Under the pieces are notes generated by a model. It ran no database searches and had not been told where the DNA came from. It saw nothing but the letters and a program-made list of their open reading frames with translations. Positions 1-64,000 of a stretch of 64,000 bases of DNA are shown here, piece by piece; the stretch's first letter is position 1, and the number at the start of each line of letters is the position of its first letter. Source of the stretch: Fimbriimonadaceae bacterium (lineage in GTDB: Bacteria; Armatimonadota; Fimbriimonadia; Fimbriimonadales; Fimbriimonadaceae); assembly GCA_019694835.1 (NCBI GenBank), contig JAIBBE010000057.1:1-64000 (forward strand), in the 5' to 3' direction. Made by a program: the position numbers and the translations under genes.

Positions 1-20
1 AGAAGGTGCGTGATCCGTCA

Positions 21-91
21 GTACCGCTGGCATCCTGCCGGCACGCATACGGAGAAATTGCAGCGGGAGGCCGGCAGGATGCCAGCGGTAC
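21..91. repeat. Palindromic element, family A (copy 1)
   Basis: Two perfect 22-bp inverted arms (21-42 and 70-91; each begins or ends with GTACCGCTGG / CCAGCGGTAC) flank a 27-nt loop containing ACGGAGAAATTGCA. The element lies downstream of the nuoF stop. A second copy at 44068-44139 has identical arms and an almost identical loop, so this is a dispersed element and not a simple terminator. No T-run follows. Confidence 0.85.
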
Positions 92-139
92 GGCCGGACC
101 CGTCATCTTGGCAACGCGAGATCGACACAAGTATGGGGA

Positions 140-1438
140 TCATCCCATCAGAACGAGGTCTGACTGGACCATGCTGCGGCCGTTGGCGATGTAGTAATCA
201 AACTCCTCCGGGAAGACCTTGATTGCGCCGACGACGGGCCAGGCGGCGGCGTCGCCGAGGCCGCAGAACGAGCGGCCGTCGATCTGGGAGCAGATGTCGA
301 GCAGGAGTTCTTTGTCGCCGGGCTGGCCCTTGCCTTTAACGATGCGTTCCAGAACTTGGAGCATCCAGCGTGTGCCCTCTCTGCACGGGGTGCATTTGCC
401 GCAGGATTCGTTGGCATAGAACAGCGCGGTGCGCCAGATGAACTGCACAATGCAGGTCTGATCGTTCAGGAACATGCAGCCGCCGGAGCCAACCATCGAC
501 CCGACCTCGCCCATCTCTTCGTAGCCGATCACTGCCTTCGCACAGGCTTCGGCATTGATGATCGGGACGGAGGAGCCGCCGGGGACGCAGGCTTTCAGAG
601 TGCCCTTCATGCCGCCGGCGAGGTCAAGGAGTTCGGTGAGGGTGGTGCCGAATTCGATCTCGAAATTGCCCGGCTTGTTGACGTGGCCGGAGACGCTGAA
701 AATCTTGGTGCCGCGCGAGTTCTTGGTTGAAGCACCCAAGGTCGCGTACCACTCGCCTCCGTTCTTGAGGATGAACGGCGCGCAAGCGTAGGTCTCGACG
801 TTGTTGATGACGGTCGGCAAGTCCCAAAGCCCGGCGACGGTCGGCAGCGGCGCGTGCGGGAATTTGAGCCTCGGCATCCCGCGCTCACCCATCAGCGAGC
901 TCATGAGGGCTGATTCCTCGCCGCACTCGTAGGAGCCCGCTCCCAGATGGATTTCGAGGTCGAAGTCGAACCCCGTGCCCTGAATGTTCTTGCCGAGATA
1001 GCCGTTCGCGTAGGCTTCGTCGATCGCACTGCGCAAGGCCCTGGCGGCGTCGACGAATTCGGCGCGGATGTAGATGTAGCCGGTGTCGGCCTGGGTCGCG
1101 AAAGCCGCGATGGTCATGCCTTCGATCAGCAGGAACGGAGTCTCCTCCATGATCTGCTTGTCTTTGAAAGTGCCGGGCTCGCCTTCGTCCGCATTGCACA
1201 GCACGAAGTGGTGGGGCTGGACTTTCTCCTTCGCGATGCCGTTCCACTTGATCCAAGTCGGGAATCCCGCGCCTCCGCGACCGCGCAGACCGCTGGCCTT
1301 AACCTGGTCGATGATTGCCTGGCGCTCCATCCCGAGCGCCTTTTTCAAGCCCTCGTAGCCGCCCTTGGCCAGGTAGCCGTTTAGGGTCCGATAGTCGGCG
1401 TCGTGCGCGTGTTCGAGGAGGAGCTTGTATTCGGCCAT
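140..1438 (-). CDS. nuoF: NADH-quinone oxidoreductase subunit F (NuoF)
   Basis: This is the flavoprotein subunit of respiratory complex I. It carries FMN and the N3 iron-sulfur cluster and accepts electrons from NADH on the cytoplasmic arm. The 432-residue length is normal for the family. The FMN-binding loop GRGGAGFPT is at residues 53-61, the NADH-loop GSYECGEESAL is near 168-178, and the 4Fe-4S ligands are Cys346, Cys349, Cys352 (SCGKCTPCREGT) and Cys392. The gene usually sits with nuoE and nuoG. Here the upstream neighbour is a response regulator and no other nuo gene is visible; only the downstream side beyond the window edge could hold more of the operon. Confidence 0.96.
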   Translation of the reverse strand: MAEYKLLLEHAHDADYRTLNGYLAKGGYEGLKKALGMERQAIIDQVKASGLRGRGGAGFPTWIKWNGIAKEKVQPHHFVLCNADEGEPGTFKDKQIMEETPFLLIEGMTIAAFATQADTGYIYIRAEFVDAARALRSAIDEAYANGYLGKNIQGTGFDFDLEIHLGAGSYECGEESALMSSLMGERGMPRLKFPHAPLPTVAGLWDLPTVINNVETYACAPFILKNGGEWYATLGASTKNSRGTKIFSVSGHVNKPGNFEIEFGTTLTELLDLAGGMKGTLKACVPGGSSVPIINAEACAKAVIGYEEMGEVGSMVGSGGCMFLNDQTCIVQFIWRTALFYANESCGKCTPCREGTRWMLQVLERIVKGKGQPGDKELLLDICSQIDGRSFCGLGDAAAWPVVGAIKVFPEEFDYYIANGRSMVQSDLVLMG

Positions 1439-1484
1439 TCCACTTGTATTCTACTTGGCGACAAGCAGAATCGACCCGGCCGGA

Positions 1485-2147
1485 CTAGTTCGTTTCCACC
1501 ATTTTGGTCTTGAGCGCCTTCATCGCTGCTTCGGTTCGGCTATTGACTTGGAGCGCCTTGAGAATATTGCTGACGTGGTTCTTGACCGTCTTCTCGGCGA
1601 TGCAAAGCTGAGCCGCGATTTCCTTGTTGCGCAGGCCCTTGGCGATCAGGTCGAGGATTTCGGACTCGCGATCGCTGAGAACGTAGAGTTCGCTGTCGTC
1701 GGTCTCTTCATCTTCCTTCACGCGTCCGAAGTCGCCGATGATCTTGGCGGCGATCTTGGGTGTGATCTTCGCCTCTCCTCGGTCGGCCAAGCGAATCGCC
1801 TCGATCACGTCCTGCGGCGTCGAGGTCTTTAGGAGGTAACCCATGGCACCGGCTCGAACGGCGTCGAACACGGTGTCGTCGTCCTCGTTGACGGTCAGGA
1901 CGACGACCATCACGCCTTTTTCCTGCTTCAAGACACGGCGCATCAGCTCGATGCCGTTCATACGCGGCATGTTGATGTCGGTCAGCAAAACGTCGGGCGG
2001 GTTCTGAAGGCATGCTTCGAGCGCCTCTTGACCGTCCTTGCAGACGGCCAGCAGCTCGCACTCAGGCATAAGCGTGAGCGTTCGCTGGATAGCATTCCGG
2101 TAAGCCGGTTCGTCTTCGGCAACGACGACTCGAATCAACGAGGACAT
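1485..2147 (-). CDS. NarL/FixJ-family response regulator
   Basis: This is a two-component transcription regulator of 220 residues. An N-terminal receiver domain (about 5-120) has the acidic pair E11/D12, the predicted phosphoacceptor Asp57 in LLTDINMPRMNG, and a conserved Lys near 106. After a charged linker (about 135-150) there is a LuxR-type helix-turn-helix with the usual LSDRESEILDLIAKGLRNKE start and the TVKNHVSNIL recognition helix. No histidine kinase lies next to it, so it is an orphan regulator in this window and its signal cannot be deduced. It is 46 bp upstream of nuoF on the same strand, which makes co-transcription possible but not shown. Confidence 0.93.
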   Translation of the reverse strand: MSSLIRVVVAEDEPAYRNAIQRTLTLMPECELLAVCKDGQEALEACLQNPPDVLLTDINMPRMNGIELMRRVLKQEKGVMVVVLTVNEDDDTVFDAVRAGAMGYLLKTSTPQDVIEAIRLADRGEAKITPKIAAKIIGDFGRVKEDEETDDSELYVLSDRESEILDLIAKGLRNKEIAAQLCIAEKTVKNHVSNILKALQVNSRTEAAMKALKTKMVETN

Positions 2148-2249
2148 GGCGTGAAGTATACGCGAGTTCGCAGAGTGGCCTCTACCTGCTCAAATGGGGA
2201 TTGCCTTCATTTCGCGCTATCACCGGTCCGCATCGTGCGTACCGTTTGT

Positions 2250-2834
2250 ATGCTTGCCGCCTACGTTCTGACGCACCTTGCGTTCCAAGCGCCCAAGCTC
2301 TCCGAAGGCGAGCAAAGGGCCGCTGATCGCCTAACTGCTTTGGGCGGTTCGGTCAGGGTCGAGCCAGAGAAGCCCAACGGCTACGAGATTTGGGTGGACT
2401 TCCAGGGGAAGGCAACCGACGAGGCGTTCGCAGTCGTTGGCTCGCTGCGCCATGTCACGGCCTTCCGTCCCATGGGTGGTGGATTCAGCGACCGGGGGCT
2501 GCGAGCACTCATCGGACATCCCCGCCTCTGGCTGCTGGTGGCACGCTCCAACGTGATGACTGACGCGAGTCTGGAGCCAATCTCACGCATCTCGGGCTTG
2601 AAGAAACTCGACATCATGGGCGCGACCCTGACCTCGAAAGGGCTCGCCAAGCTGCAGCGCCTCTCCAAACTCGAGAGGCTCTTTCTTTATGGCTCGACAC
2701 TGACGGACGGGGACTGCGCTCCGATAATGAAACTCAATTGGCTCAATGAGCTGGTTGTCCCGAAGACGATTTCCCCGTCCACCCTGGAAGCTCTGCGAAA
2801 AGCCCTGCCCAAAGCGAAGGTCAGTTCGATCTAG
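2250..2834 (+). CDS. Exported protein with leucine-rich-repeat-like C-terminus, function unknown
   Basis: The open frame extends back to 2028, but that part overlaps the response regulator gene. The ATG at 2250 gives a hydrophobic N-terminus (MLAAYVLTHLAFQA) that looks like a short signal peptide; a GTG at 2235 is an alternative. The roughly 194-residue product has regularly spaced segments such as LKKLDIMGATLTSKGLAKLQ and LERLFLYGSTLTDGD, which resemble the leucine-rich repeats of Planctomycetes-type LRR proteins. No catalytic motif is seen. It converges on the trans-sulfuration enzyme gene with no gap. Confidence 0.6.
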   Translation: MLAAYVLTHLAFQAPKLSEGEQRAADRLTALGGSVRVEPEKPNGYEIWVDFQGKATDEAFAVVGSLRHVTAFRPMGGGFSDRGLRALIGHPRLWLLVARSNVMTDASLEPISRISGLKKLDIMGATLTSKGLAKLQRLSKLERLFLYGSTLTDGDCAPIMKLNWLNELVVPKTISPSTLEALRKALPKAKVSSI

Positions 2835-4010
2835 CTAGAGTCCAGCCTTTGCGAAGGCCTGCTCCAAGTCCGCGATCAAGTCACGCGGGCTCTCCAGGCC
2901 GTTGTAGAGGCGCACCAGCCAGCGCTGTTCTTGCCAGCCGAGCGGATGATAGGTAAGCGGCACGCACAGGCTCTCGTGGCCACCCCAACTCACTCCCATC
3001 TGATACAACGCCAGCGAGTCGGCGAAGACCTTGAGCTTGTCGAAATCCTGGCATCGGGGCTCGAACGACAGCAGACCGGTGCTGCCGCGCATTTGCTTGT
3101 CAATGAGGCCCCGCTGGGGGTGCTTGGCGCTGCCCACGTGAAAGACCTGCGCCGCCTCAGGTCGCTCACCCAGCCAAGCGGCGACCGCGTTGCCCGTCTC
3201 CTGTACGGCACGCAAACGAACCGGCAGCGTTCGCATGCCCCGCAGCAGAAGCCAAGCGGGAAAGGGCGGGAGGATCGCGCCGAGCAGGGCAACCTCGCCC
3301 TTCATGATCCGGTCCATGCGGGCTCGGTCGGTCGCCAACGCACCCGCCACGACGTCGCTGTGCCCGGCAAGATACTTCGTCGCACTGTGCAGGATGATGT
3401 CGACGCCGAAGTCATGCGGCGTCTGGAAAATCGGGGAGGCGTAGCTGTTATCGATCGCCGTCGTGATGCCGCGCTCCTTCGCCGCCCGGCAAACGGTTTC
3501 GAGGTCTTGAATCCGGAAGATGATGCTGCTCGGTGACTCGAGGTAAATCAGCTTCGTTTCAGCCTTGCATGCCGCCAAAATCTCGTCTGGATCGCTGCCC
3601 TCTACCAGCGTATGGGAGACACCGAAACGGGGCAGGTACTCAGTGATGAACTGCTTCGTCGGGCCGTAGCAGGTGTCGACCGCGACGATGTGGGCGCCCG
3701 CTTCGACCTCGCTGAGAATCGCCGCGCTGATGGCGGCCATGCCGCTGCCAAACACCATCCCCTCGTCGCAGTGCTCAAGCGCCGCGATTTTCTCGTTGAC
3801 GACGTGGACCGTCGGATTGCCGATGCGGCTGTAGTTGGCCCGCCGCTTCTCTTCGGTGCCAATCGTGAAGGAAGCTGCGAATTCATCGCAGGTCTCGAAG
3901 ACAAACAGAGAGGTCTGAAAAATCGGTGGAGTCACCGCGCCGAGCACGTGCTCTTCCTCGCCGAGGTGTTGGAGCATCGTGTCGACATCGTGGTGGGATG
4001 GCTCGGGCAT
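2835..4010 (-). CDS. PLP-dependent trans-sulfuration enzyme (cystathionine gamma-synthase / beta-lyase family)
   Basis: This is a 391-residue member of the Cys/Met metabolism PLP enzyme family (fold type I). The PLP Schiff-base lysine is expected at Lys212 in SATKYLAGHSD. YSRIGNPTVHVVNEKIAALE (about 60-79) and GMVFGSGMAAISAA (about 84-97) are the usual substrate/cofactor elements. DNSYASPIFQ (about 187-196) contains the PLP-ring-binding Asp. The family includes cystathionine gamma-synthase, cystathionine beta- and gamma-lyase and O-acetylhomoserine sulfhydrylase, and the sequence alone does not choose between them. No methionine-pathway gene is adjacent and no SAM riboswitch was recognised upstream. 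Confidence 0.92.
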   Translation of the reverse strand: MPEPSHHDVDTMLQHLGEEEHVLGAVTPPIFQTSLFVFETCDEFAASFTIGTEEKRRANYSRIGNPTVHVVNEKIAALEHCDEGMVFGSGMAAISAAILSEVEAGAHIVAVDTCYGPTKQFITEYLPRFGVSHTLVEGSDPDEILAACKAETKLIYLESPSSIIFRIQDLETVCRAAKERGITTAIDNSYASPIFQTPHDFGVDIILHSATKYLAGHSDVVAGALATDRARMDRIMKGEVALLGAILPPFPAWLLLRGMRTLPVRLRAVQETGNAVAAWLGERPEAAQVFHVGSAKHPQRGLIDKQMRGSTGLLSFEPRCQDFDKLKVFADSLALYQMGVSWGGHESLCVPLTYHPLGWQEQRWLVRLYNGLESPRDLIADLEQAFAKAGL

Positions 4011-4085
4011 CCTTGGAGTCTACTGCGAGTGACGACAAGGTGGTTTGCGCTGCGAGCGGTCTCACGACGCACAATGCCGAACGGG

Positions 4086-4551
<466 letters not shown>

Positions 4552-4675
4552 CTACCATCCCCACCGATTTCCGGCGTCATAATAGACAAGGCTCGAATAT
4601 CAACATCCCCGTCCGAAAGGACTGTGTTCGAGACCAGCGCGGCCTTTCTTCAAGGCTGCGACCATAGGAGAACAT

Positions 4676-5773
4676 ATGTATCAGGCACCTCTGCCTCCAG
4701 AATATGCCGACCTCTCCCGCGAAGAGGCCGCCGACCGCATTCGCGCGGCCAAGGAAGCCCTCGGCTCCAAACTCGTCATCCTCGGCCACCACTACCAGCG
4801 CGACGAGATTATTGAGCACGCGGACTTTCGCGGAGACTCCTACAAGCTGGCCAAAGACGCCAACAGCCGACCCGAGGCCGACTTCATCGTCTTTTGCGGA
4901 GTCCATTTCATGGCCGAAAGCGCCGATATCCTCACGCCCGAACGACAGCGTGTGCTGCTTCCCAACCTCGCCGCCGGGTGTTCGATGGCCGATATGGCCA
5001 ACCACTTCCAGGTCAAGTCCTGCTGGCGACAGCTTGGCGAAATCCTCGGAGACAAGATCAGCGAGGTCATTCCCGTTACCTACATCAACTCTGCCGCCAA
5101 CCTCAAGGCATTCGTCGGCGAGCACGGTGGAACGGTCTGCACCTCGACCAACGCCCCGGCTGCCGTCCAATGGGCGATGAAGCGCGGAACCAAGGTGCTC
5201 TTCTTCCCCGACCAGCATCTTGGCCGCAACACCGGCGTCCGCCTCGGCGCTGACCCGGATCGCGATATGGTCGTTTGGGACCCGTTCAAACCGCTTGGCG
5301 GCAACACTCCGGAGCGCATCGAGGAAGCGACTTTTATCCTGTGGAAGGGCCATTGCAGCGTCCACAAGCGCTTCACCGTCGATCAGATTGAGGGGGCACG
5401 GCAGGCGAATCCGGACGTGAAAGTCGTCGTCCACCCCGAGTGCACGCTCGAAGTCGTGCGCGCCTCCGACTACAACGGTAGCACCGAGTTCATCATCAAG
5501 ACTGTCGAGGCCAGCGAACCGGGTACGGCCTGGGCGATTGGCACCGAGATCAACCTCGTCAGCCGCCTCGCGAAGGAAAATCCCGACAAAACCATCTCCT
5601 GCCTCGACCCCCAGATCTGCCCGTGTGCGACGATGTACCGCATCCACCCGAGCTTCCTATGCTGGCAGTTGGAGCGGCTGGTCGACGGCGAGGTCTTGAA
5701 TCAGATCAAGGTGCCGGAGGAAGTTGCGATCCCGGCGCGGGTCGCGTTGGAGCGGATGTTGAAGGTCGCGTGA
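4676..5773 (+). CDS. nadA: Quinolinate synthase NadA
   Basis: NadA condenses iminoaspartate with dihydroxyacetone phosphate to quinolinate in de novo NAD synthesis, using a 4Fe-4S cluster. The 365-residue length matches the long (Bacillus-type) form. VILGHHYQRDEI (34-45) is the conserved N-terminal substrate motif. Candidate cluster ligands are Cys102 (AGCSMADM), Cys227 (KGHCSVH) and Cys317 (CPCATM). HPECTLEVV and GSTEFIIKTV are further family blocks. The ATG at 4676 is preceded by AGGAG at good spacing (taggagaacat). No nadB or nadC is adjacent. Confidence 0.96.
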   Translation: MYQAPLPPEYADLSREEAADRIRAAKEALGSKLVILGHHYQRDEIIEHADFRGDSYKLAKDANSRPEADFIVFCGVHFMAESADILTPERQRVLLPNLAAGCSMADMANHFQVKSCWRQLGEILGDKISEVIPVTYINSAANLKAFVGEHGGTVCTSTNAPAAVQWAMKRGTKVLFFPDQHLGRNTGVRLGADPDRDMVVWDPFKPLGGNTPERIEEATFILWKGHCSVHKRFTVDQIEGARQANPDVKVVVHPECTLEVVRASDYNGSTEFIIKTVEASEPGTAWAIGTEINLVSRLAKENPDKTISCLDPQICPCATMYRIHPSFLCWQLERLVDGEVLNQIKVPEEVAIPARVALERMLKVA

Positions 5774-5801
5774 GGCCCTTTGTCTATGGGTCGGTTCGGC
5801 T

Positions 5802-5875
5802 CCCCTCTCCTGCGCCCGGAAGACTTGGCGAGCGGCAAAACTCGGCGGCGGAGGAGAGGGGTTGAGGGAGAGGTT
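5802..5875. repeat. Palindromic element, family C core (intergenic copy)
   Basis: The sequence runs CCCCTCTCCTGCGCCC at 5802, then about 35 nt, then GGAGAGGGGTTGAGGGAG from 5853. The same core, with a different middle, occurs three times inside xdhC (47989-48366) and in opposite orientation inside the molybdopterin subunit gene (50787-51010). This copy lies between the nadA stop and a convergent hypothetical gene. Confidence 0.8.
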
Positions 5876-5908
5876 ATGGTGCGATTTTGCAAACAGGTGG
5901 CGTCCGGA

Positions 5909-5934
5909 GCCTCCATCCGTGGGAGGATGGAGGC
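5909..5934. terminator. Short hairpin between convergent genes (family E)
   Basis: A perfect 10-bp stem (GCCTCCATCC / GGATGGAGGC) encloses the loop GTGGGA, between the convergent ends of nadA and the gene at 5943. A second hairpin at 53113-53142 has the same loop and inner stem but a different outer stem, also between convergent genes. There is no U-run, so termination is inferred from placement. Confidence 0.5.
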
Positions 5935-5942
5935 ATAGGCCA

Positions 5943-6827
5943 CTACCGCTCGTTCGACCAAGCACTCAACGCATCCGAAAGCAGGCCCTTCGCCGGAATG
6001 AGTTCGTAGCAGGGGATTCCCTCCCAGCGCGCCCGATTCAGGCCACCTTCCGCGACCTGGATCGGGGCTTTCTTTGAGCCGACTTGCGTGCCCGGTTGGA
6101 TCGGACCGCCGAGCACAACCGACTGGCACAGGCCAAGCAGAAACTCGCTGGCAACAGTCGTCTGGGGCTCGTCGACCTCGTCCATTTCGAACTCGGGCAG
6201 CGAGAACTTCTGCATGCCGAGCGTGAAGACATATCGCTCATCTGAACCGACTGAGATCATGTTGCGGGCGTCGATGGGCTGTGCCGAATCGGGCGCGATG
6301 AGTTGGCTGGGCAATTTGTAGGTCTGCGCCAGGGGATCGGCAATCACGCCCTCCGTCAGATCGCCCAGGCGTTTCGCGATCGCGAGGAAGAAGTCGAGCG
6401 AGGGATAAACCGCCGGGTCGTGAGCCTCGAAGGTGAGCTGGCACAGCGTCCACGTCGCCCGGGCCCGATTCCGAAGCTCATCGCTCAATCCAATCGACAG
6501 CGGGCTGCGAAGGAACGCCTCGGGGTCAAATCCCGCCTCGTCTTTTGGCAGGACGAGCATGCGTAGGACGGTCTTCTGGTCGAGCGAGGCGATCGCGTAA
6601 GCCCCGCGCTCAAGGGGTTCGACCAGCTTGGACTTATCGGTGGAGCCTGCAAGAGGGGCGCCGAATCCTGCAACCGTCCCCGAAGTCCCCTTCGGCTCCA
6701 CAACCTCGACAATCGACGGCAGCCGCGCAGTACCGGCGAGCACCGAAAGGTAGAACCCGCCGCTGATGCCGTAGCCGGGCGTCTTGGGCTTCCCAAACGG
6801 CCAGACATCCTTGAGCCGCGTCCGCAT
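5943..6827 (-). CDS. Hypothetical protein, unrecognised
   Basis: I do not recognise this 294-residue protein. It has no signal peptide or obvious transmembrane segment and should be cytoplasmic. Blocks of note are GGFYLSVLAGTARLPSIVEV near the N-terminus, an acidic stretch LPEFEMDEVDEPQ near 218-230, and a C-terminal segment RARWEGIPCYELIPAKG. The coding pattern is clear: a long frame with GC-rich third positions, bounded by repeats on both sides. It converges with nadA and is upstream of an element-rich region separating it from fahA. Confidence 0.7.
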   Translation of the reverse strand: MRTRLKDVWPFGKPKTPGYGISGGFYLSVLAGTARLPSIVEVVEPKGTSGTVAGFGAPLAGSTDKSKLVEPLERGAYAIASLDQKTVLRMLVLPKDEAGFDPEAFLRSPLSIGLSDELRNRARATWTLCQLTFEAHDPAVYPSLDFFLAIAKRLGDLTEGVIADPLAQTYKLPSQLIAPDSAQPIDARNMISVGSDERYVFTLGMQKFSLPEFEMDEVDEPQTTVASEFLLGLCQSVVLGGPIQPGTQVGSKKAPIQVAEGGLNRARWEGIPCYELIPAKGLLSDALSAWSNER

Positions 6828-6849
6828 GCGTCCATTGTAGCGGAGAGTG

Positions 6850-6870
6850 GCGCGGGCATCCTGCCCGCGC
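6850..6870. repeat. Mini-hairpin upstream of the gene at 5943
   Basis: A perfect 9-bp stem (GCGCGGGCA / TGCCCGCGC) with a TCC loop. The centre GCATCCTGCC resembles the inner part of family A arms. A short ATTTTTAAAAAAA tract follows at about 6880. It may be a shortened family A relative or a terminator for leftward transcription from fahA. Confidence 0.4.
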
Positions 6871-6951
6871 TGGCAGGCCTATTTTTAAAAAAAGTGATCC
6901 CTGCAAGTTATCGCATCGGAGCAACTTGTTGGGCAACACTCTGCTCTCGCC

Positions 6952-7054
6952 GGGTGGCCGGCGTGATGAAATTGTGCACCCCGGTTCGACCAACACTGAG
7001 AGGCCTCCGACCTTGACAGCGCCGGGGTGCACAATTTCATCACCCCGGCCACCC
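6952..7054. repeat. Long palindromic element, family B (copy 1)
   Basis: Two 33-bp inverted arms (6952-6984 and 7022-7054) match at 32 of 33 positions. They contain GATGAAATTGTGCACCCC and its complement. The loop of about 37 nt shares the string CCAA..ACTGA.AGGC.TCCG with the loop of the second copy at 25276-25380, so the two derive from one element. It sits immediately downstream of the fahA stop. Confidence 0.85.
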
Positions 7055-7092
7055 CCGGCCCACTTTCAAAAGCGACCGCGCCAGAAAGCCAC

Positions 7093-8331
7093 CTAGCAGG
7101 CAGCCACGACCTTCCCCGTCGCTTCGCCGAAACCGATGCGGAAACCCTCGCCCTGGGCGTAGGCCGTCATGGTCACCTCGTCGCCGTCCTCTAGGAAGGT
7201 CCGGGTTTCGCCGGTCTCGGCGATCACGATGGGGCGCTGGCCGCGCCAGGAAAGCTCCAGCATCGAGCCAAAGCTGTCCGGCTCTTCCCCGCTGATCGTG
7301 CCACTTGCATAGAGGTCTCCAGGTTGCAGGGCGGTTCCGTTGGATGCCTGATGAACGAGCTGCTGAGCCATCGACCAGTAGAGGTTCTTCGTGTTGCTGC
7401 GACAGATCGTCTGGGCATGCTGGGCTTTTGCCGTCTTGAGCAGAACTTCGAGGTGAATGTCGAAGTGCCCGTATCGCGCGGGTGCCAGGTGAGCCAGAGG
7501 CGCGGGGTCCTGCTTTTGACCTGCGATTCGGAACGGCTCCAACGCGTCCAGCATGACGAGCCAGGGGCTAATGCTGGTGCCAAAGCTCTTGGCCAAGAAC
7601 GGCCCGAGCGGCTGGTACTCGAACCGCTGCACGTCTCGCGCCGACCAGTCGTTGACGATGGTCATGCCGAGAATATGGTTCTCGGCGTCTTCCATCGACA
7701 CGCTTTCCCCGAGCGAAGTGCCGGTGCCGACGTAGAAGCCCATTTCCAGTTCGAAGTCCAGTTCCTTCGTCGGGCCAAATGCGGGGGCTTCGTCGTTCGG
7801 CCCTCTGGTTTGGCCCTTGGGCCGAATGATTTGGGTACCGGACACCACCACCGTCGATGCTCGGCCATTGTAACCAATGGGCAGCCAGCGGTAGTTGGGC
7901 AGCAGCGGTGGCTGGTCGGGGCGAAACATGCGGCCGACGTTGCTGGCGTGATGGATGCCGGAATAGAAGTCGACGAACGCCTTCGGCTCGATCGGGATCA
8001 GCATACGGGCCGACTCCAGAAGCGCGCGTCGCCGCAGCGGAAGGTCGTCTCGGAGGCGGGCGTTGTCCTCACGCAGGAGTTCGTAGAGCGCGACTCGAAC
8101 CTTCCTGAGGCCATCGAGATCGGCTTCGCCAAGCGAAAGATCGGGCAGCAATCCCTCCGCGGCTAGGGTGCTGAGGTCGAGGATTGTCTCGCCTACTCGG
8201 CTCACCAGACGCGGGGTTCCGTCCCGACAGATCCGCCCGAAGGGCAGATTCTGAATGGGAAAATGGGACTCCGGATTGGCAGCAATCCACGACCTCTCGC
8301 TGGCAGGAATGATCAGGGGGGACGAACTCAC
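7093..8331 (-). CDS. fahA: Fumarylacetoacetase
   Basis: This enzyme hydrolyses fumarylacetoacetate to fumarate and acetoacetate, the last step of tyrosine/homogentisate breakdown. The 412 residues match full-length FAH, including the N-terminal SH3-like domain (PFGRICRDGTPRLVSRVGE). Catalytic-domain signatures are DFYSGIHHASNVGRMFRPD, LPNYRWLPIGYNGRASTVV and KELDFELEMGFYVG, which supplies acidic metal ligands. WSARDVQRFEYQPLGPFLAK and YASGTISGEEPDSFGSMLEL are family blocks. No other homogentisate-pathway gene is adjacent. It is divergent from hslU with 32 bp between the starts. Confidence 0.96.
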   Translation of the reverse strand: MSSSPLIIPASERSWIAANPESHFPIQNLPFGRICRDGTPRLVSRVGETILDLSTLAAEGLLPDLSLGEADLDGLRKVRVALYELLREDNARLRDDLPLRRRALLESARMLIPIEPKAFVDFYSGIHHASNVGRMFRPDQPPLLPNYRWLPIGYNGRASTVVVSGTQIIRPKGQTRGPNDEAPAFGPTKELDFELEMGFYVGTGTSLGESVSMEDAENHILGMTIVNDWSARDVQRFEYQPLGPFLAKSFGTSISPWLVMLDALEPFRIAGQKQDPAPLAHLAPARYGHFDIHLEVLLKTAKAQHAQTICRSNTKNLYWSMAQQLVHQASNGTALQPGDLYASGTISGEEPDSFGSMLELSWRGQRPIVIAETGETRTFLEDGDEVTMTAYAQGEGFRIGFGEATGKVVAAC

Positions 8332-8363
8332 CCGAAAAGTGTAGCCCAGGTACCCTTCCCTTC

Positions 8364-9812
8364 ATGAGCTTGCCGATTGAGGAACTAACTCCGCGCCAAA
8401 TTGTCGCCCAACTGGACCGCTACATCGTCGGCCAAGACGCGGCCAAGCGCGCGGTGGCGGTGGCCCTTCGCAACCGATACCGCCGCCTCAAACTGCCGGC
8501 GCAGGACCGCGACGACATCATCCCGAAGAATATCCTGATGATCGGGCCGACTGGCGTCGGAAAGACCGAAATCGCGCGTCGTCTGGCTCAACTTGCGCGT
8601 GCGCCCTTCATCAAGGTCGAGGCGACGAAGTTCACCGAAGTTGGCTACGTCGGGCGAGATGTCGAGTCGATGATTCGGGACCTCGCCAATGCGGCGGTTC
8701 GCCTGGTCGAACGCGAGCGAACCGATGCTGTCTTGCCTGAAGCCGAAAACCAGGCGCTCGAACGGCTCGTCGACCTCGTCGAAGACCTCGTCCCACGCCC
8801 GGAGCGCAAGCGCCGGGAAGTTGGGCCAGACGCAGAAGGCGCCCAAACGGCCCTCGTCCAGCAGACGTTCGGTGTGTTCGGGCACACGTTCGAGGTGCCC
8901 AACGAGGGCTACGAGTTCGAAGAGGAAGACGAGGCCGAGCGTGATGCCCGTCGCGCCAAGCTTCGCCGCGAGATCGAAGCCGGTGACCACGACGAGTTGA
9001 TGGTCGAGTTCTATGTCGAGGAGGCTCAGAACCAGTTCCTGCAAGTGTTCACGCCGCAAGGCATGGAGGAGATGGGACTCGACATGGCGAACTTCGGAGG
9101 GGCCCACTCACGCCATTCCTCGAAACGCATGAGCGTGGCCGATGCCCGGCCATTCCTCGTGGATCAGGAAGCCCGCAAACTCCTCGACACCCACAGCCTT
9201 AACCGCGAGGCCATTTCCAGGGCCGAACAGACCGGGATCATCTTCCTCGACGAGATCGACAAAGTCGCTGGCAAGAGCGGCGGCAGCGGCCCGGACGTGT
9301 CGCGTGAAGGCGTGCAGCGGGATTTGCTCCCCGTCATCGAAGGATCGACGGTTGCGACCAAATACGGCCCCCTGCGCACCGACCACATCCTCTTCATCGC
9401 CGCTGGCGCCTTCCACATTTCCAAGCCGAGCGACCTAATCCCCGAACTGCAAGGTCGCTTGCCGATCCGGGTCGAACTAGAAAATCTGACCGAGACCGAC
9501 TTCCGTCGCATCCTCAATGAACCACAGAATGCTCTCACGAAGCAATATGAGAAGCTGCTTGCCGTGGAGGGAGTCAAGGTCGAGTTCACGGCGGATGCAC
9601 TCGACGAAATCGCCCATTTCGCCCTGCAGGTCAACCAAACGATGGAAAACATTGGGGCGCGGCGCCTTCACACGGTCCTTGAGAAGCTCCTTGAGGACAT
9701 CTTGTACCAGGCACCCGAGATCGAGGCAAAACACATCGTTTACGACGGGGCGCGGGTGCGTGAGCGGCTACAAGGACTGGGTGACCCCACGACCGCCAAC
9801 ACTCTTATTTGA
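8364..9812 (+). CDS. hslU: HslU, ATPase subunit of the HslUV protease
   Basis: HslU is the AAA+ unfoldase that feeds substrates into the HslV peptidase. The 482 residues include Walker A GPTGVGKTE (61-69), the pore loop GYVG (94-97), a charged intermediate I-domain (about 110-245), Walker B IIFLDEIDK (292-300), and a sensor-2 region ending NIGARRLHTVLEKLLEDILY. The C-terminal tail, which docks into HslV in known complexes, ends ANTLI. The gene usually follows hslV directly. Here no hslV is in the window and the upstream gene is divergent fahA. Confidence 0.95.
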   Translation: MSLPIEELTPRQIVAQLDRYIVGQDAAKRAVAVALRNRYRRLKLPAQDRDDIIPKNILMIGPTGVGKTEIARRLAQLARAPFIKVEATKFTEVGYVGRDVESMIRDLANAAVRLVERERTDAVLPEAENQALERLVDLVEDLVPRPERKRREVGPDAEGAQTALVQQTFGVFGHTFEVPNEGYEFEEEDEAERDARRAKLRREIEAGDHDELMVEFYVEEAQNQFLQVFTPQGMEEMGLDMANFGGAHSRHSSKRMSVADARPFLVDQEARKLLDTHSLNREAISRAEQTGIIFLDEIDKVAGKSGGSGPDVSREGVQRDLLPVIEGSTVATKYGPLRTDHILFIAAGAFHISKPSDLIPELQGRLPIRVELENLTETDFRRILNEPQNALTKQYEKLLAVEGVKVEFTADALDEIAHFALQVNQTMENIGARRLHTVLEKLLEDILYQAPEIEAKHIVYDGARVRERLQGLGDPTTANTLI

Positions 9813-9986
9813 ACCCCGGTAATGAAGCTGGTCCACCGCATCTAGTTTATTGCATCAGAAACTCATCACTTAAGCCGGGGTCTGCGTGCAATTGTATGAA
9901 GAAGGGGCCCGCCCGTAGGGCCAACACAAATTGCAGGCTTCCGGGTTAAGAGTGACCCGCAGAATTACTGGACTTGAAGCGCCCCC

Positions 9987-10015
9987 TTGGCAATTCGAGA
10001 AAAGACTGCTAAACT
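9987..10015 (+). promoter_or_regulatory. Candidate sigma-70-type promoter for the PEP-CTERM gene
   Basis: TTGGCA at 9987-9992 and TAAACT at 10010-10015 are spaced by exactly 17 bp, about 30 bp upstream of the ATG at 10045. The -35 matches 5 of 6 consensus bases and the -10 matches 4 of 6. The support is sequence resemblance only. Confidence 0.4.
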
Positions 10016-10044
10016 CACAGTGATTTTACATTGGAGGGGATTTC

Positions 10045-10665
10045 ATGCAGAAATTTCTTGGCTTAGCTTTGGCCGCTGCTGTTCTTTCGTCTGGAGCCAG
10101 CGCGAACTCGATCACGACGTTATTCAACCGCAACAACGGTGGAAGCAACGGCGGTGCTGTCTACTTTGATGCCGTGACCAACGCTTCGGCCCTGTCCGTG
10201 ACCGGCCTCGACACGGGCACGAACGACACCGGCATCTTCTTCACGTACACCGTTTACGCAAGGGCTGGCACGAGTGTCGGCTTCGAGAACACGAACGTTG
10301 GCTGGTCCGTCGTGGCGACGGGAAGCGGCACCGGTGCCGGTATCAACGTTCCTACGCCGGTGACTCTGGACGCTCCATTCTTGCTGGCCGCGAACAGCAC
10401 CACTGGCCTGGCCCTGGTCATTGGCGCGACTGCGGGCCACGACTACTCCGGCACGGGCACGAGTCCCGCACCAGGTGCTCTCCAGTACTCGAATGCGGAC
10501 ATCACCCTGAACCTTGGTGCAGCTGGCAACGTGCCATTCTCCGGTACGCCCTTCCGACCCAGAATCTGGAACGGGACGCTCCACTACACCGTGGTGCCTG
10601 AGCCTGCAACGATGGCGGCCTTGGCCATGGGTGCCCTCGTGTTGATTCGACGCCGCCGCAAATAG
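10045..10665 (+). CDS. PEP-CTERM sorting-domain protein
   Basis: This 206-residue exported protein has a signal peptide (MQKFLGLALAAAVLSSGASA) and a C-terminal PEP-CTERM tripartite signal: VPEPAT, a hydrophobic stretch MAALAMGALVLI, and RRRRK. Such tails are recognised by exosortase, which is not in this window. The middle part is rich in Gly, Thr, Asn and Ala with beta-strand character and no catalytic motif, as is common for these extracellular matrix proteins. AGGGG lies 7 nt upstream of the ATG, a promoter-like pair lies upstream, and a strong terminator follows. Confidence 0.88.
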   Translation: MQKFLGLALAAAVLSSGASANSITTLFNRNNGGSNGGAVYFDAVTNASALSVTGLDTGTNDTGIFFTYTVYARAGTSVGFENTNVGWSVVATGSGTGAGINVPTPVTLDAPFLLAANSTTGLALVIGATAGHDYSGTGTSPAPGALQYSNADITLNLGAAGNVPFSGTPFRPRIWNGTLHYTVVPEPATMAALAMGALVLIRRRRK

Positions 10666-10684
10666 GGCGCGCCCGTCGGATTTT

Positions 10685-10715
10685 AAGGAGTCTCGGTGCA
10701 GCACCGAGGCTCCTT
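10685..10715 (+). terminator. Terminator after the PEP-CTERM gene
   Basis: A 14-bp stem (AAGGAGTCTCGGTG / CACCGAGGCTCCTT, one G-T wobble) with a 3-nt loop is followed by GTTGTCT. It lies 20 bp after the stop codon at 10665. Confidence 0.7.
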
Positions 10716-10795
10716 GTTGTCTCTGGAACCCAGCAGCCACGTTTGGCGTTAGTTGGAGAGAGGGTCGAGGCCCTCCAGAGGTACACTCAGGATTC

Positions 10796-11050
10796 GTGAG
10801 CAAAAAGCCGTTGCCGGTTCCCGTATGGTGGAAGAACACCTACTTCTGGATCGCCGCGATTCTCTTTCTGGTGGGAATCATCGGTCTCCCGTTCTTCGGC
10901 GGCAACCAGGCCATCCGCGATCCCGGCCAGATCGAGGAAGATCACATCTGGATGATCTACTGGGGCGGCGCAGTCGTGATGCTGATCAACGGCGTTATCA
11001 GCCACCGAATGACGGTTCAGCAATACAAAGAAGAGGTCGGAGAAGAGTAA
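10796..11050 (+). CDS. Small two-helix membrane protein, unrecognised
   Basis: This 84-residue protein starts at GTG 10796. It has two predicted membrane helices, FWIAAILFLVGIIGLPFFGG (about 17-36) and WMIYWGGAVVMLINGVI (about 52-68), joined by an acidic loop. The C-terminus is charged (QQYKEEVGEE). It is followed after 1 bp by a small zinc-ribbon-like gene, so the two are probably co-transcribed. No family is recognised. Confidence 0.65.
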   Translation: MSKKPLPVPVWWKNTYFWIAAILFLVGIIGLPFFGGNQAIRDPGQIEEDHIWMIYWGGAVVMLINGVISHRMTVQQYKEEVGEE

Positions 11051-11051
11051 C

Positions 11052-11276
11052 GTGGTCCATTGTTCGATTTGCGGGAAGCCTATGCCCAAGGTTCCCACCT
11101 GGCTCTCGGTGGTCAACACCGAGTTCGTCTGCTGCAAGGATAAGACCTTGCGCAGCATCACCGAAGTCCGCCCCGAGGAGCTTCAGCCCCAAGCCGTTCG
11201 CAACGAAATGGCTGACCTTGCGGGCGTTGACGCCTTCGTCGAAGAAGACGAGAAGGAAGAGGAAGAAGAGGCCTAG
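11052..11276 (+). CDS. Small zinc-ribbon-like protein, unrecognised
   Basis: This 74-residue protein starts at GTG 11052, one base after the previous stop. It has the paired-cysteine pattern CSICGKPMPK with a later CC pair in FVCCKDKT, consistent with a small zinc-binding fold. The C-terminus is a strongly acidic tail (EEDEKEEEEE). The function is unknown. Its stop overlaps the convergent gene at 11273 by 4 bp. Confidence 0.62.
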   Translation: MVHCSICGKPMPKVPTWLSVVNTEFVCCKDKTLRSITEVRPEELQPQAVRNEMADLAGVDAFVEEDEKEEEEEA

Positions 11277-11542
11277 CGCCGCAACTCCGCGACTATCGCA
11301 TCGATCCACTCTGCGGACCGGTTCTTGGCCACCTTGAACCAGGTCCGTTTGTCTTTTGCCGACCACGTAAACTCCAAAACGCCGGTCTGACCGGGCTTCT
11401 TGAGGTGCCAATGCACACTGCCGGGGTAGGTGGCAAGGGTCGTCCTCAAGGTGACGACAAGGCCGTGCGTCGCGACGAATGACGCGAGCCAGGCCTCGGG
11501 TTCCCCCGCAATGATATCGAACTCTCCATCGAAGTGGGGCAT
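11273..11542 (-). CDS. Small hypothetical protein
   Basis: This 89-residue protein has no signal peptide or cysteine motif. It reads as one alternating alpha/beta unit: GEPEAWLASFVATHG, then VHWHLKKPGQTGVLEFTW, then a C-terminal helix SAEWIDAIVAELR. The pattern suggests a small soluble protein, possibly a DNA- or protein-binding module. I do not recognise it. Confidence 0.55.
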   Translation of the reverse strand: MPHFDGEFDIIAGEPEAWLASFVATHGLVVTLRTTLATYPGSVHWHLKKPGQTGVLEFTWSAKDKRTWFKVAKNRSAEWIDAIVAELRR

Positions 11543-11703
11543 CGTTCTCTCGGCAAAGCGGATCGGGGTCTCGCACAGATCTTAGCCCGGATAACGGTGA
11601 CACCGGTACAAGGACCCAACCTGAAAACTCGACCGGTTTTTCAGCGTCTAGAGAATCATCGATCCCGTTTGCGGAATCCATAGGTTACGATAGGTTAGAA
11701 AAA

Positions 11704-12255
11704 GTGGACGCTGCATCAATCAATCCTTCTGATCATGAACACCCGCTCTACGCGCTCTTCCGAGAGCACGTCAGTCACTCGCTGCATCAAACCGATGGCC
11801 TCCTCGCCGAACCGGATGTCGAGGATTACATGGCGCGGCTCATGCTCACCTTCCTCCACACCGACCGCATCTTCGCGATTCGCGACAAGTCCGGGCGGCG
11901 CTTGGCCTCGGTCGCCGAAATGGTCGCCGAGGGCGACATCCGGTTGAATGCCGACTCCTTCGAGCGTGAGCGGGAGGTTCACAAGCACATCGGCGATTTC
12001 ATCCTGTTCTGGTCGGGCATCTATCCGGAGTTTCTGCGCCATCTCAAGCTGCACTTCGGCTGCGACCTGATCTGCGACTACACCCGACAAGGCCGCGAGA
12101 GCTACTATGTCGTCAGCACCTTCGACCACGCGCCGTACGACCGCGAGGCCAACACCTTCCGCAAGCTGAGCAGCCGCTTCGAAGAGTACACATTCTGCCT
12201 ACGCCAGGTTCGCGAAACGATTCCCCTCAGCCTTCATCAGGGCGGCAGCGCGTAG
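11704..12255 (+). CDS. Conserved-looking hypothetical protein
   Basis: This 183-residue soluble protein starts at GTG 11704. It is mostly helical and rich in His, Asp and aromatic residues (HEHPLYALFREHVSHSLHQ, FILFWSGIYPEFLRHLKLHF, GRESYYVVSTFDHAPYD). I do not recognise a family. The stop at 12255 is only 12 bp before the dioxygenase gene on the same strand, so the two probably form one transcript. Confidence 0.68.
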   Translation: MDAASINPSDHEHPLYALFREHVSHSLHQTDGLLAEPDVEDYMARLMLTFLHTDRIFAIRDKSGRRLASVAEMVAEGDIRLNADSFEREREVHKHIGDFILFWSGIYPEFLRHLKLHFGCDLICDYTRQGRESYYVVSTFDHAPYDREANTFRKLSSRFEEYTFCLRQVRETIPLSLHQGGSA

Positions 12256-12267
12256 TAGACTCGATGC

Positions 12268-13062
12268 ATGCGCACCGACCTCACGCCGGAGGGAATTCAA
12301 GCCTATCGTCGCGACGGCTTCATCGTGCTCCACGACTTTCTGACCGCCGACGAGCTCGACGATTGGCGCACGCAGGTTGGCGAGGCGGTGGCGGAGCGAC
12401 TGGCCTCCAAAGGTGCCTTGCAGAACCAGAACGACCCCGACTCTTACTATGCGCAGGTGTTCACCCAATGCCTGAAACTCGCTGACACTCATGCCGGGGT
12501 TCGGCGACTCATGCTTGATCCTCGTCTCGGAAAGCTCGCCGCAGAACTCGCAGAGGTTGACGGCATTCGCATCTGGCACGATCAAGCCCTGTTCAAGCCA
12601 CCCTTCGGCAATCCCACCGGCTGGCACCTCGACAATCCGTACTGGTCGTTTACTTCGCCCGATTCCATCAGCCTGTGGGTCGCCCTCGATGACGCGACCG
12701 AATCCAACGGCTGCCTCTACTACTTGCCAGGCACTCATCGGACGGCGCGCAACGAGAACGCGGGTATCGGGACGAACATGGCGGACCTCTTCAAGGTCTA
12801 TCCGGAGTGGCGCAACATCGATCCCGTGGCCACGCCATGTAAGGCAGGGTCTGCGGTCCTCCACAACGGACTGGTCGCACACGGTGCCGGGGCCAACATG
12901 ACGGCCCGCCCTCGCCGAGCCATGACGTGCGCTTACATGCCAGACGGAGCAGTGTTCAACGGCGTGCAGAACGTGCTCCCGGACGAATACTACGCCTCGC
13001 TTCAAGTCGGAGACGTGCTGAACGACGCCGTCATCAACCCCCTCGTTTGGCGAAGGCATTAG
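12268..13062 (+). CDS. Phytanoyl-CoA dioxygenase family protein
   Basis: This is a 264-residue Fe(II)/2-oxoglutarate-dependent oxygenase. The metal triad is visible as H-x-D in GWHLDNPYW and a distal His in VLHNGLVAHGAG, with a following Arg in RPRRAMTCAYMPD for 2-oxoglutarate. SISLWVALDDATESNGCLYY and LPGTHR are typical PhyH blocks. Members hydroxylate diverse small molecules and the substrate here cannot be named. It follows the hypothetical gene by 12 bp and converges with the sigma-factor gene (4-bp overlap). Confidence 0.9.
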   Translation: MRTDLTPEGIQAYRRDGFIVLHDFLTADELDDWRTQVGEAVAERLASKGALQNQNDPDSYYAQVFTQCLKLADTHAGVRRLMLDPRLGKLAAELAEVDGIRIWHDQALFKPPFGNPTGWHLDNPYWSFTSPDSISLWVALDDATESNGCLYYLPGTHRTARNENAGIGTNMADLFKVYPEWRNIDPVATPCKAGSAVLHNGLVAHGAGANMTARPRRAMTCAYMPDGAVFNGVQNVLPDEYYASLQVGDVLNDAVINPLVWRRH

Positions 13063-13640
13063 GCGAAGAAATCGGACGCGAGGAGGATTTTGCGCAGCTT
13101 CTCCAAGCACCGCGCCCGCGTGGGCCCAATTGCCCCAACGGGCATCGACAGCTTCTGGGAGATTTCGAGATAGGAGGCCTCCTCGTCGGCATAGAGAAGG
13201 TCCAACAAGGTTTGGCACTTGCCGCCGAGTTTGATGAGCGCCTGCCGGACCTCGGACGTCTCCACCGCTTGGAGCGCGCTAGCCTCCGCCCCAGCTTCCT
13301 CATCGGCGACGAGTTCTTCAAGCCCGCGCTCGTCGGGTCCTCCGCTGGAAGTCGTGCGGGATGCGATTCGACGCAAGCGAATCGACTCGCGCGAGGCGGT
13401 TACCGCAACCCACTTGGGTAGGGTCTGGGCATTGTCGATGCGGTCGAGCGAACGGTAGAGAGCGAGGAACGTCGCTTGAAAGACGTCGTTGGCGTCATCG
13501 TCGCTGAGGCCCATGCGCTTCGGAATGGAGTACACGAGGCGCTGAAGCTGCTCGACCAATTCGCCCCAAGCAACGCTATCGCCTTGTCGGCAACGCTGGA
13601 GCAATCGGGGTAAATCCGCCGCTTCGTCCTTCCAACCCAT
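13059..13640 (-). CDS. ECF-type RNA polymerase sigma factor
   Basis: This 193-residue protein has sigma region 2 (LQRLVYSIPKRMGLSDDDAN with DVFQATFLALYRSLDRI, then KWVAVTASRESIRLRR) and a region 4 helix-turn-helix (YLEISQKLSMPVGAIGPTRA), with the usual helix RCLEKLRKIL after it. Length and two-domain layout fit the ECF group. No anti-sigma gene lies downstream, since the next gene is convergent. The nearest divergent gene is the exported nuclease-like protein at 13748, a possible target by position only. Confidence 0.9.
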   Translation of the reverse strand: MGWKDEAADLPRLLQRCRQGDSVAWGELVEQLQRLVYSIPKRMGLSDDDANDVFQATFLALYRSLDRIDNAQTLPKWVAVTASRESIRLRRIASRTTSSGGPDERGLEELVADEEAGAEASALQAVETSEVRQALIKLGGKCQTLLDLLYADEEASYLEISQKLSMPVGAIGPTRARCLEKLRKILLASDFFA

Positions 13641-13747
13641 TCGATGATGAGTATATCGCGACAGGTCCCGCGCGCATTACCAGGATGGAATTGGGTTCGA
13701 AAAGTGATAAAATAGGTGGTCGAATTGGTACGATTCGTCCCCTTGCT

Positions 13748-15112
13748 ATGAAGTTTGCTCACCTCTCACGCGTCTCCCTGCTCGCCGTTGCGATGGCGAT
13801 TTCGGGCTATTCCTCTGCCCAACTGCGCGTCGCGCAGTGGAATGTCACCAACTACACCAGCGGACGCATCACCGAGTTTCAGACTGCGATTTACGGCATG
13901 TACGAGGGACGATCGATGAAACCGGATGTCTTCATCGGCCAAGAGTTCATTTCCCAGACCTCGGTGAACAACTTCCTCGCTATACTGAACACGGCTCCGG
14001 GCAGCCCTGGCGACTGGGCGGCGGCACCCTTCATCGATGGAACGGATACTGACGGCGCGTTCTTCTATCGAACGAGCAAGGTGGACTTCCTGGGAACGAC
14101 GATCGTGGCGGCGGGTTCGACCTCTACGAGCAACCAGCCGCGCAACAGCTACCGCCACGACGTTCGCCTCAAGGGCTACGGCACCGCCGCCGGGGCAACC
14201 CTTGCCTGCTACAACTCGCACATGAAGTCGGGGAGCACGTCGACGGACCAAGATCGTCGGCAGATCGAGGCATCGCGCGTCGTGACGAACCTGAGCACAC
14301 TGCCCGCGGGCACCCAGTTTGTCTATGGCGGTGACTTCAACATCCAGTCGTCGAGCCAACAGGCGTTTCAGACCCTGGTCGGGGCGAGCTACAATACTGG
14401 CCCCTTCCGCGATCCGATCAAGACGCCAGGAAGCTGGAACAACAACGCCGCGTTCCGATTCGTGCACACCCAAGACCCAGCGGTGCAGATGGATGATCGT
14501 CTGGACTTCTTGCTCGTCTCCCCAGGTCTCACCGACGGCCAAGGCTTTGAGTATGTGGGCAACTCGAGTCTCAGCTACAGCACGACAACCTGGAACGACC
14601 CCAACCACTCCTATCGAGCATGGGGCAATGACGGGACGAGCTACGACGGATTGCTCACGGTAGCCGGAAACACCATGGTGGGCAGCGTGATCGCTCAGGC
14701 CCTCCTCGATTCGGCAGCTGGCCTTGGCCACCTGCCGGTGTTCCTCGATCTCAAGGTGCCACCCAAGGGTGCCCTTTCGACCGTTGCGATCGACTTCGGA
14801 ATCGTCAGCGTCGGCCAGAACGTGACAAAGCCCCTTCAGGTCACCAACACCGGCGACGTGAACCTCTGGACCGCGAACGGAATCTCCCCGTTGAGCTACA
14901 CGCTGAATGTCGGCAACTCGAACTTCTCCGTTGCGACCGGTCCTTATTCAGACCCTGCCGGTGGCGGCAGCAACACCCACCAGGTCCGCATCGACACGAC
15001 GACGCCCGGTTCGAAATCAGCGGTCCTCACGGTAATGACGAACGACCCCGTTCAGCCGGTCAAGAACGTTGTGCTGAAAGGGCTTGTCAAGGCCCTGTTG
15101 CCGCCTCCCTAA
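13748..15112 (+). CDS. Secreted endonuclease/exonuclease/phosphatase-like protein with choice-of-anchor-D-type domain
   Basis: The start at 13748 gives a clean signal peptide (MKFAHLSRVSLLAVAMAISG...SA). The body is a DNase I-like EEP fold: QWNVTNYTSG (Asn), FIGQEF (Glu), YNSHMKSGS (His) and YGGDFNIQ (Asp-x-Asn). The last EEP motif, usually SDH, reads LGHLPVFLD, so the catalytic His is present but its orienting Asp is missing. The C-terminal 110 residues (TVAIDFGIVSVGQNVTKPLQ onward) match the Ig-like ASPM/SPD-2/Hydin or choice-of-anchor D type. It may be an extracellular nuclease or phosphodiesterase, and activity is uncertain. Confidence 0.82.
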   Translation: MKFAHLSRVSLLAVAMAISGYSSAQLRVAQWNVTNYTSGRITEFQTAIYGMYEGRSMKPDVFIGQEFISQTSVNNFLAILNTAPGSPGDWAAAPFIDGTDTDGAFFYRTSKVDFLGTTIVAAGSTSTSNQPRNSYRHDVRLKGYGTAAGATLACYNSHMKSGSTSTDQDRRQIEASRVVTNLSTLPAGTQFVYGGDFNIQSSSQQAFQTLVGASYNTGPFRDPIKTPGSWNNNAAFRFVHTQDPAVQMDDRLDFLLVSPGLTDGQGFEYVGNSSLSYSTTTWNDPNHSYRAWGNDGTSYDGLLTVAGNTMVGSVIAQALLDSAAGLGHLPVFLDLKVPPKGALSTVAIDFGIVSVGQNVTKPLQVTNTGDVNLWTANGISPLSYTLNVGNSNFSVATGPYSDPAGGGSNTHQVRIDTTTPGSKSAVLTVMTNDPVQPVKNVVLKGLVKALLPPP

Positions 15113-15133
15113 CATGTGAACTCGACGCAGAGG

Positions 15134-15296
15134 GTCCCCTCCCCCGATACGGGTTAGGGTTAGGGAGGGGGCGCGTGCTCTTGGTCGGGGAAGACTGCGG
15201 CATCGGCGACCGATCGCAAAACCCGATTTGGAATGCATACGACAATCGAAAGCACGCGCCCCCTCCCTGTCCCTCCCCCGTATCGGGGGAGGGGAC
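15134..15296. repeat. Nested palindromic element, family D (copy 1)
   Basis: Outer arms of 20 bp match perfectly (15134-15153 and 15277-15296, starting GTCCCCTCCCCCGATACGGG). Inner arms of 17 bp also match perfectly (15163-15179 and 15251-15267, GGGAGGGGGCGCGTGCT). The element fills the gap between two convergent genes. A relative is at 38200-38359. Confidence 0.85.
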
Positions 15297-15328
15297 GCGT
15301 TTGCAGTTCGCGCAGCGCAACAGCATCT

Positions 15329-15364
15329 CTTGTCGGCCCCGGCCCCTGAGTTGACCAAGACGTG
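15329..15364. repeat. Partial copy of the trpB 3' end
   Basis: Positions 15329-15364 repeat 15436-15471 (inside trpB, codons for VLVNLSGRG) with one substitution and two single-base indels. A second similarity, GAGGGGACGCG at 15289 and 15364, frames this copy, so a diverged direct repeat of about 75-107 bp spans the trpB end and the family D element. Confidence 0.75.
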
Positions 15365-15399
15365 AGGGGACGCGACTGCAATTCTCGCGAAGATTCCTC

Positions 15400-16581
15400 T
15401 TACAGTTTGAGAATTCGTGCGGCGCTCTCCATGTCCTTGTCGCCCCGGCCGCTGAGGTTGACCAAGACGTGGGTGCCTGGCACGAAGAGGTCTGGCTCCA
15501 TGAGCGGGGCGAAGGCGTGAGCCGATTCAAAAGCAGGGATGATCCCCTCGTTTTGAGCGACCCATCGAAAAGCTCTCAGCGCTTCTTCATCGGTCGCCGA
15601 CCGGTAGGTCACGCGTCCAGTGTCCTTCAGGTGCGAGTGTTCGGCCCCGACCCCCGGATAGTCCAGTCCAGCGGACACCGAGTGGGTCGGAATGACTTGA
15701 CCGTCCTCATCCTGCATCAAGTAGGAGTAAGAGCCGTGAAGGACACCCGGCGAGCCTGCCGTCAAGGGGGCCGCATGCTGACCGCTGTCGAGGCCGAGAC
15801 CACCGGCTTCGATGCCCATCAGCTTGACCTCGGGGTCGTTCAAGAATCCACTAAAGAACCCTATCGCGTTCGACCCGCCGCCAACGCAAGCGATTCCCAC
15901 ATGGGGAAGGCGCCCATAGCGGGTCAGATATTGCTGCCTAGCCTCGATGCCGATGACGGATTGGAACTCCCGCACCATCTCGGGGTAGGGATGTGGGCCA
16001 GCAGCGGTGCCGATGATGTAGTGGGTGTCTCGCACGTTGGTGACCCAATCGCGCATCGCCTCGTTGAGCGCGTCCTTGAGGGTCTTGGTGCCGCTCGAGA
16101 CGGGGATGACTTTCGCTCCGAGCAACTTCATCCGAAAGACGTTGAGCTGCTGCCGCGCGCAGTCTTCCTCGCCCATATAGACCTCGCACTTCATGCCGAA
16201 CAGCGCGCAGACGGTTGCGGTTGCGACGCCGTGCTGGCCGGCCCCGGTCTCCGCGATAATCCTCGGCTTGCCCATCCGCCGGGCGAGGAGACATTGCCCG
16301 ATCGCGTTGTTGATCTTATGCGCACCGGTGTGGTTCAGGTCTTCGCGCTTGATGACGACATGCAGCCCAGTTTCTGCAGAGAGGCGGCGCGCTTCGGTAA
16401 TCGGGGTTGGACGTCCCACGAACTCGCGGAGGATGGCGTCGAACTCCATCCTGAACTCTGGCTCGGACCACGCCTTGGTAAATTCAGCATCGAGTTCATC
16501 GAGAGCTGGGATAAGGGTTTCCGGAACGTACCGCCCGCCATACTCTCCAAATCGTCCTTTCGTGCCAGAAGCTAGCGCCAT
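15400..16581 (-). CDS. trpB: Tryptophan synthase beta chain
   Basis: TrpB makes tryptophan from indole and serine. The 393 residues are typical of TrpB1, the form that pairs with TrpA. The PLP lysine is Lys89 in [10 protein letters not shown]. The indole-site Glu is in [23 protein letters not shown] is the phosphate-binding loop, and the activation segment [20 protein letters not shown] is normal. No trpA, trpC or other trp gene is adjacent. The 3' end has a degraded duplicate just downstream. Confidence 0.97.
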
Positions 16582-16618
16582 TGACTCATTCTACAGGCTG
16601 ATCGGGCGACAAGTGCCG

Positions 16619-18610
16619 TTACACCGACTTCGGGCCGCGCAGCAGGCGCAGGCCGTTGAGGATGACGAGGACAGTGCTGCCTTCGTGGCCGACGACGGCG
16701 ATGGGGAGGGGAAGGCGGAAGAAGAGGCTGGAGATCGTGAGCGCGACGATCACGCCGGAAGCAAAGATCAGGTTGGCGGCAATGATCCGGTTCGCCATCT
16801 TGCCGAGGCGCATGAGCTCGGGGATGCGCTCGATGCGATCCTGGACCAACACCACATCGGCAGATTTCAGCGCGATGTCGCTGCCCAAGCCGCCCATGGC
16901 AACGCCAAGGCTCGCCGTCGCGAGCGCGGGAGCGTCGTTGACGCCGTCGCCGATCATCGCCACGACCTTGCCTTGATCGGTCCACTCCTTGACGAGTCGT
17001 GCCTTGTCGTCGGGCAAGACGCCCGGGTGAACGGTGTCGATGCCGAGTTCTGCGGCGATGGCTTTGGCGGTGGCGGCGTTGTCGCCAGTGAGCATGGCGA
17101 CGTTCTTTACGCCGACCGCGTGGAGTTCCTGGATGAATCGGAGCGCGGCCGGGCGCGGCTCGTCGCGCATGCCGAGGGCGGCCCATTCGCTGCCGTAGCG
17201 CATCAGGACGGAGGTCAGACCCCGCGTTCGCATTTCCTCCACGTGCTCACGGAAGCCACCGGGCAGAGCCTCGCCGGTCTCGTCGAAGAATCTTGGCTGG
17301 CCGATCTTGACTTCGACGCCGTCGATGTCAGCGATGATGCCCATGCCGGTGATGGACTGATGTTCGCGGGCGACGGGGATGTCGATGCCGAGGGCGCCGG
17401 TGGCGTTGAAGATGGCTTGGGCGATGGGGTGGGTGCTGAAGGCCTCGGCACCCGCGGCCAATCGGAGCGCTTCGCGGGTAGCTCCTCCAACCTCGTCGCC
17501 GCCATGCCAACATGTGATCATCCCGCCTTCATCGCCCTCGTGGTGCGCGCCAGCGTGGGCGACCGCCATGGCGGTTGGCTTCGCATGCCCGATGCAGACC
17601 TCAATCAGTTTGGGCTTCCCCTCGGTGAGGGTGCCCGTCTTGTCGAGCGCAACGGTATCCACCTTGCCTGCCACCTCGATGAACTGGCCGCCCCGCACCA
17701 AAATGCCGCGCCGTGCCGCGAAAGCCAGCGCACTCAGCGTGGATGCGGGGGTGGAAATCACCAGCGCGCAAGGGCTGAGCGCTACGAGGAGAATGAGCGA
17801 CGGATACATGGCTTCGGTCAGCCAGTTAAAGTCGGGGTGACCGGCATGCGTCGCCCAGCGAATGCCGAAGGAGACGACAAACGCAAGCAAGACGAGGAAT
17901 GTGTAGCGCTGACCAAACCACTGGCTGATCCGCTCACCGCTGGCTTTGTTGTCTTGCGCCTCCTGGACGATCGAGACGATCTTCTCAAGCGTGCTTTCCT
18001 TGACTTCGGCGGTAACCCGCATCAGGAGCATCGAATCGAGGTTCTGAGTTCCGGCGAGCACCCGATCCCCAAACGCCTTATCGACCGGCACCGATTCGCC
18101 CGTCATCGCGCTCTCGTCGATGGAGACGTTCGGGACCGCCAAGGTGCCGTCGGCGGGAATCTGCTGGAAGGGCAGGACGCGTACCTCGTCGCCGACCTTC
18201 AAGTCCTCGGTGCGAATCGTCTCGTCCCCGCTGGGCAGAACCCGAATGGCTGTGTCAGGGCGCAGCTTGACTAGACTCTCGATGGCCGAACGGGTCTTGG
18301 TCATCGCCATCGATTCGAGGGTGCTCGACAGGCTGAATAGAAAGAGAAGCGCCGCTGCGTCCTCGATGTGGCCTACGATGACGGCACCAATCGCGGCGAG
18401 CACCATCAGGATGTTCACGTCGAGACTGCGGTCCTTGATCGCCTCCCAAGCCGCTCCCAAAGCAAAGTAAGACCCGAAGACGACGCTTAGCAGGGGCAAG
18501 ACGGGGGTCTGAAGGTGCGCCAGTCCGGGAATCAGGACGACCAAGCTCAGGATCAGGAAAAGACCGCAGAGCGCAGTGAGCAACGTTTGGACGTCGCGAA
18601 AGATGCGCAC
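16619..18610 (-). CDS. P1B-4-type heavy-metal-exporting ATPase
   Basis: This is a 663-residue P-type ATPase. The SPC metal motif (LSPCALVIST, 279-281) replaces CPC, there is no N-terminal HMA domain, and a C-terminal HEGSTVLVILNGLRLL helix is present. These features mark the P1B-4 group, whose members export Co, Ni, Fe or Zn. Catalytic Asp323 is in DKTGTLTEG, TGES is at 170-173, and GDGVNDAPAL is the hinge. An unusual His/Cys-rich insert (about 338-378: CIGHAK, HAGAHHEGDE, CWHGGDE) lies just after the phosphorylation site and may be a regulatory metal-binding loop. Confidence 0.92.
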   Translation of the reverse strand: MRIFRDVQTLLTALCGLFLILSLVVLIPGLAHLQTPVLPLLSVVFGSYFALGAAWEAIKDRSLDVNILMVLAAIGAVIVGHIEDAAALLFLFSLSSTLESMAMTKTRSAIESLVKLRPDTAIRVLPSGDETIRTEDLKVGDEVRVLPFQQIPADGTLAVPNVSIDESAMTGESVPVDKAFGDRVLAGTQNLDSMLLMRVTAEVKESTLEKIVSIVQEAQDNKASGERISQWFGQRYTFLVLLAFVVSFGIRWATHAGHPDFNWLTEAMYPSLILLVALSPCALVISTPASTLSALAFAARRGILVRGGQFIEVAGKVDTVALDKTGTLTEGKPKLIEVCIGHAKPTAMAVAHAGAHHEGDEGGMITCWHGGDEVGGATREALRLAAGAEAFSTHPIAQAIFNATGALGIDIPVAREHQSITGMGIIADIDGVEVKIGQPRFFDETGEALPGGFREHVEEMRTRGLTSVLMRYGSEWAALGMRDEPRPAALRFIQELHAVGVKNVAMLTGDNAATAKAIAAELGIDTVHPGVLPDDKARLVKEWTDQGKVVAMIGDGVNDAPALATASLGVAMGGLGSDIALKSADVVLVQDRIERIPELMRLGKMANRIIAANLIFASGVIVALTISSLFFRLPLPIAVVGHEGSTVLVILNGLRLLRGPKSV

Positions 18611-18795
18611 GACTCAAGGTGGCATACCCAACGGGTGGTTGTCAACCTGGAGGGTTTGGAGTTAACGGGAACTTTGGGAGTGCGGCGGGGTGGCCGGGGT
18701 CTCGGTGTTGCCCGTGTGGAAAGGCTCCCAGAGCGTTTGCCGACCAACCCTCGTGCCGACGGGACAATTCAGCGTTCGCTTGTGCTGGCTGATTA

Positions 18796-18823
18796 CGCCT
18801 GAAACCTGCGTCCGTTTCAGGCG
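18796..18823. other. Hairpin upstream of the envelope operon
   Basis: A perfect 10-bp stem (CGCCTGAAAC / GTTTCAGGCG) has an 8-nt loop and is followed by TTCTAGTCTG. It lies 60 bp before the start at 18883, in a 272-bp gap with no other feature. It may be a leader attenuator or the end of an upstream transcript. Confidence 0.45.
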
Positions 18824-18882
18824 TTCTAGTCTGTGCGAATTGCGGTAGCCTCTCGGGTACCAACTTTCGAGGTTAAAACGAC

Positions 18883-20229
18883 TTGAAGAACCCCCTTTCC
18901 CTACGAATTTTCGGAACTCTTGCCCTCCTTGCGTTGACGGCGCTCTGGGGCTGCGGTGGCAGCGGCTCGGGCGGCGGTGGCGGCGGAGCGAGAACGGCGA
19001 CGATCGCAGGCACGGTGAGCGACATCAACGGCAACCCTGTGCGCGGTGCCAAGGTTTCGACCCGTGACGGCTCAACCGTAACGTCAACGAGTGGCGCTTA
19101 CTGGCTCGATCGCCAGCGAGCCGATAATCTCGATGTCAAAGCCGAGATCGTGCAGAACGGCGTCCGTTATCGTGGTCAAAACGTCGCCGTCACCCTCCAG
19201 GATCTTCCGACCCAGAGCGTCAATATCGTCGTCGCACCTGAGAACCAGCTTGCGAGCATTCGCGGCGTGGTCGAGGATCGAGACGGAGCCCGGCTCGCGG
19301 GCGCAAGCGTGTTCGCTTACGACACCGGAATTCTGAGCAGCCAGCGCACCGTTACCAACGCCAACGGCGAATACGAGCTGTTTGGCCTGGTATCGGGCTT
19401 GAACTACACGGTCGTCGCCGGTGGGCGCGAGTACCGCAGCGATGTCGACCAGGTCCTGCTTTCGGATGGCGAGCGACAAACGGTTAATTTCACCCTCGGC
19501 ACCCCCGGCAACCCCCAGATGGAGCCGCCACAGAATCTGAGCGTGACCTCGTGGACCTCTCCCCGTGCCGCTGCCCGAGCCGCCCGAGATCGCGACGTCC
19601 TCGACAACATGAAGCGGATTTTCGACAAGCCGAAAGCAACCCGCAAGCGCATGAGCGCAAGCCGCCTCAGCACGCGGGGCAACTTCATCGAAGTCGACCT
19701 TGAGTTCGATCCGATCGACAGCCTCGAATTGCTCGGATATGGCATCTATCGAGCTCGCGGGAACGGTCCGTTCACGGCGATCGACTTCCTGCGCGAACCC
19801 CTTGCCGGCTATTACGTGGACCTCGACGAGTTCCTTCGGCCCGACTCCGATTACACGTATGCCGTCACGTCGCTGAGTGTGATGTATCCCGATTTCCCTG
19901 CCCAGTCCGAGAGCGACTTCAGCAACGAAGCGACCGTGCTGACCCTCGACGACCTGGTTGGAATCGGCGTCAACCAAGATCCGGTCGAGTTTTTCTGGGA
20001 CGGCGGATCAGGGGCAGAAACCTACGTGGTGTATCTGTTCGACCAGTTCCCTGGAATCGGCGTGGAGTCGATCTGGAACAACGAGGAGAATCCCGTGGCC
20101 GGAAACAACCTCGCATACAGCGGGCCGAACCTGGACTTTGGCCGCCGCTATTACTACCTCGTTCTCGGCCTCGCCGACAACAATGCCGCGCGCACGCTGA
20201 GCGCCGTAGGAGAGTTCATTGCTGAGTAG
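18883..20229 (+). CDS. Lipoprotein with carboxypeptidase-regulatory-like domains
   Basis: The start is TTG at 18883. A signal peptide ends in a lipobox (LTALWGC, Cys24) followed by a Gly/Ser-rich linker, so the mature protein is predicted to be lipid-anchored. Two CarboxypepD_reg/Cna-B-like beta-sandwich units follow (TIAGTVSDINGNPVRGAKVS and SIRGVVEDRDGARLAGASVF). The C-terminal part resembles fibronectin type III strands (DSDYTYAVTSLSVMYPD). No enzyme motif is seen. It is the first gene of a four-gene operon and its stop overlaps the next start by 11 bp. Confidence 0.8.
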   Translation: MKNPLSLRIFGTLALLALTALWGCGGSGSGGGGGGARTATIAGTVSDINGNPVRGAKVSTRDGSTVTSTSGAYWLDRQRADNLDVKAEIVQNGVRYRGQNVAVTLQDLPTQSVNIVVAPENQLASIRGVVEDRDGARLAGASVFAYDTGILSSQRTVTNANGEYELFGLVSGLNYTVVAGGREYRSDVDQVLLSDGERQTVNFTLGTPGNPQMEPPQNLSVTSWTSPRAAARAARDRDVLDNMKRIFDKPKATRKRMSASRLSTRGNFIEVDLEFDPIDSLELLGYGIYRARGNGPFTAIDFLREPLAGYYVDLDEFLRPDSDYTYAVTSLSVMYPDFPAQSESDFSNEATVLTLDDLVGIGVNQDPVEFFWDGGSGAETYVVYLFDQFPGIGVESIWNNEENPVAGNNLAYSGPNLDFGRRYYYLVLGLADNNAARTLSAVGEFIAE

Positions 20230-22912
20230 TCGAATCTTGGTGGGACTGGGGCTTGGGTGCCTCGCAGGAGCCAGCTTAGCGACCGATCTGGGCGTCGACA
20301 TCTCGATCAGCCGCGACCAGAACGCGATTTCGGCGCAAACCGATGCGGCGGCCCGGTCGTTTGCCAAACGCGCTGCGATCCTCACCCGCCGCGCGAGAAG
20401 CGGCGATTCGACGACGTTCAGCCTGCCCATGCGGCTGTTTCTCTCACGCAATGGCGTCCCCTTGCCCAACCCCACGACGCGTGGCCGAGGCGCGGACATC
20501 ACGCTCGTGTTCGATGCGACCGGGCCGAACGCCTTCCCGCCCGATTACCGAACCTTCCTTCAGTCGGTCTATCAGCGAGCGAAGCCGATTCTCGATGGCG
20601 TTTTCGGCACACCCAGCATCGGCGGAGTCGTAAAGGTCAGCAACTACGACGCCGATATCGGTGACCGCGACGCCGTTGCGGGCGGCTACTACGTGCCCAA
20701 CAATGGCTCGGCTCAACAGGAGATTCGATTCCCCGTTTACATCGACAGCGTCGGCTTTAAGTTGGAAGTGACGGCGGTCAACTTCATTCACACGTTGCTG
20801 CTCGCGTACATGGGCCCGAATTCTTTTGGGACCGACGCCTTTGACGAAGGGCTCGTGCGCGCGGCGACGATGCGGATTTGCCGAACGCCCGCTGCCATGA
20901 TCACGACGCTCGATCCGGACCTGATCGAAGCCGCCCTTCAGAGCACGTACGACATCGGCTCATTCTACGACTGGAACAATCAGCGACCCCTTGGCGGCCA
21001 GAAGTTCATCGCCCCCAACCTGCGCACCCAGCCGCTCCCGATCGGTGGCAGCGTGGGCGGTCCGTATCTGCTGCGGTATCAGATGGCGGGCACGGCGTGG
21101 CAGAAGGTGCAGGTAGAGCATCCGTCCTTCGCGGTCGAACTGACCACAGCCTTCTACGGCAACCCGGGCAACTACCTGACGGTGCCCCAGCAGATCAACT
21201 TGTGCCAGACGATTCTTAACCGGATCGGCAATGGGACGGTCGAAGGTTTGACCTTCACCGAGTGGTTCAAAAGGCAGTACATCCTTGACACCAAGACCAT
21301 TCCCGGCACCAAGGTCATCGTCCAGCCCTTCCCGATCATCGATGGATTGGCGGGCAGCGACTTCGGCGTTTTCGGCATTCAGGCACACTACTTCTACGTG
21401 GACCTGACCGGCAACGAGACGCTGCTGAACAACACGGCCTATCCGATCTTCTGGACCCCCGAGTTCTTCCGATTGTTCACGAGCGCTCAGGACGAGCGGA
21501 TGGACATCTTCAGCGCGTACGGTGCGGTGGCTCCGAACTTTCCGGGCGACCTTTTTGCGAATGAGCCGTACCGGGTGGTCGTCGACATTCCGGTTCAGGA
21601 TCAGAACGCCCGGTGCGTGCTTCCCGCTGGCGCGATCGCCACGGCGGCCCGCCCCAATCCGAACATGCTGTATGGCACCGTGAGCGGCGGCTTGATCACC
21701 GGCGACTACAAGGTCAACATGAGCTTCGGCGCGATCGTTCAGAACGACATTCCAGTGAAGAATTTCGCCTTCGGAACAACCGCTGACCCCCTGTTCCTGC
21801 TTCCCCAGAAGGTCACCCTTCAGGTGACCCGCAACGGACAGGTCGTGATGACCCGCCGCGTCAACAAGGGTCCAGGCAGCCTCGGGGTAGATCTGAGGAT
21901 TGGTGGCGACGCCATGATTCCGCTGCCGGGCGGGCTCAAGAAGGGTGTTCAGATGATCGGCTTGCCCGGCGATCCGTTCGCAGGCAAGGCCTCCGACATT
22001 TTCAACCTCACCGACATCCAAACCCAAGCTGCGCGCTGGAATGGGGCGAAGGGCCGCTACGAGTTCTTCCCGGAAAGCGGTGCCTTCGATCAAGGATTGG
22101 GCTTCTTCGTCCGGTCCGATTCGACGCGGTCGCTGGAGACGGCTGGGCGCGTGCAGCCTCTCACCCCCATTTCTGTGGCCCTTCGCCCGGGATGGAACAT
22201 GGTGTCGACACCCCATAACGAGATCATCCCCGTCAGCCAAGTGAGAGTCTTGGTTGCGGCCAACACGCCCATCGCTTTCAACGACGCGAAGGGCACCAGT
22301 CTTGGTACCGAGTTCTACAGTTTCCAGCCGGGAGCCAACGACACCGCTAGCGGCGCGCCGGAAGGCGGAACGATGGTTCCGGCGACGAATTTCGAGCCGG
22401 GCAAGGCGTATTTCGTGCGCGTATTCGCACCGCAGGGCTTGAGCTTGGTGTTCTTCCCATCGGGATCGTCCGGGGCGGGGCGCAGCGGTGGCGGCCTATC
22501 CTCGATGGCTCCGACCAACTCGTGGGAGATGAACGTCGGATTGGCTGGCGCCGGCGAGCGAACCGATGTACGCATCGGTCAGCACCCCGCAGGCACCCGA
22601 AGCTTCGACCGCTCTATCGACTCGGAGTTGCCTCCGGCCTTTGGGGGGCTCCAAGGCTCGTCCCAAACCCTCTATCGCGACATCCGAAAGATCGGGGTTC
22701 AGGACACGTTCCAAGTCAAGTTCGACAGTCTGCGCCCCGGGACGCTCTACACGGTGCGATTCGACCGCGTCAGCGGCACCATCGGCATGTTCCAACTCCG
22801 TGACCAGACCGCCAATGTGCGGAAGAAGTACACCGGAGGCGGCGTCTACACCTTCCGCGCCACCACGAAGTCGAGAATCTTGAGTCTCGGGTTCAATGGG
22901 GCACAGCCATGA
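20219..22912 (+). CDS. Large exported protein with degenerate gluzincin-like motif, unrecognised family
   Basis: The TTG start at 20219 lies inside the previous gene and gives a signal peptide (MLSSRILVGLGLGCLAGASLA). The mature protein is about 875 residues. At 187-211 it reads VNFIH, then 18 residues, then EG (H191 to E210). This is exactly the HExxH-x18-EG spacing of gluzincin metallopeptidases, but the first His is Val and the catalytic Glu is Asn, so it would be inactive. The C-terminal half is beta-rich with two RPGWNMVSTPHNE / GVQMIGLPGDPF-type blocks and a Gly/Ser linker near 760. It overlaps the next gene by 4 bp (ATGA). Confidence 0.75.
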   Translation: MLSSRILVGLGLGCLAGASLATDLGVDISISRDQNAISAQTDAAARSFAKRAAILTRRARSGDSTTFSLPMRLFLSRNGVPLPNPTTRGRGADITLVFDATGPNAFPPDYRTFLQSVYQRAKPILDGVFGTPSIGGVVKVSNYDADIGDRDAVAGGYYVPNNGSAQQEIRFPVYIDSVGFKLEVTAVNFIHTLLLAYMGPNSFGTDAFDEGLVRAATMRICRTPAAMITTLDPDLIEAALQSTYDIGSFYDWNNQRPLGGQKFIAPNLRTQPLPIGGSVGGPYLLRYQMAGTAWQKVQVEHPSFAVELTTAFYGNPGNYLTVPQQINLCQTILNRIGNGTVEGLTFTEWFKRQYILDTKTIPGTKVIVQPFPIIDGLAGSDFGVFGIQAHYFYVDLTGNETLLNNTAYPIFWTPEFFRLFTSAQDERMDIFSAYGAVAPNFPGDLFANEPYRVVVDIPVQDQNARCVLPAGAIATAARPNPNMLYGTVSGGLITGDYKVNMSFGAIVQNDIPVKNFAFGTTADPLFLLPQKVTLQVTRNGQVVMTRRVNKGPGSLGVDLRIGGDAMIPLPGGLKKGVQMIGLPGDPFAGKASDIFNLTDIQTQAARWNGAKGRYEFFPESGAFDQGLGFFVRSDSTRSLETAGRVQPLTPISVALRPGWNMVSTPHNEIIPVSQVRVLVAANTPIAFNDAKGTSLGTEFYSFQPGANDTASGAPEGGTMVPATNFEPGKAYFVRVFAPQGLSLVFFPSGSSGAGRSGGGLSSMAPTNSWEMNVGLAGAGERTDVRIGQHPAGTRSFDRSIDSELPPAFGGLQGSSQTLYRDIRKIGVQDTFQVKFDSLRPGTLYTVRFDRVSGTIGMFQLRDQTANVRKKYTGGGVYTFRATTKSRILSLGFNGAQP

Positions 22913-23796
22913 TGCGACTCGTCCTCCTCGTCAGCCTCCTTGCCTGCCTGTTGATCGGCTGCGGAGGCGGTGGGGGTGGCGGGGTCACGCCGCCGACCGA
23001 GATCACGGTCGTCGGGTCGGTCATCTGGGTCGGTGACGGCCAAGCCCCGATTCCGGCGGCAACCGTCCAAGTCGACCAGGCGACGACCACGACGAGCACC
23101 ACCGACGGTTCATTCTCGCTGAAAGCCGCTCCAACCGCGACCTCCATGACGGTGATTTATCAGAACGGGGCGACCACGGTGACCTTCCAATACACCATCC
23201 CCACCGCCGATCAGGGCATCACCGACATGGGCGAGGTGTTCATCGGGCCGGAGAAGGTGCGCGTCGACGGCATCGTAAGTTCGGCCATCGACTCGACCCC
23301 GGTGCAAGGGGCGCTGATCGAGTTTGCCGGGCGACAGGCCACTTCGGGTGCCAACGGTGTCTTCAGCCTGACCGATGTCGCCTATTCAGGAGCAGGTTCA
23401 AGCTCGTTCTTCGACATCGAGGGCGAGATTTCCAGGGCGGGATATCTGCCCCAGACCTTCCGAGCCCTTGATGCAGCGGTCAGCGGGGTCGTCACGCTCG
23501 ATGAAATTCGGCTTGTTCCGCAGAGCGGCGACAACCCGCCTCCGCCTCCCTATACGATTACTGGAAAGATCAGTCCGGCTCAGAGCGCAGCGGGAACCGT
23601 GGTGACTTTGAAGCTGGCGGGAACTCCCATACGTCGCTTTACGGTTGGAACGGATGCAACTTACGGGTTCTGGGTCCTGCCCGGCTCCTATGTCATCAGC
23701 TACCAGAACACGATCAACAACTTAACCGCGCCCGACGAGTCAGTGGAACTGACCAGCCAAAATCAAATCATCACACGCGATGTCACGCTCCGATAA
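22909..23796 (+). CDS. Lipoprotein with repeated carboxypeptidase-regulatory-like domains
   Basis: The start overlaps the previous stop (ATGA). The signal peptide ends in the lipobox LLIGC followed by seven Gly residues. Three beta-sandwich units are visible: VVGSVIWVGDGQAPIPAATV, VDGIVSSAIDSTPVQGALIE and ITGKISPAQSAAGTVVTLKL. The third is preceded by a short proline linker (NPPPPPY). This resembles gene 1 of the operon and suggests related structural or polysaccharide-binding roles. There is no catalytic motif. It overlaps the LptC-like gene by 17 bp. Confidence 0.8.
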   Translation: MMRLVLLVSLLACLLIGCGGGGGGGVTPPTEITVVGSVIWVGDGQAPIPAATVQVDQATTTTSTTDGSFSLKAAPTATSMTVIYQNGATTVTFQYTIPTADQGITDMGEVFIGPEKVRVDGIVSSAIDSTPVQGALIEFAGRQATSGANGVFSLTDVAYSGAGSSSFFDIEGEISRAGYLPQTFRALDAAVSGVVTLDEIRLVPQSGDNPPPPPYTITGKISPAQSAAGTVVTLKLAGTPIRRFTVGTDATYGFWVLPGSYVISYQNTINNLTAPDESVELTSQNQIITRDVTLR

Positions 23797-25234
23797 ATTT
23801 CCCTGGAAAGGGCTCATCCTCAGCTTGGGGGCCATTGGCCTTGTTGCCTGGAGCACGGTAAAGCTCCAGCGCATCGCCACGATCGACCCGTTCTCCGGGA
23901 TCCGGAAGAGCGTGATGGACCCCAAAACGGGCGAGCAGGTCACGATCGAGATGGGGGACGTGAACGTCCGATTCTATGAGGGCAAGAAGTTGCGCGGCCA
24001 GGCTCGTGTCGGTCGGCTCGGAATCACCCAGGACCGGCGGTCGCTGAACTGCTTCGCGGTCACCGATGGCGTGTATTACACCGACAACGGCGATCCGTTC
24101 CGGTTCAGCGCGACCGAAGGACTGTGGAGCCAAGATTCGAAGGTCTTCGAGGGCAGCGGCGCAGCGCGTGTCTGGGCAAAGGACCTCGACCTCAAGGTTG
24201 ATAACTTCCGCTACGACCAGATCCTGAAGAAAGTCGACGTCCCTGGCGCGATCAAAGGAAAGCTCAGCAACGGAGATATCACGGCCGGTGGCTTTTGGTA
24301 TCAGCTGACCGACAACGCCTTCTTCCTCGGCAAAACCACTTGGATGGGCCAGATGGATCAAACGGCCGATCCTTCCAAGAAAGGTCCGTCGCGATGGACG
24401 ATCAAAGCCGACAGTACCCAGCGTGCTTCCAAGTCTGACGTCGAGGTCTCCAAGAATGCTTGGGCCACGGACGGCGACGTCATCCTGAAAGCCAACACGA
24501 TCGAGCGGAATGTGAAGACAGATGTCGTCGTAGCGACAGGCAAGTGCTCGTACTACAGTAAGAAAGCGAATTTGATCTGCGACAAGGTGACGGTCTTCCG
24601 CAAAGAAAAAAGAGCAATCCTCGAAGGCAATGTGAGCATGCTGATCAAGCCCGAGGACCAGGAGAAGCTGGAAGAAACCGAACTCGCACCGCTGAAGCCG
24701 GTGGTTCCGGAAGAAATCGCAGCGCTCCGGCCACCCGAGCCCACCGGCAAATCCGATCAGGACAAGGAACTCGACAACGAAGTGCGGAGCAATAACAACC
24801 GCCGCAAGTACCCTGTCCAAATCCTTGCCGCCAAGATCGAGTATTGGTACGCCGAAGGTCAGCGTCGAGCGGATATCACGGGAAGTCCTCAGGCCAAGCA
24901 GGACATGCCCGGGGGTCGATGGCGTCAGGTGTGGGCATTCAAGGCTCACTATGACGAGGAAAAGGAAACGCTGAAGCTCGAAAGCAGTGGCGGCCCCACC
25001 AAGGAGACCCGCATCATGACCTCGCTTGGTGACGACATCCGCGCGAAGTGGTTCGAAGTGTCGACCAAAGAAGACGATGATGCCTGGAGCGCCGAAGGCC
25101 TGGACGGCATCTTCGTCCCGGACGAGAACGAGATTCCCAAGGCACCCGGCTCCGACAAGGACAAAGGCAAATCCGGCGGAGGAGGAGTGAGTTCGCCGCC
25201 ACCGGGAATGCAGGGCCCTATTGGGCGCGGCTAG
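23780..25234 (+). CDS. LptC/LptA (OstA)-like envelope protein
   Basis: This 484-residue protein has an N-terminal membrane anchor (FPWKGLILSLGAIGLVAWSTV) and then a long series of beta-jellyroll strands typical of LptC/LptA/OstA proteins. Strand pairs of note are GQARVGRLGITQDRRSLNCF, VDNFRYDQILKKVDV and NLICDKVTVFRKEKRAILEG. In known systems these domains bridge lipopolysaccharide across the periplasm. The protein is much longer than E. coli LptC (about 190), with several OstA-like units, an internal linker (about 290-340) and a Gly-rich C-terminal tail. It ends a four-gene operon of envelope proteins. Confidence 0.75.
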   Translation: MSRSDKFPWKGLILSLGAIGLVAWSTVKLQRIATIDPFSGIRKSVMDPKTGEQVTIEMGDVNVRFYEGKKLRGQARVGRLGITQDRRSLNCFAVTDGVYYTDNGDPFRFSATEGLWSQDSKVFEGSGAARVWAKDLDLKVDNFRYDQILKKVDVPGAIKGKLSNGDITAGGFWYQLTDNAFFLGKTTWMGQMDQTADPSKKGPSRWTIKADSTQRASKSDVEVSKNAWATDGDVILKANTIERNVKTDVVVATGKCSYYSKKANLICDKVTVFRKEKRAILEGNVSMLIKPEDQEKLEETELAPLKPVVPEEIAALRPPEPTGKSDQDKELDNEVRSNNNRRKYPVQILAAKIEYWYAEGQRRADITGSPQAKQDMPGGRWRQVWAFKAHYDEEKETLKLESSGGPTKETRIMTSLGDDIRAKWFEVSTKEDDDAWSAEGLDGIFVPDENEIPKAPGSDKDKGKSGGGGVSSPPPGMQGPIGRG

Positions 25235-25275
25235 TCATGCTTCCACGTCCCGCACGGCACGTTGAATTGGAGGGC

Positions 25276-25380
25276 GGGTGGCCGGGGTGATGAATTGTGC
25301 ACCCCCGGTTCTGCCAAGTACTGACAGGCTTCCGGCAAGTGGCAAACGCCGGGGTGCACAATTCATCACCCCCGGACACC
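25276..25380. repeat. Long palindromic element, family B (copy 2)
   Basis: Left arm 25276-25308 and right arm 25349-25380 are near-perfect complements containing TGATGAATTGTGCACCCC. Arms and loop are related to the copy at 6952-7054. It occupies the first third of the 338-bp gap after the envelope operon. Confidence 0.85.
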
Positions 25381-25459
25381 GGGACCTTGGTTTTCTATCT
25401 AACGCGGGCAGACTTTGAGGTCTGGAACTCGGGATCGACGAACTGTGAGCTTAGGGTGG

Positions 25460-25483
25460 GTCGAAAGACACCCTTCTTTCGAC
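25460..25483 (+). other. Structured leader upstream of the gene at 25573
   Basis: A perfect 9-bp stem (GTCGAAAGA / TCTTTCGAC) with a 6-nt loop is nested inside a weaker GGGTGG / CCACCC pairing. Two smaller palindromes (GTCGAGACTCGAC near 25509 and TTGCCATGAGGCAA near 25547) lie between it and the start codon. The rest of the gap from 25381 shows no gene. Confidence 0.4.
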
Positions 25484-25572
25484 ATGAGCCACCCGTCCTG
25501 ATCGCGTCGTCGAGACTCGACGGGCGTGAGTCTTAAACTCCATCTTGCCATGAGGCAATGAAGGAGAAACTC

Positions 25573-26088
25573 ATGAACTCAACTCGACGAATCGCAATCA
25601 CCGCCCTCGCCGCCTTGGCCGCCTCGATCACCCAAGCCAGCGTAACGGCCGTTCCTGTCTTCATGGAAGCGGGATCGGGAGACGTGGGGTCGGGTGGCTT
25701 GCTGGAGATGATCAACTCGGACAATCATCGCCTCGTCATGACCCCCACGAGCACCGGCGGCATCCGCCAATATGACCTCATCGTCACGCTCTCCAATCCG
25801 CTCCTTATGGTCGGGACTTACCGACGAATGGAGGTTCGAATTGAAGGCACCACCTCGAACAGCACCGTACTGATGCGCAGCCTCATGCAGGTTTCCAACG
25901 GCACGTATGAGTACCTGGGGGCGCAGACCTTGCCGACCAGCGAAGCCGTACGAACTCGAACGTTCACTGGCAACATGAACCGCTTCATCCGCCCAGGCGG
26001 CTTTGTACGGCTGCAGTTGAACGGCTTTTTCCAGCAGTCGTTTAGCCACCGCTTCGACCGTGTGTCCGTCGTCTTTTTTCCGAACTAG
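25573..26088 (+). CDS. Small exported protein, unrecognised
   Basis: The ATG at 25573 has GGAG 6 nt upstream (gaaggagaaactc); an ATG at 25558 would add five residues. The product has about 171 residues with a signal peptide (MNSTRRIAITALAALAASITQAS). The mature part is predominantly beta-strand, Thr- and Arg-rich, without cysteines, for example LLMVGTYRRMEVRIEGTT and FIRPGGFVRLQLNGFFQQ. It could be a beta-sandwich surface or matrix protein. It stands alone, convergent with the RseB-like gene. Confidence 0.65.
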   Translation: MNSTRRIAITALAALAASITQASVTAVPVFMEAGSGDVGSGGLLEMINSDNHRLVMTPTSTGGIRQYDLIVTLSNPLLMVGTYRRMEVRIEGTTSNSTVLMRSLMQVSNGTYEYLGAQTLPTSEAVRTRTFTGNMNRFIRPGGFVRLQLNGFFQQSFSHRFDRVSVVFFPN

Positions 26089-26104
26089 CCCCCGGCTCGA
26101 AACG

Positions 26105-27301
26105 CTACTGACGCCGACCGCGAACGACCATGACCAGGTCGAATCGGGGATCGTTTTCGACACCAATGCCGCGCGAGCGGTCGGTCTCGGGCAAGTCGGG
26201 GATGGGGGGAGGTTCGGGCGGTGAAACCTGCCATCGGAAGCGACCCTCGCTCCGATTCTCTGCGATCGTCGGAGCCGTGTCAGAGCAACGAACTCGGGCT
26301 CCGCTGAACTCGCCTTCGGCATAGGCGGTCTTTTGAACGCCATTCATTTCCACAAAAGCTTGGGCGAGTTTCTTCCTGACCGCACGCGGAACATCTCCGA
26401 CGACCTTGAAACTAATGCCCTCGGCGTCGGTTCCGTCCTTGGAGCGAAGGAAAGGCGAATCGGGGTATCGCCGGTCGGAGTCCCATTGATAGACGGTGAC
26501 CATCGACAGTCCGTCGGATAGGCGCAGAGCCAAGAACTGATTATCGGTTCCACCCACCAGGTGCTTCTGCGTCACTTTGAACCCAAACGGGATGATCGTC
26601 GGGAGTCGTGGGGAAAAGCCGAGTGCAGCCTCGGGGGAACTGACTTCCTTCAGGGGCTTGGGGTATTCGGTCCGCTTGATCTTGTAGCCTTCGGTCGAAA
26701 TCTCGAATAGACTGGGCTCCATCTCCCGGGGGAAATTGGCAGCAAGGGTATCCATGAGGACATCCATCTTGCCGTCATCGCTCGCGGACTCGATGCGGAG
26801 CAGAACGTAGGTCTCGATGTCGATCGTGTACCGCCGGGTCGGCATCGCGTCATCCTTGGGCAAGGCACGCACGGCCAAGGCCTTTCGCCCGGCCACTCGA
26901 ATCTCTCCATCGCCCTTAAGGTTGTAGTTCGCCTGAATAAGGCGCCATCGGACTCGGCTGTCGAGTTTGTCGCGCAGCGGCGAAGGCTGGATCATGGCCT
27001 CGCGCTTTTCGGGCTCGATCGTGGTCCAGGTTCGTCCGTCGTCGATCAAGATCGTGCCTTCCATGCTCAGCGGCTGCAAGACGGTGCGACGCGATGCACC
27101 GCGCGAGTTGGTCATCACGCTGAACTTGACCGTGCTGTGGTTGTCGTCCGAGACCCGCTTGGTCTGAATCAGGGTCGCGTTGACGGTACCGCTGCTTCGA
27201 ATCGAGCGATAGAAAACCTCGCGCGCCTCGTCCTTCTGAGCTGAAGCGAGGGCGGGAACGAGCGCGAGAACACCCAGCAGCCAGCCAAGCCGAGGCCGCA
27301 T
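26105..27301 (-). CDS. LolA/RseB-like periplasmic protein
   Basis: The ATG at 27301 gives a signal peptide (MRPRLGWLLGVLALVPALASA); upstream ATGs in frame overlap the anti-sigma gene. The 398-residue product has the LolA/RseB-type half-barrel: repeated beta-hairpins such as GTILIDDGRTWTTIEPEKRE and TRRYTIDIETYVLLRIESA. A second domain near 200-300 (IIPFGFKVTQKHLVGGTDN) matches the two-domain MucB/RseB layout. In E. coli RseB binds the anti-sigma RseA and senses envelope damage. Position right after an ECF sigma and anti-sigma gene supports the same role here. Confidence 0.8.
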   Translation of the reverse strand: MRPRLGWLLGVLALVPALASAQKDEAREVFYRSIRSSGTVNATLIQTKRVSDDNHSTVKFSVMTNSRGASRRTVLQPLSMEGTILIDDGRTWTTIEPEKREAMIQPSPLRDKLDSRVRWRLIQANYNLKGDGEIRVAGRKALAVRALPKDDAMPTRRYTIDIETYVLLRIESASDDGKMDVLMDTLAANFPREMEPSLFEISTEGYKIKRTEYPKPLKEVSSPEAALGFSPRLPTIIPFGFKVTQKHLVGGTDNQFLALRLSDGLSMVTVYQWDSDRRYPDSPFLRSKDGTDAEGISFKVVGDVPRAVRKKLAQAFVEMNGVQKTAYAEGEFSGARVRCSDTAPTIAENRSEGRFRWQVSPPEPPPIPDLPETDRSRGIGVENDPRFDLVMVVRGRRQ

Positions 27302-27344
27302 CAAGCGGATGGCTTCCGGCGCTAGAGGGTTACCGATCCGCCGA

Positions 27345-27815
27345 TTAGCGGCCCGCGACATGGCTGGCTGGGAGCACGGGGCCTTGTCCCCCGAATGGGT
27401 CAGAACCGGAGGCATACGTCATGTCTCGGTTAACGTCAAAAGCAATCGGTTGTTCAGTCGTACTGGCAGTCATCTCCGGTTGGGCAGAAGTCGTGCGCCC
27501 AAAAACCTGGAGCACCACCAAAACGCAGGCCGCAGCCGCGAAAGAGGACACAAGCGCCAAACGCCACACCGGAGTTTCTCGGCGGCGCGGGGCTTCATCG
27601 GCCAAAACGAACTGGACGAGGCGATCCTCAAATCCGGCGGGCACTTCGACCTCGGGCTGGGCACCCATGACGCGCTTGACGGCCTTGAGTTCCTCAACTT
27701 CGGCAGCGCATGCTTTGCACACCATCAGGTGGCTGCGCAGGTTCAGCATTTCGGTGCCGCAAAGCTCGCCATCAACGTAGGCGGAGACAATGTTCTGGGC
27801 GGTTCGGCAGTTCAC
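27345..27815 (-). CDS. Anti-sigma factor with putative zinc finger (RseA-like)
   Basis: The GTG start at 27815 overlaps the sigma stop as GTGA; the longer frame to 27854 lies wholly inside the sigma gene. The 156-residue product begins with a zinc-binding anti-sigma domain: CRTAQNIVSAYVDGEL, then HLMVCKACAAEVEEL (His-x3-Cys-x2-Cys). One membrane helix follows near 80-105 (LALVSSFAAAACVLVVLQVF), with a C-terminal extracytoplasmic tail of about 50 residues. This is the layout of transmembrane ZAS anti-sigma factors that hold an ECF sigma inactive at the membrane. Confidence 0.88.
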   Translation of the reverse strand: MNCRTAQNIVSAYVDGELCGTEMLNLRSHLMVCKACAAEVEELKAVKRVMGAQPEVEVPAGFEDRLVQFVLADEAPRRRETPVWRLALVSSFAAAACVLVVLQVFGRTTSAQPEMTASTTEQPIAFDVNRDMTYASGSDPFGGQGPVLPASHVAGR

Positions 27816-28411
27816 GCGTCCACCCCCGCAAGTTCGCGGTAGCGATCGGGACACGAGCGCTTCAGGTATTCGCGAAGCTGTCGACGTCCACGGTGGATTC
27901 GAGATCGTACGGTTCCAATCGAGGTTTGCATCACCTCGGCAATTTCTTCGTAAGCCATGCCTTCTACATCAGCGAGGAGTACGGCCACGCGAAAATCGGC
28001 AGACATCGACATCAGCCCAAGCTGGAGCGGCTCATCGAGCTCGCGGCTCATCAGCGGAAGTTCGGGCGAAGCGTCTTCGTCGGCGATTTCCCAAGTGGTG
28101 TTCCCGTCGAGACCGCTCTGGTCGAGGCTGGTGGTCTTCAGTCGTCCGCGTCGCCGCACCGAGTCGATGTGCGCGTTCGTCATGATCCGGTACAGCCAAC
28201 TCGTGAAGGGCAAGCCTTCGTCGTAGCGGTGGAAGAACCGGAAGGCGCGGAGGAATGACTCTTGGACCAGGTCCTCGGCTTCCGCCTGATTGCCGGTCAA
28301 CCTCATGGCGAGGCTGTAAGCATGGCGGTGCGAGTCTCGCATCAAGCTCTCGAACAGCTTTTTTCGATCTTCTTTCGGTTGTACGGCAGATTTGATCAGG
28401 GTCGAAAGCAC
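27812..28411 (-). CDS. ECF sigma factor (RpoE-like)
   Basis: This 199-residue ECF sigma factor has region 2 with AEDLVQESFLRAFRFFHRYD and FTSWLYRIMTNAHIDSVRRR, and region 4 with YEEIAEVMQTSIGTVRSRIH. The region 2/4 linker is acidic. It is translationally coupled (GTGA overlap) to the membrane anti-sigma gene and is followed by the LolA/RseB-like gene, a compact sigma / anti-sigma / periplasmic-sensor operon. Control by regulated proteolysis of the anti-sigma is inferred from this layout. Confidence 0.94.
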   Translation of the reverse strand: MLSTLIKSAVQPKEDRKKLFESLMRDSHRHAYSLAMRLTGNQAEAEDLVQESFLRAFRFFHRYDEGLPFTSWLYRIMTNAHIDSVRRRGRLKTTSLDQSGLDGNTTWEIADEDASPELPLMSRELDEPLQLGLMSMSADFRVAVLLADVEGMAYEEIAEVMQTSIGTVRSRIHRGRRQLREYLKRSCPDRYRELAGVDA

Positions 28412-28545
28412 GCGGGATGTCTCCTTCTGTATCGGTTACGCCTTGCGCCCGCCCGCGAGTTCCACGAATCGAGCCCGTGAGCGACATTCTAGTATGCCAC
28501 GAGTTCTTCGGAGTCTCAGGACCGTGTGTGCTTCTTTTGAGCCAC

Positions 28546-29583
28546 CTAGAGGGCGGCACGCATGTCGTCGGGTGCAGACGCCCGATTCTTCAAGCACCAC
28601 TCGTCGGCCCAACTCGCTCGCACCGCCATGCTGCCTGCGATTTGAGGCAGGAGCTCATGGTTGTAAATCGTATTGGGCAGGAAGCAACGGAAGGCGAGCT
28701 TGGTGTCATGACAGCACCACGAACCCAGCATATGGGATCGTTTCCAATCTGACCTCTCGACTTCATTCAGTTGTACGGCGAGGTGAGCAATGCGCTTTTC
28801 GCTGAGTCGGAGGGGCAGTGAGAGCGTGAAATGCAGCCCGTTGCCGATGGCAGGGTGAGGTTCTTCGGTGGTTACGAAAAGAAGCGCCGTGGGCTCATGG
28901 TCGGTTTCGCTGATCCCAGGTCCCGTCCACGCAAACTCTGCCTTCATCCAGTGCTGATGGTCCGATTGGAACGTGAGCGCCTCGCGCTCCATGAACCGTT
29001 CCATGGCGAGCCACTCCTGCGCACCTTCCCACCGACTGGGTTGGGCACCGGCTGGACAGAAGAAGTTCTGACGAGATTGGAGCATCGGGTCGGGAGTCGG
29101 GCGCAGGCCGTTGCGCGGATGTTCGCTCATTGCCGAAACCGCATGGGTAGCCCCTTGGGCCAGCCTCTTCGCGATCTCCTCGGCCTCGGCAAGCTGCAGG
29201 GCAACGGCGGCGAAGAAGGGCTTCTTCAGCCACTCGACGTTCTCCGGACTCGCATAGACGCTGCTGTGAAGCCGGAAGGTATCCGTGGGCCCGTCATAGA
29301 CAATGGCGCTGAAGGTGCAGGCATCGATGGCCGTCTCCAGAGCGAGTTCGAAATCTTCGTGATGCCCCCGACCTCGAATCAAGTCCGTTTCGGCATGCAT
29401 CCGATAGACGGCCTGTGAGTTATGAAAGAGGCCGATATCGGCCCAGATATGCTGAGCAAAGCTGCTCGGCCACCACCGGAACCCCCGCGCCTCATCCACT
29501 CGCCAGTGTTCATCAATGCGGAGGGCATCGTGAATATCGGCTATGAGCGTCAGCCCTAAGTCAGAGCGTTCCTTCCAAGACAT
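28546..29583 (-). CDS. Hypothetical protein, unrecognised
   Basis: This 345-residue soluble protein has no signal peptide or membrane helix. It has a Trp- and His-rich sequence (RVDEARGFRWWPSSFAQHIW, WKRSHMLGSWCCHDTKLAF). Two alpha/beta halves of similar size are suggested by strand-helix runs near 60-150 and 220-330. No known catalytic signature was found. It stands alone between the sigma operon and the protease gene. Confidence 0.65.
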   Translation of the reverse strand: MSWKERSDLGLTLIADIHDALRIDEHWRVDEARGFRWWPSSFAQHIWADIGLFHNSQAVYRMHAETDLIRGRGHHEDFELALETAIDACTFSAIVYDGPTDTFRLHSSVYASPENVEWLKKPFFAAVALQLAEAEEIAKRLAQGATHAVSAMSEHPRNGLRPTPDPMLQSRQNFFCPAGAQPSRWEGAQEWLAMERFMEREALTFQSDHQHWMKAEFAWTGPGISETDHEPTALLFVTTEEPHPAIGNGLHFTLSLPLRLSEKRIAHLAVQLNEVERSDWKRSHMLGSWCCHDTKLAFRCFLPNTIYNHELLPQIAGSMAVRASWADEWCLKNRASAPDDMRAAL

Positions 29584-29850
29584 GATTCACCTCTTCAAGA
29601 ATCCCTGCCTAGATTATGCGTGCTATTTTAGCGAAACGTACGGTCGGGTGGGCCAAATGTGAACGATTTTCAATCGATCACCGTCTAATTTCTTTTACCT
29701 GTCGCCAGTGTGGCCCCATGGAGTCGGTCGGAGTACCAGTTTGCGCCGGAATTCAGCATAGATCGACCCGTACGGCACAGGTGTTGCGGCTAGAATAAAT
29801 GGTCACCCGTTTTGATCGGCTGACAGGTCATGCCCCGAAGGAATAGCTCT

Positions 29851-31935
29851 ATGTTTCGAACTGGTCTCACTCTCTCCATTTGCGCGCTCTTGGCCGGATT
29901 GGCCGTTATGCCCGCGTCTGCCCAAGGCAAACTCCGAACTTTCCGCGAAATCCGCGGCCAAATCGAATTCACCGGTCAGATGATTGCCAAGCCGCGAACT
30001 CTGGCGGACTTGGAAGCGGCAACCGGCGATCCCTACCGGGCCGAAGAACTTCGGCAGCTCGCCCGCAGCGCGTTCACCAAGAACACGATTCGCTACTATC
30101 CCGAAGTCGACGAGTACGTCGTCAAGGTGCCGTTTGGCTTTGACGAGAACAGCTACCAGGCATACCTGATGGGTACGGGTGCCTTCGAGTACGTTTCGCC
30201 GAACTACCGGACCTTCCCGCTGGCCACCCCGAACGACCCCCAGTACGGCTCCCAGTGGCATTTGCCCAAGATCCAAGCGCCTCGTGTTTGGGACAACTAC
30301 ACCGGATCGGGTTCCCTGATCGTCGCAATCTGCGACACCGGCTGTGACCTGGCCCACCAGGACCTCGCCGGCAAATTCGTGTCGGGATACAACTCGGTGA
30401 CTCATCTTGCCCAGTCGGCGGGCGGACAGGTCACACCAGTTCACCCCCATGGCACCCACTGCGCGGGCATCGTTGGCGCGATCGGCAACAATGCAGTCGG
30501 AGTGTCGGGTGTCGCATGGGATATCCGCATCATGCCAGTCCGCATCAGCAATGTCTCCAGTGGCAGTTCCAGCATCGCCGCCATGAATGAAGGTGCCCGA
30601 TGGGCAGCCGACAATGGTGCTCGCGTCGTCAGCATGAGCTACAGCGGCGTCGACGACCCCTCGTTCCAAACCACGGGCGCCTACATCAAGGCCCGCAATG
30701 CGCTTTACTTCTTCGCGGCGGGTAACGACAACCGGAATCTGAGCGGCTTCGACCACGCGGACGTCACCGTCGTCGGTGCGACCGATAGCAACGATGCCAA
30801 GGCGAGTTTCTCGGCTTATGGACAAGGCGTGGACGTCTTCGCACCTGGTGTCGGAATCCTCAGCACAACTCCCGGCAACAACTATGAGTCCTGGAACGGC
30901 ACGAGCATGGCAACGCCTTGCGCAGCCGCCTGCGCCGCGATGATCATGATCGCCAATCCCGCTCTGACGCCCAACCAAGTCGAGGACTTCCTGGAGTTCA
31001 ACTGCGACGATCTCGGTCCGGCCGGCAACGATGTCACCTGGGGCTGGGGACGCGTGAACGTCTTCCGCGCCGTCGCCAATGCGGTTTCGACGATCGACTA
31101 CTACGCAGGCACCGGGCACTATTACGAGCGCGTCACGACCCCGGTGACCTGGGCACAAGCTCAAGCCGGAGCGGCTGCTCGGTCGCACTATGGTGTCTCC
31201 GGTCACCTGGCTGCGGTCAACAGTGTGGGCGAGAACTCATTCATCGTCAACAACCTTGAGACCAACTTCACGCGAAGCCACTACCTCGGTGGTACGCAGC
31301 CGGGTGGCTCCGTGGAGCCAGCAGGCGGATGGCAGTGGGTGACCGGCGAGGCATGGTCCTTCACGAACTGGAATCCGGGCGAGCCGAACAACTCTGCCGG
31401 CGAAGACAAGCTCGAATACTGGAGCGGCGGAGCCCTCGGCGGATGGAACGACATTCTCGGCACAACGGTTAACAGCGGCTACATCGTGGAGTACCCGGTT
31501 CCGCCGCCCTCGACGCTCAGCGGCACCGTGACCCTGCAGGACTATAGCGGCTCGGTCGCTGGCATTCCGGTTCTTATCGAACTGAAGCAGAGTGGCGTGG
31601 TGAAGGCTAGCCTGAACACGACGCTCAACGGGGCGGGTCTGTGGTCGGTCAACACCCCATGGGTGGGCACCTTCGATGTCTTCGTCAAGCCCTCGCACTG
31701 GCTGAAGAAGCGACAGGGCAGCACGTTCCTCAACAACTCGGTTCGCAACAACCTGAACACGAGCAACATCAACGGCGACCTGAACAACGACAATGGCGTG
31801 GACGTCGGCGACTACGCGGTCCTATCGGCGGCATACAACGTCAATGGCAACGGCGACTTGGACGGCGATGGCTGGACCGATATTGCCGACTACGCCATCC
31901 TGTCGGCTCGCTACGGCTTGGACGGCGAAGACTAG
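29851..31935 (+). CDS. Secreted subtilisin-like protease with C-type-lectin and dockerin-like domains
   Basis: The start at 29851 has AAGGA upstream and a signal peptide (MFRTGLTLSICALLAGLAVM...ASA); ATG 29830 is an alternative. After an inhibitor-like pro-region comes an S8 peptidase domain with Asp in VAICDTGCDLAHQDL, His in HPHGTHCAGIVG and Ser in NGTSMATPCAAA. A C-type-lectin-like domain follows (WAQAQAGAAA to WNPGEPNNSAGED, with NDILGT). A short beta-sandwich (SGTVTLQDYSGSVAG) and two calcium-loop dockerin-type repeats (DLNNDNGVDVGDYAVLSAAY; GDGWTDIADYAILSARYG) complete it. It may be a secreted, sugar-targeted protease. Confidence 0.92.
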   Translation: MFRTGLTLSICALLAGLAVMPASAQGKLRTFREIRGQIEFTGQMIAKPRTLADLEAATGDPYRAEELRQLARSAFTKNTIRYYPEVDEYVVKVPFGFDENSYQAYLMGTGAFEYVSPNYRTFPLATPNDPQYGSQWHLPKIQAPRVWDNYTGSGSLIVAICDTGCDLAHQDLAGKFVSGYNSVTHLAQSAGGQVTPVHPHGTHCAGIVGAIGNNAVGVSGVAWDIRIMPVRISNVSSGSSSIAAMNEGARWAADNGARVVSMSYSGVDDPSFQTTGAYIKARNALYFFAAGNDNRNLSGFDHADVTVVGATDSNDAKASFSAYGQGVDVFAPGVGILSTTPGNNYESWNGTSMATPCAAACAAMIMIANPALTPNQVEDFLEFNCDDLGPAGNDVTWGWGRVNVFRAVANAVSTIDYYAGTGHYYERVTTPVTWAQAQAGAAARSHYGVSGHLAAVNSVGENSFIVNNLETNFTRSHYLGGTQPGGSVEPAGGWQWVTGEAWSFTNWNPGEPNNSAGEDKLEYWSGGALGGWNDILGTTVNSGYIVEYPVPPPSTLSGTVTLQDYSGSVAGIPVLIELKQSGVVKASLNTTLNGAGLWSVNTPWVGTFDVFVKPSHWLKKRQGSTFLNNSVRNNLNTSNINGDLNNDNGVDVGDYAVLSAAYNVNGNGDLDGDGWTDIADYAILSARYGLDGED

Positions 31936-31962
31936 TCACCTAAGGGCGTCATCCCAAAGAAC

Positions 31963-31992
31963 GAAACCCGAAGCGATCTCGCTTCGGGTTTC
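31963..31992. terminator. Bidirectional terminator between protease and trxA
   Basis: A perfect 14-bp stem (GAAACCCGAAGCGA / TCGCTTCGGGTTTC) with a 2-nt spacer is followed by TCATTTTG. It lies between two convergent genes. The GC-rich stem with an A/T-rich flank on both sides fits a two-way intrinsic terminator. Confidence 0.85.
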
Positions 31993-32015
31993 TCATTTTG
32001 ATGACGACCTAACGT

Positions 32016-32339
32016 TTACAGGTGGCGGTCGATGAGGCCGGCAATGCCCGCCTTGGGAAGGGTGCCGACGTGCTGATCGACGACCTTGCCACCCTTGAAC
32101 ACGAACAGCGCCGGGATGCTCATGACCCCGTACTGTCCGGCGATGTCGCTATCGTTATCGACGTCGAGCTTGAAAACGCGCGCCTTGTCGGCGTATTCCG
32201 CCGCGACTTGCTCCACGGCCGGGCCGATGGCTTTACACGGGCCGCACCACTCCGCCCAAAAGTCGACGAGCACGGGGACGGGGGAATCGAGGACCTTCTC
32301 CTGCCACTCAGAACCAGTAATTGCCAGATTAGCTCCCAT
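32016..32339 (-). CDS. trxA: Thioredoxin
   Basis: This 107-residue thioredoxin has the active site WCGPCK (in VDFWAEWCGPCKAIG), cis-Pro in VMSIPALFVF, and the full fold length. It reduces cytoplasmic disulfides and serves as electron donor to reductases. It is divergent from a methyltransferase gene, with a 101-bp gap that should hold both promoters, and converges with the protease gene at a strong terminator. Confidence 0.96.
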   Translation of the reverse strand: MGANLAITGSEWQEKVLDSPVPVLVDFWAEWCGPCKAIGPAVEQVAAEYADKARVFKLDVDNDSDIAGQYGVMSIPALFVFKGGKVVDQHVGTLPKAGIAGLIDRHL

Positions 32340-32440
32340 AGGGTTGTTTCATTCTCCTTCGCCCGATTGGGCTTTAATGCGTCTTACGTATACCCGAACC
32401 CACTCGTCCGCCGGTCCCAGGGCCGGGTCAGAATGGAGCC

Positions 32441-33202
32441 ATGCATCTCCCCGAACACGTCATCGCGAATCGCAAGGCCTGGAGCCAATGGGCGGAACCC
32501 GATTTCGCGGAGCCTGGCCGCAAGGCATGGCAGTCCAACGAGATCGTCTGGGGTATCTGGAATCTGCCCGAAGCCGAAGTCGGCGGCTTGGGCGATCTCG
32601 GCCAGTATCGCGACAAAGACATCATCGAACTCGGCTGCGGCACCGCCTACTTCTCGGCCTGGTTCGCCCGGCTTGGCGCGCGACCCGTCGGCGTCGACAT
32701 TACTCCCGCCCAACTTGCCAACGCGCGGCGATTTCAGGACGAATTCGACCTCCATTTCCCCTTGATCGAAGCGAGCGCCGAGGATCTGCCGCTGGCGGAT
32801 GCGTCATTCGACATCGCTTTCAGCGAGTACGGAGCCAGCATCTGGTGCGACCCCACTCGCTGGGTCCCGGAGGCCGCGCGCGTCTTGCGCCCAGGCGGAC
32901 GGCTGATCTTCTTTCGCAACGGCACGCTCTCGCTGCTGTGCATGCCAGATGAGGGGACGGTGAAGGATCACATGGTGAGGCCGATGTTCGGCATGAACCG
33001 GCTCGAATGGGAGGGCGCGGTGGAGTTCCAGCTTCCGCACGGGGCGATGATGGGGCTGCTCAAGTCCTGCGGGTTCGTCTTGGAGAATCTGATCGAGATC
33101 CAAGCCCCCGAGAATGCCACCACCCGCTTCGACTACATGACCCCTGAATGGGCTCGGCAGTGGCCGAGCGAGGAACTCTGGGTGGCGAGGCTGGCGGGCT
33201 AG
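32441..33202 (+). CDS. Class I SAM-dependent methyltransferase
   Basis: The 253 residues contain the Rossmann SAM-binding motif I IIELGCGTAYFSAWFARLG, the acidic ribose-binding residue in GVDITPAQL, and motif post-II with SAEDLPLADASFDIAFSEYG. This places it in the Methyltransf_11/UbiE-like type. The substrate is unknown. It converges with the GH20 gene, overlapping by 4 bp. The N-terminal 50 residues (W-rich, WSQWAEPDFAEPGRKAW) probably form a substrate cap. Confidence 0.9.
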   Translation: MHLPEHVIANRKAWSQWAEPDFAEPGRKAWQSNEIVWGIWNLPEAEVGGLGDLGQYRDKDIIELGCGTAYFSAWFARLGARPVGVDITPAQLANARRFQDEFDLHFPLIEASAEDLPLADASFDIAFSEYGASIWCDPTRWVPEAARVLRPGGRLIFFRNGTLSLLCMPDEGTVKDHMVRPMFGMNRLEWEGAVEFQLPHGAMMGLLKSCGFVLENLIEIQAPENATTRFDYMTPEWARQWPSEELWVARLAG

Positions 33203-35388
33203 TGCGACAATTGGCCGCCGTCCAGATTCTTCCTCGTTCCTCCGGGAGCGCGGACCTCGACCTTGAGAACCTTCGCGCCGCCGGCTTGGAAGAACCGCAC
33301 GCGGATCGGGTGGTAGCCAGCGTGGAGGGCGACTTGACCGGTCTTCATCACTGAGCCGTGCAGACCGTCGTTGTCGATCACCTGCTCATCGCCGATCCAG
33401 AGGTCGCTGCCGTCGTCGGATTCCAGATAGAACGTGTAGATGCCGTCCTTCGGCGCGCTGAAGTAGCCCGAGAATTGGACGGCGAAGTTCTCGTCGAGCC
33501 GAGCCATGTGCAGGCCAATTTCGCTCGTGACTCCTGATCCGGTTTCGGAGACGTCGGTGAAGTCGGGCAGCTTGGTGAACTTAGCTTCGATGATCCAAGT
33601 CCTGAGTCCAGGATCGGGGGCGCGAACGAAGACGATGGGCGCACGCAGGATCGTCTTCTTAAACAGCCGCATGATCGACGGGCCAACGGCATTGCCGCGT
33701 AGCGTGGCCGTCTTCAAGGTCGCGGTTTGGGAAAGGACGAGGGGCTTGGTGTAGCGAGGAGACGACTTGGTGGGTTCGCTGCCGTCGAGGGTGAAGACGA
33801 TGGGGCCGGCGGTGGGCTTGAGGACTACCGTCAGGCGATCGAGGAAGACGTTGTCCTCGGTCTCGATGGTCGGCGGGGCGACGTAGAACTTCACCCCCAT
33901 CGCGGCCAGCGTGTCTAGGTGTGAGGCGAGTCGAGCCGAGAATTTGGCCCAGTTTCGAGCGGCCTTTGGCGACCAATAGACCTCGCTCAGGGCGGTCAGA
34001 CGAGGGAAGACCTGGCGGTCAGTGTCCTTGGGGAGCGGTGTCAGCTCGGCCCACATGTTGCCCTCACCACCGAGGACACGCTTGGCCTCCTGAGCAGAGA
34101 GTTCGGTCGGGACGGGCTCGAAGCTGTACGATTTCTCGACGCTGATGTTCGTGTAGGGATAGTCGAGGTAGCAGTGCGAGGTCGGGGAGACGATCACGTC
34201 GTGGCCCATCTTGGCCGCGTCAATCGCGCCTTGCATCCCGCGCCATGACTGAACGGTCGCGCCCGGTGCGAGGCCGCCTTCGAGGATCTCGTCCCAGCCG
34301 ACCAGGCGTCGGCCACGATCGGCGAGCCATTTGTCGATGCGGCGAATGAAGTAGCTCTGCAATTCGTGCTCGTTCTTCAGGCCTTCCGCTTTGATCTTGG
34401 CTTGGCACTTCGGGCACTGCTCCCAGCGCGTCTTGGGCACCTCGTCGCCGCCGATGTGGATGAACTTCGACGGCAACAGGGCGAGGACTTCTTCGAGCAC
34501 GCCTTGGTTGAACGCGTACGTCTGCTCATTCCCCGCGCAGTACACGTCCGAGAACACCCCCCAAAGGCTCGGCGTGCTGAACGGCCCACCCGTGCAGGAG
34601 TACTCCGGATAGGCGGCGAGGGCGGCGTTGCAGTGACCGGGCATCTCGATCTCGGGCACGACGGTGATGTGGCGTTTCTTCGCGTAGGCGACGACTTCCT
34701 TAATGTCTTCCTGGGTGTAGAAGCCGCCGTAGCGCTTGCCCTCGTCCATTCGCCAGGCACCGACTTCGGTCAGCTTTGGATAGCGCTTGATTTGAATCCG
34801 CCAGCCCTGGTCGTCCACGAGATGCCAGTGGAAGACGTTCATCTTGTGGAAGGCGAGGAGGTCGAGATAGTGCTTGACGAACTCCTTGTCGCGAAAGTGG
34901 CGGCTCACGTCGAGCAGCAGTCCGCGCCAGCCGAACCGGGGCTGATCCACGATCTCGCAGAACGGGACTTTGGCGGGGAATCGTCGCCCGACGAGTTGGC
35001 GTATCGTTTGGGCTCCGTAGAATAGTCCGGTCGCGGTTGGGGCTTCGACGACAATGCCCTTGCTGTTGACGACGAGGCGATAGCCTTCGGTGCCGAGACT
35101 CGCCGTCGATCCGCTCTGGACGAATCGGATGCTCGTCCCGCGCCATTGACCAAGCTGCCGACTCGGCAACGCCATGCCATTGTCCTTGGCGAAATACTCG
35201 TTGAGCGTATTGGCCGCGTCGAAGGACAGGCGGGACTTGGGATCGACGACGAGCGCCGTTCCCTTGCCGACCGTGAGCGTCCCGGTCTTGAAGGTCACCC
35301 TCTCCGGCCACGGGATCAAGGCCGTTCTCGGTTCAACCGCCGAAGGAGTGGAGTTCAGTATCAACGCGAGGCCAAGCGGACAAAGCAT
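33199..35388 (-). CDS. Exported beta-N-acetylhexosaminidase (GH20) with PA14-like C-terminus
   Basis: The 729 residues start with a short signal peptide (MLCPLGLALILNSTPSA). A GH20b-like N-terminal domain is followed by the TIM-barrel with catalytic Asp-Glu in FIHIGGDEVPKTRW, the substrate motif HWHLVDDQGWR and EIEMPGHCNAALA. After the barrel there is a chitobiase-type C-terminal segment (FTLDGSEPTKSSPRYTKP) and a final PA14/fucolectin-like beta domain (SGYFSAPKDGIYTFYLESDD). It likely trims terminal GlcNAc/GalNAc from chitin oligomers or glycans in the periplasm or outside the cell. It is divergent from a VOC-protein gene. Confidence 0.94.
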   Translation of the reverse strand: MLCPLGLALILNSTPSAVEPRTALIPWPERVTFKTGTLTVGKGTALVVDPKSRLSFDAANTLNEYFAKDNGMALPSRQLGQWRGTSIRFVQSGSTASLGTEGYRLVVNSKGIVVEAPTATGLFYGAQTIRQLVGRRFPAKVPFCEIVDQPRFGWRGLLLDVSRHFRDKEFVKHYLDLLAFHKMNVFHWHLVDDQGWRIQIKRYPKLTEVGAWRMDEGKRYGGFYTQEDIKEVVAYAKKRHITVVPEIEMPGHCNAALAAYPEYSCTGGPFSTPSLWGVFSDVYCAGNEQTYAFNQGVLEEVLALLPSKFIHIGGDEVPKTRWEQCPKCQAKIKAEGLKNEHELQSYFIRRIDKWLADRGRRLVGWDEILEGGLAPGATVQSWRGMQGAIDAAKMGHDVIVSPTSHCYLDYPYTNISVEKSYSFEPVPTELSAQEAKRVLGGEGNMWAELTPLPKDTDRQVFPRLTALSEVYWSPKAARNWAKFSARLASHLDTLAAMGVKFYVAPPTIETEDNVFLDRLTVVLKPTAGPIVFTLDGSEPTKSSPRYTKPLVLSQTATLKTATLRGNAVGPSIMRLFKKTILRAPIVFVRAPDPGLRTWIIEAKFTKLPDFTDVSETGSGVTSEIGLHMARLDENFAVQFSGYFSAPKDGIYTFYLESDDGSDLWIGDEQVIDNDGLHGSVMKTGQVALHAGYHPIRVRFFQAGGAKVLKVEVRAPGGTRKNLDGGQLSH

Positions 35389-35434
35389 GAAAGGATGCTA
35401 CCCGCGCGGTAAAGTGCGACAACGGAGGTTTCTC

Positions 35435-35896
35435 ATGATCCGATTTGACAATCTGAAGCCGGGTGCGCAAGTTCTCACCCCCTATCTGTGCGTAAAGGAC
35501 GCCCACGCGATGATCGAGTTCTACAAAAAGGCGTTCGGCGCGCGGGCTGAAAACGTCTCGCTCATCCCAGACACCAACTCGGTGATGCACGCCGAAGTCT
35601 GGATCGGCGACATGGTGTTCTTCATCAACGACGAGTTTCCGAACTACAACGCGCTTGCGCCGGTCACGACAGGCCACACGTCGAGTTCGGTGCATATCCA
35701 GGTCTCTGAGGGCCTCGATGAACTCTACAACCAGGCGGTTGCCGCCGGTGCCCAGGGAGTCATGCCGCCCGCTGACCAATTCTGGGGAGATCGGTTCGCG
35801 ATGGTGGTCGACCCGAGCGGGCATAAATGGTCGATCGGCATGGCAATCGAGAATCCGCCGCCGATGGATCTCGAAGAAATGAAGTCGATGGCCTAA
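35435..35896 (+). CDS. VOC-family (glyoxalase/PhnB-like) protein
   Basis: The ATG at 35435 has GGAGG 8 nt upstream. The 153-residue product has the PhnB-type start TPYLCVKDAHAMIEFYKKAF, the metal-site His of VMHAEVWIGD, HIQVSEGLDELYNQAVAAGA and the ending FWGDRFAMVVDPSGHKW. VOC proteins include glyoxalases, dioxygenases and resistance proteins. This subtype (PhnB/YdcS-like, single domain, dimeric) has no assigned substrate. It converges with the GerMN gene with a 4-bp overlap. Confidence 0.92.
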   Translation: MIRFDNLKPGAQVLTPYLCVKDAHAMIEFYKKAFGARAENVSLIPDTNSVMHAEVWIGDMVFFINDEFPNYNALAPVTTGHTSSSVHIQVSEGLDELYNQAVAAGAQGVMPPADQFWGDRFAMVVDPSGHKWSIGMAIENPPPMDLEEMKSMA

Positions 35897-36432
35897 GGCC
35901 GCAAGACCGGCTGGGGGTCGGTGAGTTCGATGTTGCCGAGCGACTCGATCGGCTTGCCCCCGGCCAAGAACCGCACTGAGCGGATTTCAGGGAACTGACC
36001 GACGGCGGTCAAGATTCCATTCACTATCGTCCGTTCGTCGTCGGTTCCGTAAGTCGTGTTGAATGTCTCGTCGAAGTCGAGTTCGGCGAGACCGTCAATC
36101 ACTTTGGCGGTCTTGAGCGTCGCTCCTTTGGGAAGAAAGTCGAGCTTGGACAGGTATCCGTTGACGGCGAAGAGCACCTTGTCCTCGCCCTGGGGCAGCG
36201 TCTCTTCTATCTCATCGAACTTTAGGTCGTTGTCCTGAAAATGAGGGGTGAAGACGATCACCTTGGTCGGCGTCGCCGGTGCCTTCGTTCCATCCTGGCT
36301 TGCTGTCGACGGGCGCCGCATGTCGGGCGGGACTTCCCGCGCGGGGCTGAATCGGACGTATGCCGCCAAAGCGGCCACGAGCAGGCCGCTTCCCGCCAAG
36401 AACAGCCACAGCGATTTCGTCTTACTCGCCAC
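35893..36432 (-). CDS. GerMN-domain membrane protein
   Basis: This 179-residue protein has one N-terminal helix (LWLFLAGSGLLVAALAAYV), a flexible linker with Pro/Thr, and a GerMN domain (about 85-175) with GATLKTAKVIDGLAELDFDE and ERTIVNGILTAVGQFPEIRS. GerMN domains accompany peptidoglycan amidases in Firmicutes and other phyla, where they act in cell-wall or germination processes. Here the start lies within the 3' end of the amidase gene (11-bp overlap), so the two are translationally coupled. Confidence 0.88.
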   Translation of the reverse strand: MASKTKSLWLFLAGSGLLVAALAAYVRFSPAREVPPDMRRPSTASQDGTKAPATPTKVIVFTPHFQDNDLKFDEIEETLPQGEDKVLFAVNGYLSKLDFLPKGATLKTAKVIDGLAELDFDETFNTTYGTDDERTIVNGILTAVGQFPEIRSVRFLAGGKPIESLGNIELTDPQPVLRP

Positions 36433-38107
36433 TTGCGCCTCCGAGGAACGTCTTCACTCCTCTTACGATGGCACGCGCCGTATCGATCTGGAATTTCTCG
36501 GTCTGCATGACCTTTCGGTCCGTGTCGTGGTTGATGAACCCGAGTTCGAGGAGCACGGCTGGCATTGTCGCGTACTTCAGGACGGCAAACCCACCATTCT
36601 TGTAGATGCGCGAATCGCTCCACGTTCCCATGCTCGGCAGGCCGCTGACTTTCTTCATTTCCGACTGAATGCACTCCGCCAAGAGGATGCCCATCGCGTC
36701 CTGCATGTGATAGAACGAAATCTGCCCCGACGTCTTGTTGTTGACGTTGTTTGAGTTGATGTGAACGCTGATGAAGAAGTCAGCTTTCGCCCGATTGGCA
36801 ATTCCCGGCCGCTCACGGAGCGGGATGAACGTGTCGTCGCTGCGCGTCATGATCACCGAAGCGCCTTGCGCGGTCAGTTCCTTGGCGAGGAGTTTGGCAA
36901 TGCTCAGAGTCAAGTTCTTCTCGAGAACTGCGGTTCCCGAACCGCCTCTGGCGCCAGAGTCATGACCGCCATGACCCGCGTCGACGACAATCACCTTACC
37001 GCTGAGTTTGCCGCTGACTTTGGGCTTGATCAGCCGAAGCCGAACCGCACCGTTACTCACGCCGAGTTCGAAGGCCATCGCCCGCTTGAGTCCGACGTCG
37101 ATCCGGAGCGAACCCTTCCCGTCATCGCCCAAGGTGAGGCTGGTGATGAACTCAGAAGCCAGTTCGGGCTGCCCTTCGTACCTGGCACCGGGAATCACCA
37201 AGGCAATCGTCTTCGGATCGGCGTAAGAAGCCGTCGGTCGGTTGGGCAGCGTGCCGGTGAACGGAATCACGAGAACCGTGCCCGTCTCGGTCTCGCCTTG
37301 GATCACCGGATCGGCGGCGGTGACGACTGGAACCGGCGGCGGCACTTCGGTCGGTGTCGTGACGTTTGCGCCTTCTTGGCCCTCGGTCGGCGGAGGCTCG
37401 ACATCGGTCTTGCGGGGGGCGAACGATGCCGGATCGAGTTTCTCGGGTATTGCGGGTGCTACCGGGGTGTCCCGAAGGACCACGCCCGCAAGCTTAAGGT
37501 CGAGGGATCGCCCTGGTCGCATGGAAGGCAATATCACGCCATCGACTCCGGCCCGCTCGATGGACAGGCGCGCCAAGCCCGGTTCGATCTGCTTCAAAGT
37601 TACGCCTGCGGGTAGATCGAACTTGGCCTTGGGATCGACCCATGCGCCCTCCAGTTCGATTGCGATCTGCCCCGACGCGGGTCTCACCAAGCGAGGCGAG
37701 AAGCCCATCGTCGCATCGATCCGAATCCCCTCGCGGCTCACCTCGACGTTCCGGACGACTCCTCGAACGTTGAGCGTGGTCTCGTCCGCCCAGTCGACCC
37801 GGGCCCCAAGTTGCTGCAAAGCTTGAATGAGGGGAATGACGGTGTGACGCTGACCGTTTCGGGCGACAACCTTGACCAGCCGTCCTTCGGCCTGGATATC
37901 GGCCATGCCCTCGTTGACTTGGACCTGCCATCCCCACTGAGCAGCCACATCGATCGGCACGAACACTTCGTCGCCAAAACGGACGGCTTCCTTGTCATAG
38001 GAGCCGAGGTGGGTATAGCGAATAGTCGCCGGTCGCTCTTGAGCGGACCCGACCGCCATCACCATCCATGGCAGGAGCGCGATCAGCGTATGCCTCATGG
38101 CGTTCAT
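36422..38107 (-). CDS. N-acetylmuramoyl-L-alanine amidase with AMIN-type and copper-amine-oxidase-like N-terminal domains
   Basis: The start at 38107 (or 38098) gives a signal peptide (MRHTLIALLPWMVMAVGSA). The longer frame up to 38248 reads through a repeat element and is rejected. The 561 residues contain an N-terminal stalk-type domain (FGDEVFVPIDVAAQWGWQVQ), AMIN-like beta segments, a Pro/Thr linker, and a C-terminal amidase_3 domain. Zinc ligands are in VVDAGHGGHDSG, EKNLTLSIAK and FFISVHINSN, with the catalytic Glu in VLLELGFINHD. It cleaves the stem peptide from muramic acid in the periplasm. It forms an operon with the GerMN gene. Confidence 0.95.
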   Translation of the reverse strand: MNAMRHTLIALLPWMVMAVGSAQERPATIRYTHLGSYDKEAVRFGDEVFVPIDVAAQWGWQVQVNEGMADIQAEGRLVKVVARNGQRHTVIPLIQALQQLGARVDWADETTLNVRGVVRNVEVSREGIRIDATMGFSPRLVRPASGQIAIELEGAWVDPKAKFDLPAGVTLKQIEPGLARLSIERAGVDGVILPSMRPGRSLDLKLAGVVLRDTPVAPAIPEKLDPASFAPRKTDVEPPPTEGQEGANVTTPTEVPPPVPVVTAADPVIQGETETGTVLVIPFTGTLPNRPTASYADPKTIALVIPGARYEGQPELASEFITSLTLGDDGKGSLRIDVGLKRAMAFELGVSNGAVRLRLIKPKVSGKLSGKVIVVDAGHGGHDSGARGGSGTAVLEKNLTLSIAKLLAKELTAQGASVIMTRSDDTFIPLRERPGIANRAKADFFISVHINSNNVNNKTSGQISFYHMQDAMGILLAECIQSEMKKVSGLPSMGTWSDSRIYKNGGFAVLKYATMPAVLLELGFINHDTDRKVMQTEKFQIDTARAIVRGVKTFLGGASGE

Positions 38108-38199
38108 CCATGATACTGTGCGCGGAACGGGAAAAGATAGTTCCCGACAGGCTTTGGAACGTTGAAGGTATATGCCCCCAGCCGATCGAGTCCAATCAA

Positions 38200-38359
38200 G
38201 TCCCCTCTCCCACTCTCGTGGGGGAGGGACAGGGAGGGGGCCGGACACGGAAACTCTCGGCCCAAGGATGATTTATGAGAGTCTTGACTCGGCCCGCAAA
38301 TCATCACCGGCCGTCAGCCCGCGCCCCCTCCCTAACCCTCCCCCGAATCGGGGGAGGGA
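38200..38359. repeat. Nested palindromic element, family D (copy 2)
   Basis: Left block CCCCTCTCCC...GGGGGAGGGACAGGGAGGGGGC (38202-38241) pairs with right block GCGCCCCCTCCC...GGGGGAGGGA (38320-38359). Each block also folds on itself, for example CCCTCCCCCGA / TCGGGGGAGGG. The family D copy at 15134-15296 has the same nested layout. The element lies between the amidase gene and tRNA-Ile2. Confidence 0.75.
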
Positions 38360-38392
38360 CCGGATGCCGAGTTTGGGTAACCTCTCAGCCTC

Positions 38393-38465
38393 GGGCCTGT
38401 AGCTCAGGGGTCAGAGCAGGCGGCTCATAACCGCTCGGTCGTGGGTTCGATCCCCACCGGGCCCA
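38393..38465 (+). tRNA. tRNA with anticodon CAU, probably tRNA-Ile2 (lysidine-dependent)
   Basis: A full cloverleaf: acceptor GGGCCTG pairs with CGGGCCC, D stem GCTC/GAGC, anticodon stem GGCGG/CCGCT with loop CTCATAA, T arm GTGGG-TTCGATC-CCCAC. CCA is encoded (38466-38468). The anticodon is CAU. Base pair 1-72 is G-C, so it is not initiator tRNA-Met. The anticodon arm (G27-U43, G28-C42) and C4-G69, C5-G68 match the known TilS identity elements of Ile2, so AUA-decoding Ile2 is more likely than elongator Met. Confidence 0.85.
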
Positions 38466-38553
38466 CCAACTTCGAGAACCCTGGCCGGATGTAACCAAAT
38501 CGCGCCGGAGTATCGTCATAATGACCGAATACCGAGGAAGCAAGTCAGGAGGC

Positions 38554-39459
38554 ATGTTTACTTTGAACAACAGTCTAAAAACCATCTTTATCGCGATGAG
38601 CATCCTATCGCTCGTCACGGTGGGTTCCACCCAAGCCCGAAAGCCAGCCGCAAAGAAGCCCGTTAAGAAGGTTTCCAGCTTCAAGCCGAATCCGGCTGAG
38701 CGATCGCTGGTGGGCATCAGCCTCTACGACACGGGCACCCGTCTCGTGAAGGTCTATGGCACCCCGCACTCGATCGAAGGCATCGGCATCGGTTCGGTCA
38801 CGACGGCCGGAGCCGCTGGTGCTTCCAGCGGTCGCGGCGCTCCCGGCGGCGGCGCCCCTGGTGGACCTCCGACCCGAGGCGGCGGTGGAAGTGGGCCTGG
38901 TGGTCCATCGAACGCGGCCGTCGATTGGATCCTCCCGGGCGACAAAGGCCTGATCGGCGATCCGTTCGATCAGGGTTCGACGACCTGGAATCAGCTCGGC
39001 CTGGCCCCCGAGGCACCTCCCGGCGCAGCACCCGGCGGCGGCAGCAGCCGTGGCGCGGGTGGCGGTGGCAACGTGATGGGACCGCCTCGCGGTGGCGGTG
39101 GCGGTGGTGCGGCAGCGGCATCCAGTGGCCCCGGCGAGCGCGTCTACTTCACGCGATGGGTCTACAACCAGCCCGCTGGCAAGTACGCTTTCATCATGAA
39201 TAAGCAGAACCAGGTTGTCCAAATCGAAACCATCGGCTTTGACGACAAGAAGGTTCGCACCAGCAAAGGCATCGGCTTCGGCGCGACGTTCAAGGATCTG
39301 ATCCTGAAGTACGGCGCTCCCGACGCTTACGAGATCGCGGGCGACAACATCACCGTGCGCTACCTGATCAAGAACAAGGTCGCGTTCAAGCTCACTCGAG
39401 TGAAGCCGAACGGTCCGCAGGTCGTCACCGGAATCGTCGTCGCAGCCGGCAAGAACTAA
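38554..39459 (+). CDS. Exported Gly-rich protein, unrecognised
   Basis: The product (about 301 residues) has a signal peptide (LKTIFIAMSILSLVTVGSTQA). AGGAGG at 38547-38552 lies only 1 nt before the ATG at 38554 but 10 nt before an in-frame TTG at 38563, so TTG may be the true start. Two structured parts are separated by a long Gly/Ala/Pro-rich insert (about 85-200, with runs such as GGGAPGGPPTRGGGG). The C-terminal part (WVYNQPAGKYAFIMNKQNQV to YGAPDAYEIAGDNITVRYL) reads as a compact beta fold seen twice, near residues 45-70 and 240-280. Function unknown. It precedes dnaG by 6 bp. Confidence 0.75.
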   Translation: MFTLNNSLKTIFIAMSILSLVTVGSTQARKPAAKKPVKKVSSFKPNPAERSLVGISLYDTGTRLVKVYGTPHSIEGIGIGSVTTAGAAGASSGRGAPGGGAPGGPPTRGGGGSGPGGPSNAAVDWILPGDKGLIGDPFDQGSTTWNQLGLAPEAPPGAAPGGGSSRGAGGGGNVMGPPRGGGGGGAAAASSGPGERVYFTRWVYNQPAGKYAFIMNKQNQVVQIETIGFDDKKVRTSKGIGFGATFKDLILKYGAPDAYEIAGDNITVRYLIKNKVAFKLTRVKPNGPQVVTGIVVAAGKN

Positions 39460-39465
39460 GCTAGC

Positions 39466-41220
39466 GTGCCCGACGAGCGCGAGGAAATCCGTGCGCGGAT
39501 TAACATCGTGAACCTCGTCGGGCAACGCGTCCTCCTGAAAAAGACTGGAAAAGACTGGAAGGGTCTCTGTCCGTTTCACAACGACAGGAACCCTTCTTTT
39601 GTTGTTTCTGAACGGACCGGCAGCTACCGCTGCTGGTCGTGCGGGGCCAAAGGCGACATCTTCAACTGGGTTATGGAGACTCAGAAGGTCGACTTCAAAG
39701 AAGCCCTCGAAATCCTCGCCCGAGAGGCCGGAGTCACCCTCAGCCGAACCCACAACCCCGAGGCCAAGAGCAAGAGGGATGGCTGGGCCAGTGCCATGAC
39801 CACCGCGCTCCGCTTCTTCCGCGAGGAACTTGCCAAATCCGGTGACGCCCGCGCCTATTGCGAGAATCGCGGCCTCGACGAGCAAATCCAGATTGAATGG
39901 CACTTGGGCTACGCGCCCGACATCGGCGAGGCCCTCGTCGCGAGACTCAAGAAGGAGGGCCACTCGTTAGCGGACGGCAAGGACCTGTTTCTCGTTGACG
40001 AGAACGTCGGTGGCGAGTACTACGATCGGTTCCGCGGCCGCTTGATGTTCCCGATTCACGACGAGCGTGGCAATCTGGTCGCGTTCGGTGGGCGACTGCT
40101 GGGCGATGGGATTCCGAAGTACATCAACAGCTCGGACACGCCGCTCTACTCCAAGCGCAAGGTCCTCTACGGGATGCACCGGGCCAAAGACTCCATCGCT
40201 TCATCGCGACGTGCGGTATTAGTGGAGGGATATCTGGACGTCATCGCTTGCCATCGGGCGGGAGTGACTCAGGCCGTCGCCTCTCTCGGTACCGCCCTCA
40301 GCGAGGATCACGCGAAACTCCTCAAACGCTGGTGTGACGAAGTCGTGATCCTCTACGACGCGGACACGGCGGGTCAGAAGGCGGCAGAGCGGTCGGCTGA
40401 GATACTGCAGGAGGAGGGACTCAAGGCGCGAATCGCCCTCATGCCTCCCGGGGAAGATCCCGACACGCTCCTTCGGACGGCTGGACCCGCCGCCGTTCTT
40501 GCCGCCGCCGACCGAGGCCTTAGTCCGCTCGAATTCCGAATGCAGGAAATCGAGGCGAGGCTGAATCCCGGGCAAGAGGAGTTTTGGCAGGAGGTCATCA
40601 CCGCCGTCGCGAAGGAGCCAAGCGCGATTGAGCGGGCGAAGCAGATGGTCGCTCTCGCCCACCGTCATCCGGCCGAGCGTGACCCGGAACGAGCCGAGGC
40701 CCTACTCCGACGTCAAATCACGCTCATGAGACGACAGTTGCGCACCCAACGCCGATCTGGTCCTCGGGAAGAAAACTCCGGACCCGACATCACCTCTGTC
40801 CGCCTCGACCGCCAACTCAATCGCCTCGAAGCGCCGCTGTTTCTCGCCTTCATGGATGAGATGCTTCGCCGGCGAGCGTGGGAGGCGATGGCCAACGAGA
40901 GCTTGTTCGTCAGTTACGCCGGCGCCAATCTTGCCGACTCGATCCGCAAGGCCTTTCCGGATCAGCCCCCGCTGGGCGAGCCCGTTCATTGGCTTGCCAC
41001 GCTGGAGCCCGAATCCGCCCGGGATACGCTGACCGATCTCAGCCTTGGACGCACGATCAAACTCGACGACGACGAACTCAGCGGCGCGATTTCCCGTTTG
41101 GAGAGTGCTGCCGAGCGACGAACCGTTCGCAGCCTGCGAACTAAGGAGAACATCGAAGCCGACGAGGAGGGACTCCACGAGATTCTCGCGCGTTTGAAGA
41201 AAGTCAGCGGAGAAGGGTAG
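39466..41220 (+). CDS. dnaG: DNA primase DnaG
   Basis: DnaG lays RNA primers for replication. The start is GTG at 39466. The 584 residues have a CHC2 zinc finger (Cys35, His38, Cys56, Cys59; CPFHNDRNP and CWSC), the RNA-polymerase core, and a Toprim domain with VLVEGYLDVIACHRAG and VVILYDADTAGQKAAERS. The C-terminal helicase-binding region (about 430-584) is present but divergent. In many bacteria dnaG is next to rpoD or rpsU; here neither is present. Confidence 0.96.
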   Translation: MPDEREEIRARINIVNLVGQRVLLKKTGKDWKGLCPFHNDRNPSFVVSERTGSYRCWSCGAKGDIFNWVMETQKVDFKEALEILAREAGVTLSRTHNPEAKSKRDGWASAMTTALRFFREELAKSGDARAYCENRGLDEQIQIEWHLGYAPDIGEALVARLKKEGHSLADGKDLFLVDENVGGEYYDRFRGRLMFPIHDERGNLVAFGGRLLGDGIPKYINSSDTPLYSKRKVLYGMHRAKDSIASSRRAVLVEGYLDVIACHRAGVTQAVASLGTALSEDHAKLLKRWCDEVVILYDADTAGQKAAERSAEILQEEGLKARIALMPPGEDPDTLLRTAGPAAVLAAADRGLSPLEFRMQEIEARLNPGQEEFWQEVITAVAKEPSAIERAKQMVALAHRHPAERDPERAEALLRRQITLMRRQLRTQRRSGPREENSGPDITSVRLDRQLNRLEAPLFLAFMDEMLRRRAWEAMANESLFVSYAGANLADSIRKAFPDQPPLGEPVHWLATLEPESARDTLTDLSLGRTIKLDDDELSGAISRLESAAERRTVRSLRTKENIEADEEGLHEILARLKKVSGEG

Positions 41221-41239
41221 TCAGTCCGGGAACTCTCAG

Positions 41240-41255
41240 ATACCCTATAGGGTAT
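41240..41255. promoter_or_regulatory. CsoR-type operator
   Basis: ATACCCTATAGGGTAT is a perfect 16-bp palindrome ending 8 bp before the csoR start codon. It matches the TACCC-N-GGGTA pattern known for CsoR binding sites. TATAAA follows directly, so repressor binding would cover the promoter. A weaker relative (ATACCACAGGGAGTAT) lies before copZ at 41554-41569. Confidence 0.75.
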
Positions 41256-41263
41256 ATAAAGGT

Positions 41264-41554
41264 ATGCACACCGACGAGCGAAAGTCGATCGATCGCCGAC
41301 TTGCCCGAATCGAAGGGCAGGTCCGAGGTCTGAGGCGGCTCGTTGATGAAGACGCGTACTGCTGCGACATCCTGAACCAAGTCGCGGCCGTGAACTCTGC
41401 ACTTAGTCAAGTCGCGGCATCGGTGGCTTCCATGCATATCAAAAACTGCATCATCGGCCACGGCTCGGACTCGGCCCACAGCGCGACTCATAAGATGACC
41501 AAAGAGGACGCGCTCGATGAACTCGACGAGGTTCTTCGCCGTATGGTGCGCTAA
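41264..41554 (+). CDS. csoR: CsoR-family copper-sensing repressor
   Basis: This 96-residue DUF156/CsoR protein has the Cu(I) ligands Cys33, His58 and Cys62. Their spacing (25 and 4) equals that of M. tuberculosis CsoR (Cys36, His61, Cys65). The N-terminal RRLARIEGQVRGLRRLVDED helix is the family hallmark. Cu(I) binding releases the repressor from its operator. A perfect palindromic operator lies at its own promoter, and copZ and copA follow at once, so this is a self-regulated copper-export operon. Confidence 0.95.
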   Translation: MHTDERKSIDRRLARIEGQVRGLRRLVDEDAYCCDILNQVAAVNSALSQVAASVASMHIKNCIIGHGSDSAHSATHKMTKEDALDELDEVLRRMVR

Positions 41555-41573
41555 TACCACAGGGAGTATAGGC

Positions 41574-41783
41574 ATGAAAATCACCCACCTGCAAATATCC
41601 GGCATGACGTGCAACAAGTGCGTCCATCACGTTAGCGAGGCTCTCCTGGCAATCCCTGGCGTCCGCTTGGCTGAAGTCGACTTGGCCTCAGGCTCGGCTC
41701 GGGTCGAGCACGACGACGTGGACACCGCGCTGCTCCTCGCGGCGGTCGAGGAAGAAGGCTACGAGGCCAAGGTCGTCCCATGA
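41574..41783 (+). CDS. copZ: CopZ-like copper chaperone
   Basis: This 69-residue heavy-metal-associated protein has the Cu(I) motif MTCNKC and the ferredoxin-like fold pattern (HHVSEALLAIPGV, then VDLASGSARVEHDD). ATG 41574 has AGGGAG 7 nt upstream; the longer frame to 41517 overlaps csoR and is unlikely. It delivers copper to CopA. The stop overlaps the copA start as ATGA. Confidence 0.94.
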   Translation: MKITHLQISGMTCNKCVHHVSEALLAIPGVRLAEVDLASGSARVEHDDVDTALLLAAVEEEGYEAKVVP

Positions 41784-43996
41784 GTGACACGGACACGAAA
41801 ACCCAGGAGTCGACCCTCGACATCGAGGGTATGACCTGCGCGTCGTGCGTTCGACGCGTCGAGAAAGCTCTCGAAAAGGCGCCCGGTGTCACCCAGGCAT
41901 CGGTGAACTTCGCCACCCACCAAGCCACGGTCCATCACGAAATGGGAACCGATCCGACGGCATTGGTTGTGGCAGTGGAGAGGGCTGGGTACGAGGCGAA
42001 ACCGGTGATGGAGGACATCCACGCCCACCACACCCCCAACGAGCATGCCGAGCACTTGCGGGCAGAATCTGCAGACCAGGTCGCGGCGATGGGACGAAAC
42101 TTGGGGCTCGCTGCCGCGCTGACGGTTCCGATTTTCGCGATCTCGATGTTCTGGCACCCTCGACCAGAGTGGGCGAATTGGCTGCTGTTCGTGCTCGCGA
42201 CGCCAGTCACGTTCTGGTGCGGTTGGCAGTTCTTCAGGATCGCGGCTAAGGCGCTGCGGTATGGCTCGACGACGATGGACACGCTCGTCGCCATGGGCGC
42301 CGGTTCGGCATGGGCGTACTCGACGTACTCGCTCTTCGCCCACCAGGGCCATGCCCATATGCAAAGCGAGCACATCTACTATGAGACCGGCGCCGTCATC
42401 GTGACCCTCATCCTGCTCGGTCGCTACCTCGAAGCCAAAGCGAAGTCGCGGATGTCGGATTCGATACGAAAGCTGATGGACCTCTCCCCCAAGGTCGCGA
42501 CGCTTGTCACCCCGGAGGGCGACCGAGAAGTGGAACTTGGCAAGGTGGTCGCGGGCGACCTTATCCGGGTGAAGCCGGGTGAGCGGATCGCCGTCGATGG
42601 AGTCGTCACCGAAGGCGAGTCGTTCGTCAACGAGTCCATGATCACGGGTGAGCCGATTCCGGTCGGGAAGCATCTCGGTGACCCGGTGACCGGCGGGACC
42701 GTCAATGAGCAGGGCTCGCTTGTCTTTCGCGCTGAGAAGGTCGGTGCCGACACGATGCTTGCCCAGATCGCGAAGATGGTGCAGCGCGCGCAGGGCTCAC
42801 GGGCACCGATGCAGAGCCTGGCCGACAAGGTCTCGAGCATCTTCGTGCCAATCGTGATTCTGCTTGCCATCGGGACGATGGTGACCTATCTGCTGCTGGG
42901 CACATCCTTGGATGCCGCCATCATGCCGGCCGTTGCCGTGCTCGTCATCGCATGCCCGTGCGCATTGGGCCTCGCGACGCCGACAGCGTTAATGGTCGGC
43001 ACGGGACGAGGGGCCGAACTCGGAATTTTGGTCAAAGACGGGGAAGCCCTTGAACGGGCCGGAAACATCCAGACGATCCTGCTCGACAAGACCGGCACGC
43101 TCACCGAAGGCAAGCCGCGCCTCACCGATCTCGTCCCGTTCGGTTCTTGGAGCCACGACGAGGCCCTCGCTTTCGCCGCTGCGCTCGAATCATCGAGCGA
43201 GCACCCGCTCGCCCGAGCAATCGTGATGGGGGCGAAGGATGCTGGCTTGGACGTTCCCAGCGTCAGTGGATTCGAAGCCGTGCGCGGCAAGGGCGTGTGG
43301 GGCCAAGTTGACGGTCGCGAGGGCTTGCTCGGGAGCCCGGCCTTGTTTGCGGAAGCCGGTCGAACCATCAGCGTGCAAGCCTCACAGGAACTCGGTCGAC
43401 TCGAAGCCGAAGGCAAAACCGCCTTCTTGGTCGCGCGCGGCGCGGATGAGGCGGTCCTCGCCGTCGCGGACCGCTTGAGTCCGGCCAGCGCTGAAGCCGT
43501 AACCGGAATCAAGGAACTCGGGATTAAGCCCGTGATGGTCACCGGCGACAACCGAACGACCGCTCTCGCCATCGCCGGGCAGGTTGGGATCGACCAGGTC
43601 GAAGCCCAGGTTCTCCCCGCTGACAAGGCGCGCATCGTGCAGGAGTTCCAAGCCAACGGGCCGACCGCGATGATCGGCGACGGCATCAACGACGCGCCCG
43701 CCCTCGCCCAGGCCGACCTGGGCATCGCGATGGGGCACGGCACTGATGTGGCGATGGAGACGGCCGGGGTCACCCTGCTGCGGTCCGATCTCCGCGGCGT
43801 ACCTCAGTCGATCCGATTGGCCCGGGCGACACTTACGACGATCCGGTGGAACCTGTTCTGGGCATTTGTCTACAACGTCGTCATGATCCCGCTGGCCGCG
43901 TTTGGACTCCTCAATCCCATGTTGGCTGCCGGAGCAATGGCGTTCAGCAGCATCTCGGTGGTCCTCAATTCGCTAAGGCTGAAACGCTTCGCGTAA
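41780..43996 (+). CDS. copA: Copper-exporting P1B-1 ATPase CopA
   Basis: The 738-residue ATPase has one N-terminal HMA domain (MTCASC, 18-23), eight transmembrane helices, the CPC motif (ACPCALGLATPTA, Cys392 and Cys394), TGEP phosphatase loop, catalytic Asp436 in DKTGTLTEG, the HP locus SSSEHPLARAI, and GDGINDAPAL. A His-rich segment (EDIHAHHTPNEHAEH) lies between the HMA domain and the first helix. It pumps Cu(I) out of the cytoplasm. It is translationally coupled to copZ under the CsoR operator. Confidence 0.97.
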   Translation: MSDTDTKTQESTLDIEGMTCASCVRRVEKALEKAPGVTQASVNFATHQATVHHEMGTDPTALVVAVERAGYEAKPVMEDIHAHHTPNEHAEHLRAESADQVAAMGRNLGLAAALTVPIFAISMFWHPRPEWANWLLFVLATPVTFWCGWQFFRIAAKALRYGSTTMDTLVAMGAGSAWAYSTYSLFAHQGHAHMQSEHIYYETGAVIVTLILLGRYLEAKAKSRMSDSIRKLMDLSPKVATLVTPEGDREVELGKVVAGDLIRVKPGERIAVDGVVTEGESFVNESMITGEPIPVGKHLGDPVTGGTVNEQGSLVFRAEKVGADTMLAQIAKMVQRAQGSRAPMQSLADKVSSIFVPIVILLAIGTMVTYLLLGTSLDAAIMPAVAVLVIACPCALGLATPTALMVGTGRGAELGILVKDGEALERAGNIQTILLDKTGTLTEGKPRLTDLVPFGSWSHDEALAFAAALESSSEHPLARAIVMGAKDAGLDVPSVSGFEAVRGKGVWGQVDGREGLLGSPALFAEAGRTISVQASQELGRLEAEGKTAFLVARGADEAVLAVADRLSPASAEAVTGIKELGIKPVMVTGDNRTTALAIAGQVGIDQVEAQVLPADKARIVQEFQANGPTAMIGDGINDAPALAQADLGIAMGHGTDVAMETAGVTLLRSDLRGVPQSIRLARATLTTIRWNLFWAFVYNVVMIPLAAFGLLNPMLAAGAMAFSSISVVLNSLRLKRFA

Positions 43997-44014
43997 GATC
44001 GGGATAGTTTTAGC

Positions 44015-44935
44015 ATGACCATCGCCGTCGCCCTTTGCCTGACCCGTACGCTATCGTGGACAGCCCCGTACCGCTGGCATCCTGCCGGCACCGCTTACGG
44101 AGAAATTGCATCGGGAGGCCGGCAGGATGCCAGCGGTACATCCTCGCATTCTCCCAATCGTCATTCCGCACCACGAACCTTCAAAGTGGGCGCGATTGAC
44201 GGTGAACCATCAACCGCCCAAGACCTTCGGTCCGTGCGCGAGGCCTTCGCTGGGGTCAAGGCGACCTTTCTCCTCAAGGAGGTCGGAGGTAGAGTGCTGG
44301 TCGACCTCGATCCCAAACGATCGAATACCCCCTTCTCGCCGTGCTCGACCTTCAAAATCATGAACTCGCTGGTCGGCCTCGATACGGGCGTGCTCAAAGG
44401 CACTCAAGACAAGTTCAAGTGGGACGGCGTCAAACGTGAGCGCGCCGAAGCCAACCGCGACCAAACCCTCGAAAGCGCCTTCAAGGACTCCATTGTGTGG
44501 GTGTATCAGGACGTTGCACGCCGAATTGGGCCGGTACGCATGCAAAAAGCTCTTGACGCCGCCAAGTACGGCAACTGCGACATCTCCGGCGGCATCGACA
44601 AGTTCTGGCTCACATCCTCGCTCGAGATCTCCCCGAAGAATCAGCTCGCGGTCGTTGAATCCCTCCACACCGACACGCTCCCCTTTTCAAAGCGCGCACA
44701 AGCCACCGTCCGCGAACTGATGCTGCAGGAGTCAAAGGTCGGCTGGGAGTTCTCCGGCAAGACCGGGACCGGCATCCTCCCGGACAAATCGCGGCTTGGC
44801 TGGTTCGTGGGCAGCGTCAAGTCGAAGGGCAAACGCTACGTCTTCGTCGCGTGCATCGAGGGGCCGAAAGGGACAACGGGATACACGGCCCGCACGATGA
44901 CGCTCAAGGCCCTTTCCTCACTTGGGAGCGATTGA
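44015..44935 (+). CDS. Class D (OXA-type) beta-lactamase with in-frame repeat in the N-terminus
   Basis: The class D signatures are all present: nucleophile Ser111 and Lys114 in PCSTFK, S159-I-V, YGN at 185-187, WLTSSLEIS at 198-206 and the KTG box SGKTGTG at 248-253. These enzymes hydrolyse beta-lactams in the periplasm through a carbamylated lysine. The N-terminus is abnormal. MTIAVALCLT is a short hydrophobic run, interrupted from residue 18 by a family A palindromic element (44068-44139) read as APYRWHPAGTAYGEIASGG, before the mature domain begins near residue 66. There is no other start codon before the catalytic domain. Export is therefore uncertain. Confidence 0.9.
   Translation: MTIAVALCLTRTLSWTAPYRWHPAGTAYGEIASGGRQDASGTSSHSPNRHSAPRTFKVGAIDGEPSTAQDLRSVREAFAGVKATFLLKEVGGRVLVDLDPKRSNTPFSPCSTFKIMNSLVGLDTGVLKGTQDKFKWDGVKRERAEANRDQTLESAFKDSIVWVYQDVARRIGPVRMQKALDAAKYGNCDISGGIDKFWLTSSLEISPKNQLAVVESLHTDTLPFSKRAQATVRELMLQESKVGWEFSGKTGTGILPDKSRLGWFVGSVKSKGKRYVFVACIEGPKGTTGYTARTMTLKALSSLGSD
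44068..44139. repeat. Palindromic element, family A (copy 2), inside the beta-lactamase gene
   Basis: The 22-bp arms at 44068-44089 and 44118-44139 are identical to those of copy 1 at 21-91. The 28-nt loop differs from copy 1 by a few bases. It is read in frame as part of the class D beta-lactamase N-terminus. Confidence 0.85.
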
Positions 44936-44938
44936 GCT

Positions 44939-45619
44939 TCAGGCAGGAGGCAGCGTAAAGAGTCGAGCCGCGGTGGCGACGAGCAGGACCGAGGCGGCGA
45001 CGAGCAGCGTGATCTTGACCGGATCACGTTTGAAGACGGCGGCAATTCCGGTGAAGAAGAGCACGATCGTGAACAACACGGTCATCAGCGTGAACTGGTC
45101 ACCGAGGTCGCCAAACGAGCGCGCATCATCGAGGGCGGACTCACGCTCTTTGCGGATCGCAAGCGCAGGTGCTTCGAGTTCCTTGACGTACGGTTCGTAG
45201 TCCGCGGGCGAGACGACCTGCTTCTTCTTCTCATATTCGTCTTCGGACCACTGCACGGCCTTGGCGAAGGTGCCGGAGAAGCTCTCCTCTTGGAAGACGA
45301 CGGAGATCGCATAGACCGTCTGCTGGTCGGCGGGGGTTTTTGCTTGGGCCGTGGCGAGTTGGAGGGCCTTGAATTGATTGAAGCCCAGCATGTCCATGGT
45401 GAGCCTCTGCGCCGCCCGAAGTTCGGCAGCGTTGGTGTCGTTCGTTTTGGCGAGTGACTCTGAATAGGCCGCAAGGGCGTTGCCATCGTAGCGCGACGCT
45501 TGGTAGGCGGCGTAAGCCGCCCCAACCGTAGAAAGCCCTAGGACGATGGCAAGCAAGACCTCAAGGACGTACGAGCGATGATCGAGGCGCGCCGCGTCCG
45601 ATCGTGGCGATGTTTCCAT
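44939..45619 (-). CDS. DUF4337-like membrane protein
   Basis: This 226-residue protein has an N-terminal membrane helix (VLEVLLAIVLGLSTVGAAYAAY), a long charged helical region (about 50-150) with the AAYQASRY and SEDEYEKKKQ segments, and two C-terminal helices (LMTVLFTIVLFFTGIAAVFK and ITLLVAASVLLVATAAR). The layout matches DUF4337 proteins, which are of unknown function. It is convergent with the beta-lactamase gene (3-bp gap). Confidence 0.78.
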   Translation of the reverse strand: METSPRSDAARLDHRSYVLEVLLAIVLGLSTVGAAYAAYQASRYDGNALAAYSESLAKTNDTNAAELRAAQRLTMDMLGFNQFKALQLATAQAKTPADQQTVYAISVVFQEESFSGTFAKAVQWSEDEYEKKKQVVSPADYEPYVKELEAPALAIRKERESALDDARSFGDLGDQFTLMTVLFTIVLFFTGIAAVFKRDPVKITLLVAASVLLVATAARLFTLPPA

Positions 45620-45649
45620 CGCGCTAGTCTACAGGGTGACGAATGCGCT

Positions 45650-45685
45650 GGTTCTCCAGGAGGCAGACAGCCATCCTGGAGAACC
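45650..45685 (-). other. Hairpin between DnaJ-WD40 and DUF4337 genes
   Basis: A perfect 12-bp stem (GGTTCTCCAGGA / TCCTGGAGAACC) with a 12-nt loop lies between the stop of the gene at 45693 and the start of the gene ending at 45619. There is no U-run. It may be a terminator or a regulatory leader. Confidence 0.45.
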
Positions 45686-45692
45686 CCTGTGA

Positions 45693-46844
45693 CTACTCGG
45701 CGAAGGTCAGATCCCACACGCGCAGGATCTTGTCCATGCCGCCGACGGCGAGGCGCTTGCCGTCGGGGCTGAAGGCGAGGGCGCTGAGGGCTTGGGGACT
45801 GGCCTCGATCTTCGCATGACCACGGCCCTGCACCGGATTCCAGAGCCCGACTGCGCCGTCTCGCGACACGCTGCCAAGGAGGAGGCCGTTGGGGTGGAAA
45901 GCCATCGCCTCGATCGGCTTCTGATGGCCGAAGAAGGTTTTGTCCAGGGAAAGCTCGTTAAGCTTGAAGAGCCGAATCGACAGGTCAACAGCCGCAACCG
46001 CAAGCCATCGGCCATCCGGGCTGAAGGTGATTGACGTGACCGTCGAGCGCACATTGGTGAACGTGTGCAGTTCCTTGCCGGTCGCGCCTGACCAGAGCTT
46101 GACCGTCGCGTCGGCCGAGCCGGTGGCAACGAATCGACCGTCTGGCGACCAGCCAATGGCGGTCACCGACTGCTCGTGCCCAGTTCCCGCGAACAGGGCA
46201 TCCCCGTTATCGGTCTTGCAGACCTGGAGGACGTTATGAACGGAGCCCATCGCGATGGCCGAGCCATCCGGGGCGACGCCGACGGAGCAGACCCACTCAA
46301 GCGGGCTATTGCGCCAGTACTCCACGGAACCGTTCGACAGCGACCAGGTCGAAACCATGCTCTCCGAGCATCCTGCCGCGACCACGCGGTCCTTTGGCAA
46401 GGCTTGGAGAGTGCTGACGACACCGCCTTCGAGGCGAAGCCGTCGATCGGGCTCGCCGTCTTTCCACCAGATGATTTCGTTATCAAACGCCGAGGACACC
46501 ATCTGTCCCTCGGGCGAGAAACTGATCGCGTAGATCGGAGTCTTATGGTGTCGCAGCCGGAAGGCCGTGCGAACGCTTACCGTGGCCGGTGCGCGCTGCT
46601 CGCGCGGGTCGGCTGCGGTTTGGGGCATCACGGGTGCGCCCATGATGACAGCGTCATACTCTTGTCGCCGCACGGGGTCGATCAGAGTCTGAAACGCCGT
46701 ATTGATCTCGGCCATGCGCTCGTGGGAAGTTGGATCAGGATTTACATCCGGATGGTGCTTGCGGGCCAGCCGCCGATACGCATGGCGCAACGTACTCGCT
46801 TTGGCGTTCGTGTCAACGCCCAATACATCATACAATGTCGCCAC
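45693..46844 (-). CDS. DnaJ-domain / WD40-repeat fusion protein
   Basis: This 383-residue protein starts with a J-domain (about 3-68) that has the HPD motif (KHHPDVNPD) needed to stimulate DnaK, and continues with about seven WD40 blades (from RLRHHKTPIYAISFSPEGQM to GKRLAVGGMDKILRVWDL). A short linker with basic and acidic residues joins them. WD40 propellers bind partner proteins, so the fusion may recruit DnaK to specific clients. No signal peptide was found. It is the only J-domain gene in the window. Confidence 0.92.
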   Translation of the reverse strand: MATLYDVLGVDTNAKASTLRHAYRRLARKHHPDVNPDPTSHERMAEINTAFQTLIDPVRRQEYDAVIMGAPVMPQTAADPREQRAPATVSVRTAFRLRHHKTPIYAISFSPEGQMVSSAFDNEIIWWKDGEPDRRLRLEGGVVSTLQALPKDRVVAAGCSESMVSTWSLSNGSVEYWRNSPLEWVCSVGVAPDGSAIAMGSVHNVLQVCKTDNGDALFAGTGHEQSVTAIGWSPDGRFVATGSADATVKLWSGATGKELHTFTNVRSTVTSITFSPDGRWLAVAAVDLSIRLFKLNELSLDKTFFGHQKPIEAMAFHPNGLLLGSVSRDGAVGLWNPVQGRGHAKIEASPQALSALAFSPDGKRLAVGGMDKILRVWDLTFAE

Positions 46845-46956
46845 TTTCGATGCTGATTATGAAGCCTCAGGTGTTGAAAACTCAACGCAAGCGACGAAAA
46901 TCGCACATCTGCGGTGTCACAACGGGTGGGCAATACGTCTGCCTGTGATCTTGGGG

Positions 46957-47517
46957 TCAGTCGCCCGGATGATCGAAGTCCCGAAGCCAGTCGGAATCTG
47001 CCTCGAGAGTCACGACCTGAGACCCGAATCGGCGAACGATTTCTCTTGCTCCCTGATCGCCTTGGAGTTGGAGGAGGTCGGAGCGAAGTTCGGAGGAAAA
47101 CCACACGGGCGGCCCCGATTGGCCGCTCGTCCCGGATGAAGCGACGATGAGCGGTCGAGACTGGGCGGCCAAACTAGAGAGTCGTTGAAAATGGGACGTC
47201 GGCACGAAGGGCATGTCGCCAAGCGCGATGAGATAGCCGTCTGCCAGACCTGCGACCTCCACGCCGTGCACGAGCGACGCCGCCATCCCCTCCGCATAGC
47301 TCGCATTGATCGTGAACCGCACGGGAAGATCGGCGATCTCTGCTTGAACACGTTCCGCTTCATGGCCCAGCACCACGATGACTTCATCGAGTCTTGCTCC
47401 AACCAGGTTGAGGGCAGACCGGCGAATCACTGTCTCTTCGTTTACCTGAGCCAGCAATTTGTTGGTGCCGAACCGGCGGGAAAGCCCCGCTGCAAGCAGA
47501 ATCCCCGTGGTCCGCAT
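46957..47517 (-). CDS. mocA: MocA/MobA-like molybdenum-cofactor nucleotidyltransferase
   Basis: This 186-residue NTP-transferase-type protein starts with GILLAAGLSRRFGTNKLLAQ and has GYLIALGDMPFV for the metal-binding Asp. It matches MocA enzymes that attach CMP to the molybdopterin of molybdenum hydroxylases. It is the last gene of the operon, with its start overlapping the xdhC stop by one base (TGATG), so it probably supplies the cofactor form for the hydroxylase encoded upstream. Confidence 0.9.
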   Translation of the reverse strand: MRTTGILLAAGLSRRFGTNKLLAQVNEETVIRRSALNLVGARLDEVIVVLGHEAERVQAEIADLPVRFTINASYAEGMAASLVHGVEVAGLADGYLIALGDMPFVPTSHFQRLSSLAAQSRPLIVASSGTSGQSGPPVWFSSELRSDLLQLQGDQGAREIVRRFGSQVVTLEADSDWLRDFDHPGD

Positions 47518-48749
47518 CAGAGCACCTGAACGATCTCGGCGAGAATGCCTGCCGCGATTTCTTCAGGCCCGCGCGAACCGATGTCGAGACCCACGGGCTG
47601 CCTCAACCGTGCAATCTGTTGCGCATCCAGGCCCGCTTGAGCGAAGCGCACTTCTCGTTCGGCACGGCTCTTTCTCCCGCCCAGCGCTCCGACGAATCTG
47701 GCTTCGGTCCCAAGGAAGTGAATGAGCGCCGGGTCGTCGATTTTTGGGTCATGGGTCAGCGCGAGGCAGCAAGTGCGAGCGTCAATGATCATTTTGGGCA
47801 GCACAACTTGTGGCCAGTCGGGAATCAGCGATGTGGGCGCGACCGCGAACCGATCCAGCACCGCAAACGAGCAGCGTGGGTCGATGACGACCGTTTCGTA
47901 TCCCATCGCGGTTGCCAGGCCAACCAAGGTGGCGGTGATATGGACGGCACCAACGATGACGAGACGGAGCGGGGGATTGAGCCACAGTGGTTCGGAACTC
48001 CCCTCTCCTGCGCCCGAGGGACTTGGCTCACGGAGGTCTTCGTGGCGGAGGAGAGGGGTTGAGGGGGAGGTCAAGCGGGTGGCATCCGAACGGGGAGGCC
48101 GGCAGGTTGCCAGCGGTTCGGAACTCCCCTCTCCTGCGCCCGGAGGATTTGGCTCACGGATGCCTTGGTGGCGGAGGAGAGGGGTTGGGGGAGAGGTCAA
48201 GCGGGTTGCATCCGAACGGGGAGGCCCGCAGGTTGCCAGCGGTTCGGAACTCCCCTCTCCTGCGCCCGGAGGATTTGGCTCACGGATGCCTTGGTGGCGG
48301 AGGAGAGGGGTTGGGGGAGAGGTCAAGCGGGTGGCATCCGAACGGGGAGGCCCGCAGGTTGCCAGCGGTACAGGTGTGCGCTGCGAGTGGGCAGCTCGAA
48401 CTTGGGCAAGGAGCGCCGGCGGGAGCTCTTGCCACGGCCACGGGGTGGCCCATACTCGGATCGCCCCTCCGCAGGTGAGGCCCGCCGACCAAGGGTTGTT
48501 CAACTCACTTGGGCCGAACTCCAGAAACGTCGCCTGGCCCGTTCGAAGTGCCTCCAAACAAGCCCGAACAACCTCTCCCTCAACGCAACCGCCGCTGATC
48601 GAGCCGATCATCAGTCCGTCATCACGAACCGCCATGACAGCACCGACGGAGCGCGGGCTCGAACCGGCGACATCGACCAAGATCGCGAGCGCCACTTGCC
48701 TCCCGGTCTCCGACCACGATGCCGCCGCCTCCAGCCAATCCAAACTCAT
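47517..48749 (-). CDS. xdhC: XdhC/CoxI-family cofactor insertion protein with three in-frame 42-residue repeats
   Basis: XdhC proteins bind and sulfurate the molybdenum cofactor and load it into xanthine-dehydrogenase-type enzymes. The N-terminal CoxI domain (AILVDVAGSSPRSVGAVMAV and SGGCVEGEVVRACLEAL) and C-terminal Rossmann domain (LRLVIVGAVHITATLVGLAT and ARFVGALGGRKSRAEREVRF) are intact. Between them, three tandem copies of a 42-residue unit (LATCGPPRSDATRLTSPPTP and on) are coded by 126-bp repeats at 47989-48366. Without the insert the protein would be about 284 residues, a common XdhC size. The insert falls in the interdomain linker, so function may survive. Confidence 0.92.
   Translation of the reverse strand: MSLDWLEAAASWSETGRQVALAILVDVAGSSPRSVGAVMAVRDDGLMIGSISGGCVEGEVVRACLEALRTGQATFLEFGPSELNNPWSAGLTCGGAIRVWATPWPWQELPPALLAQVRAAHSQRTPVPLATCGPPRSDATRLTSPPTPLLRHQGIREPNPPGAGEGSSEPLATCGPPRSDATRLTSPPTPLLRHQGIREPNPPGAGEGSSEPLATCRPPRSDATRLTSPSTPLLRHEDLREPSPSGAGEGSSEPLWLNPPLRLVIVGAVHITATLVGLATAMGYETVVIDPRCSFAVLDRFAVAPTSLIPDWPQVVLPKMIIDARTCCLALTHDPKIDDPALIHFLGTEARFVGALGGRKSRAEREVRFAQAGLDAQQIARLRQPVGLDIGSRGPEEIAAGILAEIVQVL
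47989..48366. repeat. Tandem array of three 126-bp family C units inside xdhC
   Basis: Units start at 47989, 48115 and 48241. Each contains CCCCTCTCCTGCGCCC, a middle of about 40 nt, GGAGAGGGGTTG and a family A-like end (CAGGTTGCCAGCGGT). Units 2 and 3 differ by one base, which is silent. Unit 1 differs from them at about eight positions. The period is a multiple of three and no unit has a stop in the xdhC frame. Confidence 0.92.
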
Positions 48750-51076
48750 GCCAGATCGGAACGCCGGATTGGCAGGCGACGCAGTCGCTTGCCCGTCGCG
48801 GCGAAGATCGCATTGGTCAGCGCACCCGAGACCGCAGGGTAAGGAAGCTCGCCCATACCCCCGGGCGCGGCCTCACTGGGAACGATGTGGACGTCGAACG
48901 CAGGCGCCTCGTGAATTCGGAGCCAGCGGAAGTTCGAGAAGTTCGTCTGCACCACGCCTCCATTCTCAATCGTTATGGCCGCCCGGATTGCCGTCGAAAG
49001 CGCGTCGGTGGTCGCTCCTTGAACTTGGGCAACGACGCTCAGCGGATTGACGGCAATGCCGCAGTCGAGCGCGGCCGTGACCTTATGGACTTTCACCTCG
49101 CCCCCTTCGATCGAGATTTCGACGACTTGGGCAATGAACGAGCCATAGCCCGCGAAGCAACCGAATCCTTGGAATCGACCCGCTGCCAGTTTCTTGCCCC
49201 AACCTGCCTTTTCGGCCGCGAGTTTGATGACGTTCTTGAGTCGCTCGTTCGAAATGAGCCCGAGCCGATATTCGACCGGGTCCTTCCCCGCGAGATGAGC
49301 CAGTTCGTCGATCAGGCTTTCATTGATAAAGCCCGTTGCGGTGTTCGCCACCGATCGCCAAGCTCCGGTAGGTACCGGCGATGGGGCACTTCCTCGTGCC
49401 ATCCCCGAGTTCTCAATCGCATAGGGAATATCCGCGCTTCGGAATTCCGACCGTCCACCCCGGCCGCCCGCCTGAATGTACTGATGGCTCCAGAGAACCG
49501 GATTTCCGCTTGCATCGACCGCCGCCTTCACCGCGTGAAGGCTCGCGGGCCGATAGAAGTCGTGCTTCATGTCGTCGTCGCGGGTCCACATCAGGCGCAA
49601 CGAGACGCCAGCGGCTCTGGCAAGGGCACCGGCTTCTGAGGCAAAGTCCTGTTGAAGGCGTCGTCCGAAGCCTCCGCCAAGGAGTGTGATGTTGACTTCG
49701 ACCTTGTCCGCCGCAATACCCATTGCGCTGGCTACGGCCTCTTGACACTGAGCGGGTAATTGCGTGGGCGCCCAAACCCGGACGCGATCTCCGACGAGTT
49801 CGATGGTGCAGTTCTGGGGCTCCATCGTCGCGTGAGACAAGAAAGGCAGTTCGTAGATCCCTTCGACCACCTTGGCACCCGCGGGGACCGCGAGATGCTC
49901 CCCCACTTGAGCCTTCATGGCTTCCGTGATCTTGGCGCTGTCCAAGCCCGCATTGGGTCCATCGTCCCATTCGACGGCAAGGGCGTCACGCCCTTTCAAT
50001 GCCGCCCAAGTGTCGTCGGCGATGACGGCAACGCCGCCGCGAAACTCCAGAATCTGACGAACGCCTGGGACCTTTTTGGCGGCCTCCTCGTCCCATTTGA
50101 CGGCCCGGCCACCAAAGCTCGGCGGTCGTGCGATGACGGCGACTTTGACGCCTTTGACCGGCGCGTCCATGCCGAACATCGCCTTGCCCGTCACGATGGC
50201 CTGATTGTCCACCCGCCGCGTAGGCTTGCCGATGATCGTGAATTCGCTCGGCGTCTTCAGGTTCACACTTGCGCGATCAGGTACCGCTTGCTTGGCCGCG
50301 TCGACAGCGAGTTCGGCAAACGTTGCCTTCTTGCTGCCGGATTGGACGATGCCGTTCTTGACCGTACACGTCGAGGCGTCGACTCCCAGCTTCTTCGCGG
50401 CCGCAGCGACGAGCATCGCCCGTGCCGTTGCCCCCGCGATTCGTAGGGGTTGGAACATTCCCCGTATTGATCCGCTTCCTCCGACGCCTTGTGGACCATA
50501 CTTCGCCTCGTCCGCCGGAGCCTGGACGACCTTGACCTTGCTCCAGTCTGCGCCGAGTTCATCTGCAACGACCATCGCCAGGGACGTGCGCGGGCCTTGG
50601 CCCATGTCTGGTTTCGACACCGTGATGGTCACCACACCGTCGGTGCCAATTTGGATCCAGGTGTTGAGTGTGAGTCCGGCCTGATCGTCATCTGCTCCGC
50701 TGGACGCGTTGCCCGGCAGCGCACAACCGAGGATGAGACCCGCACCAGCGACCGCCACGACTTGGATGAACCCACGGCGCGAAATCCCGGATGTACCGCT
50801 GGCAACTTGCCGGCGAACCGGATACCCCTGACTTGGAGGCTGACGCCGCGACCTCTCCCCCAACCCCTCTCCTTCGCCGCGAAGCGGGGGGTAATTCGGG
50901 CCTTTCGGGCGCAGGAGAGGGGAGCCCGGCGTACCGCGGCCCTCCCCTTCAATCTGAAATCCGGTCTCAAGCTGGGGGTCTTGCCGGCAAGTTGCCAGCG
51001 GTACATCCGGAGTCCCGTCAATGCACATAGGCAGGCCGAATTCGTCCAGGACTAATTTGGGGTTCTCGTAGCTCAT
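48746..51076 (-). CDS. Molybdopterin-binding subunit of an aldehyde/isoquinoline-type hydroxylase (IorB-like)
   Basis: This 776-residue subunit belongs to the xanthine dehydrogenase family and resembles isoquinoline 1-oxidoreductase beta-type proteins. A twin-arginine motif [20 protein letters not shown] near residue 97 points to Tat export, but it is pushed inwards by a palindromic element (50787-51010) that codes residues of about 23-97. Blocks seen are [38 protein letters not shown] and [28 protein letters not shown] includes the catalytic Glu. Natural substrates are aldehydes or N-heterocycles; the actual one is unknown. It overlaps both neighbours by 4 bp. Confidence 0.93.
50787..51010. 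repeat. Composite palindromic element (family A-type ends, family C core) inside the molybdopterin-subunit gene
   Basis: Outer arms of 28 bp match perfectly (50787-50814 and 50983-51010). They contain CCGCTGGCAACTTGCCGGC, close to the family A arms. Inside, in opposite orientation to xdhC, lies the family C core (CCCCAACCCCTCTCC near 50858 and GGCGCAGGAGAGGGG... near 50908). The element is 224 bp and stays open in the coding frame. Confidence 0.9.
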
Positions 51077-51534
51077 TTCGCACCTCCGGCGGCGGCGTGG
51101 ATCGCTTCGCGGATGCGTTGGTAGGTGCCGCAGCGGCAGATGTTTTCCTTCATCGCCTCATCGATATCGGCGTCGGACGGCTTGGGTATCTTGGCGAGCA
51201 GCGCGGCGGCAGTCATGATCTGACCGGTCTGGCAGTAGCCGCATTGCGGGACGTCTTGATCCACCCAGGCTCGCTGGAGCGGGTGATCCCCGTTCTTACT
51301 GAGGCCTTCGATCGTGACGATCTTCTTCCCGGTCGCATCAGCGACGGCCATCTGGCAACTTCGGACCGCCTGCCCGTCGATCATCACGGTGCATGCACCG
51401 CAGACGCCGACGCCGCAACCATATTTGGCTCCCGTCAACCCGAGATGGTCGCGCAGGGCCCACAGCAGGGGCATATCTTCCGGGACATCGAGATTTCTTT
51501 GGGTTCCGTTGACGGTCAAATTGAATGCAGGCAT
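51073..51534 (-). CDS. 2Fe-2S subunit of the molybdenum hydroxylase (IorA-like)
   Basis: The ATG at 51534 ([10 protein letters not shown]) is chosen over 51564 because it fits the family start. The product of about 153 residues has two 2Fe-2S clusters: the plant-ferredoxin type ([18 protein letters not shown]) and the second type (CGYCQTGQ and CRCGTYQRI). These pass electrons from the molybdenum site. It is the first gene of the operon, and its stop overlaps the next start as ATGA. Its operon order (small, large, xdhC, mocA) is typical of IorAB-type enzymes. Confidence 0.94.
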
Positions 51535-51728
51535 AGGCGGACGACCTCCGTCAAGATCATACACCGGGATTGGCTTGGCGAGTGCCTCGACTCCTAAATC
51601 GGCGCGTCATCCGGAAGTCCGATAGAAACGGCTGTGTGCGGCCTCACAAGAACCTGACGAAAGGCACCAACTATCCCTATCTAACGACAGGCATTGAAAT
51701 GGGCGCAAGTGGGAAACACTTGGGGGCA

Positions 51729-53078
51729 ATGAGTACGACGACGCACCAATCTCTAAAAAGCCTCGCGTTCGGATTCCTTGGCGCGGCGATATTCGCGCTG
51801 ATCCAACATAGCGGTCCCGCATTTGCCCAGGCCGCCAAGGCACTCGTCACGCTGCAAAGCTCAACGCCCGGTCAAATGCAAGTGGGGCATGTCAACGTGA
51901 GCGGGACGGTGAGGGCCGGTCAGTTCGTGGGAGGCGGTTCGGGGCTCACTTCCGTCACGGCCACCTCTTTGGGCGGCTTTGCCCCGAGCGACTTTGGGTT
52001 CATTGAGCGCGACAATGAATGGCGTGGCCGTAATGTGTTTGCGGACAGTGCGAATTCATTTAACGGAGCATTTTCCGGTGACGGCAGCGCTCTTTCTGGC
52101 GTGAATGCATCTCAATTGGGTGGCTTTGCCAGCACGTCCTTCGGGAAGCTCGGGACCGCGAATGTGTGGCAGGGCGCAAACACCTTTGATAGCCTATCCA
52201 ACGTGTTCAATGGCAACGGCAGCGGTTTGACGGGCGTAACTGCGGTGGCGCTCGAACTGCCCTATGACGACCAGTTCGGCGTTCCAGGCCCAACCTCTGC
52301 CGTATTGCGGCTGACGAACATCGATACCGGGAGCGCGAGCACTGCGATCAAGGGTGTGGCGAACAGCTCGATCGCGGGCGCGGCGGGCCTCTCAGGACTG
52401 AGCGCGGCCTCAGGTGCCAACCCCACATTCGGCGTTTATGGCTTGTCGATGAGCGCAGGCGGCGCGGGAATACGTGGCGACGCGGTCAACAACATCTCGG
52501 CGGTCAACTCAAAAGGTGTCCACGGTTGGTCGAAGGCGGGTGCAGGAGTCCTTGGCGAGTGTGACCTCGGGGCTGGAGTTGTGGGATCGACTCACGGCTC
52601 AACTTTTTCGTCCTTTGGCGTCGTCGCGACCGCAGATACCAGTGCGGGAACGGCCCTCGGGGCGCAGAACCTGACCACCGGCGCAGACGTCCGCCTTGGC
52701 GGGGTGAAAGGAGCCGTCTGGACGAATGGCCACTTTTACCGCCAATATGCCGAGGGCCAAGATCGGGCCGCGATCCCCATCGCTTATGGCACGATCAGCG
52801 CGGCGGGAGGTGTTCTCGGAGGCTCGATGAACTTCACGTCCGTGCTGGCGGGAACCGGGGAGTACAACATCACCATTGCGGGTGAGTCGCTGGGCACCTT
52901 TGACACGATCGTCGTCAGTCCGGCGGGCGGGAGCACTTCGGTCTTCCTCGCTACGACGGGGATTTTGAGCGGGCAACTGCGCGTTACGATCTGGAACGTC
53001 GGCTCAAATCCCGCTGCGAAAATCAGCACGAATTTCTCGTTTGTAGTCTTCCGGTCCAACCCGGATAACCCCAACTAA
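51729..53078 (+). CDS. Exported tail-fibre-like surface protein
   Basis: ATG 51729 gives a signal peptide (LKSLAFGFLGAAIFALIQHSGPAFA). The product is about 449 residues. Three repeats of a short beta-helix-like unit appear (GGGSGLTSV, SGDGSALSGV and NGNGSGLTGV), each followed by a Leu/Gly-rich segment, as in phage tail-fibre stalks. A Gly/Ala/Ser-rich region (SSIAGAAGLSGLSAASGANP) and a globular C-terminus (YAEGQDRAAIPIAYGTISAA to VFRSNPDNPN) follow. No phage gene is nearby, so it is probably a cellular surface protein. Divergent from the molybdenum hydroxylase operon. Confidence 0.78.
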   Translation: MSTTTHQSLKSLAFGFLGAAIFALIQHSGPAFAQAAKALVTLQSSTPGQMQVGHVNVSGTVRAGQFVGGGSGLTSVTATSLGGFAPSDFGFIERDNEWRGRNVFADSANSFNGAFSGDGSALSGVNASQLGGFASTSFGKLGTANVWQGANTFDSLSNVFNGNGSGLTGVTAVALELPYDDQFGVPGPTSAVLRLTNIDTGSASTAIKGVANSSIAGAAGLSGLSAASGANPTFGVYGLSMSAGGAGIRGDAVNNISAVNSKGVHGWSKAGAGVLGECDLGAGVVGSTHGSTFSSFGVVATADTSAGTALGAQNLTTGADVRLGGVKGAVWTNGHFYRQYAEGQDRAAIPIAYGTISAAGGVLGGSMNFTSVLAGTGEYNITIAGESLGTFDTIVVSPAGGSTSVFLATTGILSGQLRVTIWNVGSNPAAKISTNFSFVVFRSNPDNPN

Positions 53079-53112
53079 ATGGTGCCCCCGTCTTGAGACT
53101 CAATCAAAAAGA

Positions 53113-53142
53113 AAGCATCCATCCGTGGGAGGATGGATGCTT
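53113..53142. terminator. Short hairpin between convergent genes (family E)
   Basis: A perfect 12-bp stem (AAGCATCCATCC / GGATGGATGCTT) with loop GTGGGA, flanked by AATCAAAAAGA on the left. It shares loop and inner stem with 5909-5934. It lies between convergent genes and probably terminates transcription both ways. Confidence 0.65.
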
Positions 53143-53159
53143 ATGCTAGCGATTAGGGG

Positions 53160-54176
53160 TTACGGGTTGACGGTGACTTTGATCGTCGTCGAATAGGGCT
53201 GCTTGAGTCCGAACGCGTCCGAGATCGTGAGCGTTACGACGTACTCACCCGGCTTGCGGAACTTGCGCTTGATCACCTGACCCTCGGCATCAACCTGTAC
53301 GCCGTCGGCGGAGTCGAAGTCCCAGGTGTACTTGAGCACACTCGCACCACCCATGCCGTTGGCCCACAGTTCGACTTCATCGCCCAGCGCAAGATTCATC
53401 TCGCGGAGGTTGGGTTCACCGGTGATCGGGGTCGAATCGGTGACGATATTCATCTCTCCAATGTAAAACGTGCCGGTCGCGTCCCCTGAGAAGGCGATTT
53501 CCTGAACCTGCTTGTTGGTGCGGTCAAATCCCGTAATCGCCTGCAGAGGAATGCCGACGCGTCGCCAGCCCTTGTCGGTCGTACTGCCGACGGGTACGAA
53601 GCCTTCGCTCTTGAGACCGTCCGTCGTGGTGATGACGAAGCGCAGGTTGCGCAGTGGAGCGGCTGTCGCCGTGATTCCGCTGCCCGTAGCGCCGCCACCG
53701 GCTCCGCGACCGCCACTGCCCGCCTCACCCCCAGCAAGGCCGCTGCCGCGACCCGATGGAGGGCCTCCGGCGGGAGGGCCACCTGCCGCACCGCTGCTTG
53801 CTCCACCGAGGCCAGCAACACCGCCGCCCGATCCAGCGAGGCCGCCCCCGCCTCCACCCAGGGTCAGCTTGGAGTCAGCGACTTTGATGCTGATCAGCAA
53901 GAGGCTGTTCTTGTCGGCAAAGGCTTTGGCCAGGTCGACCGGCTTCGAGAGAAGCATGCGACCGCCTTGGAAGAAGTTTCGCGTCGAGACGCGGATCGAG
54001 TTGGTGCCTTCGAGGGCGACCTCGTCGGTCTCGGCGATGGTGCCGCTGCCCCAGCTCTTCACGGCGATCCCTTGGTCGCTGATGGTGCGTCCGGGAACAT
54101 AGATGCCGATCGCGCCTTGCGCGAGGGCGGCGCCGCTGATGGCGGCGGCCAAAATCGAAAGGATCGTTCGTCTCAT
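53160..54176 (-). CDS. Exported Gly-rich protein with PKD-type domain
   Basis: This 338-residue protein has a signal peptide (MRRTILSILAAAISGAALA). A carbohydrate-binding-like beta domain (AIGIYVPGRTISDQG to LLLISIKVADSKLTL, resuming at RNLRFVITTTDGLKSEGFVP) is split by a Gly/Ala/Ser/Pro-rich insert of about 65 residues (108-175). The C-terminus is a PKD/Ig-like domain (LKYTWDFDSADGVQVDAEGQ to YVVTLTISDAFGLKQPY). It may be a binding or matrix protein. It runs in the same direction as the YmdB gene, which ends 22 bp upstream. Confidence 0.8.
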   Translation of the reverse strand: MRRTILSILAAAISGAALAQGAIGIYVPGRTISDQGIAVKSWGSGTIAETDEVALEGTNSIRVSTRNFFQGGRMLLSKPVDLAKAFADKNSLLLISIKVADSKLTLGGGGGGLAGSGGGVAGLGGASSGAAGGPPAGGPPSGRGSGLAGGEAGSGGRGAGGGATGSGITATAAPLRNLRFVITTTDGLKSEGFVPVGSTTDKGWRRVGIPLQAITGFDRTNKQVQEIAFSGDATGTFYIGEMNIVTDSTPITGEPNLREMNLALGDEVELWANGMGGASVLKYTWDFDSADGVQVDAEGQVIKRKFRKPGEYVVTLTISDAFGLKQPYSTTIKVTVNP

Positions 54177-54198
54177 GCTATCTCCAAGTATGTCCCGA

Positions 54199-54978
54199 TC
54201 ACGGGCCGAAAGTGAGCCTCGCGATCGAATTCGCGCGGCCTGTATCTCTATTGACGCTGATGACCACCCCGGAGATTACACCCGGTGCGTTCGCGACTTC
54301 GAATTTTGTCGGAAGAGTCGAGCGGAACCGACTGAGGATGACCTCCCGGTCCATTCCGAGCACGCTGCCGATGGGGCCACACATGCCGACGTCGGTGATG
54401 TAGGCCGTACCGCCTTCCAGCACCGTCTCGTCAGCGGTGGTGACATGCGTGTGAGTGCCCACCATCGCGGTGACGCGCCCATCCAAGTGGTATCCCATCG
54501 CGATCTTCTCGCTGGTGGCTTCGGCGTGGAAGTCCACGAAGATGTGGGGTGTGTCGAGTCCGTCGAGGATTCGGTTGGCCTCGCGGAAGGGATCGTCGTA
54601 GGTCTCTAAGAAGACCCGACCGCATAAGTTGATGACGGCCAGCTTGATCCCATCTCGCTCGATGGTGCACAGCCCGCGCCCTGGAGTGGTTTCGGGCATA
54701 TTGCCGGGCCGAACGATCGGTTTGCCCGAATCCAGATAGCCGAAAATCTCGCGCTTGTTGAAGGCGTGGTTGCCGAGCGTGATGGCATGGGCACCTGCCT
54801 TATAGATTTCATCAGCGATATCCGGGGTGATGCCAACTCCACCGGCTGAGTTCTCGCCGTTGACGATCACGAAAAGCGGCTCGTAGGACTCGATCAGGCT
54901 GGGGAGGCCTTCCTTGACGACAGTCCGACCAGGCTTGCCAACGACGTCGCCAAGAAAGAGAATTCGATAATCAGCCAA
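54199..54978 (-). CDS. ymdB: YmdB-family metallophosphoesterase
   Basis: This TIGR00282-type phosphoesterase has the dinuclear metal motifs FLGDVVGKPGR (Asp), VNGENSAGGVGIT (Glu/Asn), LGNHAFNKRE (Asn-His), FVDFHAEATSEK and VGTHTHV. B. subtilis YmdB is a 2',3'/3',5' cyclic-nucleotide phosphodiesterase that affects biofilm and motility gene expression. The TTG at 54978 with GAGG 6 nt upstream is preferred over GTG 54996; either overlaps the upstream glycosyltransferase gene. The protein is about 259 residues, the usual length. Confidence 0.94.
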   Translation of the reverse strand: MADYRILFLGDVVGKPGRTVVKEGLPSLIESYEPLFVIVNGENSAGGVGITPDIADEIYKAGAHAITLGNHAFNKREIFGYLDSGKPIVRPGNMPETTPGRGLCTIERDGIKLAVINLCGRVFLETYDDPFREANRILDGLDTPHIFVDFHAEATSEKIAMGYHLDGRVTAMVGTHTHVTTADETVLEGGTAYITDVGMCGPIGSVLGMDREVILSRFRSTLPTKFEVANAPGVISGVVISVNRDTGRANSIARLTFGP

Positions 54979-56086
54979 GCACAGCCTCACTCTCACGGGC
55001 CGCCTTGCGCTCGCTGAGGATGCGCTCGACTTCGGCGGAAACCCGTTCGGGTTTCAGTTCCTGAAGACAGCGCCCCGAGCAACTTCGCGGACTCCTCTCC
55101 TCGCAAGAGCAGTGCTCTTGAAGAACCGCATGACCCTCGCCGTAAGGTCCGGTGTGTTCGGGATACGCCGGTCCATAGAGGGCAACCACCCGCGTCCCCA
55201 TCACGGCGGCGATGTGCATGGGGCCCGTGTCACCGCAGACCACGAGGTCGAGCAGGCTGGTGAGGGCGGCAAATTGGAGGACGGTCAGCGACCGGGCGAG
55301 ACTAAGGGGCGGCTCGATGCATTTCTGACGGACTTCTTCAATGGCTCCCCGATCCGCGTCGGCTCCCAGGAGCAAAATATGGGCTTTCTCGCGCAGCGCA
55401 TCGGCTAGTCGTGCGAAATGCTGAATCGGCCAACGCCGCTGGGGAACGCTTGCGCCGGGGTGAATGCCGACAATGGGCTTGCCATTCGGGAGCGAAAGTT
55501 CGGCGAGGGCTTGGCTCGCGGCTTCGTGGTCCTGTCGTTGTACGGCGAGGTGGGGGCGGTAGTTCCGCGTATCGCAGCCCATCATTTCAAGGAGTTCGCG
55601 GCAGTGGTCGCGGAGTTCGTGAATCTCCCGCCGATACGGCACGTAGCCGCAGTACATCTCCTCGTATTTCACCCCGCGCCAGATGCCGAGTCGGAACGGA
55701 ATGCCGCCGAGTTTGGTGTGGAGAACGTGACCGTTCGAGTCGTCAAAGATCACGGCGAGATCAAACCCCGCCTTACGCAGCCGCCGAATCTGGAGGGCCT
55801 TGCCAAACGCGCCTTGATGGGTCGGACGAAGCCAAAGTTCGTCAATGCCCGGGAAGTTCTCAAGAACCGAAGCCGCCCGCTCGCCAACCTCGACCACGAT
55901 CTTGGCGTCCGGGAAGTTCTCGCGCAGACAGGCGATCGCAGCGGTGGTGTTGACGATGTCGCCGATGTGCTCACGGCAGGGAACGAAGATGCGGTGGGGC
56001 GGGGCGACCCGAAGCATACGCTGGACTCGGGCGGCGGCTTCTGGACCCATCCGTACGAGATTCGGTCCAGAGAGTTGCTCCGACAT
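54971..56086 (-). CDS. Glycosyltransferase family 9 (heptosyltransferase-like)
   Basis: The start is ATG 56086; the longer frame to 56149 runs through the tRNA-His gene. The product is about 371 residues. GT9 features are FVPCREHIGDIVNTTAAIAC at the N-terminus, GIHPGASVPQRRWPIQHFAR in the middle and VVCGDTGPMHIAAVMGTRVV near the C-terminus, which binds the nucleotide sugar. The C-terminal 50 residues hold a Cys cluster (CSCEERSPRSCSGRC) also seen in some GT9 proteins. It likely adds a heptose-like sugar to a surface polysaccharide. It overlaps ymdB. Confidence 0.92.
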   Translation of the reverse strand: MSEQLSGPNLVRMGPEAAARVQRMLRVAPPHRIFVPCREHIGDIVNTTAAIACLRENFPDAKIVVEVGERAASVLENFPGIDELWLRPTHQGAFGKALQIRRLRKAGFDLAVIFDDSNGHVLHTKLGGIPFRLGIWRGVKYEEMYCGYVPYRREIHELRDHCRELLEMMGCDTRNYRPHLAVQRQDHEAASQALAELSLPNGKPIVGIHPGASVPQRRWPIQHFARLADALREKAHILLLGADADRGAIEEVRQKCIEPPLSLARSLTVLQFAALTSLLDLVVCGDTGPMHIAAVMGTRVVALYGPAYPEHTGPYGEGHAVLQEHCSCEERSPRSCSGRCLQELKPERVSAEVERILSERKAARESEAVLG

Positions 56087-56109
56087 ACACCTATTCCAAA
56101 AGAAAATGG

Positions 56110-56183
56110 GGCGGAAGATGGGTCTTGAACCCACGACCTCCTCAGCCACAGTGAGGCGCTCTAACCCCTGAGCTACATCCGCC
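56110..56183 (-). tRNA. tRNA-His (GUG)
   Basis: On the minus strand the cloverleaf has acceptor GCGGATG with the His-specific extra G at -1 (opposite C73), D stem GCTC/GAGC, anticodon stem CCTCA/TGAGG with loop CTGTGGC (anticodon GTG), and T arm GTGGG-TTCAAGA-CCCAT. CCA is encoded at 56107-56109. One U-U mismatch occurs in the acceptor stem (6-67). Confidence 0.93.
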
Positions 56184-56227
56184 GCGTCGCTCTATTATAG
56201 TCGAACAGAACTCGGCGTTTGGGACGT

Positions 56228-57742
56228 TTAGAGGGGATAAACCTCGTCTGGCCAAGACAGTTCTACGCCGTAGTCGGTCAGGAATGACTGGAATTCCTGC
56301 GTAAGCGCCTCACTTTCCCATACCTGGCGCGGCTCGACCTTGTGCTGGTGACAAAACAGCGCGAGCAGTCCGGCTGACTCACCGATGTTCACCTCGACCG
56401 GGTGCAGGCGGGTGCAGCCATTCGCGATGTGCGACACCGAGATGTTCTTGCAGGCCGGGATGAGATTACGCAGACGAACCGGAACCAGGCAACCGAGTGG
56501 GATTTGGTAGGGAAGGGCGGCCAAGTCCACGGAAGCTCGCGTTGGTGAGGGGTGAAGGTCGATGCGGTAGGCCCCAATCCCGACCGAATTCGGGATTTCT
56601 CGTGCCTTGTTAAGACCCGGATTCATCTCGGCGCCGACCTCCTTCTCCGTCAGAATTTCCAGGCCAACGATCCGCCTCGATTCGCGGATGTAAGGTGCTA
56701 GTGCGAGACCCTGACCGTCGCGAGTCAGTTCGGGGCAGGGCTGAAGCTGGACAAAGCCAAGCTCGGTCTGAAGCCAATACAGGAGGCTCAACGTGAGTTG
56801 GCACGAGTCGGCCAAGGCGTCGCTGACCTCCTCGTCCGGCTTGTCGAGGATGTTCGCGACGAAGTAGTCGTTTTGGGGCCAGTTGACGATTGTCGCTGCC
56901 TTCACGCCCGCACCCGGTTCGAACAGGTCGGGATTGACGACCTGTCGGTACTTGAAGAGACTCATCGGCCCGTCCATGATTTCCAATCGCGAGCGCTGAC
57001 CCGTGCGAACGTCAGGGAAATCAAGCCCGAGCAAAGGGCCAGGCCAGCCTTCAGGTCTGTACTTACGCCAGAACTCGTACCGTGCGGGCCGCTCAATGGG
57101 CTCTGTGGCGTCAGGGTCCCAAGTGACCGCCATGCACCAGGTGAAGCCCTGTACGTCCTCCGCGTCGGCCTCGCGCGGCGCGTGCTTTTCGTCGGTTTCC
57201 CGCTGAGATTCGGCTCCGACGCGATACTCGGCTCCGCTGAGGGGAAGGAGGTCGCCAAACTCGGTTGCATCGAGCACGTAATCTGCTCGGATCACGACTT
57301 CGCTGTTCGTACGCGGATCGCTGAAAGTGACGGACTCGATGCGGTCATCCCACACATCGCAACTCACGGGAATGACGCCTGAATGGACGGTGATTCGGTC
57401 GGCCACGTCCCGTCCCCATACCTCGAGCCCCGCTGCGATCCACTCGAGCGGCTCCGCACACAGGCGTGAAACCCATCCACCACCGGGGTTCACTCGTGGG
57501 TCGCCCCTCACTTCGGGACGTAGCCCGGGGCGGGTTCGAAACCGGGCTCGGACCGCTTCGCGGATCTGGCGGTAGGTCTTCGTGCAGCCGAATTCCTCGA
57601 TCCAAGGATGCTCATCAGGAGGAACCGCTTGAGTCACCAGTTGGCCGCCCATGAGTTCGAGCGGGTCGGTGAGGATGACCTTGTGTCCGAGCCGCGCAAG
57701 AGCGTAAGCGGCACTGATGCCCCCCACGCTTCCCCCTACCAC
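56228..57742 (-). CDS. FAD-dependent oxidoreductase
   Basis: This 504-residue protein has an N-terminal Rossmann dinucleotide motif GGSVGGISAAYALARLG and belongs to the FAD_oxidored group (PF12831-type). ADYVLDATEFGDLLPLSGAE and GLEILTEKEVGAEMN are family blocks; the C-terminus contains NISVSHIANGCTRLHPVEVN. The substrate is unknown. The first canonical start (GTG 57742) cuts off the first beta strand. The sequence upstream, from ATC 57769, would restore it (EFLVV) and has AAAGGAG 6 nt before it, which suggests a non-canonical start. Confidence 0.88.
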   Translation of the reverse strand: MVGGSVGGISAAYALARLGHKVILTDPLELMGGQLVTQAVPPDEHPWIEEFGCTKTYRQIREAVRARFRTRPGLRPEVRGDPRVNPGGGWVSRLCAEPLEWIAAGLEVWGRDVADRITVHSGVIPVSCDVWDDRIESVTFSDPRTNSEVVIRADYVLDATEFGDLLPLSGAEYRVGAESQRETDEKHAPREADAEDVQGFTWCMAVTWDPDATEPIERPARYEFWRKYRPEGWPGPLLGLDFPDVRTGQRSRLEIMDGPMSLFKYRQVVNPDLFEPGAGVKAATIVNWPQNDYFVANILDKPDEEVSDALADSCQLTLSLLYWLQTELGFVQLQPCPELTRDGQGLALAPYIRESRRIVGLEILTEKEVGAEMNPGLNKAREIPNSVGIGAYRIDLHPSPTRASVDLAALPYQIPLGCLVPVRLRNLIPACKNISVSHIANGCTRLHPVEVNIGESAGLLALFCHQHKVEPRQVWESEALTQEFQSFLTDYGVELSWPDEVYPL

Positions 57743-57796
57743 CAGAAATTCCGCTTGCTCGGTTCGGATCTGCTTCTCCTTTGTACGTTGGATGGG

Positions 57797-58696
57797 ATGG
57801 GTCGGTACACTCTCAGCGTGCCGATTTCGGACATACCGTCTGCTTTTCGAATCCAGATCGATACTGCGCTAGAACGATACCTTCCCGCCGAAAATCTTGT
57901 CCCCGAGAGGTTGCATTCCGCCATGCGCTACGCGGTGCTGGCACCGGGGAAACGGCTTCGCCCTGCGCTTGCCCTGGCCTCATCGCTCGCGGTCGGTGGG
58001 ACGATTGAGGCGGCCCTGCCGGGGGCTTGTGCGCTGGAAATGGTGCACGTCTTCTCGCTCATCCACGACGACCTGCCCGCCATCGATAACGATGACCTTC
58101 GGCGGGGTCGGCCAACGTGTCACCGCCAGTTCGACGAGGCCACCGCGATTCTCGCCGGCGATGCGCTCTTTGCCCTTGCCTTTCAGATCTTGGCCGAAAG
58201 CCCCGTGTCCTTTGAGCAGCGCACGTCGGCCATGCACGAATTGGCCCGTCAATCCGGTTCGAGCGGAGTCGTGGGCGGCGAGGTTTTGGACATCGAGTCC
58301 GAAGGTCAAGCGCCCGATCTAGCGTCCCTCCTGACCATCCATCGGCAGAAGACCGGCGCGCTCATGGCCGCGTCGTGCGCCATCGGCGGGATTCTCGGCG
58401 GTGGAACCCTCGGCCAAATCGAGGATCTAAGAGATTACGGGGCCGCGCTCGGGCTCGCGTTCCAGATCGTTGACGATATCCTGAATGAGACCTCGACGGT
58501 CGAGGCCCTCGGGAAGGCCGTGGGCAGCGACCGGGCACTCGGGAAAATGACGTATCCGGCACTCATGGGAACGGACGCGGCGACTCGCGAGGCTGAGCGG
58601 CTGGCTGGCTCGGCGCTTGAGTACCTCCATTCACTTCCGGGCGATACAACGTGGCTGCGCGATCTCGCCTCGTTCGCCGTTCAGCGCCAGCGGTAA
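57797..58696 (+). CDS. ispA: Polyprenyl (farnesyl/geranyl) diphosphate synthase
   Basis: This is a 299-residue trans-prenyltransferase. The first Asp-rich motif (HDDLPAIDNDDLRRGRPTCH) is intact. The second reads DDILNET, with Asn where the third Asp is usual. LAPGKRLRPALALAS and GKMTYPALMG are further family blocks. It joins isopentenyl and allylic diphosphates into a C10-C20 precursor for isoprenoids. Start ATG 57797 is preferred; a GTG at 57818 is an alternative. It is divergent from the FAD oxidoreductase gene and 9 bp upstream of the next gene. Confidence 0.93.
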   Translation: MGRYTLSVPISDIPSAFRIQIDTALERYLPAENLVPERLHSAMRYAVLAPGKRLRPALALASSLAVGGTIEAALPGACALEMVHVFSLIHDDLPAIDNDDLRRGRPTCHRQFDEATAILAGDALFALAFQILAESPVSFEQRTSAMHELARQSGSSGVVGGEVLDIESEGQAPDLASLLTIHRQKTGALMAASCAIGGILGGGTLGQIEDLRDYGAALGLAFQIVDDILNETSTVEALGKAVGSDRALGKMTYPALMGTDAATREAERLAGSALEYLHSLPGDTTWLRDLASFAVQRQR

Positions 58697-58705
58697 CCTC
58701 AGTCC

Positions 58706-59077
58706 ATGAACCTCCTCGATGCCACCCATAAGCTCCTCGACAGCATCGCAGCTCGTGACTGGGAGGCCTATGCTTCACTCTGCGATCCGAACCTAACCTG
58801 CTTCGAAGCAGAATCCCGTGGCCACTGCGTCGAGGGCCTGGAGTTCCATCGCTTTTACTTCGAGAATGGTGGGCACCTTGGCAACCATGTCAGCACGATC
58901 TGCGCGCCGATTGTCCGCGAGTTCGGAAACACGGGCCTGACCTGCTACAGCCGCCTCGTCCAGTTCATTGACCAGGACGGTCGCGCAGTCACCCAGCGCT
59001 ACGAAGAGACCAGGGTGTGGCGCCGAGAAGGTGAGGATTGGAAGTGCATCCACTTCCACCGATCAAGCCACGCCTAG
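58706..59077 (+). CDS. CaMKII-association-domain (NTF2-like) protein
   Basis: This 123-residue protein matches the association domain of calcium/calmodulin-dependent kinase II: LLDSIAARDWEAYASLCDPN, CFEAESRGHCVEGLEFHRFY and YEETRVWRREGEDWKCIHFH. In bacteria the domain stands alone and belongs to the NTF2/SnoaL superfamily. The role is unknown and ranges from enzyme to scaffold. It follows the prenyl synthase by 9 bp, so both are likely on one transcript, and converges with the coiled-coil protein gene with a 4-bp overlap. Confidence 0.92.
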   Translation: MNLLDATHKLLDSIAARDWEAYASLCDPNLTCFEAESRGHCVEGLEFHRFYFENGGHLGNHVSTICAPIVREFGNTGLTCYSRLVQFIDQDGRAVTQRYEETRVWRREGEDWKCIHFHRSSHA

Positions 59078-60663
59078 CGGCCGCCGGTGAGGCTGTCGAA
59101 GTACTCCTTGACCCGCTTTTCGTGCTCCTTCGGAATGTCTTGCCGTTTCATCGCTTCTTCGGCTTTCTTTTTGTAGCTCGGCAGCACCTTTTTGTACGGC
59201 ACTGAACTCTTGGCTCCCAACGAGGCGGGGCCCTTGATTTCGATGTAGCTCTCCTCGCCTTGCTCGCGCCGGTCGCCACTGACGACAGTGGTCTTGGTTG
59301 AGCCCTGGCCCGCCGCTTCGGTGTCCAGCTTGTTGACGCGATCGGTGTCGGAGAAGAACTGGTCCTGGCTGCGCCCGCCGTTGCCGCCGAGGCCGAACAT
59401 GCCGAGGAGGCCGAGGCCCATGCCGTTGCAGTTGCCCATCTGGTCAGCCTCTTCGAGGGCTTTCTTTAGGGCTTCCAGATACTCCTTCATCGCCTCATCG
59501 TCGGCAAGCTGTTCGGCGAGTTCCTCGAGAGCTTGCTTCATGTTCTCGATGTCCTCATCGGTGAGTTCGGGGGGTTCGCCGTTCTCCGCCGCTTGCGCGG
59601 CTTGGGCCAGTTTCTTCGCGATCTCTTGAAGTTCTTTGAATGCCGGGTTGTTGCGCATGCGCTCCAGCATCTTCTGCACGTTTTCCGAGAGTCGAAGTTC
59701 CTTCAGCTGCCTGCGAAGAGCGTCGGCCTTCTGAGAGAGGCTGGCTTTCTGGTCGGCCGAGAGCGATTTGTTGTCGCTCATCTCCTTCTCAAGGCGGTCG
59801 AGTTCGTTTTGGGCGTTTTCGAGGGCTTTCGCGCGCTCTTCCGGGCTCATGCGGGCGAGGGCAGGATCGGCTTCGGGAATGCCCGCTTTCTCCATTTCCG
59901 CTTTGGCGAGCTTGTCGAAGGCACTTTCGGCTTTGGCAAGCTGCTCGTCGGTTGTCTTGGCCCGCTCTTTGGCCAGTTCCTCCGCCTTTTTGGCGAGGTC
60001 GTTGGCTTTTTGGAGGGCTTTGGGCTTGTCGAGACGACCTTTCTCCAGTTCGCGGGCGAATTTACGATACTCATCGGCTAATCGCTTCTCTTCCGGAGTT
60101 GGGCCGTTCTTGACCTTCTCGACCGGCTCGATCACGCGCTCCACCGACTTGCCCGCTTCCTTGAGTTCCTTCCGCTCGGCTTGGTCTTTCGCGCTGAGAA
60201 GCAGGGGTGTATTGCCAAGCAGGAAGAGTGCGGCGCACAAGCCTAGCGTGAGCACGGCGATGCCATGCCAGCGCCCTAGCCGAATCGGGAAGACGCGCGA
60301 ACCCGAGAGGCCCGCCAATCGCTGCTCGGCGTCCGATCGCAGCAGGGGGTCGAAGGCATCGTGGCCCTGCGAACGCTCGATCGCGGTTCCGATTCGGTTT
60401 TCGAGGCCCGCGCGCCGGTCGATGCTGTCGGCGAGAATTCCAGGTCGAATCGGCGCGAAGAACCCCACGAGGGCACCGACGAGGGCTGCACCAAGCGCCA
60501 ATGAGCCTAGCCAAAGCCAATCGGTAAACCACAGCCCGGCCCAATCGAGTCCGGCCCAAACCGCACCAAGGCTGCCCCCGATGGCGAGGCCAACCGCCAG
60601 TCCTTTCCACGCACGCATCCAGCGCACGCGGCGTCGAAATCGAGCTAGGTGTCGTTCGAGCAT
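59074..60663 (-). CDS. Coiled-coil membrane protein, function unknown
   Basis: This 529-residue protein has two or three N-terminal membrane helices (AWKGLAVGLAIGGSLGAVWA, LWLGSLALGAALVGALVGFF, and IAVLTLGLCAALFLLGN near 132-150), followed by a long charged helical region (about 160-400) rich in Lys, Glu and Ala that should form coiled coils. A short Gly-rich patch (GLGLLGMFGLGGNGGRSQ) and a basic tail end it. The layout resembles DUF4175-type membrane proteins but I cannot assign it firmly. It lies downstream of three ABC-2 transporter genes on the same strand (14-bp gap) and may be part of that system. Confidence 0.82.
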   Translation of the reverse strand: MLERHLARFRRRVRWMRAWKGLAVGLAIGGSLGAVWAGLDWAGLWFTDWLWLGSLALGAALVGALVGFFAPIRPGILADSIDRRAGLENRIGTAIERSQGHDAFDPLLRSDAEQRLAGLSGSRVFPIRLGRWHGIAVLTLGLCAALFLLGNTPLLLSAKDQAERKELKEAGKSVERVIEPVEKVKNGPTPEEKRLADEYRKFARELEKGRLDKPKALQKANDLAKKAEELAKERAKTTDEQLAKAESAFDKLAKAEMEKAGIPEADPALARMSPEERAKALENAQNELDRLEKEMSDNKSLSADQKASLSQKADALRRQLKELRLSENVQKMLERMRNNPAFKELQEIAKKLAQAAQAAENGEPPELTDEDIENMKQALEELAEQLADDEAMKEYLEALKKALEEADQMGNCNGMGLGLLGMFGLGGNGGRSQDQFFSDTDRVNKLDTEAAGQGSTKTTVVSGDRREQGEESYIEIKGPASLGAKSSVPYKKVLPSYKKKAEEAMKRQDIPKEHEKRVKEYFDSLTGGR

Positions 60664-60677
60664 CGCTTTGTCCTATC

Positions 60678-62240
60678 TTACGCGCCAATCAGCGGCGGTG
60701 GCCCCTCGATCGGACGAGAAATCATGCGAAGTCGACGAACACGGCGTTCCGAGGCCATGACCAGGGCGGCCGAAATCACGAGAAATCCCACCCCCCAAAC
60801 GCACGCGAGTACCGGTCGCTCTCGGCCACCGGTGATCGGGGTGAACGGCCAAATCGACCAAATCGACATTCGATCCATGATCGAGTTGCCATCAATGGAA
60901 CTCAGCACGATGGGAGGGACGCACAAGAGGATCGCGAACAGCGCGATGAACAGGACTTGGGCACTCTGGGCGCTTCGCATCGTGGCAGAGAGCCAGCGCA
61001 CGACCGCCCAGGCGAACACCCAGAACGCGAGAATCCAGAACAGATAGGGCACGCCGACCATGAGACTGGGGGCAGAGCCGTTCTGCGCCAGCCCCATCCA
61101 GTACGCCACTGTCCCGACGAAGGCGAGGCCGAGGAGGAACGTCAAGCCTCCGCTTCGAGCACCGGTCAAGGTCTGACGAATCGAGATCAGCCCGTCGTTC
61201 CAATACTTCCGCTCCCGATCTCGGCCGAAGCTGGCGATCGTCGGAACAGCCAGCAAGAGCGGCATTAAGGTCCATCCTGCCGCCACCCCGAGCAGGGCTC
61301 CCGGATAGCTCACGGAACTCGTCACCCAGGCACCCACCGAGAAGCCGAGAAGCCCGATGTAGATCAAGGCGTGGATGCGAAGGCCGATCGTCTCCCGGGC
61401 ACCGGTCGTGCTGAGCACCGACCCGCCCCCCAGCAGGAGGATCTTGGTGAAAAGCAGCGTCACCAGCATGGTGATGATCCAGTTTGGTGTCTCGCGCCCG
61501 AAGACATACGAATACGAGTCGGCGGAGTAACCGACCAGAAAAGGCGAGAACTGGGAAGTAAATGCCATCTCCTGGGACACTCGCATCCCACCCGCGAAGA
61601 CCGATGCCGCGGCCAGCATCGTCGATCCGACCGCAAAGACGATCGTCAGCAGGTAGCTCATCATGATCGCGGTCACCGGCTTCGGAACCGACGCCGAAAC
61701 CACGATGGACATGGCCGTCAACAGCAGTGCATGCAGACTGAGGAGCAAGTAAGAGGTCAGGACTTCCGACCAGGTTGCACCGCCCATCACCACGCAAACC
61801 GATGTAATCGGAAGGGACAGGATGAGCAGCATCCAGGTGTACCGATAGCTGCTGAGCATCTTGCCGACGAGGTAGTACTTGGGCGTCACCGGAGCCGAGA
61901 AAATGAGGTCGAGCGAGCGGCGCTGACGCTCGGTGGCCACCGTCGTCGCCGTCAACCCCGGGGCCACGAGGAGCACGACCGCGCCTAAGAAGTACAGGAT
62001 TTGGTCGTAGAATTCCTTCAGTCGGCCCTGAGTCTCGGAGACGGACATGCTTCCGCCGTAATAGCTGGACCGTGAAACTTGCGCATACATGATCAGCGCG
62101 TAGCCGATCATGATGAGCAGGTATGCGCCCCAAAGGAAAATCGCCCGCGATCCTCGAAGCTGGGCGCGGAAGTCGCGCTTGGCCGAGGCATTCCCGATGT
62201 AAACCGCGAGATTGCGCTGGAGCCAGTTCGCCGCCTGCAT
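60678..62240 (-). CDS. ABC-2-type transporter permease
   Basis: This 520-residue integral membrane protein has about twelve hydrophobic segments and the ABC-2 permease pattern of a large soluble loop near the N-terminus (LTATTVATERQRRSLDLIFS, the conserved coupling element ER.R.(T/S)LDLL). SMIVVSASVPKPVTAIMMSY and LLTIVFAVGS continue the membrane domain. The gene abuts the ATP-binding gene (adjacent stop and start), so it works with that ATPase in moving an unknown substrate or in gliding/surface assembly. Confidence 0.9.
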   Translation of the reverse strand: MQAANWLQRNLAVYIGNASAKRDFRAQLRGSRAIFLWGAYLLIMIGYALIMYAQVSRSSYYGGSMSVSETQGRLKEFYDQILYFLGAVVLLVAPGLTATTVATERQRRSLDLIFSAPVTPKYYLVGKMLSSYRYTWMLLILSLPITSVCVVMGGATWSEVLTSYLLLSLHALLLTAMSIVVSASVPKPVTAIMMSYLLTIVFAVGSTMLAAASVFAGGMRVSQEMAFTSQFSPFLVGYSADSYSYVFGRETPNWIITMLVTLLFTKILLLGGGSVLSTTGARETIGLRIHALIYIGLLGFSVGAWVTSSVSYPGALLGVAAGWTLMPLLLAVPTIASFGRDRERKYWNDGLISIRQTLTGARSGGLTFLLGLAFVGTVAYWMGLAQNGSAPSLMVGVPYLFWILAFWVFAWAVVRWLSATMRSAQSAQVLFIALFAILLCVPPIVLSSIDGNSIMDRMSIWSIWPFTPITGGRERPVLACVWGVGFLVISAALVMASERRVRRLRMISRPIEGPPPLIGA

Positions 62241-63167
62241 CTAGTTCACCGCCCCCGTTGTAAGTTTGAGGAACACGTCTTCCAGGTCGACGGCCTGCTC
62301 GGTGAAATCGATCACGCGGTAGCCCGCCTGGATGAGGGAGGCCAGCAAAGCCGCTTGCTCGTCGGCTGTGCCTTGGAATTCCGTGATCACCCGGTCGGCT
62401 TCGGTGCGGACGTTGACCACTCCTGCCTTGACTGACACGAACTCGGCGGCTTCAGCGGTACGTTCGAGAAGTCGGATCGTGATCTCCTTGGACGCCTGCA
62501 TGTCCTTGACAATCTCGTGGACTGGCCCAAAGGCAAGCAGTTGGCCGCGTTCGATAATTCCGACGGTATTGCAGAACCCGGCAAGTTCGGGAAGGATGTG
62601 GGACGAGACGATCACGATTTTGCCCATCCGACCAAGCTCGGCGATCAATTCCTTGAGTTCGGCACGCGCTCGTGGGTCGAGGCCGCTTGCGGGTTCATCG
62701 AGGAGCAGCAGAGCCGGGTCGTGAACCAGACACCGAGCCAGGCATAGACGCTGCTGCATACCGCGCGAGAGCGTTTGGACGAACGCGTCCTTCTTGACCG
62801 TCAGGTTAGTAAGTTCAAGCACGTCGTCGATGATCTTCGGGCGTTCGCGCACGGGCACTCGGTAGATCGTGGCGAAGAAGTCGAGATACTCCCAGACCTT
62901 GACGTCATCGTAGAGCCCAAAGAAGTCGGGCATGTAGCCGATCTGCCTGCGCACATCCATCGGATCGCGCAGGATGTCGGCTCCGTTGAGCGTCGCGGTG
63001 CCGCTGGTCGGTTCGAGCAGGGTCGCCAACATGCGGATCGTGGTCGTTTTTCCCGCTCCGTTCGAGCCGATGAAGCCAAAGACATCGCCGGGATGAAGCT
63101 GGAAGCTGACGCCGTTGACCGCGCGCAAGCCACCGTACTCTTTGCAAAGTCCGCGCACTTCAAGCAT
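62241..63167 (-). CDS. ABC transporter ATP-binding protein
   Basis: ATG 63167 is chosen because GGAGGT lies 7 nt upstream and it gives MLEVRGLCKEYGGLRAVNGV, the standard start. The product is about 308 residues. Walker A is GSNGAGKTTT, the signature is LSRGMQQRLCLARCLV, Walker B is LLLLDEPASGLDP and the H-loop is IVSSHILPEL. The C-terminal 80 residues (VSVKAGVVNVRTEADRVITE to AVDLEDVFLKLT) match the GldA/NatA type. The start overlaps the upstream permease by 8 bp. Confidence 0.95.
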   Translation of the reverse strand: MLEVRGLCKEYGGLRAVNGVSFQLHPGDVFGFIGSNGAGKTTTIRMLATLLEPTSGTATLNGADILRDPMDVRRQIGYMPDFFGLYDDVKVWEYLDFFATIYRVPVRERPKIIDDVLELTNLTVKKDAFVQTLSRGMQQRLCLARCLVHDPALLLLDEPASGLDPRARAELKELIAELGRMGKIVIVSSHILPELAGFCNTVGIIERGQLLAFGPVHEIVKDMQASKEITIRLLERTAEAAEFVSVKAGVVNVRTEADRVITEFQGTADEQAALLASLIQAGYRVIDFTEQAVDLEDVFLKLTTGAVN

Positions 63168-64000
63168 CTTTGCGACCTCCAACGAACTTGACCTCGTTCT
63201 CGGCAAAGCCAAGCGTCCGCTCGGTCCAGATGAGCAGCACGATGGTCATACCGGCGTAAACGAACACCTGCGGCCAGCCCCAAATCGCGCGGTCAAATTG
63301 TTCGGGTCCTCCCCACCGCTCTGCAAGCTGAAAAAGGACATAGAAGGGATGGAAGTACATGATGAGCTCGGTTTCGCGAGTCATCATCGGTGCGACCAGG
63401 ATGGGGAACGCAATCAGCCCAATGGCGATCAGCCCGAGCGAGGCCCCGAGCGCCATCAGAGGCCTCTTGCATCGGGCGGAGAAAAACAGCGTCAAGGCGG
63501 CAATCATGAGGGCGAAGGTCACGACGACCAGCACACCGAGGAATGCATCATGGAGGCTGGTGTGTCTCTGGACCCCGTAGTAGCCATAGGGCGAGGGAAA
63601 ACTCTCGGCGACCAACGAGATCGTCAGAGGCACGAGGAATAGGCCCGATGCCAACACGATGCCCCATGCCGAACCCATGAACTTGCCGACCACGACCTGC
63701 GCCCGCGTCACCGGAGCCACGAGGAGGAAATCCCAGCTTCGTCTTTCGCGCTCACCCGCTATCGCGCCGTGAATGAGGGTTGGGACGAGGAAACAGAATA
63801 GCCCCAACTCGATCATCAGTACGACGCCTGGCGACATTCCCTGCGGCCATCGAAGCTGCACCGTCACCAGCAAGCCATAGGCGACCATGAACAGAAGGAA
63901 TCCGGCAAACCCAGTACCACGCGTCGAGACGTACTTGCGACGGAACCGCCGTATCTCAATGAGCATGGGGTTGTCGAGGATGAGGTCGACAAACCAGTCA
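63160..64000 (-). CDS. ABC-2-type transporter permease (5' end beyond the window)
   Basis: The frame is open to the right edge. Reading from the edge it gives WFVDLILDNPMLIEIRRFRR, the usual juxtamembrane start of this permease type (NP-x-L-x-x-E-x-R-x-x-x-R), so the ATG at 63966 is internal and the gene is cut at its 5' end. Within view there are six or so membrane helices and the coupling motif GERERRSWDFLLVAPVTRAQ. It is coupled to the ATPase gene downstream. Confidence 0.9.
   Translation of the reverse strand, partial: DWFVDLILDNPMLIEIRRFRRKYVSTRGTGFAGFLLFMVAYGLLVTVQLRWPQGMSPGVVLMIELGLFCFLVPTLIHGAIAGERERRSWDFLLVAPVTRAQVVVGKFMGSAWGIVLASGLFLVPLTISLVAESFPSPYGYYGVQRHTSLHDAFLGVLVVVTFALMIAALTLFFSARCKRPLMALGASLGLIAIGLIAFPILVAPMMTRETELIMYFHPFYVLFQLAERWGGPEQFDRAIWGWPQVFVYAGMTIVLLIWTERTLGFAENEVKFVGGRKDA

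Follow-up and report, generated by a model that had tools for sequence, protein, structure and literature searches.

An xdhC-like gene (47517-48749, minus strand; 410 aa) in the stretch of DNA analysed here (the window, 64,000 nucleotides) harbors, in frame between its two conserved domains, an array of three head-to-tail 126-bp units (47991-48368, minus strand; residues 128-253). This array probably results from the in-frame insertion of a mobile REP/MITE-like palindrome into the tolerant linker of XdhC, followed by tandem duplication up to three copies. What is unusual is the combination of an exact codon-multiple period, three copies, and the retention of both domains. It would be a clear case of a dispersed hairpin giving rise to a long, regular, open tandem array in a conserved maturation factor, and would extend the in-frame palindrome phenomenon to the Fimbriimonadaceae, a family of the phylum Armatimonadota.

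The array was delineated by Tandem Repeats Finder and by comparison of the units with each other. The program reports a 126-bp unit repeated 3.1 times at 47985-48369 (95% matches, 0% indels, score 693) and, besides it, one further tandem-repeat row in the 64 kb. From the N-terminus of the product onwards, the array comprises unit 1 (48243-48368), unit 2 (48117-48242), and unit 3 (47991-48116), all on the minus strand. The original prediction had placed the array at 47989-48366; it is indeed found there, although the unit borders, set here in the gene frame, are offset by 2 bases, a tandem repeat having no fixed register. The other features first described, namely three tandem in-frame units, a period of exactly 42 codons without any stop, and two units set apart by one silent base, were all borne out. 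One base distinguishes unit 1 from unit 2 (GCC/GCA, Ala in both), and units 1 and 3 differ by nine bases, seven of them non-synonymous, with zero indels. The xdhC frame is uninterrupted across the whole array, each unit coding for 42 Pro-rich residues. Frame openness alone means little, since the chance of an open 42-codon frame at the base composition of the window is ~0.49 per frame. Three of the six frames are open through the array, and 58 of the 96 frames are open in 16 copies of the hairpin described below (element B); the open frame was thus rejected as evidence.

The xdhC product displays an XdhC_CoxI domain (residues 12-79) and an XdhC_C domain (residues 263-406), and the array sits in the linker between the two, both domains being kept, as anticipated in the original prediction. 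In the PDB, it matches best the XdhC structures 2we7/2we8 and 3on5. In an AlphaFold2 model based on a 49-sequence alignment, the 10-residue block means amount to 85-97 in the first domain, 60 at residues 81-90, and 94-98 in the second domain, with a pLDDT below 50 at residues 137-248. The array segment is predicted to form a flexible, unstructured insert. The gene belongs to an apparent operon, whose members lie on the same (minus) strand with overlapping ends: a MobA-like NTP transferase (46957-47517), xdhC, the 776-residue large subunit of an iorB-like molybdenum hydroxylase (48746-51076), and an iorA-like [2Fe-2S] subunit (51073-51564). The names iorA and iorB are taken from those of database matches.

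The XdhC search matched 3777 proteins, the best 120 of which were analysed. Among these 120, the closest XdhC (P0002, 297 aa, 90% identity), compared as a protein only, is devoid of the array. Its inter-domain linker is 58 residues long, against 171 residues in the window XdhC, while the 119 aligned relatives of this set, P0002 included, have linkers of 41-133 residues, with a median of 81 residues over all 120 proteins. On this set, the possibility that other XdhC proteins carry a homologous linker of such length was rejected. The array was first said to add 126 residues; it does span that number, but the net gain over P0002 is 113 residues, because the native linker also differs in P0002. 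The latter has ~13 linker residues that are missing from the window XdhC, suggesting either an insertion that was not clean or a subsequent loss.

A match to XdhC at E ≤1e-20 was found in 27 of the 85 genomes of the family of G001. In the genome with the best DnaG match (G073, 63% identity), the XdhC (53% identity) matches residues 4-295 of P0002 as one 834-base stretch, and this single uninterrupted match indicates that it lacks a large insert. Overall, the 11 XdhC relatives examined and G073 all lack the insert. The alignment proposed initially thus yielded no homologous linker of that length. Furthermore, the peptide 128-253, compared at E ≤0.01 with 3325 candidates having 0.55-1.75x the query length, matched itself only, and a repeat peptide common to other proteins was rejected within that range. 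With a 90%-identical relative devoid of the array, it becomes directly testable whether mobile palindromes give rise to new segments of proteins, as has been proposed.

Judged from its sequence, each 126-bp unit is composite: it combines element B, a hairpin of 59 nt, with a spacer and with one half of element A, a REPIN-like palindrome. The units had been described as palindromic, which holds for the hairpin and the half palindrome inside them but not for the 126-bp unit as a whole. Element B possesses 15-nt arms with one mismatch, a 29-nt loop, and a short G-rich tail at one side. It is located at 48252-48310 in unit 1, 48126-48184 in unit 2, and 48000-48058 in unit 3, and in xdhC short inverted repeats (GTTCGGA/TCCGAAC) lie on either side of it, no target-site duplication having been delimited. 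The half of element A within the unit reads GTACCGCTGGCA..., and a half element A (GTACCGCTGGCAACCTGC..., 48350-48371, minus strand) stands at the start of the array. Elsewhere in the window, element A forms inverted doublets.

The original prediction had also noted the core of the unit between genes and in the adjacent operon gene, and both were found: an element B hairpin lies between convergent genes at 5802-5861, and another one, with mismatches allowed, is nested in an insert of iorB at 50864-50922. Element A pairs with arms of 22-24 nt are present between genes at 19-93 and at 44066-44139, either upstream of ORF 44015-44935 or inside its 5' end. This latter pair falls inside the gene if the start at 44015 is real rather than that at 44156; as the listed start puts the pair in the N-terminus, the true start may be located downstream. 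The motifs of this ORF recall those of what is presumably a class D beta-lactamase-like protein. More generally, the window contains 19 hairpins with arms ≥14, against 3, 3, 3, 4, and 8 in five single-base shuffles. Twelve of them have arms ≥15, of which four are inside genes (three in xdhC, one in iorB) and eight are not wholly in a gene, as placed with a hand-edited gene list. Five more arm-14 hairpins are inside other genes, a number within what the shuffles yield. Ten Y1_Tnp queries detected no Y1 transposase in the 64-kb window (best E 0.13); Y1_Tnp matches occur in 52 of the 85 family genomes, including G073 and G040.

The insert of iorB (50787-51010, minus strand), likewise in frame, is a composite of its own, in which element A arms, complementary at 28 of 28 positions, enclose one element B. 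The window iorB retains the N-terminus common to its relatives P0122 and, in part, P0123, as well as the twin-arginine segment; the A-B-A composite separates the two. In P0123 (706 aa), the composite is absent and a short join is found at the insert site. The closest iorB relative (P0122, 738 aa, 79%) carries at the same N-terminal site a different extra stretch (residues ~23-57, RHPEG...SLGMT), which, from the peptide, looks as if it were coded by another palindrome. The back-translated pattern of this stretch was found in none of the 85 family genomes and a shorter form in none of 163 loci, while tblastn of the peptide against the window and further loci gave a best E of 1.6. As P0122 is known as a peptide and its pattern gave 0/85, a double palindrome hit of the iorB site is a lead rather than a result. 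A wider reading would make the composite palindromes of this lineage portable coding cassettes that enter genes in frame, expand in tandem by codon multiples, and quickly grow disordered linkers, the iorB site having perhaps been hit independently by different palindrome families in the window and in P0122; we regard this generalization as doubtful.

Within the family, the 126-bp unit was retrieved at E ≤0.001 in 3 of 85 genomes, with at least 10 matches in G073, at least six in G040, and at least one in G078. A strict element B pattern (loop of 25-35 nt) was found in 2 of 291 genomes of the phylum, at six places in G073 and one in G040, with 0 control matches. With any loop of 12-80 nt allowed, each of the 11 hits (five in the window, six in 394 kb of G073) was 59-60 nt long despite the different loops. 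In a wider set, 16 element B copies spanned 58-61 nt, with a pattern that by itself restricted the loop. As for element A, a single one of the 85 family genomes contains it, with 2 mismatches, and no viral contig does. Given this near absence from the family, the mobility of element A is assessed on the 64-kb window alone.

G073 also harbors a tandem pair of element B with a period of 110 bp (L137, 12894-13063). Judged from the ORFs, this pair sits between an 893-codon ORF and a 140-codon ORF and outside both, while another open frame of 442 codons crosses it. One of the ORFs beside it appears FtsK-like by eye, and the other is small. The pair shows that element B and its flank are also duplicated in tandem at an intergenic-looking place, there with a period that is not a codon multiple.

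The differences between units 1 and 3 are unevenly distributed. The 29-nt loop accounts for six of the nine (binomial P 0.006), and the arms, 30 nt in total, are identical in the two units. The values of pN and pS are 0.077 and 0.056, nine differences being few for a selection test. These differences fit a palindrome-like evolution with a peptide that would not be under purifying selection. Unchanged arms and varying loops would also suit hairpins that act as nucleic acid, for instance in mRNA stability, attenuation, or protein binding, and that are coding by accident, an explanation that we consider improbable. It finds further support in the eight other window hairpins with arms ≥15, not wholly inside genes, and in the folding of the plus strand, which is better than that of shuffles (z of -2.79 and -2.22 for two units). 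The mRNA strand, however, folds only slightly better than shuffles (z of -1.27), and the insert is missing from the 11 relatives mentioned above and from G073. Moreover, the Rfam search of the window returned two tRNAs and no other match, and a known structured RNA was rejected as the identity of the array.

It is less probable still that the array has been selected as a protein feature, for instance as a length-tuned flexible tether between the XdhC domains, the copy number adjusting the linker. Three exact codon-multiple copies with zero indels and the variable linker length among relatives speak for such a tether, but the peptide differences between units look neutral, seven of nine being non-synonymous, no related peptide was found among the 3325 candidates, and the element is present between genes too. 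The least probable explanation is that the copy number is an assembly artefact or that xdhC is decaying: units 1 and 2 are one base apart and the copy number comes from the assembled sequence of one assembly, but assemblers collapse such arrays more often than they expand them, the three units are distinguishable by the nine differences of unit 3, and the full frame and both domains are present.

The insertion and duplication of a mobile palindrome may have proceeded as follows. A composite made of half an element A and a hairpin B, possibly brought by transposition, would have entered the variable linker between the XdhC domains in frame. Two tandem duplications would have followed, through slippage or unequal exchange: the older one would have set unit 3 apart from the common precursor of the other two units, and the recent one would have given rise to units 1 and 2. 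The start of the unit (CCGCTGG) bears a short and imperfect similarity to the flank that follows the last unit (CCACTGTGG), which would make such slippage possible. Selection may act only against frameshifts and stops, and the array would then be translated as a flexible spacer, roughly neutral for XdhC.

As for precedents, what had been observed in the sequence is confirmed and its interpretation is partly supported; single-copy palindromic elements of Rickettsia (RPEs), initially named as the closest precedent, yield that place to grouped intragenic REPs (PMC3733652), tandem REPINs (PMC3116915), and PARCELs (PMC2996958), as far as these sources describe them. According to the account in PMC3733652, REPs of the GTAG/CGTC families may lie wholly inside ORFs, singly or in groups; clusters in Thauera and R. 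conorii code for 43-82 residues, and the recB genes of X. campestris and X. oryzae carry different REPs at about the same site. The xdhC array shares with them the presence of short palindromes in an ORF, whereas it is a regular three-copy array of 126 residues. As in REPs and REPINs, element A consists of short imperfect hairpins or inverted doublets, dispersed here within 64 kb. It starts, by eye, with GTAC instead of the terminal GTAG or CGTC, and the hairpin of element B is longer, its loop being variable. PMC3116915 describes REPINs arranged in ordered tandem clusters, flanks included; these clusters resemble the array by their near-identical palindromic units with a flank, and element A by its inverted doublet. 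The account there covers extragenic sequence, however, whereas the xdhC array is coding, with a codon-multiple period.

RPEs are summarised in PMC2996958 as in-frame insertions in non-structured protein segments. As these elements are described there and in PMC3733652, the xdhC array follows the same mode, since it lies in frame where the protein, otherwise intact, tolerates an insertion, and is absent from relatives. It stands outside the RPE family in the strict sense, since its host is not Rickettsia, the genomes matching best being those of Fimbriimonadaceae or their family, its sequence and length are different, the ends of element A lack, by eye, the CGTC tag, and it forms a regular tandem array, clusters being reported for R. 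conorii (PMC3733652). PARCELs, as presented in PMC2996958, likewise are coding repeats in tandem and show dyad symmetry in their DNA. Their motif is amphipathic, 25 residues long, and often found in membrane-targeted proteins, whereas the xdhC unit codes for 42 Pro-rich residues without predicted structure in an enzyme-maturation factor. The enterobacterial RU-1/2/3 elements (PMC2759123) resemble MITEs, measure 103-168 bp, contain open frames, and occur in annotated genes; they have other sequences and hosts, and the abstract describes no three-copy in-frame array. By joining two published features, intragenic clusters and tandem arrays, and by exceeding those clusters in length, the xdhC array is a variant of a known phenomenon. 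A literature search on MIRU gave no match, and a limited search on palindromic or tandem repeats of Fimbriimonas or armatimonads found no such report.

Other repeats were observed in the window, all of them between genes. A palindrome family with a GTGATGAA(A)TTGTGCAC core and arms of 26-33 nt occurs at 6952-7054 and 25282-25374. A further inverted-repeat family, CCCTCCCCCGA...GGGGGAGGG, is found at 15132-15298 and 38316-38358, the two being 91% alike over 43 nt. Finally, 5908-5940 and 53114-53146 are 33-nt direct copies (88%) containing a short hairpin (CATCC...GGATG).
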